Part shown: positions 1 through 64,000 of the stretch, piece after piece
How positions within the stretch are numbered: the first letter of the stretch is position 1
Layout of the letters: each line of letters opens with the position of its first letter
Assembly (NCBI GenBank): GCA_010645155.1
Contig: JAAGOF010000109.1
Span: 1,274,042-1,338,041 of the forward strand
DNA length: 64,000 nt
Direction of reading: 5' to 3'
DNA from: Tigriopus japonicus
Lineage: Eukaryota; Arthropoda; Copepoda; Harpacticoida; Harpacticidae
Notes under the pieces: model-generated
Told to the model about the DNA's origin: nothing
The model's database searches: none
The model's input: only the letters and a program-made list of their open reading frames with translations
Position numbers and translations under genes: made by a program

Positions 1-1670
1 TACGTGAGATGGGCTTTTTTTCATGTGTCCCTTGGCTTCCCAGCAGGAAGACCAATAATAACTGGATTGCTTGGTCTACTACGATTTGATTGGACAAGGC
101 AAATAATGATATGAGAACGTCGTAACAATGAGTCATGTCCTTCGAGGCTCGCTCTGTATTGTGAGAATCGAAGCATGTGAATACGTATGTGTATTTCGGT
201 ATTCAAGGCCGAATAGAACAAGACAGCCTTTCTTTGGCCATGTTACAAAGTGGGAGTGTATGAAAATGTCTAGCATGGGGTAGACAAGAACATTCATATA
301 CGTTTGGGGTCGACTAGGAAACATGTTGAGAGACATCATGAAAGAGAGAAGTAGGAGCCAAATTTCTGGTTCACGTCTCGCCTATTTTCGACATGCATGT
401 CAGGGTGTGCTTTTAGAGCAAACACGGGATCGAGGACACCCGATGAAAGTGTTGTAAATGAATGTCTGAGGATAGGAGGCCACCGCAATAATCTCCAATC
501 TGAAGTGGGGAAGGTCCTAAATCGACACGAATCAGCGCGGTCATGTCAACGTTTAGTTTTGACGTTTGGTTTCTGAGAAAACATGCCAATGGAAATGCAT
601 TTCCCGATTGGATCGACCCAGTCCTGTTCCATTAGGCTCGAAATTGCTCCCAAATAAAGCGTATATTCCTGCTTCAGGAAAGCTGTTTTTCAATTTGGGT
701 TTGTTTTTTATCCAAACGTTCCAACTTGTCTCGTAAACACGACCTTGTCTAAGTTTGAAAGGCACTTTCTCTGGTTTGAAATTTGTTCCAAATTCCACTT
801 AGTTATTGGTGCCAAGGAAATTGCAATTTCTCGGCATCAAATGCACAGAATTTGCAACGAATAGCCTCCGTTAGGATTTCTGGTCCTTTGAGAGATTTGC
901 TCTAGATCTTTTCTCTAAGCTTTCAGGTTCGTGACATCTCCAGGGGAAAATGAGGCCATACCGAAGAGAGAGCTTTTTTGGCTTTTTCTTGGTAAGTGGA
1001 ATTGGACCATTTTTAGTCAAGTTTTTGTGAATGGCTCGCACCGCCTGACGAATCTAGCACTACTAAAAAATAGATGAACAAAGGAGTAAGGAAAGTACAT
1101 TTCCACACACATGAAACTGTACTCGATTCAAAACTCTTGTCTCACTTTTTAAGTGTCTCGGAAGACTGCGTGAACTGAGACATACAAGAGCGTTTCTATT
1201 TGCTTCTTAATTAAATAGGATCACTCACTCACTGCCTTAACCACAACAACATTCCATCAATACCCCCACCACCCTCATCTCTCATTCTTATCCAGGAAAA
1301 ATGCATCCAAATGTGTCGGTTACTTCGACTGGAAGCTCTTTTTTAGATCCAGTTTGTGCTTGTGACTTCAAGATAACACCTCAAGAGGGGTTGCCTTTCG
1401 AAGAAATCTCCTTTATCAAGCTCTCAAGATAGCAAACCAACGCCTAATTAGACGTCTTGAACACAATCATGCTCAAAAAATCGTGGGCGACGACTTCCAT
1501 ATCACCATCAGTCCCAACAAATGACGGCATTTGCTCGGAAGTTTGCTGCCATGCCTGCCACAATTCTACCATATGTGCAATGCAAACGCACGCCCACCCT
1601 CTCCTCGAACTTGAAATGATGTTGGTGCTCAGGTGGCAGAACCATTGAATGAATGTACTTTCCTTGGCAG
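1..1670. other. No supported gene
   Basis: Only short ORFs without recognisable domains or consistent splice partners lie here. The sequence is mixed-composition and non-repetitive. The stretch downstream of the minus-strand gene ending near 1671 may hold its 3' UTR. I see no RNA gene. Confidence 0.5.
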
Positions 1671-3043
1671 CTAGTGAGCCATCTTGGCCTTCCAGCGAAT
1701 CTTCGATGGTAACAAAAAGCAAACGAAAAAAAGGACCCCAAGACCTGACCTACTTTGAGATTCACCGGCATGTTCCATACTTTAAATTCCTCTGCCTTAC
1801 CGAAGGGGGTCCCGCTGTTTCCACTTTGAGATGAATGGGACCTTCCTGTTCGCCACTGCTTCGTCGGGATCGTCGACCAGGCAGAAACGAGCTCATGTCC
1901 ATGGAAGGTCGACGAATCCGAGGCAGATGGGGACTCTTCGTCAGAGCATGCTGGACCACTTCGATCACATCCTTGACCACTTGGGCTCCATTCTCGATGG
2001 ACGACCTTCGGCCCGCACTGCCTGAGCCGCTTGTGTTGTCATCCGAAGGATCCGAACCCTTCTCCACGTCCATGCTCGAATTGATTACTGCGGCCCGGCG
2101 TTGTTGTGGAGGAAGATCTGATGGCTGTCCGCTGGCCTGAGAGGGTCGAGGCCCGCCCGATGGTCCTCCTGAATTGAGTAAGGCAGGCGCTGGCTTCTCG
2201 ACGGTCGGTGTAGGGACCGTCGAACTGGCTTGAGAGGGTTGGGATTGCGTGGAAAACTGCGAGAAGATCGGGGGACGGTGTTGTGGGGCCAAGGAAGAAG
2301 GTGGCTGCGCGGAAGCGTGCGAACTCGGAGGGAGAGCTAAAAAAACACAGAATGTTAGTTCATTGCTCGAATCTAAGACATTTGGTACGTTCAATTAGGA
2401 TATATCGACCGGCAGACAAGACGGACGAGGTTTTCTTCGCATCGGGGCAACCTCTCAAGAATACATGGGCCAACTATCTGCAGAAGAATGTTCATGCAAA
2501 CTGGGGGAACAGCTCATGGGAGGGTGCACCCAAAAGGAGAAGGGACAACAACGACGTGCACCAGAAATATCGGACAACGGAAAGCGGGGGAGCGAAAGCA
2601 GATTGTTCCGGATGCTTTTTACCGGTAGATGAAGCACGCTCACGCGCCATCGGACAAAGAACAAATCGCTTAGTGACAGGACATAATCACCCAGGTCTCA
2701 TTTCCCAAATTCCTACCATGATTTGCAACCCGACGCAGGAATGTTAACCTGTTAAAAGCAGTTAAATGTACCATCACTCACGTAAATTTTTGGCGAATTT
2801 CGAGCCTTTGGGTGATGCGGGTGCAAGTTTAGCGGCTGCCGCTTTAAGAGCCGCACCAGGTCCTGATGCGATTCCATTGGTAAGTTTGCCCCGATCATCC
2901 GTGGAATACGCTCTCGTGACCGGAATGTGAGCAGGGAGCTTTTTGAAAGGGTTCTCCGAGACACTTCGTTGATTGGGGTCCTTCCGATCTCGGGTGGGTG
3001 TGGCTCCGCCAGAAGGCGATGATCCACTTTGTTGATTTCCCAT
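1671..3043 (-). CDS. Ser/Pro-rich protein with MGNQQSG myristoylation-type N-terminus, function unknown
   Basis: Proposed join on the minus strand is 3043-2782, 2336-1801 and 1700-1671, giving 275 aa. The ATG at 3043 lies seven bases inside an exon that follows a ttttcag acceptor, so there is probably a non-coding first exon upstream. Exon 1 ends in phase 1 at a gtgagt donor (2781). Exon 2 starts after a T-rich acceptor and restores frame, then ends in phase 0 at gtaagg (1800). The short last exon follows a strong pyrimidine tract and gives only nine residues before TAG. The start MGNQQSG fits an N-myristoylation signal. The rest is low-complexity Ser, Pro, Gly and Gln, with basophilic kinase-type sites (RRPS, RRSS) near the C-terminus. 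I do not recognise the family. Exons 1 and 2 are well supported by phase; the third is the weakest part and the true protein could run further. Confidence 0.5.
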
Positions 3044-3052
3044 TCTGATACT

Positions 3053-4706
3053 GAAAACAGAATGTCAATGAGAAGATGCAACGAACAATAGTCCGTTTGT
3101 CTCTTGTGGAGAAAGGCGATTGAATTTCGCGGATGAATAATTCACAATTCAACGATTGGCACTGTCTAAAATTTTGCTTACTTCTCCGGAACAGAAAGCT
3201 CTAAATAAATGTACAACGAATCAAGAAACTGATGCCGTGAATCCTGTGAACTCTTGTCAAGCAAGCCAGGTTCAATACGCAATAGCCGAATAGGAGATAC
3301 AGACAGCATGGTCAGATTTAATTCCAGTTTAACGAAAAAAGTGAGGGCCACAAAGCCGGAAATGATATGAAATGAGATCACATGAGTATGCCAACAATCC
3401 GATATGTAAGCGGAAGTGAAAGTTCCGTAATAGCATCAATTCCCTTCCAATCGCAATGACAACGTTGGGTTGTTTTTTTAATGTCATTATCACCGAGAGG
3501 TGTTATTTTCCTGTTCTTTCAAGATGAGTTTCAGAACTTTTCGAGCCTCACTTGTCACGAATGTACGTATCTAATGTTCCTTGACATAGACTCTGACAAA
3601 AAAATATAGTTAACAACTTCCAGATCACTTACCCAGAATGAATTTAAATGGATGATTAACACGGGCTTCCACGGACCTGTCTTGTAAACGACTTGGTGCA
3701 CTCACTCAACGACGAGGCTCACCACAGGTCAACTCACTCAAAAGGTAGAAGAAATAGCGTAGGGCCCCTTGATTCACATTTAGTGTTCTATCTTCACGTG
3801 GACGATGGTTGCTTGTTACTTGTCTGACATCTATTGTGCACACGGTCTATCTCGAACCACCAGATAGGTAATACAGTGCAGTAGTGGCACCTCTTGGCCT
3901 AAGGTCTTCTTTGGTCAGACAACCACGAACTGCCACGAACTTCAAATGGTATACCATGTTTTGGGGGATATCACCGTCCAACTGGGAAGACCGGCCTCAA
4001 ATCCTTGTTTTTGTTCGTCCGAACGGACGGTCGATGATGAATACTCGCTCGCGATGATCCTCTCCAACTAAGTCTTTGGGCCGAGCCCATGGATCACGAG
4101 CACTCTTTCTCCCAAGTGCCCATAGACAGTCGGAAAAAACGTGGAGAGGAATGTACTAAGAATACAGTATCAATGGTAGGGAAGGAATGCTTGGGCAGGG
4201 TTTTTTCCACCGATCTCGCTACAACATCGTCTTCGGTGTCAGGGCGAGCTTCCAAGGTTGATGAATGTGTATGCCTTCAACAAAGTACACGCATGATGCA
4301 GACTTTAGTAGCCCATGATGATGTTGAAGGCTAGGAATCGAAGCAACATGAGCAATAAGCCTTTCTCGGTCAAGCTGCTTGTGGCTCAACCTTTGAGTAT
4401 AAATAAACTGATTGGCAACTTTTCCGATCGGACGATGATAGTCCGTGAGAATCTGGCCAGAACCAGTTTAATTTCAACCTGCTCCGCCTTCGTTGAGAGG
4501 TGCCTGGCTTGCATAGCAGCCACTAGCTACATGGATTGGATAGTGGTCCTGTACCTTATCCATATCCACCATCAATGGTCGTCCAACAGGTTGCTGGATA
4601 ACCAAGAAAACGTCGTGTTGTTGACTCCAATTAAGACTTGGTCTGACGCAGAATTTAAGAAAAATAGACATTGCCAGAGGTCTTTGTTTCCTTCGCCAAG
4701 TACATC
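3053..4706. other. Intergenic, divergent promoter region
   Basis: This lies between the minus-strand gene starting at 3043 and the plus-strand reductase starting at 4707, so it should hold both promoters and 5' UTR exons. A TATA-like TATAAATA sits near 4398 on the plus strand, about 300 bp before the reductase ATG. The ORFs here have no recognisable domain. Confidence 0.4.
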
Positions 4707-5667
4707 ATGAGTGCCAATCTAAGAGTTGGATTTATTGGAGCGGGCAAAATGGCCTCGGCCTTAGCTCAAGGCTTCATCAAAGGTCAGGCCGTCAAATCTG
4801 CTTCGCACGTGTCTGCCAGTTGTCCAATCGCTGACAAGCACCTTTTGGAACACATGAAGCAAATGGGTTGTCAGACATTCCATTGCAATAAAGAGCTCAT
4901 GGAATGCTCTGATGTGGTTATTCTGGCTGTCAAACCTCAGATTATGCCCTTGGTTTTACCCGATATCAAATCATTGGTCGCTGCCAAACTCATGGTGTCC
5001 ATTGCTGCTGGCGTCAAATTGTCCCAACTTCAAGCAGATTTGAATCCAGATTCCAAGGTAAGACAACTCTAATATTAATCAAAAAAAGAGCTTACACTTT
5101 ATTGATTATTCATTTAGATTGTTCGATTAATGCCCAACACTCCATGTATTGTGCGAGAGGGTGTGTCAGTCTTTTGTTCCGGTCCTAAGGTCACAAAAGA
5201 AGATAGCCAGACCGTGAAGCAACTCTTTGGGACGGTGGGGCAAATCGACGAGGTCAAAGAATCCATGATTGATGCGGTCACGGGCGTATCTGGATCGGGT
5301 CCTGCCTACATGTATTTGATCATTGGTAAGAGGGAATCTTGATCTCGCCGAAGTTTGAAGAAGATCTATTCTCGCAACCTAGAAAATCCAACTGGCTTTG
5401 ATTTTGCTTTCAGAGGCCATGGCGGATGGAGGAGTCAAGCAGGGACTCCCAAGGGATTTGGCTTACAAATTGGCAGCTCAGACCATGGTTGGTGCAGGTC
5501 GAATGGTATTGGACACCAATACTCATCCGGCGGTATTGAAAGACGAGGTCTGCTCTCCTGGGGGTACCACTATCACGGCTTTGGACATGTTGGAGAAGAG
5601 TGGCCTAAGGACCAGTATCATGCAAGCTGTGGAAGCAGCCACGAAGCGATGCACTCAGATCTCATGA
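4707..5667 (+). CDS. PYCR: Pyrroline-5-carboxylate reductase
   Basis: This enzyme reduces 1-pyrroline-5-carboxylate to proline with NAD(P)H, the last step of proline synthesis. Exons are 4707-5057, 5118-5325 and 5414-5667, all with GT-AG introns (60 and 88 bp) and consistent phase, giving 270 aa, the usual family length. The N-terminus has a Rossmann nucleotide-binding motif, GFIGAGKMA, at about residues 8-16. MPNTPC follows at the start of exon 2. The family's substrate-site segment VTGVSGSGPAY is at about 171-181, and the C-terminal dimerisation helix region contains SPGGTTI near residue 240. The ATG at 4707 was chosen because MSANLRVGFIGAG places the Rossmann strand right at the N-terminus, as in the family; the reading frame is open a little further upstream but without another convincing ATG. 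There is no obvious mitochondrial presequence, so a cytosolic PYCR3-like form is possible. Confidence 0.95.
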
Positions 5668-6087
5668 TCGTCTGTCTAGATTTTGTGTCTTTTTTTGACT
5701 GTGATCCTACTCTCATCCTGAGAACTGATGGTGCTATGCTCAGATGAGGAACGCATGTAAATTTGACAACAGTTTTGTGGCATCATCTTTATGTACTACT
5801 ATTATTTGGAACTTGAAAGCGGATGCCAGATCTGCTAGAAACATTACATTTCTTATTTTTCCAACTAGTTCGTCCTTTGTGCCGTTATGGCGAGGAATAA
5901 TGTGTCCCAAAAGATCTGGGAGAGGGGCTTACTTGTCTAGGCCTGAATGATTTACGAGGGCATAAATTTCATGTTTTGGCTTCTTTGCCACGTGGAAATT
6001 TGAGCTTAAAAAAAGAGAATTGAGAAGAGTAACGGGAACAAAAATATTTTGAACAAAGTTAAACCATGACAATTGTCAGATTACGAC
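5668..6087. other. Intergenic, 3' flank of the reductase gene
   Basis: I see no coding exon here. No canonical AATAAA stands out directly after the reductase stop, so its polyadenylation site is unclear. Confidence 0.4.
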
Positions 6088-6708
6088 ATGTGTTGTGCGA
6101 GATTAGTTGCATGGGCTCCCTTTTTCGTACTTTTACAAATTCAAGTGGGATGGAGCTCGAGTATAATTCAAGAGAGAAGGTTTCAAATGATAAATGCCAA
6201 ATGGACGGAGGTTCGCACGAATTTCATTCATCAAGAAATGCTCAGGAGATCCACACCATTGGCGTCAAATTGTGAAGATTCGTCTGCATCATACAAGAAA
6301 ACCCTTAAACAATTTGTCCGCTATCAACTTTCCCAGGATTATTGGCAAAAGCTCGATTGGGTCCGGTTTCAGAACTTGACTCAAGTGCTGGAATTTGATC
6401 CGTTCTGGAACATTGGTCCCCTTTCAAGGACAAGAGGGAGATCTCGAGAACCCATTTTATTGGTGGACCTTCTTCACAAGGACCTTGCTGAGGGAGGGTC
6501 TTCAATTTCGCTCCATGCACTGCCATTCCCTTCGGAAATGACCTTTCAATATGCATTCCGCAGGAACAAAAGAGCGGCGGAACAACAAATGCGAGGAATT
6601 TTGCCCGTATTTTACTTCCCACTTCACATTGGCTCCTCTCAGACATTAAGTATGATTTTACGACTTGATAGAACTTTACGAGCCAGCCAATGCGATCATT
6701 TGGGTTAG
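6088..6708 (+). CDS. Possible secreted protein, doubtful ORF
   Basis: An ATG at 6088 opens an uninterrupted 206-codon frame. The first 20 or so residues (MCCARLVAWAPFFVLLQIQV) look like a signal peptide. The rest has few cysteines and a dibasic site in RRNKRAAEQQ near residue 165, which would fit a precursor cut by a prohormone convertase. I recognise no family. Against it: a 139-codon ORF overlaps on the other strand, no splice partners or AATAAA were found, and the C-terminal part does not look like a known neuropeptide. It could be a chance ORF, a relic, or one exon of a larger gene. Confidence 0.25.
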   Translation: MCCARLVAWAPFFVLLQIQVGWSSSIIQERRFQMINAKWTEVRTNFIHQEMLRRSTPLASNCEDSSASYKKTLKQFVRYQLSQDYWQKLDWVRFQNLTQVLEFDPFWNIGPLSRTRGRSREPILLVDLLHKDLAEGGSSISLHALPFPSEMTFQYAFRRNKRAAEQQMRGILPVFYFPLHIGSSQTLSMILRLDRTLRASQCDHLG

Positions 6709-8081
6709 ATATGAGGACTTTCATGAGTAAGGAACAGTGGATGGTTAATATTGATAGGAATAACTTATATAAAATATTAACACGTACTATGGCTCAATTT
6801 CAAGTTTCAATTGAGGAGTTGATATCCCTCTACAGTTGACGCTTTCCCATGCTTAAATTACAAATGCAGTCAATGATTTCCAATTTATGCTAATTGTGGT
6901 ATTTGGATTCTGAGCTGAAGGATTTTTCGTGAACGATGACAGCTAGACGGAAGTAACGTACAACAGGGAGATATTATAAATTCTCAGGTCCCGATCATTT
7001 TTCATCGATTGAAGTCGAAACTTTGGTGAGAATCTTGCTTAACTCTCTGGGAGTCGGATTTTCAGTTTCGATCTTGTTAAAGGTTTTATGGCCTCTCCTG
7101 AGGAGAGCTCGATTGCTCAAGTTTTCTTAGACAAATAATACGTAGTTTTCACAGACTGCCAAATTGACTAATTTTGATTAAAGCAGGGATTTCATTCCTA
7201 GCTTGATAAAATTAAGTGTGGTGCATAATGGCTGCTTAATATGTGTTGCTTTACTTTGCTTCAATTTTGTTGTTCAATTGGTATGTCCACTTTTCGGAAC
7301 CACAAATTCCTTTGCGGATTGTTACTTTATGTGATAATGTTTCAAATGTCATTTTAAGCTTAATGCTACATTAAATGAAACGGTTTGTATTTCTTTCTTT
7401 TGAAGTTTCTCATTTGAAAGCTAAGACATCCGTACAAGACTAAAAGTAAATGCATTTGTTTTCGAGATGAACTTTGCAAATTCTTTTAACGGGAGAAGAT
7501 TTTTATTGAAACGACTTTTAGTTGCATCAACAATCATTTTTTGTAGAAGCATGAGAGAAAAGAAGAAAAATCAAAAGAAGATAAAAAAAGAACAAAAGAT
7601 ATGTGCGTATGTTCTGTCAAAAGCAATTTATTAATATAAACCAGCACACAAAATGTTTGTACTTCGGGCTCAAGTGGCCACTTTTGACAAGTACTGTAAG
7701 GTGGAAACATCATGTAAAATGGAGCTCATTTATTTTTTCTTTGTACTCGTCATTTTTATCCGACCTGATTAAGGCATGTTTCTACTTTTGCGATATGTTG
7801 TAGAACTTGGTTCCTGACCCTATAAATTAGTCTCAACCTCTTCAATTTAAAAATTTTGATTCATGAGAACCAGGGTGTCCCATTGAAACGTATTGAAGAA
7901 TCTGAACAAACTTTTCCTTTTGAAAGGAATCATATGCCCCAAACTAAAACAAACCAAAACTAGTTGTGGTTGCATGTCATTGTTCTTTTTGTTTCCATTT
8001 GCCCCCAGAACCACAAAGTTGTGTCAGAACATAATTGCTACCGGCAAAACCTACAACAGTAACTAACTTTCTTTTAATTAG
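6709..8081. other. AT-rich intergenic or intronic stretch
   Basis: No coding exon was recognised. The first exon or exons of the PAN/apple-domain gene, including any signal peptide, may lie here or further upstream; an exon ending in phase 1 is required to join 8082, and I could not identify it. Confidence 0.4.
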
Positions 8082-9297
8082 ATTTTTGTCCCTTGGATTG
8101 TTTTGACAATGTTCAATTTTGTGGAAGAAATGTATCCAAATCAAGCCCAACCTCAAATCCACGCTCTTGCCAACGGAAATGTGCTCAATCCCCAAGTTGT
8201 TCCTATTTCACTTGGCAAATTCATCCCGGTTCCAATTGGGGATCATGCTCCCTTTATGACAACAAAGCTCCGTGCACGATGAAGGCCTCAGATTTAAACA
8301 CCCTGTCTGGTCCACGGGAATGTCTGGAACCGTAAAGGATACGAACAAAACTAATTCGTTTATGAATCATGAAACTTTTAAGCCCTTATTCTTACCCACC
8401 AGGTGGTTCCATTTCAACTTTACTTCATGCTCATTCACACCTTGGGAAGTTCTTTTTGGGTCCAGGCCAGTTCCGCCCAGGTTCTCAAGTTATGAGCCAG
8501 ATAAAGTTGGTGCATTGCGACAGTTGTGGGACAAAAAGCCAGTTCAAACACTGCCCAACAGATCACCTCGGGACGATTGCAATTTATGGTCCACTGCCCT
8601 TTGTGGCTACAATTTAGCCATTTTGGCCAATGTACAAACTTTTGAACGGTGTCGACAGGTTTGCCAAGTGTTTGAGGATTGTTTCTTTTGGACTTGGAAC
8701 CCTCAAAATCGGTTGTGTTTCATCAAAGATGAACACGCTAGATGTGGAAGACGTGATACTGTGGTGCTCGACGTTGTGTCTGGACCCAAAGATTGCGTGG
8801 GGGACCAATTCAGGTGAGGCCAATTAAGTTTCTCTGGCATGCAAAGTTTTGTAATTAGTGTGAGGACATTTCAGTTCCTTTGATCCAAGCAACTGTTCCC
8901 AACCAAGCAGTCTTTATTCCGAGTGTCTTCCAAGTTCCACCAATCAGACTCCAATACAAGATGGTGTGAGCCTAAGCTCAACTGAGGTAAGTTTGATATT
9001 TAATGACCAAATTCAAGTAAGTATAGCCACATGTTCCAACAGAAAACGTCCCCGACGTCTAACGGTGGAACAGGATTCCAATCACTTCAAACGGAACAAG
9101 GATCTTATCGCTTCGCAAAACCTCCTAGGCTGTCTTCAAATCCAAGTTCCACTTCGAGACTGCCATCTAAGATCAGCACTGTCGCTGAGCTCGATAAGAG
9201 ATCCTTAAAAACTATCACAAATCCAAAAGTGACTAGTACGGAAAATGAGCGTAAAAATTCGTTTCACCCCTTACATGATAATCGATTTTTCTCTTAA
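8082..9297 (+). CDS. PAN/apple-domain secreted protein, 5' end not found
   Basis: Four exons are supported: 8082-8331, 8403-8813, 8875-8986 and 9043-9297. Introns of 71, 61 and 56 bp have GT-AG ends, and the phases agree across all junctions to a TAA at 9295-9297. The 341 codons seen include two cysteine-rich modules of about 80 aa. The first begins CPLDCFDNVQFCGRN and ends GPRECLEP; the second begins DDCNLWSTALCGYN and ends GPKDC. Spacing such as C-x3-C followed by an aromatic-rich CSYFTW or CFFWTW core is typical of PAN/apple domains, which bind protein or carbohydrate ligands outside the cell. The C-terminal 120 residues are Ser/Thr/Pro-rich linker. The 5' exon must end in phase 1 and was not identified. 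A further open stretch to 9436 could be an alternative last exon. Confidence 0.7.
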
Positions 9298-12200
9298 AGC
9301 GATGAGTCCCACAACTGATGGCCCTGAATGGATTTATGAATATGATTGGGTGTCTGTCTATGACGTGAGCACCTCGAAACCAACAACAAAGTTAACGAAG
9401 ATCAACAGATTTATTCCACCTTTGGCCAAGGCTTGAGGTGTCACCACTGTATTTTCAACTGCCTTCTTAGGATGATAAACGAGAACATGCATATTGGAGG
9501 GTCAAATTCGTGTGATTTTTGTAACAATAAATTGAAATATTTCACTATATCATCGGACAAAGAACTGAAATTCTTTCAGGGAACGGAAAAAATAGTGATG
9601 GTTCAACTAACAATAATGAATGATAATATTCTGTTTTATTGTACTTTATGATGATAATGTGGGGTGGTTAATTTACGGTACTTCAGAAGGGATCACTCAG
9701 TTGTGTTCATTTTAATATTTGACGACGTTTTTGGTACAATTGAGACAAATTCATCATTTTTTGTTTTACTTTTCATTTTACATCCTTTCATTTAACGTTT
9801 TCAAAATGTTCATTATGTAATGTTTCGTTGATGATTTTTTACGTATCATAAAATTCTGCACTTGCATTGATCTTGAAAGTTAAGGACAAATATTACAGAG
9901 ATTTGGAAAGTAGGAGCATTTGAAATGTTCACAATCCTCAGATATTTTAACTGGTTTCATCTTTGCCAACAATGTTCAACTCTGACTGAAGTTTTTAAGG
10001 TCAGCTTTTAACAGGCACAGAGCATTAAAACATCTTTTTCTCAATAACTACATTGAAAAATATTAAATTGTTCCCGCTCTGGGAACGTTTGGAAGTAAAG
10101 GGTTAATTAAATTAATTGCTATGTGAAAATGGGTTCCAAGATTTTGAAGACAAAATTACAGAAGGAAAGAATCTAAACCACAAATTAAGATGGTACATAC
10201 CGAGGTTTTTAATATATTTGCTTTTCAAGAGCTTCGATACCTAATCAAATACGAGGAAAAGCTTTTGAATTATCAAGTTTATCTCCTCTAAAAGCTTCCT
10301 GCATAAGCTTAGAATGAATAAGGTGGCCATCTTCCACCGAAAAGTCAATTTCCGAAAATGTTTGGGCATACACATGCAAAAAAATATTTTTGTGATATTA
10401 ACTTGCGTGTCAATTTTTCTAAGAAAAGATCCTGGAAATGAAAGCCGGGAAATGAAAAAAACGGAAAAGGGAAAAATGCAGGAAATCAAGAACAAAGGGT
10501 TCTTCGATAAAATTGAATAAAGTGTATTATAAGATTAGATCCTGATAAATGGTTTTGATATTGTGGTATCTTTGAAAGCTTATGCATGAACGTTTGGGCT
10601 CGGTTAAGGTAAATTCAGTTCTTCATCAGGAAGCCAATCAATGCTTGTTAAAATTCAATTTAATTAGGGGCAGAGTTTAGTGGGTCAAACTTGGCCGAAA
10701 AAGTAGCTTTTGAGTTGGTTACTTTCGACAAAACAGTCCAGGACATGATTGCAATGCCGAAACATACATGGAAAAAATTGAAATTGTTGGAAGAACTGGC
10801 AAAAAATTTGGAAAAGACGAAGCCTCAAATTAACTGGCAAGACATTTGTATTCGGCAAACATTTACAAGAAAACAAGACTAGAAGGCAAAAAAGCCATTA
10901 AATTCAGCAGTCTCCTATTGCCAATTGTTACTTACTTTCTTACTCAGCCAATCATGCTGATTAAAGCGTTCTCAAACTAATCTGTAAAGTATTTCAAATC
11001 AATCCGATTGGAAAAGCAGGTGCAAAAAAATATCTTCCGCAAATTTATTATTTTGGCTCCACTTAATGTGACGCATTACCGTCACAACAATGTAAAAATC
11101 GGTCAAAGGAATATTTTTCCATAAACCACCAAAAATCAAACTGTGTTGATTTTCTTAAAGGAAAGAGAAAAGATGATTTCACACAAATTTCCAAAATAGT
11201 ACAAAGTAGAAAAAACATCTGACACCTAAGAAAAAGATACAACATCATGAAACTTTGAAAGTGTTTTACAACCTAGGCTTATGAGAGGCATCTCCTTAGG
11301 AAAAAAATATGTCGTTTATGCCTGAGCCAATGATCACCACATCTGAAGAAACTGGATGTAAAAAATCAAGTACGACTGCAATTCGGAAAACAATGAAAGT
11401 GAATAGAAGATTTTGATTTGATTAGGGAAAAATAATTTAATTCACCTGGTAAAAGGACCCTGCTTATGTGAGAGTCGTTATTGCTATGTATTTATTTCTA
11501 TGCCACAAGAACTGCTGTTTTCTGAAATTCAGCGAATACTAGATGAGGTCTTACTCAATGTCTTAACACACTTCTTTCTTCCTTGTAAAACTAACGGGGA
11601 TGCTTTAAAATTAATTCCAAAACTCTATCTTTCCCACTTGTTGGTGCCTTGAGCGGATCTCCAACTAACGATAATGAAACGATAAATACTGATGACATGG
11701 CATTTTTTCTTCACAAACCAGAATTGGCTCAAAGTTTTTTCAGTTTAGAAATGAAATATATTTTGTCAACTGAAGCTTTAACATGAAACTAAAAAAAGCC
11801 AAACAAACCAAGGAGGGCAAGAGAAAAATGCAGCCTTTAACCATTAAAATATCCATGTAAGGGCTTGAGTACTTCTTATTTTGTGACCTAATGACTGGAC
11901 TAATCGTTATTGGCATGATCAATCTAAAATGATTGCAAAATCGAATTAAATTTTTGCTTGAACCTCGTGATTGACGGTGGTGACAACAACAAACAATTGA
12001 AGCTTGGAAAAAGCTAAATAACGTGCCCGCGTTGACGCGTCAAAAGGTCCTTGGTTTGAGTTTGAGATTACATAAAATGAAAACTGATTTCATACTCCTC
12101 ACAACACAAATAAAAACTCGTATAAGGGTGATTGAGACAGAAAATAATAATGTGTGTCATTAGGATCTGAGTCCACCAGGAAATGGGAGTCGTTGAAAAA

Positions 12201-12766
12201 AGGAACTGAATCGTTTTGTAACACTACAAAAGGCTGACGAAAAACCCGTCCTTTTCACGTTGTTTCAGTACCGCAGAGAGTGTTTTGAAAAACTCAAGTC
12301 TCTGCGAATTGTTTTTAGGACGGTTTTTATCATTTTTTTAATACAGAAAAGAGCAAATGATTGATGACTTAAGTTTAGTAAAGGAGGAATTAGTATTTTA
12401 ACTTTAGAAAGGATTTGTCTTGAGTCTCGTGGGAGCTATTTATTGAGACGTTTACAATGATATATTGTCGAGTGAAGAGGAGGAGTTCTTGTCTTTTCTT
12501 TAAAATATATTTACAAGGTATCATATCAAGGTATTATGCTAGAAAAGCTTTTGTTGAGGAGGGCTTCAAACAGTGGTTCAACTTTAAAATACGAAACACT
12601 TAAAGTGACAGGTGTCAAAGGGAAACATGCAAATATGCTTGTATTCTGGCGGTAAAAACAGAAAGAGCACCTTTATGATAACTCGAATTTTTCAGGTCCT
12701 CACAAAGGTCAGGACGTCTTGCGCAAATGCGACAAAGCATTGACTCCAACTGTTTTTCCATTTCAG
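9298..12766. other. AT-rich intergenic stretch, no supported gene
   Basis: The sequence is strongly AT-rich with scattered short ORFs. One at 10691-10882 (plus) encodes a Lys-rich peptide containing MPKHTWKKLKLLEEL without any recognisable domain. A likely 5' UTR intron of the downstream transporter ends at 12766, where tttttccatttcag precedes the exon with the ATG. Confidence 0.45.
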
Positions 12767-12780
12767 TTCAATTTGAGACC

Positions 12781-14241
12781 ATGACCTCGCCAAAGATACC
12801 TTGCAAATCCGACACGATCCCTCTTTGTCCCAAAATGACCGAGAAACCTCAGGTAAAGAGGGTCATCTCTGGTTGGAATGCGGGGATGTTCATTATGTGC
12901 AGTACCATTGGTTCGGGGATTTTCATATCGCCCAAGGCTGTTTTGGCCGGCACAGGATCACCCGGGATGGCCGTCATATTTTGGGCTCTTGGGGGATTTG
13001 TATTCACCCTGAATGCCTTCATCTACGCGGAGTTGGCGTTGACCTTTCCCGAAATGGGCTCAGATTATGTGTTCCTTTACCACGGCCTTGGAGACTTGCC
13101 AGCCTTTATTTTTATGTGGACTGCCCTGGTTTTCGAAAGTACCTCAAGTCGGTGCGTCACTTCCCTCACAGTGGGTCTTTATACGTGTTCCTTGTTTTGG
13201 AACCACGTGGATTCTCTGTGGCAAGTCCAAGTGCTTATTGCCATACTGACCCTTTGTGTGTTGACCTTCATTCATTGTCGTGGAACGTTAGAGGCCGTCT
13301 GGGTGTCGAGTCTGCTCACTTACTCGAAATTGGTGGGTATTGCCGTCATCATTGGAACCGCTCTGTATCAAATATTTAATATTCATCATGGGATTCCCAA
13401 CGTTGATAAGTGGTTTCAAAACACAACACAAACTTTGGATGGTTTTGTTCAAGCCTTTTACGCCACTTATTGGGCCTATTCAGGAATCGCACCCAGCGTA
13501 ACTATTGTGGAAGAGCTGGAGCAACCCGTGAAGACCAATCTTTTATTAGCAGTGGGGTTAAGTATGACTCTAGTCACCCTGGTGTATGTCACGACCAATT
13601 TTGCTTATTGCCTGGTTTTGTCCCCACAAGAATTACTGGCCTCATCGGCTGTGGCAGTGACCTATATGACCAAGGCCTTTCCAATTCTTGCTCCCATCAT
13701 GATTTTCTTCGTCATTTGTTCCACTCTTGGCACTCTGAATAATACTATCTTATCTGTGGCAAGGTTACTCTTGGCCGGTGCTCGTAAAGGCCATTTGCCT
13801 CGAGCGTGTTCTTTGTTGAACGTGTCAAGGAACACCCCGATCTTTAATCTGCTAATGTCATTGGTGTTAACCATTCCTTTGCTTTTCTTTGGTGGCATCA
13901 ACCAGCTGATTCAATTCTCAGGTTTTATGTCAATCCTTTTCGGAACTTGTGCCATATTTTCCCTCATCAAAGTCAGGCTAACTCAACCCAAGAAAGTGAA
14001 AACTTTTCAATTGCCGTTGATAATCCCGATCTTCCAGTTTCTAGTTTATTTTCTAATCCTTGGTTATTCAATCTACTGTCGTCCCTACACTTTTGCTTTA
14101 GCCTTGTGTCTGGTTTTGTCTGGGATCCCCGTCTATTACGTTTTCGTTGATAGAGACTTGCCTAAAATATTGGTTTCACTGGACGAACATGTCACGTGTT
14201 TTTTTCAGAGGGCTCTTAACTCCTTGCCTGAAGATGTCTAG
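12781..14241 (+). CDS. SLC7-family amino-acid transporter (LAT/y+LAT/b0,+AT-like)
   Basis: This is an intronless 486-aa protein with about 12 hydrophobic segments. It begins with the SLC7 light-chain signature region: VISGWNAGMFIMCSTIGSGIFISPKAVL, of which TIGSGIFISP is the unwound TM1 substrate site. The light chains of heteromeric transporters exchange large neutral or basic amino acids at the plasma membrane, usually disulfide-linked to an SLC3 heavy chain. The nearest cysteine in the TM3-TM4 loop is in YTCSLFW, which may not match the canonical heavy-chain Cys, so pairing is uncertain. The frame is open from an ATG at 12727, but a good acceptor at 12765-12766 falls inside that extension, so ATG 12781 (MTSPKIP) is preferred. 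An AATAAA follows the stop within 10 bp. The exact SLC7 subtype cannot be set by eye. Confidence 0.88.
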   Translation: MTSPKIPCKSDTIPLCPKMTEKPQVKRVISGWNAGMFIMCSTIGSGIFISPKAVLAGTGSPGMAVIFWALGGFVFTLNAFIYAELALTFPEMGSDYVFLYHGLGDLPAFIFMWTALVFESTSSRCVTSLTVGLYTCSLFWNHVDSLWQVQVLIAILTLCVLTFIHCRGTLEAVWVSSLLTYSKLVGIAVIIGTALYQIFNIHHGIPNVDKWFQNTTQTLDGFVQAFYATYWAYSGIAPSVTIVEELEQPVKTNLLLAVGLSMTLVTLVYVTTNFAYCLVLSPQELLASSAVAVTYMTKAFPILAPIMIFFVICSTLGTLNNTILSVARLLLAGARKGHLPRACSLLNVSRNTPIFNLLMSLVLTIPLLFFGGINQLIQFSGFMSILFGTCAIFSLIKVRLTQPKKVKTFQLPLIIPIFQFLVYFLILGYSIYCRPYTFALALCLVLSGIPVYYVFVDRDLPKILVSLDEHVTCFFQRALNSLPEDV

Positions 14242-14244
14242 TAA

Positions 14245-14250
14245 AATAAA
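14245..14250 (+). terminator. Polyadenylation signal of the SLC7 gene
   Basis: AATAAA begins four bases after the TAG stop, and a second AATAAA follows at once, which implies a very short 3' UTR. Confidence 0.5.
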
Positions 14251-17200
14251 AATAAAATGATTTTTTCGAACCATGTTATGGATACAAGGTTATAACCGTC
14301 AGACATATAACTTGATTAAGAGAGCAACATGGTAAATCAAAATAAAACCAAACGAGAACAACGCCTTTTTATCGGGCCATGCCATGAACAATGTCCATTA
14401 CTGATACAATACATTAAATCATGTTTGAAGATAGTAAAAATGAATCTGATTAACGGCAATCCATGCCCTAGGTAGTGTCGTTAATTACATTCCTTCCTCT
14501 CTACCGACCGTTTTGGAGATTACGCTCAAAGTTCGAATGAAGGGTGTTGAGCACATTTGTCTTGAGTTGCCACTGCTTAAGTTGTGGTTTCCTTCCTGCT
14601 TAAACCACCATCTCCTACAAAAAACAAACAATTGCCGTGTGTGCCATGGTTCATTCTCCACGTAGGAACACCGTTCTCAAGTGTACGTACACGAATTGCT
14701 ATTGCCCTTGGTGAGATGAGTTGTTGAAGAGTCTTGTGGTGGTTCAGGCAGTTCGCCGTAAGTGCTCATACCTGAGAAGATTCCAAGCATTCATGACATA
14801 TACGATTCGCTGGGATCGACTACAAAAACTTGAAAATACCCACATACCTTCGCTGGATAAACATTTCATTTTTCAATAGGGCCCAGTTCTTTCACATCTT
14901 AGATGTCCAACCATGAGTTTACCATAAAGAGTCTTATGTTACACCAAGTTTCAGCAAAATGAAACTGGGACGCAGATTGATTTTCACATTTTTTGAACAT
15001 TTTATGTCAGGCAAATATTGCTCCTCAGTTGTAATAAAATCCATAAAGTGCATTTATCAGAGAATAAGCCTTATTTCAGCCTTCAATAAACTTTACAATT
15101 GTAAGTTTCTTTTTGGAATTTAGCAATTAGTCAATCCCATTTTGAGTGCCTCTGATAACGCTGAAGAGCCCGACTCTAATCGTGAAAGTTGAATTTAAGC
15201 ATGAGACTGACATGTTTGCTGCAGGGGGACCTCCAAAGCCCCGCGACGTCGAGAGTGTACCACCAAGAAAAATCACCCACCCACCCATCCATAGATACGA
15301 CCATCAACCAACAACGGTGGTCGGGCCGTTCACTCCCCCATGCCGTCATGATAATCGTCGTTCGCGTCTTTTAAAGTTTTCTTAGCCCCCAATGGGATGG
15401 ATGTTCTTGCGCATGCGGATTCCTCTCTATCTCACTCGCTCGCTCTCGTCTCGTTTGCGGACCAAACGTATGTGCTAGTACAGACAAGAAGAGGCCAAAT
15501 GGTTCTGGTTTCTCTCAGGCCATGCAGTACTACTCAAGTGTACAAGAACACATTTTTGGGCATGTTTCTTTGGGTCAAAGACGAGTGACCAGATTGGGAA
15601 GGGATGCGTTAATACCCCAACCGGATAGTAGACCATGGTCCTCGACCTATTACTAGGTTTTAGATACATGTGGCCTTACTCTACACACATGAGGGAGGCT
15701 CAGTCAAGGCCCGTCATTTTGGGGTAGCTTCATTGGCGTTTTGCTGGTCACACACACCCAAAACCCATTGCTAGTGTACTGTATGCATTAGCCATGTGCC
15801 AATGAACGAAAGAGTGGAACGAGTAGAGCGGGAGGAGAAAAGAGACGGCGAGAGGAAGAACCAGAATGGTTTTCGATTTGGTTTGAGGATGAGAGAGTGC
15901 TATGTACAGCAGTTGTTCTTGAGTTTCCCACTCGGTTGGACCGGGAGTAAATATTGTCTCATAGATTGTGCCAAGTGCCCAGTGGAGTTTCAAATTGAGT
16001 GAGATATGTGGGCCAGAGGAAGTGAATTATTTTTCATTGTGTCGACTTGATCAGGGCTCCAGATCCTCCATCAAAGTGCTGGCTTGACGATTCATAGTGC
16101 AGTGACACCTTCGGCATTGCCATAGGTGAGTTCATTCACATGGCCAAATCAGCTGTTGTAATTAGGGTCAGCTGGCAATTCAAACATCACATCGTGCATT
16201 TGACGGTTCCAGGAGCCAATGGCGTGTTTGTGTGCTTGCTCTATCTTAAAATTCGATCTGAATTCAATTTAACCAGCGATACTTCTTTCAATGAGAGACC
16301 GCTCATAAAAATCCAATCAGAAAATACCTCCGTCGGAGGTAGTCGGTAGATGTATCAAAATTTCGGAATGGCATGATCAAAACAGTTTCCCCTACTCGAT
16401 CTCTTTGATAGGGCCTTCGCCAAGATTACTGACTATATCGCCGATTGAACGAGCTCACGAAACCAAGAGACGATGATCTTTTGGAGGAAGGAGACGAAGA
16501 AGGATGAGAGGTCATTGCTTCTTCTTCTTCTCCTCTGAGAACTCAACTCCAAAGGGGACGACGTCTTGTCTTCTCATCTCAGGAAATGAGAGGTCTCTTT
16601 GGCTCGAGAAATCATGTTAGGGCATGAAATTCAGTCGAACCGCTTCTTCAGGGAATTTGCTGAGATATTTAAGCGCCTGTGCTGATATTGCAAAATCCAT
16701 TTGGTTCCAAACCAAAGTTTATGGGATCACTATTTCAACCTCTTAGTGGAGTCAGGAGGTCTAAAATTCCCAAGAATCCCTTTAGCATCCCGAAAGGGAT
16801 GCATTACTATGTTCTGCCAGACCTCTCCGTGACATTTGATGTCAAAGAAACGAATTTTGAACGCAGGAAAGAGTGCAAGTAATCATAAGAGTGGTTAACA
16901 TTTCTTATGTCAATTTTTATAGGATCCTTAATGGACTTTTAAGACTTTGTTTTAACAGGTGTTATTAAAGAGGTGAGCAGTATTATTGAAGTAGAGGACG
17001 TGGCACTTTGCCCTTCACATGCACTCAAGTCGGAAATCGCTTTAATTTATGACGCTGGAAATGGAAAATTTTTGAAGGGGCGTTTCCGGGATTGCAGTTC
17101 GCGAGATTCATTCGTTTTCTTCCATTTCTATTCGAAACAATTTTCACTTGAGGTTAGTTATTGGTTGAAACGATGAATTTGCTCAAGTAACAAAGGCTAA

Positions 17201-17989
17201 AAGCTCGCGGACTTGGTAGTTCAGCGTATAATTAGGTTATTGTTTTATTCATGGTTAAGGGAGGTTAGTTGATATTTTTTGTCAAGATTTACTACTTTCA
17301 TCTCTTCAAAAACATGGATTTGTGCTAATGTTGACGGAATCTCTTTTCTCAAAAGTCGGGTATTTTCGGCAAATGTAATTTTCAACTGCATTTTGCCAAC
17401 ATCCGGTCAAAACAAGAAGTTGCCTTTCTTTGATGTGTTTGAGTTTGCCTGAAGCGTTAGAAAAGAGGGTGCAACATAAATTCTTCACGTTTGAGTCTTT
17501 GTAAATTTGGGTTTCTTGTTCTTTGAAAATATCGAGCCACTTCCGATAAGTTTGTTGACACCGTTTTATCCAGTAAAAAGTTTTTGACCAAATCGAAACT
17601 CTTTAGAAGCCAGTAAACATTCGAGCTAGTAAAGAAATCGTGATGTGACGGTGCTAAAACGTGGGACAATATGATTCAAAGCCTCTCCTCTACCAGAAGT
17701 GCTTTGTGGTCGACTGCGCATTGAGGAACTGCAAGAGGAAAGAAGGTTTTGTCACGACGACCGAGTGCAAAAGATACCTCGGAGAAGAGACTTTTTTCTG
17801 GGTCCGCATTCCTTCCCAGAGTTCAAGCTCGGGCAAATAATAGCAGACCTCGGAAAGCCTCATTGTGATAGTCCGTTTGGCAAATGACTCCCACTTTTTT
17901 CTCTTCTTCAACCACGGCATTGGTTCTCGTTTTCACACACACAGAGATCACTTGGACTCATACGACGATATGAGGAGAGAGCATACACA

Positions 17990-18012
17990 ATGGCACCATT
18001 TGATGGTGCCAT
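17990..18012. repeat. Perfect 10-bp inverted repeat with 3-base loop
   Basis: ATGGCACCAT, loop TTG, ATGGTGCCAT. It is short and could be chance or a small regulatory hairpin. Confidence 0.6.
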
Positions 18013-18272
18013 AGAATCGAGATGATATTGCAATCCTCCCAGCTACAGTAATTCAGAGTAATGCTTCATTTCGGGCGGTGGAACACCTATATCAGTACTA
18101 CTGAAAGAGGATGCTAAAAATCGGACTACCTCTTTCACAGACTGTAGTTGGCTCGTTATGAGGATTCTGTGCAAACCTTGTTCTTCCTGGTCACTTAGTC
18201 GGAAACCCATCAAAAAGTTCTTATCCATCCTTCTTTTTCTCAACCATTCCCAAAAGGGCCCTTTCATCGGTG

Positions 18273-18308
18273 GAGAGAGAGAAAGAGAAAGAAAGAGAGA
18301 GAGAGAGG
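18273..18308. repeat. GA-rich simple repeat
   Basis: An almost pure purine run of GA and GAAA units. It could bind GAGA-type factors, but nothing else supports that. Confidence 0.8.
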
Positions 18309-19820
18309 ATTTTCTCTTTCAATGTGTCGGACGTCCATCGTTCATTTGACAGTGAATTCAGCCTTAGGACCCCCCAAAATGAAGAGGAACTTAGAGTATG
18401 CCCTTAAAATGAGCAATTTCACGATTTCCTTTTCGTTCACCCGCTCTTAAAAACTTCGGGAGAAAAGGGACCGAAAGAAGCAGTAGTGCGTAGTTTGTCT
18501 CTTGAGGGGACATTTGATTTTCAAGCACGAGACGATGATCCATGACGATGAGGAATGGGATTGTCGAAAGACTGCTCTTCCACAGATCTTGACTTTGTAC
18601 CCTCGGACCTGAAACCCGAGAGCCAGAGTCAAAGGTACAAATGTGAATGAGATAAAGTTTTCGTTTAGTAAAACTTGAAGTACGTAGGTAGGAAGGTAGC
18701 ATACACCTTCCCTAGGGTTATTTTCAAACGGTTGCCAGATTTCATTTATTGCCGCACAAGAACAATTTGGAGAACTGGAACAGGGAGCTCTGCCCGAAAA
18801 GAAACCTTTAATTTGAAATCGCTTTCAACCTCTCTTAAATGATCTTGCACCTATTCAGAATCCCTTGCCCTTGAGGTATAGTAATTGAAAGGCGAATCGT
18901 TTACATTGAATTGAAATCTTCCGCTTATTACCCCTCCATGAATCATCAAGAGCCAAGGGTGAATCTTAATCCCGGTCACGCTGGTGCGGATTATTTCACT
19001 TTTTTCCAGTCAGTCAAATTTAGGCCCCGGTGAGACTTCTCTTCTTGACAGCCTGAAACCCCGACCAATCAATCAAAATTGATGCAAGGTTTGAGCCTGA
19101 AACCAAGCACGAGCCTTTCTAGTCCCACTAGCATTCATTTAACCACCAAACATAGAGATTCATTCATTGCTAGTGGGTGTAACACGACCACGATACCACC
19201 CGAATTCTCTCCGGTGCATTCCTTGTGCGAACCCATCTTCTGGCCCGATGATCGTTATAGGCATGATGATTTCGAGATAATGAACACCCGACCAGCGGAA
19301 GCTATCCCTCCGGCTATTTATCAGAGCCTGCTTGGTTTCTCTACCATGCGTTAATAGATGACCATATGCAAATTTTGGCCTTCTCGGTCGGTGAAGCGGA
19401 AAACGATGACTTCACCAAGTTCTTGCTTCCACGGACACTCACCATCTCACTCAGTGGCCCAGTGCCTCTTTTAAAGATATATTTATGACATTGAGAAGCA
19501 TGATGATGCAAATTTCTCGACTTCTTGTGATTATCAGAAACAGTGGGGAGTGATGATTCCATGCAAGGGATTGGATTTCAAGAACTCTCACTTGCCCATT
19601 CCTTACACGGAGTAGGCAAGACAGCATCATTTCTTGCTCAAGATTACTAGGATTCCGGGATGGTTCAATGAATTGCTTCGAAGACAGCCATGTTTTCTCA
19701 TTATCATCCGTCTGATCTCAGGCGAGATCACGATCGGCCAACACACCGAATGAATCCGGCCAAGAATGAGATTTTCATTTTTCCTCAGAAAATGTCGTGA
19801 TCAATTTTGAAGAAGGGGAA

Positions 19821-19834
19821 GAGAGAGAGAGAGA
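19821..19834. repeat. (GA)n simple repeat
   Basis: A short run of seven GA units in the same gene-free stretch. Confidence 0.7.
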
Positions 19835-21038
19835 TTTGGGCTTGCTGTTGTTGTTGATTCCAAACTTGAAGCTACTACTAACATGTTCCATTTGGGAGAG
19901 ACGTTTGGATTGCAAAGTAAAGATTTTTGAAACGCCTTCAATTTGACTCGATGTCAGTCAAGACAGGTGAGCTTAAAGGGCGTGAACTTGAGAGTGAAAT
20001 TCTGAGATTGGCAAGTGGCAGACAGGTCTTGGCATTCCTGAAACAGACACCTGAAAGATATTGGACGAATGAGATGATTGGAGACTTGAGCTTAAAGTGT
20101 GTCTGGAACTTTCTACTCACACCCAATCGTGAACGGCATCACCCAGCCCCAGAACTTGGGCATTTCAAGCCGAAAAAAAGGCTTAGAATTGAGATAAAGC
20201 ACAATCTTATCTTACTCGCTCCACTTTGGCTCAGAATTGTCCGGTTTCATAGACTCAAATCCCTCTTGAATGAAGTAGTAGAACCTCTCTCTCTGTGTGC
20301 CTATTCTTGAAAAAGCCCGCAGGATTGACCATCTGCAGGAGTTACATTTGGCAGAATGATGAATGTATAATACGCAAAAAGGCATGCCAATGATGCATTC
20401 TCTTTTCCTAGGCCCATCCCACTAACAAATGAAGTTGTTTTGCCCGAGTTTCTCTTCACTGTCTGGGCGGCCCCATCAAAATCACCTCAATTCCGCAGTA
20501 CATGTCTTTCAGAGAGAGACTTCTGCTCTCGTTCCTCCTCAGGCTTCTCAGCAGATGGAGGAAAGACGTCGTTTTTCTTGACTTTATCTTGATGAAAGGG
20601 TTGAGCTCTGGATTTGCTTGCTTTGCTTGTCAAGGTTTCTAAAATGAAACGAAGCCAGATTTCAAGATTTTGTTTACTTTGGCGCCGTTCCTCATTTGGG
20701 TTTGATTGAGATCAGGATGTAACTGTTTGACGAACAAGTTTGACAACTGTATAGCCACAGATTGAGAGGTTATTGTGGGCAGAGACAAATCAAGATATCA
20801 AAAAAGCCTAAACTGGTTAAGAGCTCTCACGAATGGGGAATCATACTGCGGTTGTAAATGAATGAATAAGTACGCTGTCACACCGACCTCCCCCAGACTC
20901 AAGTGAATAATGATCATTCCAACCGCTCTTTTTTTACTAACTTCACCACCCATTAGAAATCGAGTTTGAGTGCGATGAATGAACCCCATATTATTCTCCT
21001 TTCCAGGATGATTTGCCAAAGATTTTAAACTTGACGCA

Positions 21039-24000
21039 ATGCCTCCAAATAGTGGAAATTCACCATCCTCAGAGGATGTGCCTCTGGCCTCCTCAGCCTC
21101 ATCCAGTGGGCAAAGTACGACCAGTTCGGATCTGAACAAGAGTTATTCACCCTCGCCAGAAACGGTCTCTGGCACGCCTCCAGCCTTACCTCCACGCCCA
21201 CCTAATCTCTCCATTCCTCGAGAGAGGAACACGCCTATCCAGCGACACATTGCCAACAGCTACACGCGAGAAGCTCAATTGAGTCGTCAATCAAATTGTA
21301 AGCGCCTCAACATTTTGGTCGGTCATAATAAAACTGGGGATTTTCTCGTTTAGGGAGTGCTTGATGTCTTCATGAGTAGGCTTTTTTGGGAGTCTGCTCT
21401 GTCCAATTGAATAGGCTCCAAGAATGACTTTAAAATTAGGAATGAGCATTAACCCTCGGACTTGCTCCCCCACAGAGAGGTGGATTTTTACGTCTCCTCT
21501 TGAGGGTTCTTGGGGCCCATTTACAGAGGGAGAAAACCACGATGAGCCGCTCAATCTCAGTTCCCCGGAACATCATGCGCTATTTTGTGGAGAAAAGTTG
21601 AACAGAGGGGAGCCTCATCCCCGGTTAACTTCTTCTTGTCCATGGGGCATTCAAAGTAAAACATCTCGAACTTTGCACCATTACTTGTGTGTAGTTAGGC
21701 TCTTCCTGAGCATTCCTAAATCTGAAAGAGCCTCAGACTCAAATTGAGTTGGCATGTCATGGTCAAAAAGACCAATGGCCCCTCGTCAAGAGCCAATCTG
21801 AGAGTGGAGAAATGTAAAACTATCAGGCAGTTCCCCGCTCTACGATATAGGTATACTCGACTATCCACTACGCTCTACGGATGGTATGCATGGGTAGGAA
21901 TTTATTCTGGACATTCTCTCGCTGTTTCTGAATTCCTTTCATGCTTTTTGTTCACGAGTTTCACTCCACACAGAGCTCTTGTAGAGTGCCTGGAGAAGCC
22001 TACCTGAGTTGAGGTTTTGGATTCGTGAGCGCAAAATTCTGAATTGAGACCTGGCAATGAACCCCAACGTGCATTAGCACTTTGGACGACTTAACATCGG
22101 AATAAGATCGATCTTCATAATTTATCAAGTCCCTTCGCGTCGAGATGCTTTTTATATGCATTAGTCTTGCTTACATTGGTTGTCTATTGTATACTCGCAA
22201 TGTCCTCTTTTTTTACTGGCTCTGCCCCAAATTCCCGCATTGAGGATATACAGTAGCGAGAAGTTTGGAAGCAAAACTTTTTGGGTTTTTGTTGAGTCCA
22301 GCCCTCGCTCATTGCATCTCCCAAAAAGTTGCTCGATCGCTGTGTTCGCAATCAAGTTTATTTACAATATCATATTCCAGAGCGATTTGAGAGTTCCCTC
22401 TGTTGAAAGAGCAAGCTATTAAAAATCTGGTCAAGTTTCAAACCCAGATTTTCTTTTGACCTTTCCATCTGGACAAGGGGCTATCAGAGATCGTACTTGT
22501 GAGATGGAGATGAAATGCGATATTTTAATTGCAATGCTCTCGAAAAAAATACAAAGGTAGACAGAAAGACTGAGAGGGAGAGGATGAGGATGTAAACTTT
22601 CAATTTGGGAGGGCTCCTATGGCCGAGTATGATGAAACAAACTTCATCTTGTCTTCTTTTGAAAGTGGTCCTCCACCAGCATCTGAATTACATGCTCGGA
22701 CGAGCTGAAGACAAAGAGCTACCAACTTCATAATACTAATTAAAGCTCTCATATTCCATGAAATTAATTGCCTGATACTTTCGGAGATATGAACTCACGG
22801 AGCTGGTCTTTTAATTTGGTTAATGAGCTGAAAATGAGAATCTCGGACGTACTTCAAAGCAAGCAGCGATGCAACCAACTCCCATTACCCATTATTTCCA
22901 TGTCCGAGCTCTAGAACAAGTTTGAAGTCTTGAGCGTGACCATCTCGAGACCCTGGAAAGGCCATTAAAGAAGGCTCTTTGATTCTAATCCCTCGTAGTA
23001 CTGACCATTCCCCTCCTTGAGATGGTTTTGCCCCGGATTAACCTTTGCCAAGAGTGCAAACTTCCTTTTCTCAGAGATCCTTTTTGGTCTCCATCCTTCT
23101 CCTCTGTGAAACTAAATTCAAGGCGACTCTTCGTCCAAACTCTATCCAGTGGTGAAAGACGCACAAGGGCATCAATCACACAAATGTCAGAAAAATCCTT
23201 GAGCTTTTCATCACCGTTTTTGCCAACTCCATTTGGACGAGGATCTGCGCTTGAGCACGTTCCATCTAGATCAGGGAATGGGCTGTGAACTTCTTTTTCT
23301 TGTCCCTATTCATCACCACCACGACAAATATCAAGTTCAGACCCCGCACCTGACACTACACTTGAACGGGTAGAAAAAAGGGTTCTCAGCCATCTCTTTT
23401 GTTCACCATCGATAAGTTCGGCATTTTATTTGCCCATAATTCCTTGAGGAGTGTAAAAAGAGTAACACCCACTCTAATTTCTTTGACTCAAGTGGGCAGA
23501 GCGTTCAATTCAATGTGTTCATTCTATACATTACGGGTCTTTGCCAAGATTTCTCTCTGTTTCATTCGCTCGTTCGACAGGGGTCATAAACTTGTTAGAA
23601 GTCATTTCCATTCATCTTTTGGCTGGTCCAATACACCACTACGTAGTCACTTCTTCATGCGAGTAGTATGCTTCGTACATTCAGACACACACAGATGGTG
23701 ATCAAGTAAGTCACAGTGGAAGAGAACCCTTTCACTTTTATGATCATGATCTTTTGGACTGAGGAGGCGAGAAAAAACCGGTTTGAACGACTACTTCAAT
23801 TCCTACGTCCGGACTTTAAAAAATGCCTCTTTTTCCGACGAGGAAGAGGAAAGAGATGAGAGCGCCTTCAATGTGGCCAAGACAATCAACGCCTTGAATT
23901 CCAAATTTGGAGCTCGAATGTCATATGTTGACTCGCCTTCTTGAGGCCCCTTCAACGCTAGCAACTCGGGCAAAGGTGGATGGTACTCGAGGATGAAAAA

Positions 24001-27000
24001 CGAGATTAATTGGATCACGAACTCCTTTTCAGGTCGACGAGAAGGGACTGAAGGAGGGGTGCATGAATCTATGGAATTTGAGGGGCTGGGCTTTGAGATC
24101 CTTCTTTTTCTCATCTCGCATGGCCAGTTTTAATGCATGAAATTGCAATGATTATGCAGATTGAATTTTCTGATTTTCACCTTTTGTCATGTGTGAGAAG
24201 ATTAGACTCAAGGTTGGAAGTACATGCTCTGATTATCTATCATAACAAGACTCTGGGGGTTCTAAATAGATGGCGGTAGCGAGATCTCATCAAGGAAGAA
24301 GCAGACCACGTGGTTTAGCCTCCATATTATATCTTGTGATGGGGTCTGGAGAGGCAATCTGGTTCCATTAAGGGATCTCTAGTTCTCTGTGCAAAGGCCG
24401 TTTTGGGTGTCATAAAGGTCATTAGACTTGTTTAGGAGCATCATTTCCCTTACTTGTATCATTCATTTTTGTGTTGTGGAGACCACGATGGCAATGGGTT
24501 AGATCGGTGGAAGCCAACAAATAAGAGCCTTTTGAACGAAAGTGCCTATTCTAGAGTCGTCTGGCTCATTGAGAACAATGGCCATTAATGTATGTTGGCC
24601 AGCATACTTTTGAAGACAGCTCTTGATCACCAAAAGAATCTTACCATAGTGTTCCACATAATTTATTCACTACCCAAGTAATAATGCTCTGCTAAAGCCT
24701 AATCCATTGTTCGTTCCAGCTTCTATATCTTCGCTTCAAAGGCCGCCCTCATCCAGTCCTAACCTCCAAACGCCTCATCACCATCATCATTCGCCTCATC
24801 TTCCTCCTCCTCCTCTTCCACCACCTCCCCTAGCTCCTCCTGTTCCAGAGGAACTCAACTGTTCCAATCAAAACCATGGTATAACCTCAGTCAGAATGAA
24901 TGGAGGCCAACCGAGGTCACTTTGCCACAATATGGGCAAGAAGTACGTGCTCATGTGTGGCCTTTGCGGGGGACTATGCCTGGCCTTGGGCATCATGTAC
25001 ATCGTGATCTTCTTCCTTCTGGATCGTTACACCACGTCGCTTCATTACTTCCAAACCATGCCAACCTGGGTGCCATCGATTCCGGTAAGAGCATTCGACT
25101 TTGTTCCCCGTAGACACTCGATTGATCTTGGCCTTTGTCCTTACCAATTCTCGTTCTTAACTGTTGTCCATTTTTAAAACGCATGGACATGGAGCCTTTG
25201 TCTTTTTTCGCCTTTGGTGCTCCCCCTGACAAGTAGGGATTAAGGTCCCATTTCGGCCTTTGATGTCGAATGCTCCCACGATGGATGAGTTGTCTTGGGA
25301 GAGCAGAAAAAAAGTAATTGGACCAGATCCACGTAGTCGGAGAGGGCTTCTTGCCATTAATAGTTTGCCAAGCACTGATGTAGCCCACTTTTTTTCATGG
25401 GTAGTTCCATTAAAAGGGAACAAAAGAGGAGGCTCCAGCAACTTTCCATTCACCATGGAACGGCAACTTGTGTCATCAACGTACTGGAAAGTCATTCAGG
25501 CTTGAAAAGCAAATTGTTCCAATTTCTTTACTCCGAGAGGATATCGAAGACCATAACCTCATTGTTTTCGACTTAATTGGGAATGTTTCTCAGAATGAAG
25601 CTTTTTCGTTTACATTCCAGCTCCTCGTCACGGGCACCCTTATTTCTTCGTTCGCTCGCAGAGGAAATCGAAACAACTATTTGGTAAGTTTACGCATGGT
25701 TCAAACTCTTCCAACCCCGATCGTCGCCCTACCAAAAATATCCACCCACGACCTCATATATTATTGTACTGATTTCTTTTCCAATACCCTGGATGTTCAT
25801 CTCCGACCCATTTTCAAGGATTTCCCTCGCTTTGGACTGAATAAATCCATGGATAAGTAGATGGGGGCAAATAAATGATGCCCATTTGCGCTTTCAGAGG
25901 GCTGCTTTTTGCTTACTTGGATTGAGAGAAGGGGAAGGAATAAAAAGGGTGAATGGACTAAGAAGCAACCGAATCGCTTTTGAATGGTTCCACAAAGAAG
26001 TTGTATTCTGTTTGGAAGTGCCTAAGTAATCAGATTTCTGAGTTGTGCCGCTTGTTACTGGTTGGAATCTCTTAATTTTGGGAGGGGAAATTCCCATTTT
26101 AAAGGGCCGAGAAGACGATGGAAATAAATCTTGGAAATGAGACGGAATGTAGGTGGGTACTTTAGCTCTGGTTGAGAGGGAAGATGGAGGAGGAGTTGGC
26201 TTAATCTCCAGGGAAATTAGGCCTCCCTCAAGTTGGCAAGTAGAAGACATATCATGCAAATTAAGCAGACCGCCAAGTCTACCTTGAATTAAAGTATGTG
26301 TAGTTAATGGAATGGGAATCCCCACTCCTTCCCTGGACATGTCGTAAAAGATCACAGGCTGCAAATGAATGGGCCCCAAATTGAATTATATGCATGAAAT
26401 GCCTTCGAATGCATTTCCATAGTGCAAGATCCATTCCATTCCAGTCCAATCCGAACGATTTCAGGGCCTGATAAGCTTGTTAGACAAGGCAGCACGCGTT
26501 TCAAATATGTTCGTTGCATCGGATACGAGTCCGAGTGTCGAGTCCTTACAAATTAGATAAAGTATTCCACATCGCAAGCCTAATTTTGGTACAGTACCTG
26601 ACTTGAGCTTTCATGATATCTCTACAATGCCATTGCATCGTTGGAAATGATTTAAAATCGAAACAAGGCCTGGCAACCCTTGACCATTGTTCTGTGATGT
26701 AACGTTGGAAAGTCGATGCATGCAAATGTTTATGACTGACATTGTACCAGTTTCGGCTCTCGGAGCCCGTTAACCATTTTGAACGGGTTATGGCTAAATA
26801 TGGCAATGTGCCATTTCCCGAAGCTATCTTTTCAGGCAGCCCCACATTGCACCTCTGTATTGCCCTTAATAGCCCTTTTGTTTCTAAGGTTTCTAGTTCA
26901 ATTTGCCCTTTCGCATTTAGATCGAGTACTCTCTCTTATTTTCCAAGCCCAAAAGCATATCAATTTGTAGGCAACCAGTGCGACACAAACAGGGTCATTC

Positions 27001-30000
27001 ATAATTGAGTGCGCAACCCATGTGTCAATGCCATTGAATCTCCAAGGATTGGAAACCCTCAAGACAGATTCCTTCCTTCCGATCTGTTTGTACTCCATTT
27101 CTTACTCTTTTGTAGGTCAAGATCTGCGGACTTTTATGTCTGATATGCGCCGTATTATGCGTCGTGATCACGGTCACAACAACCGTGATCCACATGAACC
27201 GACTCCAAACCCTCCGTGAATGCGTCTATCAATCTGTGACCAAAACGTGCACTTGTTTCGCCGGGATTTTGGACCCGTTATCTCGGGATCCTGGGATGCA
27301 TTATGTGTTTGGTGGGACGCAAAACTGTGACGTCATCCATGGGATCTTGTACTCCTGTCTGCGAGCTTTGTTTGGGATCTCGGTCATTGGGATTTTGGTC
27401 TGCATTTTCTCGTGTATGTTGGTGTATCAGATATCAAGGTAATGTAAAAGAAGGAACTAGTCCATGAAACGGAAGTAACCACCGTCGCCTTTTTTCCCTG
27501 TTCCCTCACTTTTTAGTCATGAGAAGAAGAAGGAATACTGGGCCCAATTGGAACATCGCTGTCGCTTCCTCCATTCACATTCACAACATCCACATCAAAT
27601 GCGAGGAACAGGAGCTGGATCCAGATTTCCGCCTCATGCCACTCTGGTTCCCAATTCAATATCGGGGAATATGATCCACACTCCGGGTTCCATGTGTGAA
27701 TGCTGCAGTCCACACGAGGATGAGTGAGTATCTCTGTCCTTTTTTCCCCTAAGTTCCATCTCCTCGGGTTTTCGCTCTAATGTAGAAGACAATCATCCCA
27801 AGGCTTTACCAGACAAGACGGTCACGCCTCCCTGGTTTTGCTTGATTCTCGGGTTCCTTAGAGTTGGTTGCTAGCTGGCTCTTTTTGTTGTTGGGTATTG
27901 ATTTAGGGTGTCGCACAAGCAATGTCCTTCTCTCTTTTTCTCAATGTCCTGGCACCAACTTGGAACAAAAGTTTTGGGTCCGTTTTCAGAAAAGAACTTG
28001 TCATACATAGCGAGGAACAATCTTGTCTCATAGGCTGAGCTGAAGTGGCTCTGACGAGTTATTCGACCATAAGTCCTCCATTTCCTGCGCTCAAATCCTT
28101 TGGATCAAACACCAATTTTTCCACATCCCTGGCTTTTCCTTAGGACCTCAATCTAGTACTTCTGTTCCTTCCTTGGTTGTGACTCCAAAGTGGAGCGAGG
28201 TAGCTCAGCAACCATTTTGCGTACCATTAGGAAATTCCTTTCGCTCATAATTTTCAAACTTTGACAGGCCAAATTGGAATAAGCCCCTTGAATATCCACT
28301 TGGCTCTATCTTGCGTGCTCCGTTTAATAACTTGAATGCAAGAACTCTACTTGCTCGAAAGTGCTTCGATGAACAAAGCTTCTGAGAATAGTTCGAGGGA
28401 CAGTACCACTGGTACAATAATCCCTTCTGACCATGCTTAACAGAGTATTCACAAGACAATGGTTAGAAATGGCTGTGTGGGCGGGAATGTCAGTAATGAA
28501 GTCAAGGGAAATGGAAACCCAGAAAGGCTGGACAACTGCCAGAATGATTCTATTTCGGAAGGTTGATGGCTCGGAAAGAAATGGCCGTGTATAGAGATGG
28601 ATGTGGTCGTCGAACCGGGCTCCCAATGCAGATATCGTAGAATCGTAGTACAAAGCAAGCTCATATGCTTGCTCATATAACTGTCGTCTTTCTCTCGTTC
28701 AAGTTGAATCCACTGCGTCATTTGCATATTCCATGAGTAGCGAATGAGCAAGAGAGATCGAGGGAAGACATGACTTCTTCAAGACTCTCATACCAAGACC
28801 AACTCAAGTCAAGAACATTTGATCTTGAGTGAAATTTGAACAAAATTGAGATGGAGCCTCTCGGTCTTCTCATTCGTTGCTTTTGGCATCAAGTTCATTC
28901 CGCTTTCCCACAACCATTTGTATTAATAATCTCGAAGATGGTAGCAAAAGAGAAAGAAGGTCTTACCTTGACATTAATCACCGAAGACGTTGCTCCTTCT
29001 CATCTAAATGTCAGCCAAGGGAAACCTAGAAATCAAGTAAAGAAATGAGAGGAGTTTAGAACGAATGTGCCCAAGTTTGAGTGGGTAATAGAAGAACAAC
29101 AGTCGGCAGATCATTTTCTTGTGGAAAAAACTTGGTACAAAACTTTCTTCCCGGGTCTCTTTCTTAACCCAACAAGAATAGTTTTTGTAGTTCAACCATA
29201 CCCGGAGCCCAAAGCGAGGCAAGTACGACTTAATTCAAGACCGTGGCCTTTTCTGCTCCCCAAAGTTTCTGGCCTTGCCGCCGCTTCTGATGGCGGTAAC
29301 GGTGTTCTCGAGAGAAAATTTATGGGCTGGAATTTCCCCCTTGGCTTTTATCTTAAGGAGAGGGGTTTTGATTACATGGCAATACTTCCCTCAGACTTTA
29401 TCCACCTTGGGGAAGGGTTTTTTTCTCGCCCATTACCACAGGTCTACTTTGGTATTTGAGTTGTCTTGAACAATCTTGCAAGATTTCAAAACCAACATAA
29501 ACTGGCCATGAAAATATACTTTTGAGCATTGAATCATAATTTATGACCTTCAATATCAAGAGAAAAAAAGTGGCCTCAATGCTAGGCCTAATTACTCCAT
29601 TGAGGCAACAAATTGCACGTATAAGAAACGAAGGACCATTCATGTTATACGTATAATGTCGAAACACATTCAAACACGTTCTACCTGGGTACTATATAGT
29701 ACTTTTATGGTAATGGGATTACATCCTTCTCTAGGAACCTTTGGACCACTCAATCATCCAGGGGTGCCAATCTCTATTCACCCAATCCAGTGCTCGCTCC
29801 ACTTCAAAGCCACATGCAAGGCAATGGCGAGCGGACATCCTCCAATTTGGGCCCACAGACCTCAAGTTCCAACGTGGTCCAAAGTCAGTCTTTCTCTTCA
29901 TTACGCTCATTCCGGAATTGGTTGCCTTCTTTTGGCAGGGCTGCCAACCCCGCTTCGTCTTCATCCAACAGGGTTCCAAGCAACTCTGGCCCAACTCAGC

Positions 30001-33000
30001 CGACCAATGAGAGTACCAATGATGGGTGAGTGAATCTGTTCATTAATTTTCATCTTTTTCCCCTTTTCCCGCACGAAATTCGAGGGCCTAGTGGGCTCTT
30101 TTGACTCATAGAAGACTTGATTAGACAAAGTCGAGCCTTGGTAATTGGATTAACTCCTGATTAAGGATTAAGTCAGATCAGGCAGGGTGGAAGGTGTATT
30201 CTGCGACACTCTGAAAGACATTCCTGGCAAATATTTGTGCTGACTGCTGGAAGAAGGAGTGAATACGAGGGGAATCTGAGGGGGACCAATCTGTGCGAAG
30301 AAACAACGCCAAGAAGTTGGTCTTCATGCGAGAAGTGTCAATATGTGACCCAGAAAAAGGCAATCCCTTTCGTAACGTCCTCTTTCTCTCTCATTCTCTG
30401 TCTCCCCCACCCATTTTGCTGTTCGTGTTCGTTCAAGCTCTGTCAACAACACATTTGGGCGGATTGGGATTAGGATGGAGGGGTGATAATCCAGCAGCCT
30501 TTTGTAAATGTTCTCTAGCCTCTAGCTGTGGTGAGGAATGCTGATCGAGAATAGGGTGCCCTCGTAAAGTCTCTAACTTTTGGCCAAACTTTTGGTATAT
30601 GATGTGAGTGAGATCAAGACAACTTGTAGTAGTAGAGGACTTATCATGACTTCAAGAAGTGTGTCGTTGACCCAAAATGGAACGAGTTTGTTGTTCGCCT
30701 TCGTTCCAGATGCGCCATCAAGACTAGTTCCTACGGCAATTTCTCACCTCTTTGGACAGAAAGGGGGGACGAACATCAAGATTCCTGGCGGCCATTGTAG
30801 TCCATTTCTCAAATTGCCTTGTACAATCTCATTACGACAGCCATTCATCTCTCGTTCTTTTGGTCCTTTCTTAGGAATCCTGGCCAGGGAAGCAATCACC
30901 CATGGCGGAGATCCGTCCAAATGCCTGCGGAAGCCACTTATGGATTTCATCAGCGAGTCTATCCAGCCTCTTGTCATTATCTATCGTCGCTCCTTAATCC
31001 CACCCATGGGTTGACCCTTCCACAGTATGTTTGGGATCCACCTCCTCCCTATTCCAACCCTAATCCTCATGAAGATCAATGCACAAGTGAAGGAGCCGAT
31101 GCAAGTGTTCCAAATCCCAATGGAAATGGCCAATCTGGGAATCAAATCTCAACTGAGCCCAGGAGTGCCAACATGGCCGCCAACAATTGCCAAGGAGGTG
31201 AGTTGTCTCAAGTTCTATTAAGATCAAGCAAACGTCTGTCTCTGCTGGAATTGTAAGCAAGATGCGTCAAAACTGCGAACGTCCTCCCTTGCTTTTTTCG
31301 CCATGGAACCGTTCCATTTTCCATTGTGAGTCTCGCCAGGTATCCCTTGTCCCTCTTTAAAAACCGGGTAAAAGAGGGGGATTCTTTTGATAAAAAGCTG
31401 GTGCTTCGCTTTCTTTCTACCCCTCGATCCCAAAAGAGGGGGAACTTGCAGATCCAAGGTTCAGGTTCGGTGTTAAAAGAATGGAAAACGGTTGGTCCTG
31501 GTATCAACATAAAATCCAAATATGGGTTTCATACCAATGGTTATTTGGTTCTCGACTACCAAAGCTGAGCTGGTAACGCCTGACAGCAGCTGACAACCTG
31601 CAAGGGGTCATTATCATAAAACCAGGCTGCTATTCTGGAACGAATGCCGTGGATCCATTGAGGATCCCGGGAAAGTCTTCGCAAATTTTCCAATAAATTG
31701 CCTCCAACCCTTTCTCATTGTGCGTTACGACATTAAAGGACAATTTACTTGATGCCTATCCAAGTGGTTCTGAGAACTTTTTGTTCGAGCGCACCCCTTC
31801 TTGTCGGTGGGAACCCTTTTAATATTCACAGGATGGCAATCTAAAGTTGGCAAGGAAACAATTTCGTTCAGCCAACGAACGAGCCTCTTAACTTGGACCA
31901 AACTCGAGGTTGAGGATAAAGTATGGTGACTTGAAATGCTCGACAATACCAAGTGGTTGGTTGCAGGACCATTGACAGCCCAAAGGAAGGCAGAAATTTT
32001 CGATGCATAAATTTGAGAGCGGACCACAATCCAAACAGCTTGGACCCATTTTCTAGGATCAGTTGTGAAAGCACTATTCATGAATATTCGTGACAAGATT
32101 TTGAGCTTCATATTCAAGTAGGTTTTCATGGATCATTTTAGGGAGATTTATGGAACGCCGTTCACTTTGATGAATGGCATCATTTAGAGTAGCACGTCAA
32201 CGCCAAGATTACGTCGTTCTAACCGTTCAATTTTGCTCTTCAGGAATGGCAGGATCCAACCCAGGCTCTAATCCAGGGCAGAATAACCATGCACAAGAAC
32301 ATCACCACCAACAACCAGCTCAAAGTCCTATGAGTGCGTTGCCCACCTCGACGTCAAGTGCCAGTAGTCCATCTTCCTCCACACCTCGGACTTCCAAATC
32401 TGGATTGCTACCATCTCTTCCTGCTCCACCTCAAAACGGGGATGTGATTACGGAAGACCTCACTATTCACAGTGGCATGCATCTTTACGAAAAAGCCGGC
32501 AATGGGACGTATAGTCTGCCCAGTCGTCGAGTCAAGAAACGGAAACCCGCGGCCAATGATTTCACAAAATCCGTGACCGATTTGGCAACCCCATCGAGTT
32601 TGAATGAAGAAGAAGTTTTGGTGCAGGAAGTGAGGCAAAAACTGAATGCTTTGCTGCTTTACAAATACCAACATTCGAAGACCACAAAAGACCTTGCAGA
32701 GGTCAGACAAGCGCTGCAGAGCCTACAAACGGGTGGAAATCGAAATATTTACGGGAAGATTCCCTTATCTGAGGCTCGAAAGCATAGCTTTCCCAACCTT
32801 GGCATGTCAAGTTTAGTACGAAACAAAGGAGGTGCTCATCCAGCCGGAAGTACCAGCAGAAATAGGAACTCAACATCCTCGGGTAAGATATCAAAAACAA
32901 CGCTTCCATGAACATCATCATCACCAGAAGTTTTGACGTAGTTCCTTTTTCTTTCTTATTATGTGCTTCTAAACAACCTTTGATCTAGGATCTTACCATA

Positions 33001-35680
33001 CGAAAACAACTCTCATAAAGACATCTTTTGAGAAACCCTGATTTCCATTTCAGGTACAAGCTCAGTGGAGAACAAGTATGAGACCATCGAGAAAAGCCTC
33101 AGTCCATACAAAATTAGCAACAATGCCATAAACAACAATCCTGAGCCAACAACCAGTTCACCTTCTGTGGCACCTCATCCTCCAAACGTGAATATTTCGA
33201 TCCGAAAGCAACTTCAATTGAACCATAATGGTTCAGCATGTCAAAGTCCTCCAATGGAGTCTCCGTCAAAGCTGACTCTTCAGAAACTTCTACAATTGGC
33301 AGCCTCCTCTCCAGCCTCTTCAGGATCTCCACTCCCAAGGGATCTAGCACTATATCAACGAGAGGGTGAGCTCGGTGGGTTCGGAGGCCGCTTCTCTGCT
33401 TTGTCATCGCCCGCATCTTCGTCATCTCATTACGCTCAGATATCGCCTTTGAGGGGAATTGGTATGCCCAGGATGACACCGACGTACTTCCAGGTACTTC
33501 CTTTTCATCCCTTTCCCTTCCCCCTTTGACAGGTCTTGGTCTAATCTTTGTCTTGACTTGGAAATTTTGAATTACCTTGCCTCGAGATAGATCAAGAGGG
33601 AGGACTCTGTTTGGGTTCGGGAAATCAAAATTCAGAGGGGAAGAAAGATGATGGAACACGTTTCGAGATCCCGTTTCTGATCGCGTACAGAAGAAGTTGT
33701 TGCTCCCTTCCTTGAGAATATTCCCTTTAGCTTGGTTTTCCGGGCTCGTGTTTGTATCTGAGATGATGGAAATAGGTCGGTCATTGGTCGAATGGTTAAT
33801 GAGAAGTGGGGGACTCGGAATTGGGTGGTGGAAGGGTCGTTATGACGATCCAAGCAATAGGGGAGGACTCCCAGGTGACAATGTGTGGCACCCTCTCATT
33901 CTAAAGACGTTTCTGCACTAGTTTCTTACACACTATTCTTAGTTAAGAAGGAAGGTTCAGGTTGTGTCCCATTTACGTAGAGCCTAATCTAGTTCCCCAC
34001 TGTAACCTCAACAACTTTCAAGGATCCTGCTCTGCGTTTGCAATGGATGTTGCCTTGCACTGTCCAATTCGAGCAAAATTAATGGGGGACACACGTGGCT
34101 CCGTTGAAAAGTATGATTCATGCTAAACTTTGCAAGTGGGACACTTTCTTGGAACGTTATGATCCCTTTTGTAATCATGGGGGCTTAGCATTTCTCCAAA
34201 TATTTCCCCATTTCTGGCGAACAGAATGTGAGGGAGGGGGGGACAAGATCCAATGAGATGAGGGTGTCTAGGGCAATTTCATACAAGACACGATAAATTG
34301 GTATTAAGGGACTCTGAGTATCTCTCCTTTTGTCGGTTTGCAATGGCCTCAACACTTGCGCCTCAGAAAGAATCCCCTCCCTATGGGCCACACCAATCCA
34401 TGATGGAATTTGGAGACAGGGGTGGTGAGTCATTCTTAAATTGCAAGAATGGGGATGGAGGGAAAACCAACCAATGTAGGAAAAGTTCTTCGGGCTTGAT
34501 ACATTATGTGCGTTCTATTGGTTTAGAACTCCAACCCTTGCAAAGCCAAAAGTATTTGTTGAGTAAATACTGTATTCAGGGGAAATTTATACTCTCTACA
34601 CACGTCGGAAGCGCATACAAAGTATGTGTTTGATTTGCGGGAGGTTAAGATTGCCGAGCTGCTCTACGTATTCCTTTCATTTAAACCCACCCTTGATAGT
34701 TTGGAGTGTGGCAAACGCCATGGCAGTTGCATAAGTGGTAATGTTGGAAGGATCTCTTGCTCCAAAGTGATGCCCTCACTTTCTTTTATGGCCCCATGGT
34801 ATTACGAGCCTTTCCAGTTCGGAACGAAAAACTCGCCAAACGGATCAAGTTTGTTCGCTCGGCCAAACCAGAAGAAAGGAAATAGAGCAACGGATCAACG
34901 AGTCAGGAGGTTTAACAAAAACTTTCAAGATCATTAGTGTAACATCTGAGCAAAGCTATTTGTCAAAGCCATCATGCAAGGATAACACGTTCTTATCTTC
35001 TCTAAAGGTTTTTTTCCCTTTCCTGCTTGTTCAACAACACATCTCATGGTGTTCTTTCTATTCTTTAGGAACTTCACCGTCAGGATGTCCTACATAACCA
35101 TCCAACCCGAAATCAAAGCCCCTTGGCCATGAAGGCCACTAATACTCACTTGGTTACCGCCTCTTCCGAATCCAGATTGGCCACCAATGACTTAGCCCAA
35201 GGGAACTCCCACCCTGGACAAAACTTGCTGAAACAGGTGTCCCAGAGTGCGATACAACTGAACAACCAGAACTTGCTCAAACTCCAGGAAATCAAATGGT
35301 GCTTCCAGCCTCAAAATAGGTACGACCTCAACGACAACATATCGAAATCCGACCCGAAAATCGCTCAAAAGGTGGACTTACAAACGGCTGCCACAGGACA
35401 TCCTTTGAGGGTCGGTCACCAGCATGGTGGACTCAGTAGGGTTGCCAGATCGGTGCCTGGCTCTGCAAATCACACGCCAGTCAAGCATGTCATGCCTGAT
35501 TGTGTCTACTTGAGGCCTGAACAGAACATCCCTGAAATATTCGCCTCAACCAACTTCAAGCCAATCGGTGGCGGGGGTGATGAACGGTCGAGATTGTCCG
35601 ATCCCAAGAATAAGCGAATCCCGAATACAAGGATATCTAGGGATGATATTGTGGTAACCATGCGCAGCGCCCACGTCTAA
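21039..35680 (+). CDS. ENTREP/FAM189-like multi-pass membrane protein with PPxY motif
   Basis: Nine coding exons keep frame from ATG to stop: 21039-21297, 24720-25084, 27116-27438, 27517-27723, 29735-30025, 30875-31197, 32244-32882, 33054-33493, 35069-35680, giving 1152 aa. An in-frame TGA lies just before the ATG in the same exon, which fixes the start. The N-terminus is Ser/Pro-rich with an SH3-type ALPPRPP, then His and Pro runs. Hydrophobic segments lie near residues 168-188, 211-235 and 285-313. Between the last two is a Cys-containing loop with VIHMNRLQTLREC and KTCTC; after them SHEKKKEYW begins a long cytoplasmic tail. A PPPPY motif near residue 535 fits binding to WW domains. Vertebrate ENTREP (FAM189) proteins are endosomal and recruit the ITCH ubiquitin ligase through such motifs. 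The family call rests on remembered similarity of exons 3-4. The tail is low-complexity and poorly conserved. An ATTAAA follows near 35764. Confidence 0.7.
21298..24719 (+). other. Large first coding intron of the ENTREP-like gene
   Basis: A 3.4-kb intron between exons 1 and 2. ORFs in it lack domains and would disturb the frame. I see no nested gene. The other long introns of this gene (25085-27115, 27724-29734, 30026-30874, 31198-32243, 33494-35068) are likewise without supported coding content. Confidence 0.6.
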
Positions 35681-35911
35681 CCATTCAGCAATCCCTGCTT
35701 TCAATTCATTCCTCGTTACACAAGTTATCTACTATGGTTGTTGAACTTTAGACGCCTAACTATATTAAATTGAACTTATATGACACACCATTCAGCTTGC
35801 GCTTTATATTTCATTCGATACTGAATTAGATATCGTAAAATGAGATCAGACGTTGCATATTCCAAAAGCGAAGGTGAAGCCGTGAGCAATTATTTTCCGT
35901 TCTTGAAAGCC

Positions 35912-37858
35912 CTAAACGTCTCTGTACACACGGGTGATCTCGGCAGCCACGCCATTTTGAGTGGGTAAGCTAGATAACCGTTGACCCGTTGATGTGGTGA
36001 GTAAAGTAGCCGATGGAGCAGTCGAAGCAGCCGTGATTGTGTATCTAACTCCTCCGGGAGATTGTCTCTGGTGAAGTCCTGCCAAGAGGCTGCTCCGGTA
36101 ATTGTCCATATTGGCACTATTGATTCCGCCAACCGAGTGACCCGGACCTCCCCGAGTTAGCTGCAGAGGTTGGGCTTCACGTCCGGCTCTATCCGAGGCT
36201 GCTAACAAATGGACCGTGCTCAAATTGGGTTCGGAACGTGCCACGGTCATTCCAGCAGTGGTGCACGTGTTTCGGTGAGACAGATCTGCGGCAGATAGGT
36301 ACAAGGTTTGCTGGGGACGGGCTCGATCCGCGTCCTCCCTCGGATATCCCGAGGGATAAGATGGCGATGAGCCGTATATCGAAGCGGCTGATAGGGAATT
36401 CACAGCCGAAGCGTGCAAGTTGTGCTTATTGGCGGTGCTCGGCAAGGCAGGAGTACGATAGTAGGCAGTGGAAATTGTACTTCGAGGTGGAGATGGGGAT
36501 CTTGAAGACAAAGTGGCTCGAATGAAGTTGAATTTTAAGACTGTTTGCTTGGAGATCATGGACTTACCTTTGGCGCTTTAAAGTGGCTAAGTTTTGAGGT
36601 TGATTCAGGGACGCTGCAGCATTGACCTGCGAAATAGTCGGGGCCAGGAGCATATGGGGATGATGTGGCTTCATGTATTGGATTCCGGACGTGGCTCTTT
36701 GAACTGGCTGTTGCATGTAGATATTACTATGAGACACGTCCTTGCTTCGACGGCGGTCATCCTCGTACAGTACCTAAGAAAACAATGGTGATATTACCCT
36801 TACGAATTTTGGGAAGAGGGCAAAAAAAATCGTTGCATGCACGTATCAAACGAAGTGAATAAGCAAATGGTGCGACAGAAATAGAAGAAAAGACAACTAA
36901 ATAAGACATTTGGTCAAACAAATCTCATGGTGAAACAGTAATACTAGAATAACTCAAAGAAAAGCAATTACAGCATCCGCATTAGTTCCGGCTATGACCT
37001 TTTTCAGGGTGTGAAAAAGTTGATGTTTCTCTTCTTTGAGCTGAGCCAACTTGATTTCTAATGAACTGATTTCATTTCGAGTGTCCACTAAAGTTTTGGC
37101 CTCTTGTTTCTTCTTTGTCTCCCTTTGAATCTTTTGACGCTCCACCTGAAAATGAAAATTTGCCATTTCGTAAAAAAAATTCAAGACATCAAAAAGGAGC
37201 TCAACTAAAACTAGGATTATTTTACGTAGTCATTAACCTATGGAGCTCCATCGACATTTATCTGTATCAGAGCATAACGCTCCGAAATCAGAAATGCTGT
37301 TGAAGAGGGGACGTAGGTTTTTTATTAATCCCTAACATTTGCGATTTAAATGTTTACTTCGCTCAAGGATCGGACGATTTGGGCAACAAGTTTCTAACAA
37401 ACACGGTTATAAAATTAAAAAGAGGTTGAGTTTCTATTAGCTCATTCTGAACATACATTTGGGCCCGTCTGTAACTATTTTACAAGACTGCCAATTTTTG
37501 AAATGATTTTACCGTTGTATCTACCATTTCTGTCTATTTATTGGTCATATTTCTATTTTAGGGCTCTAAAAGCTTTGCTTTTTTTGCCAGAAATCTGCAC
37601 CCTGACAAATGGGACGCAAATGTACGTGGACAGCTCAAAACTCACCTCTTGGGTTTTGTCCAACATTTGCTTCTTCTTCTGTCTCTCTTTGATCACATGG
37701 GCTCTTAGGGCCTCCCATGTGGCCCTAGGCATCTTTGGGCGCTCTATGAACAATGAAGGCACTTTTTCCGTGGGTCCCCCTAGTGCTATGGGATGGCCTG
37801 AGGGCCCATGGGACGACCCAGTCCCAGCATTGGAGTGACTAACGCCACCTGAAGACAT
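35912..37858 (-). CDS. GPS2: GPS2-like co-repressor subunit, copy A
   Basis: GPS2 is a subunit of the nuclear NCoR/SMRT-HDAC3 co-repressor complex, and its N-terminal coiled coil makes the contacts. Exons on the minus strand are 37858-37646, 37145-36999, 36773-36568 and 36500-35912, all in frame, giving 384 aa. Residues 38-51 contain the family start motif ERPKMPRATWEAL, followed by a Lys/Arg/Gln/Glu-rich coiled coil across exon 2 ending LAQLKEEKHQLFHTLKK, which closely matches the vertebrate segment LALQEEKHQLFLQLKKV. Exon 3 starts VLYEDDRRR. The C-terminal two thirds is Ser/Ala/Tyr-rich and probably disordered. Copy B lies 530 bp upstream on the same strand. The last-exon acceptor was placed to give RSPSPPR, matching copy B; a nearby upstream acceptor would add residues. 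The 3' end faces the ENTREP-like gene, 231 bp away. Confidence 0.82.
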
Positions 37859-38388
37859 TTTTAAATTCTTACTCTACCGCTCATCCACAAAAGGGATCCA
37901 CGGTTTCTCACAGGTTCCTTTTGTAGTGTTCTACCCAACCCAAAGAAAGGGGGCGAAGCAAACAGTCAAACAAAGGAAAGCTGGCCAATCAGCGAGCTGA
38001 TTCCTACCCATTGACCAATCAGAATCGCGAATACCGTCGCGAGCAATGCCAAAAGAGCGGCAATTTGAAATGGAACATTGTATTCAAATCGACAAGAGGG
38101 ACATAGACACATTGCACAGAAAAATATGATATGAAATAGGGCGTAATCTCTGATTTGGGAGCCGCAACATGGAGCGACTGTAACAGCTCACTAAAATAAT
38201 ATTTTCTCTTTCACTTTTGGTAAAATATGACATTCCAACAACATCATTTTTTTTCATGGGTTTCAAACGTATTTAAAGTACACTCAAACATTGATAGTCC
38301 TATTCTTTATGGGCATTGCAAGTGAATATCACTTTGGCCTTGCCAAAATGAGACGAGGAAAAAGTTCTTGAACTGACACTGACACGTT

Positions 38389-39633
38389 TTACACCTCTCT
38401 CTGGTAAAGTCGGGGCATGCCTTGAGGAAGAGGTCCACCTTGAGGCGGTCCAGTCTGTGGGGGAACATTGGCCAATCTCGGCACCCCATGCAGGACTCCG
38501 ACCGAGGTCGTAGTAGACGCATTAGGGTATCTGAGGGCCGTTGATCGGGGATATCCCGCCATGATAGAGCCTCGGAAATTGTCGGCCGATTGGGGAGCCA
38601 CCCCATGCGACACCCCTAAGTTCATAGGGACACTTCTTGGGGGCACAACATTTGTATAATTGACCCGTGACGCGGTGGTTTGAGACAGATATGGGTGCTT
38701 GTTGCGATCAGCCTCCTCCCTGGAAATACTAGGATACATCTGGTAGTTGGCATGGTTGCCGTACATGGCTGATGCCGAGGCTACGGCTGAGTTATATTTG
38801 GCAGGTCCGCCCTGAGTGGCCACTGTAATTGGGGTCCGATAATAGGCCGATGAGATGCCAGCTCTGGGTGGTGATGGTGATCGGGCTCGTTTCTGATAGT
38901 TGGTCACTTGTTGTTGTGGCTGAGACGAAGGCGTTCCTTGGGCTAGAAGCATGTGGGGATGGGGTTTCATGTATTGCTGGTTGGGATTGGGCCTCACACT
39001 CGGCTGGAGATACATCTGAGGCTGACTGACATCTTTAATCCGACGGCGATCATCTTCATAGAGGACCTATGGGAATAAATCATGTTTGGAGACATGACAT
39101 CCATTGAAACATTCATATTCATAACCGTACCTTCTTCAATGCGTGAAAGAGTTGAAGCTTTTCTTCTTTGAGTTGAGCCAATTTGGTTTGGAGATTGTTG
39201 ATCTCCGACTTGGTATCCTCCAATGTCTTGGCCTCTTGCATCTTCTTCGTCTCTCTCTGAATCTTTTGCCTTTCCACCTGTCGAGCAAAACCTCATTTTC
39301 AACAAAAATGTCTTAATAGTCCAAAAACATCTAGTGTAGATACCTCTTGAGTTTTATCTTGTTCCTGCTTCTTTCTCTGTCTTTCTCTCAAGATATGATT
39401 CCGTAAAGCATCCCACGTGGCTCTAGGCATCTTGGGCCTTTCAATGAAGAGCGAGGGCAATTTTTCTGTCGGGCCTCCATGACATCCAGAATGACCTAGA
39501 AATATTTAGTTATTTGATAACCCTAACCATCTCTTCAATTTATTACTACAATGCTTCTTCATGCTAAAATACCTGAATTGGCATGGGATGATCCACCTCC
39601 AGAGTTGTTATGATGAGCTCCTCCCGATGACAT
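38389..39633 (-). CDS. GPS2: GPS2-like co-repressor subunit, copy B
   Basis: Exons on the minus strand are 39633-39573, 39495-39344, 39277-39131 and 39066-38389, in frame, giving 345 aa. The order of modules equals copy A: GPTEKLPSLFIERPKMPRATW, coiled coil (about 80 percent identical over the shared 49-residue exon), VLYEDDRRR, then a Pro/Gln/Ser-rich tail with RARSPSPPR and AYYRTP. Gene structure differs: B has an intron inside the N-terminal Ser/Gly stretch that A lacks, and B has no intron before SPSPPR, where A has one. B is the 5' member of the tandem pair. It would serve the same nuclear co-repressor role; whether A and B differ in expression cannot be seen here. Confidence 0.82.
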
Positions 39634-40061
39634 GGTCAGATCTGGGATGTTGGAAACGGGCGAAAATGATCAAAACCACTTAACTTACATAGTAGTGGGC
39701 GAGTGTGGTTCCTGTAATATATAACCTGAAGTGAGTTCTTGTTCTCTGTGCGACGTAGACCACTCACTTTCAGCCAGACTTTTCTCCGAATAGGGCTGTC
39801 ATGAGAAAATAAAAAGTGATTTAGATGTCTGTAGGATTGTCAAAATTCAAGAACAAATATCTTATTCCTTCCAATAAGATAGGGTTTGATACGAAATAGA
39901 GAGAAGGTTAAAAAATACTCACATCATTTCCTCATGGTTGTAAGAAGTTGAGTGCGAAGTGCAGACTTTCTCCTTGTGTACCACAGTACTCATCGGTTCA
40001 TGATTGCCAGATGCGAGTTTTTGGTGCCACTTTTGTTGGCTAGTTTTCTATAATGGCAATA
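39634..40061. other. 5' flank of GPS2 copy B
   Basis: No coding exon seen. It should hold the promoter and 5' UTR of copy B on the minus strand. Confidence 0.4.
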
Positions 40062-40241
40062 CAGTCAACTTTACTTCGGATATAAGGGACCCGGCGGGAC
40101 CACCGAAATTCGTCCCTTATATCCGACTGTCCCTTATATCCGACCGAAATATCATGGAAATCGATCATCCGGACCTTCCAAAACAGTCCCTTATAAGCGA
40201 AAATCCCTTATATCCGGGTCCCTTTTATCCGAAGTTGACTG
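40062..40241. mobile_element. Small non-autonomous inverted-repeat element (MITE-like)
   Basis: A 180-bp block begins with CAGTCAACTT and ends with AAGTTGACTG. The arms continue as CGGATATAAGGGACCCGG on the left and the complement of CGGATAAAAGGGACCCGG on the right, with one 5-base insertion on the left. The unit CCCTTATATCCG and close variants recur several times inside. CAGT-starting TIRs with this kind of core are typical of pogo/Tigger-type DNA transposon derivatives. A clear TA target duplication is not present on both sides. No transposase is encoded. Confidence 0.7.
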
Positions 40242-40754
40242 AATTTTTTATGACAGTTTCAATGCTCAAAGAAGTTTTCTCTAATCAATGGGAATTTTCC
40301 GAAATGTAACTGACTTTGCTGCATCATTTTCTTGTGAATATTTCAACTAAAAAATAGGGTTGATATTTTACATTCTTCAATCAAATGTGTTTGCATTATG
40401 GCCTAATTTGGAAAAGTGTTTTTGATCCGTTGCATCAATAACATACATTTTTTTGGTTCTTTTATTATTTGTAATTGGTTATTTTTTAAGGGAATTGTAA
40501 AAAATATGCACTAAAGTTATAATTTAAGCAAAGAAAGGTTTTGAACAAGGAGACGAAACCATGAAATCATCTTTAGCCTTGGCTAAGTTTAATTTAAATA
40601 TTTTCACATGATTAAATATAACTGCCCATGTTTCATGTTCTTTTGATTGTCATTGCGCGATTGTTTTTTATGTAGCTCAAAAAATAATTTTATTCTCTGA
40701 ATTAGTTCGTCCTTTTCCCAAAGCTGGCAACTATTTTCATTTCATGGCACTTTT
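40242..40754. other. AT-rich upstream region of the zinc-finger gene
   Basis: No coding sequence recognised; probable promoter and 5' UTR. Confidence 0.4.
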
Positions 40755-43700
40755 ATGGCAACCTCATTCCGGAAAAAATCTGGCAACCATGTCATGAAAT
40801 CAAGATTGGCAAATTGCAACAATCCGTGTCATCCAAGTGGTTCATCTGGATCCTGGAATATTTGCCCATGTCTCCTTGGTAATCAATCCACTTCAATCAT
40901 GGAATCGAAGCAGGATGGAGGCGATTTGGACAAGATCACGCCTCTAAAACCTTCTCAACCTGAAAAGACGTTCCCATCTCTAATGAACAAGATCCACAAT
41001 CCTCTAGAAGACGTGTCCAAGATCCTTCCATCTGGTCAGGATCAAGGGAAGAAATCTGCGGAACCAGAAGACGAGGACCAGGTCCAGAACCAAGTCGTGG
41101 CTAATGTGATTGCCACTTTGGAACAAGAAGAAGAACAAGAAAATCAAAATGAGGAATCCAATTTACAGAACTCTGTTGAAGAGGTCAATGAGCAACCTTT
41201 GATATTAGATGTTGATCCAAGAGCCAATCTTGAACAGTTGGATAAAGATTTGGCAAAGGAACCGGTTTCAGAGCCTGATTTAGGTTGCCAATCAGGAAAA
41301 GAGAATCAAAATGATGATGCCATAGAAATTCAGGAAGTTATTGATCAGGAACCTAACGATATTCTTTCAACAAAATCAAAATTGGATACAGATAATGTAG
41401 AAGATATTGCCCAATTCATCAAAGATACCCAACCAGAGGTGAAGAAATCCCTGAAATCAAAGAAGAATCGATCCAAGTCGAAAAAAGTGGTGAAGCCTTT
41501 GTCGACTAACACGGATTTGCAAAAGAAACGTGGGACGCAAGTGAAACCAATTCAGAATTGGCGCAAAGTGATCAAACTCCCTCTTTCAAACCAAGAACGA
41601 CAAATTCATGAGCAGTTGTTCAAGAACCCTTTACCTACGTACATCCCATGTGTTCCAAAAGGAACATCACAAAGACTCATTGCCACTTTGAGTGCTAAAG
41701 ATGTGGAACAACTTTGTTGTCCGGGATGTAAAGATCGATTTCTGCTCCCTCATACTTTCTTTCAGCATGTTTACAGAAAGAGCATTGGTATCAGTTTCCA
41801 TTGCCAATTGTGTCACAAACAACTCTCTTTCAACAATCATTGCCACCTAAAAATGCACGTTTTGAGTCATTTAGAGAATGATGGAGTGTCTGTTGTGTCT
41901 TCTGAGGGTGTGAACATTGTGCCATTAAGCTCTAAAGAGCTTCAGGTTGGGTTCCTGGAGGAGCATTGCTCAGCAGAATTGGACCATGTCTATGAAGAGA
42001 CCTTCAAGAACGATCCTAAAATGGGCCAATGCTCAGAGTGTCGTCTTTCCATTGAGAAGAATCAGCTCCAAGCTCACTTTTTATTGGGGAATGTTAACTA
42101 CTTTAAAGAGTGCAGTGAATGTTCTCAGGTCTTGCCTAATCAGTGCTCACTTTCAGCTCATGAGCGTATCCATCGACGTGAGAAACCCTATACCTGTCCA
42201 GAATGTGGAACAGATTTCCAAACCTGGAACACCTTTCAACATCACGTGCAAAAGTCTTGCCTTCACGAGTATAAAGTGTGGACTTTTGAGTGCAAACTAT
42301 GCGTGCAAAAGGGTATTGGACCCTCAGAGGCCCTCGTGAAGGCCCAAAATCTCGTAGGTCACGTTATTGACCACCACGTCAAATTGTATTACAAGTGCAC
42401 CAGTTGCTCAAAAGCATTTGATTCCAAAGATGCCATTTACAAACACCGTGATGAGATGCATGGTGCCAGTACAAAACATCAAGCGGATTTTTCGATCCTT
42501 TACAAAGCCAATTTCTTGCGGAAAAACAACATTTTTATGTCCATTGACGCACTGGAACGGAAAATGGAAATCTTAAGTCGAGACTGGTTCAAGGATTTTG
42601 TGTTCCAATGTCCTTCTTGTCGAGACTTCTTTGAAGACGGTCCTGCTTTAGAAGAGCATAATGCTCAATGGTGTCAGATGCAACAGTTCAAAGAAAACGA
42701 AAACTGGTGTCGTTCCAGATTGTTCCCACCCCAAAAGGATGCCAAACTCACGGAGAAGAAGCTCAAATTGGAGGAATGCTGGAGAATCCTCAACGACATC
42801 TGTCCCAAAGGCTGTGCCCAATGCCATGAGACCCTGGTGACACTCAAAGGTCATCTTGGAACTCATTTAGATCTCGAAGGAGCCAATCTAGAACTAAACT
42901 CTCTCCCTCCACCTTCAATGTTGTCTCCAATCCTTGACCGAAGAGTGTCTTCTGTTCATTCTGATGCTGACGAGGAGCCTCCAGAGCCAAAACGCCGAAA
43001 GACGAGGTCGGCTGTGGCAAGTTTAGGATCATCTGGACCTACAAATTTGGGACAACCAAGCATTCCTCCACCTCCAACAATTGTTGAGCCTGAAAACCAT
43101 CCTGCCGAACCAATTCCTCCGTCTATTCCTCAAGTGAAAAGTGAAGTAGTTGAACCACCCAAACTCATAGAACCTGTGAAGGATAAGAAAAGTCCGACTT
43201 TTCTCTTGAAAAAGAAGATGAAGAACAAATTGTCCAAAAAAGTGGAAATCAAACCGTTTGTGGAGAGTTTAGGGTTAGATATGCCGTCATCCAGGAATTT
43301 ACTGGCCATTAATCGGCTCAACAAAAAAGCATTGGCGGTGGGCTCGTCGGTTTCGGACACGAGAAATAGTTCATCGTATGTGGGGAATCTCCATAAAACG
43401 CTAAAGTTCAAGTGCGCTCTCTGTGATTTCGATTCCGAGTTCGAGGACAGCTTTGTGTCTCATATTCGGATTCATCGGCCGTCCAACGTGGATGTAGGGG
43501 ATTATTTCCAATGCAAACAGTGTGGAATGTGTTTCGCCTCTGAACCAGCGTGGAGGAAGCATTTATTCCTTTTACATAGGATCAAACGACCAGACCCTGA
43601 GGATTACTGTGAGCCTCTGGAGTATGCCAACAACGTGCCGAGTGAACTAGTCCACGATGAATCTGGTCTGAAACCGAGACAGAACGTTTGCCAGGTGTGT

Positions 43701-43784
43701 TCCAGGGCTTTTGCCAGCCCCGTGGAACTTCGAAGACATTTTCGAAGCCACGGAATGGCTTTCCTACAGACCGGTGTTCAATAG
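40755..43784 (+). CDS. Multi-C2H2 zinc-finger protein, ZNF592/ZNF687/ZNF532-like
   Basis: An intronless protein of up to 1009 aa. The N-terminal 300 residues are acidic and low-complexity. About twelve C2H2-type fingers follow: a block from residue 317 (CCPGCKDRF, FHCQLCHKQL, CSECSQVL, YTCPECGTDF, YKCTSCSKAF) to about 575, two degenerate ones to about 710, then a linker with a basic PKRRKTR nuclear-localisation-like motif, and three C-terminal fingers (FKCALC, FQCKQC, NVCQVC) from about 885. The irregular spacing and the IHRREKPYTCPECG and SCLHEYKVW segments recall the ZNF592/687/532 family, which works with ZMYND8 in chromatin regulation. An ATG at 40899 (MESKQDGGD) starts a more typical acidic N-terminus and may be the true start; the 48 residues before it are Cys/Asn-rich and atypical. 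Its AATAAA at 43885 lies past the 3' end of the convergent neighbour's signal. Confidence 0.8.
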   Translation: MATSFRKKSGNHVMKSRLANCNNPCHPSGSSGSWNICPCLLGNQSTSIMESKQDGGDLDKITPLKPSQPEKTFPSLMNKIHNPLEDVSKILPSGQDQGKKSAEPEDEDQVQNQVVANVIATLEQEEEQENQNEESNLQNSVEEVNEQPLILDVDPRANLEQLDKDLAKEPVSEPDLGCQSGKENQNDDAIEIQEVIDQEPNDILSTKSKLDTDNVEDIAQFIKDTQPEVKKSLKSKKNRSKSKKVVKPLSTNTDLQKKRGTQVKPIQNWRKVIKLPLSNQERQIHEQLFKNPLPTYIPCVPKGTSQRLIATLSAKDVEQLCCPGCKDRFLLPHTFFQHVYRKSIGISFHCQLCHKQLSFNNHCHLKMHVLSHLENDGVSVVSSEGVNIVPLSSKELQVGFLEEHCSAELDHVYEETFKNDPKMGQCSECRLSIEKNQLQAHFLLGNVNYFKECSECSQVLPNQCSLSAHERIHRREKPYTCPECGTDFQTWNTFQHHVQKSCLHEYKVWTFECKLCVQKGIGPSEALVKAQNLVGHVIDHHVKLYYKCTSCSKAFDSKDAIYKHRDEMHGASTKHQADFSILYKANFLRKNNIFMSIDALERKMEILSRDWFKDFVFQCPSCRDFFEDGPALEEHNAQWCQMQQFKENENWCRSRLFPPQKDAKLTEKKLKLEECWRILNDICPKGCAQCHETLVTLKGHLGTHLDLEGANLELNSLPPPSMLSPILDRRVSSVHSDADEEPPEPKRRKTRSAVASLGSSGPTNLGQPSIPPPPTIVEPENHPAEPIPPSIPQVKSEVVEPPKLIEPVKDKKSPTFLLKKKMKNKLSKKVEIKPFVESLGLDMPSSRNLLAINRLNKKALAVGSSVSDTRNSSSYVGNLHKTLKFKCALCDFDSEFEDSFVSHIRIHRPSNVDVGDYFQCKQCGMCFASEPAWRKHLFLLHRIKRPDPEDYCEPLEYANNVPSELVHDESGLKPRQNVCQVCSRAFASPVELRRHFRSHGMAFLQTGVQ

Positions 43785-43849
43785 TTCAAAGGCGTTGTTG
43801 GTTTGAAACAAAGCCACAACACAGCAGTAAATTTTATCTTGTGTTAGTC

Positions 43850-43855
43850 TTTATT
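43850..43855 (-). terminator. Polyadenylation signal of the GCP3 gene
   Basis: TTTATT on the plus strand reads AATAAA on the minus strand, 50 bp past the GCP3 stop. Confidence 0.45.
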
Positions 43856-43884
43856 CATGGACCTTTTTTCATTTCCTACGTGAA

Positions 43885-43890
43885 AATAAA
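43885..43890 (+). terminator. Polyadenylation signal of the zinc-finger gene
   Basis: AATAAA 100 bp past the stop. It lies 15 bp before the stop codon of the convergent GCP3 gene, so the two 3' UTRs must overlap. Confidence 0.5.
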
Positions 43891-43905
43891 TGGTGTCAAT
43901 AATAA

Positions 43906-46569
43906 TTAAATTTCAAACGACCCAGTCAGGAGGAGACTGCTTTCTCGCATGTGTTGGAATGTGAGAGGTGTCCCTAATCTAGCATCGGCTCGTTTATAAT
44001 GTTGGTTAAAGTCCAATCGGAAGCTCAAGAACTGCAGAGCCTGATTTTGACTGCAGGTCAACTGTAGTAGGAAAGTTCGAACCATATCCTGATAGGACTG
44101 GCTGACGATCTTGAGTTGGGATTTGAGGTGTGGCAATGTCACCTTGACGAACTCCCTTTTCCGCGATTTTTGCATTTGCTCGTCTGCACTCGTCAAGCCA
44201 TACTGACCTGCTCGCTCGTTTCGACGCAAAGTAGCCTCATCGGCACGACGAGATTCGGCTTCCGCAATGGCCGCTGTTTGCATTTTATTCTGAATGGATT
44301 GGAACTCGAGGATTCGGTCATAGATGGCTCGGAGTTGGGTAAGCAACTCATTGGACTCTTCGTCCAAAAGAGCTTGTCTTAGAAGAGTTTGGAGAAATTC
44401 TTCGTGAGCTTCGATGACCTCGTCCAGGCTCTCGGCTTTCTTGAGTTGTTTGATTAAAATGTCCCAAGAACACTCCATGACCTCGAAGGTGATGTAATAG
44501 GCCAGCTGATGTATGAAATGGATCATCTCTGAGCAGAGAAGATTGGCTATGTGGAGTAAGGGTCGTAATTCGGGCACGGTCTTCGTCATCTTAGCCAGAA
44601 CGGTTTGATCCCGCCAAACACAAGATAGGAGCCACTCGATTCGCTTGGCACGCCAAAGAGCATTGAATAACATAAGGTATTGATTCATGACCTTCGGCCC
44701 GAATACTGTACCAATGGGACCAACCACTTTATAGTCCAAAGAGAAGACGTCCCAACCAATGTCACCGGGTTGAGTATCGAGGAGTCGGACATCCAATCGC
44801 TCCAGGATCTCCGGGTCTTCGAACTGGGCGTTCGTGGATCGAATCGCCGTCTCTAGGATTCCGGCTAAGGTGTGAGGGAATAGGGTCGATGCGGATTGGC
44901 AGAGCTCTTCTTCCAAGAGTTCCAAAAGATAACGAATGATGTCTCCTTGGCCCAAGAGGAGATACTTCCGCATTGCGGACATGTGATCAAGCAATTTATA
45001 ACGCGTAAAAAGAACACTCAACACATGGGACGATGTATCACGGTAAGCTCTTTGAATGGTGGAATGAAGTAGGCTATCACTTTGAGCACTCGCAAATATA
45101 CTCTCTGGTGACGTTGCGTTCAAATTTTCCTTGACAATGTCCCTTCCAGAAATGGGCGTGGTGTCTTTGCACACTTCATGTAGATAATTGATGTTCTTGC
45201 CCGTGGCCAGGATCTTTTTCACCCATGCCAGACTCAAAAACTTGGGTATCATCGAGTGGCGAATGCTGTATTTTTCGTGCCAAAGGAGATCCCCGTGAAT
45301 CTTAGAATCCGAAGCAATGAAGAACTCGTTGAAAGGATCTTCCAGAGTTCCATCGGAAATCCAACGCAACACCATCAAGTACATTGGCTTACAAACCGTG
45401 CACAAGAGGGCATGTACTGTTTCCGAACTCGGAGTATCCCCGTGATGTAAGTAAGAGTAAATGGTTGAGATCAGGGCACCTCCTCGCAGTCCTTGGCACG
45501 TTTGCACAATGGAGACCAGCAGTTTCATTCGGTTCATGGGCTCTAGTGTCCACACCAAGAGATGTTGAAGGCTCAACGTCGACACGGAATCCTGGAGTTG
45601 GCCTTCCAAAGTGGACAAGAGTCGATAGAATTCAGCTAGCTCGTTCTTGAGAGCCGTGACGAAACTCTGAGCCGTAAGACCGATATCTCGTTCTTCGGCC
45701 ATTCGTTCGCAAAACTCATTCACCTGACTGAAAAGCCAGCCTAATTCGGCCAATCTCAGCGAGATCTGAACCACCGAGGGTGAGAAATTTTGTCGATACA
45801 CCTCGGACAAATTGAAACGACCCGATTGATGGTTCACTTTCAACATTGTGCCTTCAATCCCTTGGAATGAATAGATCAACTCGCGAAGCAGGGCCTTTTC
45901 CGAGCCCTTGACCTCTTTTTTGGGCGGAGATTGCGAATTCTTAGCCTGAATCAGATGCTGAATCGGTGATTTGGGCTTTGGCGGCAACGGCGGATGATAA
46001 CCCGGTCCTAAATGGGACCGAATCTCATGAATTGAGGACAAATACGACGAAGGTGTCTCACCATTGGCCAAAATTGACAACCCACTCTCGCCATTAGCCG
46101 GATAATGAGGCGTGGACTGTTGGATTCCGCCCAATTTCGAATGGAAAGGAGCCACTTTTCGATGTTTGTCCGCCCCCGGCTTCTCACTTAAATGATAAAA
46201 GAGTTGCAAAATCCCCGCCCGATTCTGAAGGACCGACAATTTTTGTAATCGGACGTATAAATCCTTGAATTTAGCCACATCTTGGGCTCGATCTTCGCGA
46301 ATCTGAAAAGGGAACCAACCATTAATCACATTATTTCGCAAACAAATCAATTTGAAGAACCCCACCAATTTCTTTTGCAAGTTTTCCACAATGGCCAATT
46401 CGGATTGAACATGATTGGAACTAGAGGCCGATGAAGAGAGCAAGGCCAAGGCCGATTGATAATGGGAAGACACCAATTCTTCCTCACAGCCGAATTTAGG
46501 CCCCAAAAGACGCACAATCAAGGCGTGAACCCCTTGGGCAGGCGGATTAGACGCGGGCATAGACATCAT
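43906..46569 (-). CDS. TUBGCP3: Gamma-tubulin complex component 3
   Basis: GCP3 (Spc98 family) is part of the gamma-tubulin small complex and ring complex that nucleates microtubules at centrosomes and spindles. The gene is intronless and encodes 887 aa, close to the 907 aa of human GCP3. Residues from about 220 (LLRELIYSFQGIEGTMLKVN) to 540 form the N-terminal GRIP1 region, with LRLAELGWLF, WISDGTLEDP and EFFIASD. The C-terminal GRIP2 gamma-tubulin-binding half contains LDHMSAMRKYLLLGQGD, TNAQFEDPEILERLDVRLL, GDIGWDVFSLDYKV, LWRAKRIEWLL and, near the end, LQFLSFRLDFNQHYKR. These match vertebrate GCP3 closely and in order. The first in-frame ATG is at 46569 (MMSMPASNPP); the frame is open nine codons further without an ATG. 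It is convergent with the zinc-finger gene, 121 bp between stops. Confidence 0.96.
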   Translation of the reverse strand: MMSMPASNPPAQGVHALIVRLLGPKFGCEEELVSSHYQSALALLSSSASSSNHVQSELAIVENLQKKLVGFFKLICLRNNVINGWFPFQIREDRAQDVAKFKDLYVRLQKLSVLQNRAGILQLFYHLSEKPGADKHRKVAPFHSKLGGIQQSTPHYPANGESGLSILANGETPSSYLSSIHEIRSHLGPGYHPPLPPKPKSPIQHLIQAKNSQSPPKKEVKGSEKALLRELIYSFQGIEGTMLKVNHQSGRFNLSEVYRQNFSPSVVQISLRLAELGWLFSQVNEFCERMAEERDIGLTAQSFVTALKNELAEFYRLLSTLEGQLQDSVSTLSLQHLLVWTLEPMNRMKLLVSIVQTCQGLRGGALISTIYSYLHHGDTPSSETVHALLCTVCKPMYLMVLRWISDGTLEDPFNEFFIASDSKIHGDLLWHEKYSIRHSMIPKFLSLAWVKKILATGKNINYLHEVCKDTTPISGRDIVKENLNATSPESIFASAQSDSLLHSTIQRAYRDTSSHVLSVLFTRYKLLDHMSAMRKYLLLGQGDIIRYLLELLEEELCQSASTLFPHTLAGILETAIRSTNAQFEDPEILERLDVRLLDTQPGDIGWDVFSLDYKVVGPIGTVFGPKVMNQYLMLFNALWRAKRIEWLLSCVWRDQTVLAKMTKTVPELRPLLHIANLLCSEMIHFIHQLAYYITFEVMECSWDILIKQLKKAESLDEVIEAHEEFLQTLLRQALLDEESNELLTQLRAIYDRILEFQSIQNKMQTAAIAEAESRRADEATLRRNERAGQYGLTSADEQMQKSRKREFVKVTLPHLKSQLKIVSQSYQDMVRTFLLQLTCSQNQALQFLSFRLDFNQHYKRADARLGTPLTFQHMRESSLLLTGSFEI

Positions 46570-48527
46570 CGAGAAGGAAGACCATGGAGGATTCAAGGAA
46601 TACTAGAATTCAAGGGATCTCCGCGGAATATGACCGCTCAAACCATCTTGCCTACTCATAAACACAACCTAGGAAACTGAGCAAATGGGTGACTGGATGA
46701 AACTAAGGAGATTGGGGGGTGATTTGGGGGGTCTCTAAGGCGATCAGATGGGGATGAATAGGGCCAAGTTAGGTGAGATTGGAACTGGAGGATTTTTTTG
46801 AAAATTAAGATTAGTGAGGCTGAGAGTTCGGGTTTGACCAAGTTTTCCAATATAAACACTGATGAATTAAAAGAAAAATAGTTAAGTCAAAGTGATAACC
46901 AGATGGATATTAAGAGACACTCAGCATCTCGTGTTCCGGGTTTGAGGCCCTGCAGTGTGGATTGTAAAATAGGCAACAAACCATTGATGTTAACCGGTTA
47001 AGGCAGCGTTTTATGACAATAATACTAGGTTGAGAAAAACCTTGACTAATTGTCGTGATTTAAAATAACAAAGTCATTGGTATACAAAAATATTTTTTAA
47101 GAATTGAAATGTAAGATCATGCCAGCTCAAATGGCTCTTGTTTGGCTTTCATTCATTTTCACAATGTTTGATTTGAATTCTTCATCGTCACCTTTGACTT
47201 TGATAACAAAGCCCGAACGGCCCATTTCGTTCTTGAAGGCGGGAAAACATAGTTATGAAGTGCGTTTAAAGTTAAAGCAACACTCGTTAAGGCAATGGAA
47301 TTTGACAAAGCATTTCATTTTCAAATAATAATTACACACTTATTTTACATTCGAAGGCAAATCTAGTTATTGAGTCGCAAATTGGATAATTTCTCCCCAT
47401 ACGGAGGGATGACGTCATCGGGATCTAGAATTGCAGTTCAGGCTTGCCAGAATGTCACATTTATCTGCCAAATTTTTCAACTACCCGTGATACCAAACCG
47501 AACGAAATCCATAATTATTCTCATTCTCATCATGCCCAAAAAGGATCGGATTTTCATCAAACGAATCTAATGTTCTAAGAAATTTACAAATAATACTGTA
47601 TTTTGGCTCCCGTAAGCTCAACAATGCATCACTGTCTAAACTTCCTTCTTTCTCTCTCGCTCTCTCTCTCTCTCTCCCATGTATTTCATGAAGGAGTCAT
47701 ATGCTCGTGGTAAAGGCCAGGCTTAGAGAACAGAGAAGCAGGGCCAAGCTTTGATTGGCCTTAGCTACATTATTTCCACAGTCCTTCACAAAACACAACG
47801 CAATTGTGCCATTTTAAAAGAAAAACACATTCACTTGTAAGCGATTGTGATTTGGATTGCTTTTGATTGCCAATTTTGCTGACGACATTTGAGCTGTTGA
47901 GTCATACTTGAGACAAAATTATGGCTTTGGCCGCTCCTTTCCTGTTATCAATTCCTGTTATCAAAATCACTACGATTTTTGTGCTCCTTCCATTTTCTGA
48001 CGAGTGACATTTATTTTCCTTTTGGTCTTGACTGGCGGTGAATATTATTAATCTTGTTTTAAAAATTCTTTTCACCAAAAACAACTAATAATTGTAAAAC
48101 CCAAGCTTTTTTATTGGAGTTACGTTGGTGATGCACCTAAAGGGTTCTTAACTAACAACGAAACAGCTGACTACTTTTTTTGTGTTTAATTCACACTAAA
48201 AATTTGTGTTACCCATGTATTTGAAGATTTAATGAAGGAAAGCGCATTTTTCCAAGCATCGGAGGTTTTAAGAAGGAAAACATTGTCGATTTTGCTCTCA
48301 ACCTCCATTTTTAAGATGCATGTTTATCCATGAATTCCTCCACACCCAAAGACTGATACTAATATTTGATATAGTAAAAATGTAATGATATAATCTGGGT
48401 TACCAACTAGCTCAAGATCGATTGCCCGGTCAAGTTACCTCAAAAATCCTTCAGAAAGAAGCCTTATTGATGTATTGACTAATCCTCTCTCTTTATCTAG
48501 AGATCCGATCTTGAACAGTGACTAACA
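46570..48527. other. Intergenic stretch
   Basis: This divergent interval should hold promoters for GCP3 (minus) and phosphatidylinositol synthase (plus). It includes a CT-rich simple repeat near 47651. A 74-codon ORF at 47104-47328 has a hydrophobic start but no recognisable family or splice support. Confidence 0.4.
47651..47677. repeat. (CT)n simple repeat
   Basis: Nearly pure CT dinucleotide run. Confidence 0.8.
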
Positions 48528-49414
48528 ATGAGTGATTCGTCCAAGATGACTTCTTCCTCGTCTGAGGATTCCAAACCAGAACGGGAGAACATCTTCATGT
48601 TCGTCCCCAATTTGATCGGCTATGGCCGTGTCATCTTGGCCATTATTTCTTTCTGGTTCATGCCCACCAACTATGTCATTTCCGCTTGGTAAGCTCCATC
48701 CTATCCGAGACTATGTATAGGACTGTTATTATTTTAATATTTCTTCATAGGTGTTACATTCTATCGGGGTTATTGGACGCTTTTGACGGTCATGCGGCTC
48801 GCATGCTCAATCAAAGCACCAAATTTGGCGCCATGTTGGACATGCTCACGGATCGATGTGCCACAATGGCTTTGTTGGCTACCCTTTGCACTTTTTATCC
48901 GGCTTGGACCTTTGTTTTCCAATTGTCCATGGTTATTGATGTTAGCTGCCATTGGATTCATTTGCACACGAGTCTTCTCCAGGTGAGTTGAAAATTTCCA
49001 TAATGATATTAATAGTACTTGAGAACTTGAGTTATTAAATCCACAGGGAGCAACGAGCCATAAGTTTGTAAGCGCGGATGGCAATCCGATTATGCACATT
49101 TATTACACGTCCAAACCGGTTTTGTTCGGAATGTGTGCGGGCAATGAGATCTTCTACGCATCCTTGTATCTTCTGCATTTCACCAATGGACCGTTCTACT
49201 TGTTTTACATCACGGCTGTGGCGTGTTTCCCCATTGCCGTGGCTAAATCGGGCATTGCTTTACTTCAAGTAAGTTTTGATGGCACTTTTTTTACCTATTT
49301 TTAAAGTGGATTAACTTGATGATTCGTTCATTTTAGGGCTATTTGGCCTGTTTAAATTTGGGTGGCGTGGACGTGGAAGAACGGAAAAAGTTGGCCGATG
49401 CCAAGTCCTCCTAA
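48528..49414 (+). CDS. CDIPT: Phosphatidylinositol synthase (CDP-diacylglycerol-inositol 3-phosphatidyltransferase)
   Basis: This ER membrane enzyme joins CDP-diacylglycerol and myo-inositol to make phosphatidylinositol. Exons are 48528-48688, 48751-48982, 49047-49268 and 49337-49414, with introns of 62-68 bp and consistent phase, giving 230 aa. The start is MSDSSKMTSS, then FVPNLIGYGRV begins the first membrane segment. The CDP-alcohol phosphotransferase motif D-G-x2-A-R-x8-G-x3-D-x3-D is complete at about residues 66-88 (DGHAAR, then KFGAMLDMLTDR). Further hydrophobic segments follow, and the C-terminus is short and charged (VEERKKLADAKSS). Length and order match animal PI synthases. An AATAAA follows at 49604. 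The next gene starts about 300 bp downstream on the same strand. Confidence 0.96.
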
Positions 49415-49603
49415 ACGGAATCAGGATGATTGATCCAAAGAAAATTATTCCCCAAAACACGAGATCATGTGTATTTCATGCAACAAAGCTCCTATAGAAT
49501 TGTACAAATGAAGCTATAAGTTAAATCTCTCTTCGGTTTTGTTTTATCTTGATGTCCTAGCCGATGAAAAAATCCATATGCAATCTGTTTTTGCTAGCGC
49601 GTC

Positions 49604-49609
49604 AATAAA
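49604..49609 (+). terminator. Polyadenylation signal of the PI synthase gene
   Basis: AATAAA 190 bp past the stop and 109 bp before the next ATG. Confidence 0.5.
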
Positions 49610-49717
49610 CGTTATTTAGAAAGTCTGGTCGTGCTTTCTGACATCTGACCCAGGTTTATATCTCCATGTCTCATTTTGAACGAATGAGTGATGACTTCGA
49701 AGTGTGATGGAGAAAAA

Positions 49718-52700
49718 ATGAATCATCACCTCAACCCTCTTAAGCTTTATATTGTTATCATACTAAATATCCATGTGATAGGCGCTTACAGAGCAGGTAA
49801 GACTAGAACAATTCAACAATTTTCACGGGAATAACATATTTGTCATATGCTCTTGGACAGATTTTTACCCGGAAAGCTCCGGAACAGAGGAATTACTATC
49901 TATACCGGATAGAAATTTGTTCAAAAATGCGGATTCACCTCAAGCTTTGGCTGTTAAACGGTTACAGAATGAAACAAGGGACAATTGGTCCTTTGACGAA
50001 GTATCTATTGTGTCCGATAGATATCAGGTAAGATCCGTATAACAACATTTGTGAATACTGTGAATATCGTGAAATTGTAATGAAGAATAAGAGTGAAGTT
50101 TTTTTTGAAAACTTTTAGAATGCAAGAAACGAAAAATGCGAATTGAGAAACTTGAACTGACTTTGCAAAAATCGAAGTAGTTTCAAATTATTTTGTGCTA
50201 TTTCTGTACGAGGAACAACAAATGTAGAAGCAAAGAACAGTTTTTCCCTGAGGTTGGGGGTTAAGTACATCATGGATTTTTTTCGTAAATAGCCTAAAAC
50301 AATTTTGAGATCAAGCAAGAATTCGAAAATCCGTGATTATCTTTTAGTTGGACCCGTTCTATACTTTTCACTTTTCTTGCTTTTCGCACCATATGTGTAT
50401 CCAACTGAAGTACTCCTTCTTTCTTGGCACTTGAAGGATTGCTTTAGTACTTATTAGGTATGATTGATTGTGGTTCAGAATTGAATCAAGGGAGAGTTCT
50501 TCTCTTTTATGTTTGTCTCAGCTTTGAGGGAAAAAAGGAAAGTGCTCATTTGAAGAAAGCAAGAACACTAACCAAGCTTCTTAATTTTTTGTTTGCCAAA
50601 AAATGGGAATTAGAACGAAGTCTTTGGGATTCCCTCTTTCTTTTGCTTATCCTAGACTTGTTGGTCATCAAATCAGGGAAATGCGAAGAATGCAAGAATG
50701 TTGATTAGAGTTCTTGCTCTCATCAAAATAAAAATTTACCGTCTTTGCTTCAAGGCCATGTAAAAGAAGGAAGCTTTGCTTTTCGGCCAGAATTACTCCT
50801 AAGTTCACTTAACATTTATTGGGTTGTAAAAGCATGAATATTTTTGCCTTCTTATTAGAGCACTTATGTCTCTTAAGCTTACCATGATAGATTAGAATTA
50901 AGGTGCTTGTCGATCAAAACTTAATCTTTGAACTGTGCAATGTTTTCATTAGGGCTTGAGAGAAATAAATGAAAGCGGGGACTTTGGAACTGATTACGAG
51001 GATAGAAACGATTACCAAGAAAACAAAATTTCAGACCAAGGTAAGAAAATGGTCACGGCCAACACAAAACTAAATTACCTAAAATTTTAGAACAGAATAC
51101 ATACTTATTGATAAATGAACCAGGTTACAAAGATGTTCCAACCCATGACGAGACTTTCGAATACCATTCAGGGACCAATCCTACGAAACGGGATCTTGCG
51201 GATGAGGGTGAGGATTCTCTGGATTGGAACATTGACTTTGACTATGAAGAAGGATTACCTGTCCATGAAACTAATGTTGGTAAAAGTCTACTATGAAATT
51301 GTTTTATATTGACAATACTTTTTCAAGTGGGAAAGCACTACATTTCTTATTTTTTTGTAGCATTGTTTACTTTGTTTCAAAGTTCAGTCAGAAATCGTTT
51401 CCAAAAGAGTGACGCATCTCAAACTGTTCTTGGAAATACCGTATTTCTTTGAAAATTTGTAACGCTAATTTTTTCTTTGTCAAAACGTAAATAGTTTGCC
51501 TTCGAAAATATTCTTACTTCTCTCTTAGCTTCTTCAGGAATGAATACCCCTTTTGTGTTGATTTTCATTTTTTAACTCTTGGGTGCGAGACATTGGGATT
51601 TTTTTTTAAATTGCCTTTTATCATCCCTATATTTAATGCATTCGCCAATTTGCACTTGTTCTTAAATCTAGTATAAGATTAAAATGAAAAGTAAAGGTAC
51701 CATGAATTTTAAAATTCTAAAATATCTGAAAATATACAAAAATCTATCAAAACAGGGACAAATAACATTGAAATTCGAAGTATTGAATCAACTTTATTTA
51801 CCTCACCTTTTAACGTAAAGTCCTTGTTCCTACATGACACTGGACGTCTGCCGTTCCCAAAATTCGTCTTATCCGTTTCAGGTGCCAAATTGAACGAAAC
51901 CAAAGACATCGATTCATCCATCGAATCCGTTCTCGGCCGCCCTCGTCAAGAGGGTTCGTTGGGTCAGATCCAAGATTTTCCGACCAGAATTCAGGATGGA
52001 ATGGAAGACTACACTTTGGACGTTACAGTGATCAAAATCAAGGAGAGGGTGAATAACTTTAGATTTCGTTCCCACGGACAGACAAGGTGAGATATTGCCA
52101 TGGAAAGATATGAGATGGAAATGTTAGGAAAGCTCTTTCCACTTTTTAGACGCTTGAAATCGACTGTAAAGAGATGGCCTCATCAGGAACGATTAGATCC
52201 CAACGAGCCAATGGGATGTGGTTTTCCAGTGTGCGCTATGGTTGACATGAAACCCATCCGTTTTCAATCTTTGTGTAACTTCACGGGTTGGATGCGCCAA
52301 GAAGGACACGTTCGTCGAATTATTGAAGTTCAAAAAGGCGGTTGTGAGGATGCAAGTAAGCAATGATGTGTTTAGAACCCCAATTGAGTGCTAAAAACAA
52401 AGACAGAGAAGAACATTCATATCATTGTACAAAGGGAAGAATGTCCTAGAACTATCCTAATGATAAAAACAATGTTGCTTCAAACAACTTCACTCAATTG
52501 GGGTTCTAAAGCCAAAAGAAGACTGTAAAATGTTGAAAAAAAGAAACAAAGAGGATTTTTTAGCATTCTACGAAAAGAAAAATGCCCTTAAACAACCCCA
52601 ATGATAAAAACCATGTTGCTTTCAACAAAAGATAGACAATCACTATCACAAAGCAAGTCAGTAGATCAGAGAGTTTGAAGATATTTGACTTAACACAATG

Positions 52701-55700
52701 AAGCAACACAGTTTGAATTCTTTGAGAGACATCAATTGGGCATCAAATGATTGCTCATTGAATCCTTGTGGACTTTTGTTTTATGACTTATGTCAACAAA
52801 ACGACATTAATCCGAATTATATTGCATTTCTTCATTACGTCCAGGCTATCACGCAGGAAAATTCACACCAACGTAGTAACGCGCCCTCACTCGATCCCAC
52901 TCCATGTAATACCGTCCTCCTTGCCCTATGCAAGGACATCTTAATTTCTCAGGACGAATTACAGAAATACAGCTTAAGGCATGTCATTGTACTAAAATGA
53001 GAGGTTATTTCAAAGCAGTAAATGTTCCGTTGAATTTTCATCGTAGTAACTCGGCCTTAAGTGGTATTCTGTAATATATCCTTCGTTGAGTCATCCTTGC
53101 CCTATGTTACCACTATTCCTCCAAATGCCCTTAATAAATGACCTAATGCTTTAACTTCGTTGGGGTGTTTAATCAACAAAATTTATTATTATTAAGAAGT
53201 CGAAAGACTAAATTTTCAAACTACCGGTAATTCGTGAATATTTTAGCGTATTTTCAAACTATTTTGCACATTTTTTTAGGAAATTTACTTTTTTTCCTGG
53301 ATATTTTGCTTTCCTTCAATTTTTTTCTGATCCTTGAACTTTTGAACTTGTAAATGGAGTTCAAGAAAAAAGGAATATTTCCTTACCTTGAGGAAATTTG
53401 TGCTTCTCCAAATTCATAAATTGAATTTACACATTTTTCTATTTTTTGAAATGCAAGTGTTCGTGGGAAGAGACAGTATTTAAAAACATTCATTCTTTCT
53501 CAAAATATTCTTTGAATGTGCCCCTAGATGTTCAAAATACACCGTAAATCAAGAATTTTCTTCAACTTATTTAACCAACTGTTTTCACTTCTCGTACTTT
53601 TCACCATTTTTTTGACTATTTTGTCAAAAAAGTTAACTAAAAATTATTTTTTTTTGTCGTATCACTAGCTAAACATCAGCTCTCTAGTTATTATATTGCA
53701 AGAGATTGCAAAGCAAAAAATAACTTCATTTCTTCTTCATTTAGTTGAGAGCGTTGGATTGGATCGGGATTGGGCTGAACAAGTTGTGGAACAATGTCAA
53801 TGTGGTTCCCATGAAGGTTGCAATACACCGATTTGTCTCAATGACAATGGTCACGCCAAATCTTTCCCAAATACTTGTTCCGCCGTCCAATATTTAAAAG
53901 GCAAAACCCAGCAAACACTAATTGCCATTGGATTGGGGTCTTGCAGGGATCTATATTCAGGTAAATCATCATCAAGATAATATCGACTTTTTGACAATGA
54001 TGGAGGTGTGTTTCTTTAGCTTGCTTGTTCACGGAATGGTTTGACTTTGATGAGCCTTGTCGTAAGGCAGATGTAGAATCGGTTTATTATTCAAACATTT
54101 TCCTAAGTTGCCTCGGAAAACATGTAAGTTATGAGTGCAAGATATTCAACTAAACAGGATCGATCGGAAGAAAGTCGTTTTTCTAGGGACGTCACCGGTC
54201 CTGTGCTGCCCAAAATATCGAATATCCCGCTCAATTTCAAACACTGGATGGTTATGAACAAGTGGAAGGATTGGTTTTCTCAAAGGATAAGGACAAGGTT
54301 GTTTGTTACAACGAGCACAATAAAGTCAAACCGAAGCCGCCTCATTTTTGGGTTGATGAAGAAGTCACATGTCGGGATTTCAAGATGAGGTAATCATAAC
54401 TCAACAAAAATGGCTTGTATTTCTCGAATATCGTATGCTTTTAAATTTTCTTGGAGAAGGCTGAGGGGATTACTGGCGATTAAATTCAGCAAAGCCATGT
54501 GGATTAAAAAGTTTTGCAAATTGGAAAAGTTATGAGTGCAGCCACAAAAGCTTGACTAATTGAGATTGAATTGGTGGAATCAATTAAAACCAAGATAATT
54601 AGCCTTGAAAACTTTTTGAACGTACTCTTGCCCGAATTTGCGATCTTCTATACATTTTTCTATCATCCTAATTTTCACTTCTCGTTTGAATACTTGAATT
54701 AGATATTGTTGCAAAAACCTTTGGGGAGAGGCTGTTTCATTGCCCAAGATTCCCAAAGATGATGTGATAGTGGATGCCCCTGTGGGTCAAACTCTCTTTG
54801 ACACTTGTGACTGGTTGAATTTTATGAGTGTGAGTAATGGTCGAGGTTTGGGAGATGTGGAATCGCGGGCCTTGAACGCTAAATTCATGAAGCAATCGAC
54901 TTGCAAAGGCTCGAACTTGGCCCCACAATTCATTGATGCAAGAACTGTGAAAGACGACACTCCTTGGCATGAAACGGGCGAACTCATCACGAAAATTACA
55001 CCAACGTAATATTTATATTTCTGTAAGTTAATGGGCATAATAAGTTCCAAGCTCAAAGGTGGAATCTTTTTCAGTTATGGTTTTTATTGTGATAATAAGA
55101 ATAACGAGGTTATTGGCAAGCAATGTAGTGACTACAAAGTTCGATTTTGTTGCAAGAAAGAGAGTCCGGCTCAATGGGGGAAATGGAGTGAGTGGACCGA
55201 ATGTTCCAAAAGTTGCGGAAGTGGAACGAAGAAACGGGACAGGGTCTGTGTAATGAAAAAAGGCGAGAAAGAAGGTTGTTTCAATGATGGGCCACATGGC
55301 GAGAAAAGGTTCCGTGAAATGGAGATAGCTTGCAATGAACTACCGTGTCCACGTAAGTTCGAAATCCGACAAAGCCTTCGAAGCCTTAGATTTCAATAAA
55401 GTATTTCTTTAAACCTACTCTTTGCCCTTTCAATCCATGCACATTAAACCTCTACATGTGATGAAGACTAAACAGATATGTAAGAACGGTGTCCTTTAGT
55501 AAAGACAGATCAGTAAGCGCTGAATGTCTCGTAAAGGTTGTGAAACCCTACTGATTTTCTGGACCTACTTATACAAAATAAGGGTATTTTACCATCACGT
55601 CCATTCTCATGTATATTTTAATTATGTAAGGATGGATTTTAACTATTCCATCGTTTGTGTAAGATCTTAAAATCAATTATCCTAAAGTTGTTCATTATTG

Positions 55701-57537
55701 ACCAATCATTGCTTCGAAAATTAAGATTTCTAATTGTCGGCAGGTGATCTCCAATGGATGGAATGGCAAGCTTGGTCTGATTGCAGTGTGACTTGTGGTC
55801 ATGGAGTTCGTCGGAGACATCGGGGATGCTTTCCACCAAAGGGAGGAGGAAAGGAGTGTCCCATAGCTGGAGACAGCCAATATTCAGAGGAACAGAAATG
55901 TCATGAGTCCCCTTGCTTGAGTAAATACTTTTCCAATTCAGGTGTACTGTAGCTAAGAAAAGTTTCTTGCTAACTTTGAATAGACCCTCAATGGACAAAA
56001 TGGGGCGATTGGAGCGATTGTTCCGTGTCCTGTGGAATAGGATGCCGCTCAAGACGGAGAGCCTGCGTCGATATTGCAGCAGGCAATGCCCCTCTAGACA
56101 ATAATGGTGTTCTATGCCTTGGTCCAAGCATCCATGATGACGCCTGTGATACTGGTTATTGTCCAGGTAAATCTTTCAGTGAACCAAAGTGTTCTAAATT
56201 TAGGGCTACCGATCTCACACTTGCATTTAAGTTGATGGTGGCTGGACCCAGTGGCAAAATTGGGGAGAATGCAACGTAGCATGTGGAGAAGGAGTCAGGA
56301 TTCGCAGACGGTATTGCACCGAACCTTTCCCTATGCATGGAGGACGATCTTGTCCTGGTCCTGGAGCAGAAGATGGGGATTGTGTGGATTTACCTGAATG
56401 CCCCCGTAAATTTGGTGATCAAAATTAGGCTCAAGAAGCGCTTTTGATAATATTTTTTGTCATTTAGAACATTGCTTGTTCTCTGCTTGGGGAGAATGGG
56501 GCGGCTGCAGTGTGACATGTGGAGATGGACCATTTGCCGGAACGCGTGAAAGACAGAGATTCGAAGCTGTACCCGCTAAAAATGGCGGAAACGAATGTTG
56601 CGGTCCAAAGTCCGAGATTGAGCAATGTGAATTTTGCCAGACAGAACGAGATCTTGGCCAACCAAGGCTGTGTATTTTTCATTGTCCTGTGGATTGTCGG
56701 TTATCGGAATGGTCACCCTGGGCCGGATTTTGCAGGAAATGCTACAAACCAAATGAAAAGCAACTCGTGGGCTTGTTGAAAAGGACAAGAATGAGATTCG
56801 TTGAGGTTGATGCTAAATATGGAGGGAAACAATGCACTTCCCTACAAGGTGTGAAGCTCCAAGCTTTAAGTCGTCTTGAAAGAATCTTCACAAGATGTGT
56901 CTATTTTTCCCAACAGGCACTGCATTAACAATGCAAGATGGCGCGGAAACGGAAGAGAACCCATGTGTTCCCGATAAAGACGTGCCTCCTTGTCCTGCTG
57001 CAGCCAGTCCACCCTTCTTTTGGAGCCCATGGGCCGAATGGTCGGCCTGTATTGCGGCTTGTGGATCTAACGGTCAAAGAACAAGGAAAAGGAAATGTTT
57101 TGGGAATGGCGGGAGTTCAGGGTGCCCAGGCAAATCAGAGGAGGAGGAGAGCTGCGCCAGCATTTGTCCACCGGGTATGATATTCTAATGTAGGATCATA
57201 GTTGATCCTAAAAAGTTGAAAAAAAACAACAAATTTTGATGATGGTTATTTTTGGGCATGTTAAGATGGTTGGTCCGAGTGGGACGAATGGTCACCGTGT
57301 GAGAAAACTTGTGGGAAAGGTCAATCAGCTAGGAGAAGGACATGCCGAGATGACCATCGTCTGGATATTCCTGACTCCGAGAAAACTTGCTCGGGTATCC
57401 AACGAGAAACTCGAGTCTGCGATTCCGGTTCCTGTGATCGAGTTGAGGAGATCATCACGGCTGGCAAAGATCCCACAGGCCTAGTTCAAGGCCAATATTT
57501 TAATAAATTACAAAGAATCGATAATTCAACTGTGTAA
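49718..57537 (+). CDS. Secreted Kazal-like / WxxW / thrombospondin type-1 repeat protein, paralogue 1
   Basis: Seventeen exons keep frame from ATG to TAA (1160 aa): 49718-49796, 49861-50027, 50953-51040, 51091-51279, 51882-52086, 52150-52355, 53745-53960, 54020-54123, 54187-54389, 54703-55005, 55075-55352, 55744-55920, 55984-56166, 56232-56405, 56468-56848, 56917-57174, 57266-57537. Order: signal peptide (hydrophobic YIVIILNIHVIG); acidic linker of about 200 aa; Kazal-like module (CGFPVCAMVD to VQKGGC); second one (CNTPICLND to LGSC); two mucin/CILP-type WxxW domains (EWFDFDEPC to FKMRYCC; CDWLNFMS to YKVRFCC); eight TSP1 repeats with WxxW and CSVTCG cores, the sixth degenerate. TSP1 repeats bind matrix and are often C-mannosylated at these tryptophans. 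It is probably an extracellular matrix or cuticle-associated protein. The exon 54020-54123 and its 63-bp intron are the least certain. The closest known relative by domains may be CILP, but the combination with Kazal-like modules is not one I know. Confidence 0.82.
50028..50952 (+). other. Intron 2 of TSP1 paralogue 1
   Basis: AT-rich. An 82-codon ORF at 50460-50708 lacks domains; no exon supported. Confidence 0.5.
52371..52510. mobile_element. 140-bp element with 20-bp perfect terminal inverted repeats
   Basis: The left arm TTTAGAACCCCAATTGAGTG (52371-52390) is the exact complement of the right arm at 52491-52510. The interior is AT-rich and non-coding. It sits inside intron 6 of the TSP1 gene. 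A diverged copy of the interior right half, with ATGATAAAAACCATGTTGCT, follows at about 52560-52630. This fits a MITE or a foldback insertion; the target duplication is not clear. Confidence 0.65.
52560..53110. repeat. Degenerate repeats in intron 6 of TSP1 paralogue 1
   Basis: Besides the diverged copy near 52600, CGTAGTAAC followed by CG and CCT occurs at 52872 and 53042, and TCCTTGCCCTATG occurs near 52918 and 53094, so a block of about 170 bp is imperfectly duplicated. CTTAAGGC near 52975 and GCCTTAAG near 53054 also form an inverted pair. A 100-codon ORF (52698-53000) overlaps this block and has no recognisable domain. Confidence 0.45.
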
Positions 57538-57541
57538 TAAA
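57536..57541 (+). terminator. Polyadenylation signal overlapping the stop of TSP1 paralogue 1
   Basis: The stop TAA (57535-57537) is followed by TAAA, so AATAAA starts on the second base of the stop codon. A functional site here would leave a 3' UTR of perhaps 20 bases. Confidence 0.5.
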
Positions 57542-57624
57542 GGCAAATTCAATGATTAATGGTCTTTCTCGGCGGGAGTCAGGAATGATCTTTTTAAATT
57601 ACGATCTCTTTATGTTAAACCGCG

Positions 57625-60600
57625 ATGCTTCAAGCCCTTTTCTATATCTTACTGCACTTTGACAATTTTGCTGTGGGATCTATTTCAAAGGACTCAGGTA
57701 ATTTAACAAATTTCACTCATATCCATACTTATTTGATGTAATATTAAATTCTTGACATAGGGTTTCGAATAAAGGATGAGTTCCCTCTTGCGTCTGCGGT
57801 GATCCATTCAAAATTGAATTCAAACACTACTGAAAATTTGGACGATAGGACAGATTCATCAGAGAAATATGATTCACTACAAACAATCCAAACGAAAGAC
57901 GCAAGCCAACTCAAAATTTTACAAGCCTTCACTGATGAACAATTTCGTGATGAAATCATAAAAGACTTGGATGCTAAAGATTCCAACGGAATCAACATTC
58001 CCGCAGAAGTGGTCCAAGTGAAACGAAAGCCCAATAAACGAGATGGTGGACTGGAAATGCGAGACTTGGACGCATTGGTTCAAAGGTGGGAATATAGATC
58101 TGGACTGGATCCTGAAGATGTGGATGGATGTGGATCTCCAGTATGTGCCAATATTGACAGTCGACCTATACGTTTCCGTTCATGGTGTCATTTAGCCAAA
58201 TGGATGATGGCAAATGAGCACATCAGACGATTCCTGCACATTCAGAAAGGAGATTGTGCAGACGCGAGTAAGGAACAACAATTTGACAAAATCAAAGATT
58301 GGAAACCAACTTATTTTTTGATTTAGTCGAAGGCAAAGGACATGACTGGAACTGGGGAAGCAATCCTGGAGCTTGTGAAAGTTGCCAAGCATCGGTTGGA
58401 TGTCGAGAAAAAGTTTGCATAGCAGCCAAAGGAGTGGCGACAACGTTTACGAATATTTGTGAGGCCATGAAAGTCACCCACGCTGCCACGGATGTAGTCA
58501 CGATCCTTTTTGCCCTTGGCGATTGCGAGAACTTACTCACTGAACAAAGTCAGTCCTTTACTTTTTAGTGTCTTCTCATGCCCAGATTCACTGTCCATTG
58601 CATCATAATTTTACTTAAAGGTTGTTTGTATACGGAGTGGTTTGACATTGATGAACCTTGTTATGATGGTGATACAGAGAGTGCTACTCAAAATATGGCC
58701 ATGGTAAACAGTCTACCTCAAACTGGACGATTTCGCATGTGTCCACGAATTAGACAGGTTGGCGAGCCTCAGTTTCGTACGATTGAAGGTGGGGAAATTC
58801 CTCAAGAACAAAAGGTTTTGAAAGACTTTGAAGCCCAAAGATTGACGTGCTTAAATAAGGATCAAACTACCAAACCCGGTCCACCTAATCATTGGTTTGA
58901 TCTTCAAGTCAGATGTCGCGACTACAAAATGAGGCATGTGGTCAATTTTGAGATCAAGGTGAAGACATTTAATGAACCTAGTTTTTTCAGGCATTGTTGT
59001 CAGTGTTTGTATGGATGTTATCCCAAGATCAACGGCCAGTGGAAGGTAGATATGCCACAGATAGGGCATTTATACGAAGAATGTGAGTGGATGCCATTTG
59101 TCAGTCAAGAAAGTCCAAGAGCAGATACTTGGGATGCTGAGGATAGAGCGACAGCATTGAATTCTGAATACAAGAGACATGTGTGTGGTGGAAATATTTT
59201 CGATGCCATGTATATCGATGCACGAACAAGACAAGATGACATCCCTTGGGACGAAACCGGAGAGATTATTACCAAAAACACACCAAGTTATGGCTTCTTG
59301 TGTATCAACAAGAACAACAAACCATTCAATAAGAAGTGTTCCGATTACAAAGTGAGGTACTGCTGCCTTAAACAACGACCAGCTCAATGGGGTGAATGGA
59401 GCGAGTGGACCGATTGTTCCAAGACTTGTGGAGGAGGAATTCGAACTCGAGATCGAGTTTGCAACTCCAAGAAGGGAAATAAGGAAACGTGCTTCGGGAA
59501 TTGGGTTGATCTCGACGAAACTGGAAAAGATCGGCATGCCAGTTTGAAATACCAGGAACATGCGTGCAACGTTCTCAGCTGTCCAGGTACAACTGACTTT
59601 CTGAGATTTTCGCATAAGTACATGAATTCTTTCGCGGGCAAACATGTAAATGGGGGTTATAGTGTGATTTACAATACTCCAAATACGTACAGGGTTGTCA
59701 ATATTTAGCGTCTCATCCCAACAAAATACTTACTCTAATAAATTCTTAGTTAGTTAAAATACGTTAATATCAACTAAGGGAAGCAATTTTACCCTAGAAG
59801 TACTTGGAGCAAGCCTTTTGGAACTCGATTTACTCCTTGATAAACCATGAATGTTTTTCGAATGATGCCACACTTTTGAAAATTTTACGCACTCGTAAAA
59901 ACCTCTCTTAATTCAACATCAAAAAACCTAATACACTGAATCCTTCATGGGGATGGTAAAAATGTGTTCCAATTTCTCCTTTATCCTATTTTTTAAACAA
60001 AGTAGTAGCTTCATCTTAAAACGTTAACATCTAGAAGCACTATTTACGGTATGGACAGCACCAAAGCCTTTGTATACTTTGTACCAACACTTTATTCGAG
60101 TACGATGCAAGAACAAAGATCTTTAACGACGTCAACTCACCTGTAATATCATTGAAACTGGACTTTTGTCAGGAGACGCCAATTTCTTACAATGGATGTC
60201 CTGGGAGACCTGTCCAGTTACTTGTGGTCAGGCTCAAAGAAGGCGGAGACGTGGCTGTAACCCTCCAACATACGGTGGCAAACCATGCCCATCGGACAGG
60301 AGGGAATACGAGGAATACGATGATTGCAAACTTCAACCTTGTCCAGGTTTGACAAGATGCTTCAAGAACTCAATGATTCCTAAGTTATCTTCCCTTTTTG
60401 TTTAGATCCACTTTGGACCACTTGGACTGAATGGAGTGCTTGTAGTGCCACTTGTGGCTTAGGGAAGAAAAGGAAATCGAGGAAGTGTGAAGATACAATT
60501 ACGAGGCAACCAATGCAACCAGGTTTGGATTGCCTTGGAGGAGCGTCCGAAGCTGACGAGGAATGCAAACTCGATGACTGTCCAAGTAAGGAAAAACATC

Positions 60601-62601
60601 ACTGTTGTTAAGGTTTATTGATGGTGGAATTATCCGCTTTGTTAGTTAATGGGCAATGGACAGAGTGGCAAAGTTGGGGATCCTGTAGCGTTCTTTGCGG
60701 AAGAGAAGGGCATCGACTTCGTCAAAGGTATTGTTCCAACCCTTTACCACAATTTGGAGGAGATTCCTGTCCTGGAGATTCGGAGGAGAAAGGCTCCTGC
60801 CCCGATTTGAACCCTTGCCCAGGTATTAGGTATCTCAAATTGAAATATACAGTGTTTAAAATGGGAACCCACTTTGATCCATAAAGTGAATTGCGAATGG
60901 TCGGAGTGGGGTGCGTGGAGCTCTTGTAGCATCACTTGTGGCAATCCAGGCGAGGGACTTGAAACTCGTGGACGACATATTCACCAAAAAGCTGAATTTG
61001 GAGGCCGAAAGTGTACCGGTCAAGAACTTGAAAATCAGATTTGCCTTCACGAGAGCATGAGTTCCTTTTCTGAATCAGACAAAGGAAAGGCTATTTTCTA
61101 TTGTCCAGGTGAGGCAAGGCAATTGATGGGTAGATAAAAGACAATTTATATGTCAGTATGCCTTCAGTTGATTGCGTCTGGGCTGAATGGACAAGTTGGT
61201 CCACTTGTCCTGATTGCTTTGGCGAGGTATCGGGCTATCTGAGGGAGGATCTACCAGATTTTGAACAAGTTCGGACCCGAAAGATCCTACAACAACGAAA
61301 GTACCGAGGGAAAAAATGCGGCACTTCGTCCATTGAAGTGGACACTATAAAAGGTCAATGCACCATTGAGAATGTTCCACCTTGCCCAGTGGTGGCCAGC
61401 GGCAGTTACACCACTCAATGGACTCCTTGGACCACCTGCTTAGCTCAATGTGGTAAAAAGGGTCAGAGGAAGAGAGATCGACAATGTTCCAGTAATGATT
61501 GCAATGGATCTTTGGAGGAAACTGAGCCTTGTTCAGGGTTTTGCCCTCCAGGTAAGATCTCCTCTTGATTTTTACTACAGAGAGCACAATCGTTTATTCT
61601 TCTCCAGAGGGCTGGTCCCAATGGGAAATGTGGAGCAATTGTCCAGTAACCTGTGGAACTGGCCAACGAGCCCGAATCCGATATTGCCGGGACGATAAAA
61701 AGGAAGAGCGAAGAGGAAAAGAAACATGTCAAGGTGTGGCCAGAGAAACTCAGAGGTGTGACATGGGCAGATGTGGATCGGTGACTCAAGTCAATGACGT
61801 GGTCCAAAAATTTGCAGCTGAGCAAGAAGCAAAAGAGCAAGGCTTTACATCTAGCTCTCCAAGAGGTAGTGAATGGAGCAAACCACTAACAGAAGACAAT
61901 TTTGGAGATGGGTCTTCGGCCACCGATCGAAAGAATTATGACAAAGATGATAGTTCTAATCTTCCCCGTTCTGAAGCAAACAATCAACTCCCTGGGGAAA
62001 GGAATGAACCGTCAGACTCGGACCGAGCTCAGGAAATCATTGGCGAAGGAGAAGTGGCAGAAAATTATGACGAGAGGCGCGATGGAAAGGATAATGAAAT
62101 CTTGGATTCATCGGATGACCCAGCTTCACAAGCCCAAAATGCTTATGGAACAATTGAGGACAAAGTTTTTCAATCCTTGCCTAATCAACCTCATTCAGTC
62201 CAGGAATCCGAAAACCACGCAACTGGGACAGACAGCGCGTACTTGACAAGAACTTATTCCCCGGAACTTGAGAGCAACACTCAATTTGGCGAGGAAGCAT
62301 ATGAATACAACTCCAAAGCCACAAAAGATTCCAATGAGAGCAACAATCGCATTGTCAATGGTGCTTCCGAGGTGCGCAGCCAGAAGTTTGGTCGCAAACA
62401 AAATCGGATGGTCAGACACGACCATCAATCTATGTACAAAAATCAGCGTAAGTAATTCTTGATCGATGGTGCTTTTTACATTCATAAGTAGAAAATAACT
62501 CGCGTGACTTATCATTTTCAAAATCATTACCAGATGATGACGAAATGATGGACAACTCTGCAGAGTTAAAATGGAATCAACCTCACCAATTGGATAACTA
62601 A
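57625..62601 (+). CDS. Secreted Kazal-like / WxxW / thrombospondin type-1 repeat protein, paralogue 2
   Basis: Exons in frame: 57625-57697, 57761-58267, 58327-58548, 58621-58933, 58991-59586, 60173-60346, 60406-60585, 60646-60822, 60887-61108, 61168-61551, 61608-62447, 62534-62601 (1251 aa). Order: signal peptide (MLQALFYILL); acidic linker; Kazal-like module (CGSPVCANID to IQKGDC); second one (CREKVCIAAK to LGDC); WxxW domain 1 (EWFDIDEPC to YKMRHCC); WxxW domain 2 (CEWMPFVS to YKVRYCC); eight TSP1 repeats colinear with paralogue 1; then a Ser/Glu/Asn-rich acidic tail of about 225 aa that paralogue 1 lacks. The junction 58933/58991 uses a GC donor (AG|GCATGT) and a ttttttcag acceptor; the 57-base intron is a multiple of three and open, so retention would add 19 residues (1270 aa). 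The second TSP1 repeat is shortened. It starts only 87 bp after the stop of paralogue 1. Role inferred as extracellular matrix. Confidence 0.82.
59587..60172 (+). other. Intron of TSP1 paralogue 2
   Basis: AT-rich intron between TSP1 repeats 1 and 2. No nested feature seen. Confidence 0.6.
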
Positions 62602-63336
62602 TGTTCGTACATAGGTCCTTAACGATCCTATCCATGAAGCCGAATGAGTTGAAGGTGAATGATGCAAAGTGACGGAAACAAAGAACGACCAACGGCATCA
62701 GTCAACAAATGTCCCGTAATATTTCAATGAGCTCGGAATCCCTACGTATTATTATTTTAGCGTCTCTTCCATGCTTCAAACAACGTGAAGATTGACGAAC
62801 CACACTTTGTTCTTTGACATTCTCTCCCGAATCATGCCAACACTGACATGTAAATTCCAACGTGACAACTGAATAGAGTCGAATAAATTATGAAAAAGTA
62901 ACAGTTGGAATGGGTTGGTACAAAATACACGTAACCTTCATGAGCCTAATCAAGCAAAAATCGTCGGAATGGCCATGAGTTCCTGATCGTTGGGATCTTT
63001 GCGATAGTTTTGCCACCATAAGGTTCAACAAGGAGGTTCTAGCTGCTGATACTAATCGGACTTATTCAGGCAGATGCCGTCGATAGAATTAGCGAGAATA
63101 GTTGTACATGTGAAGTTGTGAACATACTCGTAATTCTTCGGTCCTTGCACAAAAAGGGGGAGGGCTACTATGCGAAGACTTGAAATTGTAGCACAAAGCA
63201 ATTAGCAGATCCGATGCCTTAACTCACTCACATCGAATGAAACAGAAGCATTTTGTCGCCCCGTCCTTGGTGGTTGATGGTGGTGGAGATTCTCGGTATT
63301 GGTCAGTCGATCCTCTACATCCGAAAGATTGAGAGC
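62602..63336. other. Intergenic stretch
   Basis: Contains an AATAAA at 62882-62887 that probably serves TSP1 paralogue 2, then the likely promoter and 5' UTR of the next gene. No coding exon recognised. Confidence 0.45.
62882..62887 (+). terminator. Polyadenylation signal of TSP1 paralogue 2
   Basis: AATAAA 280 bp past the stop. Confidence 0.4.
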
Positions 63337-63631
63337 ATGCAGTTGGCGAAAAGTTTGTTGTTTTTAGCCCTTTTGGCGGCAAATACGAATTGTCAGTTCT
63401 TCCGTGGAATTGCCAATCTCATCTTTGGGGGCGGCAATGGGGGTGGTGGAGGAGGAGGGGGTGGAGGATTCAATTTGTTTGGTGGTCGTACTCGAGGTCG
63501 TTTCACGGATGATGGGACTCAAAGACCGGTGGCCTCGGGCAGAGATGAATTGTTTCCATCCGATTGCGGCAGAAATGAGGACACTGGCCGAGGAAAATTG
63601 TGCTTCCCCGACGGACTCCTTTGCCAAAAAC
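63337..63631 (+). CDS. First exon of a Gly-rich secreted protein, 3' part missing
   Basis: ATG 63337 starts a good signal peptide (MQLAKSLLFLALLAANTNC), with likely cleavage before QFFRG. A run of about ten glycines follows, then NLFGGRTRGRF and a cysteine segment FPSDCGRNEDTG, KLCFPDGLLC. The exon ends in phase 1 at a gtgagt donor (63632). The frame is open further upstream, but no earlier ATG leads into a signal peptide. The short Cys pattern after a Gly-rich stretch could be the start of a clip-type domain of a secreted serine protease or homologue; this is a guess, as no protease domain is in view. The remaining exons are beyond the window or unrecognised before 64000. Confidence 0.6.
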
Positions 63632-64000
63632 GTGAGTAATAATGGAGATAAGATTTTCAATTGGTTTTACTTTTCTTGTTGTGGCTCATCATCACGTTTT
63701 CAAGAACATTATAGCATGAATAGTTAGTTGACTTGGTAAAATGAAGGTCTAATCAATAGAGCTTATCTTAAATTTGCCTGAAAATGATATTTCATGTGTT
63801 CACCAGGTCATAGAAAATTTTCTTACAGGGTGTAAATGAGGCCATATTCCATCAAAAGGGGCGATTTTAACCATACAGTCATTGGCATAAGTTTTGGCCC
63901 CCTCGGACTTAATTAAGTAATTTTGCTGTATCTTGTAACTCTGGGCACCTACACCAACAGGAATTTAGACGGGTATAGTGGACACTATTTGTTAAGGTCC
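63632..64000. other. Probable intron of the Gly-rich gene
   Basis: AT-rich sequence after the gtgagt donor; no convincing next exon before the window ends. Confidence 0.4.

What the first reader, a model, noticed from the sequence alone, without database searches (positions are those of the whole stretch)
49718..62601. Tandem pair of Kazal-like + WxxW + eight-TSP1 secreted proteins
Both genes read in frame across 17 and 12 exons and share the same module order: signal peptide, acidic linker, two Kazal-like modules, two mucin/CILP-type WxxW domains, eight TSP1 repeats. CILP combines TSP1 with WxxW, but I know of no described family with this full combination. Two adjacent colinear copies point to a lineage-specific matrix or cuticle system.
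Basis: partly seen in the sequence, partly recalled or inferred. Interest (0 to 1): 0.75.

Follow-up and report, generated by a model that had tools for sequence, protein, structure and literature searches.

The report
Copepod twin-gene secreted matrix proteins
Two neighbouring genes in what looks like a Tigriopus copepod genome make related secreted proteins built from Kazal-like, mucin CysD-like and thrombospondin-type modules; the combination appears undescribed and probably builds extracellular matrix, but what it does is untested.

Summary
Gene A (17 exons, 49718-57537) and gene B (12 exons, 57625-62601) were rebuilt and match proteins from contigs shorter than the genomic spans, hence spliced transcripts (1149 aa, 6 differences; 1251 aa, 1 difference). 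Both carry two Pfam Mucin2_WxxW (CysD-like) domains and eight TSP1 repeats. The two modules in front hit no Kazal model (0 of 6 fragments), but AlphaFold models rank Kazal folds first, at low Z. Module 1's reactive loop is too short for a canonical inhibitor (12 of 12 rows), and both CysD-like domains lack the WxxW motif (0 of 24). The only named relative of this head is Tigriopus californicus TCAL_03259, a fused annotation of both orthologues, so the tandem pair is shared by two species; eleven unnamed relatives share the head. It is not CILP, a mucin or SCO-spondin. Best reading: a new variant of modular TSP1 matrix protein; function inferred, not shown. A's stop and B's start are 87 nt apart, an operon-like spacing that deserves a test.

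The parts
49718..57537 (+). Gene A: 17 coding exons; transcript-supported protein 1149 aa
   Evidence: P0013, 6 mismatches
57625..62601 (+). Gene B: 12 coding exons; protein 1251 aa
   Evidence: P0001, 1 mismatch
57538..57624 (+). 87-nt gap between A's stop codon and B's ATG; AATAAA at 57536 overlaps A's stop codon
49718..49796 (+). A exon 1, signal-peptide-like N-terminus
   Evidence: hydrophobic stretch read by eye
49861..52086 (+). A exons 2-5, acidic low-complexity linker (exons 4 and 5 begin at 51124 and 51882 in the transcript)
52150..52355 (+). A exon 6, holds Kazal-like module 1
   Evidence: fold by homology to B's module
53745..53960 (+). A exon 7, Kazal-like module 2
   Evidence: fold by homology to B's module
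54020..54740 (+). A CysD-like (WxxW) domain 1, exons 8-9 and the start of exon 10 (approximate end)
   Evidence: 17.8 bits, below cut-off 22.4
54809..55153 (+). A CysD-like (WxxW) domain 2, across one intron
   Evidence: 50.9 bits as a spliced fragment
55181..57435 (+). A eight TSP1 repeats
57625..57697 (+). B exon 1, signal-peptide-like N-terminus
   Evidence: in-frame stop upstream of this ATG
58087..58266 (+). B Kazal-like module 1, modelled piece
   Evidence: AF2 mean pLDDT 75.2; VIA-align
58327..58548 (+). B exon 3, Kazal-like module 2
   Evidence: AF2 mean pLDDT 80.3; VIA-align
58621..59017 (+). B CysD-like (WxxW) domain 1 (approximate end)
   Evidence: 25.4 bits
58934..58990 (+). 57-nt GC-AG intron inside B CysD-like domain 1
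   Evidence: absent from P0001
59088..59366 (+). B CysD-like (WxxW) domain 2
   Evidence: 50.4 bits; 50.9 bits
59391..61774 (+). B eight TSP1 repeats
61775..62601 (+). B acidic, low-complexity C-terminal tail, absent from A (approximate start)

Best explanation
A and B are two old tandem paralogues of a secreted, disulfide-rich modular glycoprotein family found in copepods. Shown: expression as spliced mRNA, module order, conservation of the pair between two species. Inferred: the TSP1 arrays form long rods carrying C-mannose (14 WxxW sites per protein, the first at residue 610 in A and 505 in B, where TSP1 begins) and O-fucose (5 CxxS/TC sites each). The Kazal-like and CysD-like head acts as an assembly unit: the first CysD-like domain keeps a D-x-D-x-P-x3-[GA]-D-x-E motif that probably binds calcium as in mucin CysD, while the Kazal-like modules have lost the inhibitory loop and are structural. 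The proteins would then assemble into an extracellular matrix layer (cuticle, basement membrane, egg-sac or gut lining), A and B perhaps as partners.
For: Transcript-level proteins for both genes. Pfam TSP_1 and Mucin2_WxxW over cut-off. AF2 strand-strand-helix-strand models with Kazal folds ranked first. 12 of 12 rows have C-x4-C in module 1 where 30 of 30 genome Kazals examined (the best-scoring of 91 matches) have C-x7-C or C-x8-C. Acidic motif in 12 of 12 first CysD-like domains, with glycine in 11. The MUC2 CysD1 crystal structure holds calcium and the domain takes part in filament assembly (PMC11912381, passages). Phase-1 introns: 11 of 16 in A and 10 of 11 in B, as expected of exon-shuffled extracellular modules. 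Glycosylation sites counted.
Confidence: 0.5

Rival explanations
1. Haemolymph or immune protein: a properdin-like or clotting factor in which TSP1 repeats bind surfaces and the CysD-like head crosslinks.
Against: TSP1 subtype models overlap and are not specific: TSP1_spondin and ADAMTS pass their cut-offs too, and CCN in A. No protease, VWD or C8 module reported at E <= 1.
Confidence: 0.2
2. Axon-guidance or Reissner-fibre-like protein related to SCO-spondin.
For: Bivalve proteins named SCO-spondin were the next hits (P0014 1.8e-38, P0015 1.1e-19).
Against: No VWD, C8, TIL or LDL-receptor module reported at E <= 1.
Confidence: 0.1
3. Secreted protease inhibitor delivered by matrix-binding TSP1 repeats.
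For: Kazal-like fold predicted for both modules.
Against: Reactive-site segment shortened in module 1 in 12 of 12 rows; no Kazal model hit. Module 2 is variable and in seven rows the segment is longer, so it is less clearly excluded there.
Confidence: 0.07

Closest known systems
CILP (cartilage intermediate layer protein)
   Same: Secreted, combines a WxxW (CysD-like) domain with TSP1 (family description recalled)
   Different: CILP has one WxxW and one TSP1 plus Ig and carboxypeptidase-regulatory-like domains (recalled); here two CysD-like, eight TSP1, two Kazal-like, and neither of the others reported
CysD domains of gel-forming mucins (MUC2, MUC5AC, MUC5B)
   Same: Pfam PF13330 over cut-off; non-significant sequence matches to 6tm6, 8oer and 8ov0 (E 0.15, 0.26, 0.57), with unrelated chains at similar E
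   Different: No VWD or C8 reported; WxxW motif absent in both domains of all 12 rows, while the genome's other CysD keeps WKRW
SCO-spondin and other TSP1-array proteins
   Same: Long TSP1 arrays, hits
   Different: The matches lie essentially in the TSP1 part; no shared head domain seen
Kazal and follistatin-type modules
   Same: Predicted strand-strand-helix-strand core; top-ranked fold matches at low Z
   Different: No sequence-level match, inhibitory loop of module 1 shortened

Membership tests
TSP1 repeat proteins | TSP_1 domains over Pfam cut-off | tested here: met
   A 191.6 bits, B 188.1 bits, cut-off 21.6; eight signatures each by the loose pattern
CysD / Mucin2_WxxW (PF13330) | Profile score over 22.4 bits | tested here: met
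   Whole proteins 43.8 and 52.5 bits; single domains A 17.8 and 50.9, B 25.4 and 50.9 (A's first is below)
CysD / Mucin2_WxxW (PF13330) | WxxW motif at the domain start | tested here: not met
   0 of 24 domains in 12 rows
CILP | Ig and carboxypeptidase-regulatory-like domains with WxxW and TSP1 | tested here: not met
   No such family reported at E <= 1 in either protein
Gel-forming mucins | VWD/C8/TIL assemblies and PTS regions | tested here: not met
   No VWD, C8 or TIL reported at E <= 1; PTS content was not measured
Kazal domain | Kazal profile match | tested here: not met
   0 of 6 fragments at E <= 10, HMMER filters on
Kazal domain | Kazal fold | tested here: inconclusive
Kazal-type canonical inhibitor | Full-length reactive-site loop between Cys 2 and Cys 3 | tested here: not met
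   Module 1: 4 residues in 12 of 12 rows, against 7 or 8 in 30 of 30 genome Kazals examined. Module 2 is variable: 4 in A, B, P0004 and P0011, longer in seven rows, unread in P0003
SCO-spondin | VWD, TIL, LDLa and TSP1 mosaic | tested here: not met
   Only the TSP1 part matches; the mosaic is recalled
Operon resolved by spliced-leader trans-splicing | Spliced leader on the downstream gene's mRNA | not testable with these tools
   Only the 87-nt spacing is seen

The most novel reading that the evidence does not exclude
A and B form a two-gene operon in a harpacticoid copepod: one pre-mRNA resolved by polyadenylation at the AATAAA overlapping A's stop and by trans-splicing in the 87-nt gap, giving co-expressed subunits of one calcium-dependent matrix assembly. 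A 2021 paper states that operons have not been reported in copepods (PMC7986045, passage), and a 2015 study found no hits of its known copepod spliced leaders in cyclopoid and harpacticoid data (PMC4664967, passages).
Probability: 0.2. Interest if true: 0.6.

Novelty: new variant of a known kind. Interest (0 to 1): 0.42.

Why it matters
It adds a modular architecture, not seen in the literature listings I could search, to the extracellular proteins of very abundant animals, and it shows CysD-like domains conserved without the motif they are named after. Tigriopus is a laboratory copepod, so the role in cuticle, egg sac or haemolymph, and the operon question, can be tested directly.

Tried and rejected
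Kazal by sequence: Pfam 0 of 6 module fragments (four from the window, two from relatives), hhalign against 30 Kazals of the same genome 2.0% and 5.6% (controls between unrelated module kinds at most 0.61%), PDB profile searches without a Kazal hit. The fold search was then used. Foldseek alone gave nothing at E <= 0.001 (0 of 43 and 0 of 217 matches); one Kazal chain in the listed rows of the first, two in the listed rows of the second.

Fusion reading: TCAL_03259 could suggest one giant gene. Rejected: its residues 1-680 map to A and 682-1175 to B, while the transcripts here are two separate proteins with their own starts and stops.

Recent duplication: rejected by 41-42% identity and the tree (15 rows, three long branches, two open forks; the forks joining B to P0003 and P0004 are not among the starred ones).

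Exon boundaries of my first A model (exons 4 and 5) were replaced by those of P0013. One search contained a strand error and failed patterns and was replaced.

The rows are not independent: P0006 and P0007 share, by eye, an identical N-terminal half, and P0010 is close to them. P0003 and P0005 are probably incomplete. P0016 came after the 12-row count; the three of its motifs tested agree. P0002 was left out of the 12-row counts because it is a fusion with missing exons. The 30 Kazals come from the best-scoring loci of 91 matches and many lie in one array.

Protein-based paralogue count in the genome: not obtained. Only the family search stands: 3 WxxW matches, two of them these genes; it is a lower bound.

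Full report
The window lies in a 195-Mb assembly of 158 contigs. The only named close relative of gene B is TCAL_03259 of Tigriopus californicus, so I take the genome to be a Tigriopus or near relative; the species is not told.

Gene models. Joining the open frames at splice sites gave 17 exons for A and 12 for B, with continuous phase. Two database proteins confirm them. P0001 equals B at 1250 of 1251 residues, and P0013 equals A at 1143 of 1149 once two acceptors are moved. Their longest contigs, 4592 and 4532 nt, are shorter than the genomic spans of 4977 and 7820 nt, so introns have been removed. Their source label, lgn, I read as Logan assemblies of public reads (recalled). B's 57-nt GC-AG intron is spliced out in P0001.

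Modules. Pfam finds TSP1 (191.6 and 188.1 bits) and Mucin2_WxxW (43.8 and 52.5 bits), both over cut-off. Five relatives scanned the same way give TSP1 in 5 of 5 and Mucin2_WxxW in 4 of 5, P0011 being the miss; the precomputed lists name Mucin2_WxxW in 8 of the 11 unnamed relatives. A loose TSP1 signature occurs eight times in each protein, a stricter one seven times in A and eight in B. The two modules in front are related to each other (hhalign 92.8% and 82.1%) and so are the two CysD-like domains (94.6% and 94.0%), while comparisons between unrelated module kinds give at most 0.61%.

CysD-like domains. The motif that names the family is absent: 0 of 24 domains in 12 rows. Domain 1 keeps the second Trp in 11 of 12 rows (x-T-E-W, with F in P0011) and has lost the first; domain 2 keeps the first Trp in 12 of 12 and has lost the second. 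The genome's other CysD domain (L009) has W-K-R-W. Domain 1 keeps D-x-D-x-P-x3-[GA]-D-x-E in 12 of 12 rows. MUC2 6tm6 shows a similar D-x-P ... G-D-x-E stretch in the printed alignment, although that match is not significant (E 0.15), other PDB searches rank unrelated chains beside the mucins, and domain 1's profile hit nothing. PMC11912381 (passages) says that the MUC2 CysD1 crystal structure holds calcium and that the domain joins in filament assembly. That this motif is the calcium site is my inference.

Family and age. Searches returned T. californicus TCAL_03259 and eleven unnamed relatives (P0003-P0012, P0016): 33-51% identical to B's head for the first ten, P0016 40% to B. The word-based search, its length limits and my three searches leave other lineages untested. 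TCAL_03259 maps to A over residues 1-680 and to B over 682-1175, so it is a fused annotation of a conserved tandem pair. In the tree B groups with P0003 and P0004 (88/93 and 92/98, not starred) and A is separate on a long stem; the duplication is old. In this genome the family search found three WxxW matches: A, B and L009 (lower bound).

Spacing. A's stop and B's ATG are 87 nt apart, and AATAAA overlaps A's stop codon. The cDNA contigs are 1082 and 836 nt longer than the coding parts, although A has only about 100 nt of room behind the nearest upstream AATAAA (49604) and the next AATAAA after B lies about 280 nt beyond its stop (62882). By arithmetic, the contigs may cross the A-B junction, but I could not see their DNA. 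SL trans-splicing is reported in calanoids, with no hits in harpacticoid data in 2015 (PMC4664967, passages), and operons were said not to be reported in copepods in 2021 (PMC7986045, passages). This is a lead, not a result.

Function. Secretion signals (by eye), disulfide-rich modules, 14 WxxW sites per protein beginning with the first TSP1 repeat and 5 CxxS/TC sites point to a glycosylated extracellular protein. A matrix scaffold is most likely; haemolymph defence or clotting and neural roles remain open.

Literature. Searches for WxxW with copepod, WxxW domain with thrombospondin type 1, Mucin2 WxxW or CILP, TCAL_03259, copepod with thrombospondin and Kazal, PF13330 and its names, and CysD with invertebrate showed no description of this architecture; I saw listings, and for only 15 of 1,112 papers. 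From the Oithona nana paper (PMC8301441) I saw passages only: a Kazal-containing spondin-1-like protein and a thrombospondin-domain protein interact there with IGFBP7, a different architecture as far as the passages tell.

Noticed in passing
window 57538-57624: Only 87 nt separate two same-strand genes, with a polyadenylation signal overlapping the first stop codon; operon-like.
   Followed up: partly
window 58934-58990: GC-AG intron of 57 nt, a multiple of three without an in-frame stop, so its retention would add 19 residues to the CysD-like domain; P0001 lacks them.
   Followed up: partly
L009 1501-1758 (G000:C11:6510022-6510279): The genome's third CysD domain keeps an intact W-K-R-W motif and scores 57.7 bits; the frames around it look sushi-like by eye, but Pfam names only the CysD.
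   Followed up: partly
G000:C24:924527-931230: Many of the genome's 91 Kazal_2 matches lie in one 1747-aa open frame with neighbours: a large Kazal array protein.
   Followed up: no
window 35915-36577 and 38392-39066, minus strand: Two open frames share, by eye, a motif like S-P-S-P-P-R followed by A-Y-Y-R-T-P; no Pfam family at E <= 0.01. They may be duplicated exons.
   Followed up: no
window 43909-46602, minus strand: Gamma-tubulin complex component in a single 898-aa open frame (Pfam GCP N- and C-terminal).
   Followed up: partly
window 63241-63636: Start of a Gly-rich secreted-looking protein just downstream of gene B; no Pfam family at E <= 0.01.
   Followed up: no
P0002 (T. californicus TCAL_03259): Public annotation fuses two tandem genes into one protein and drops exons.
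   Followed up: yes
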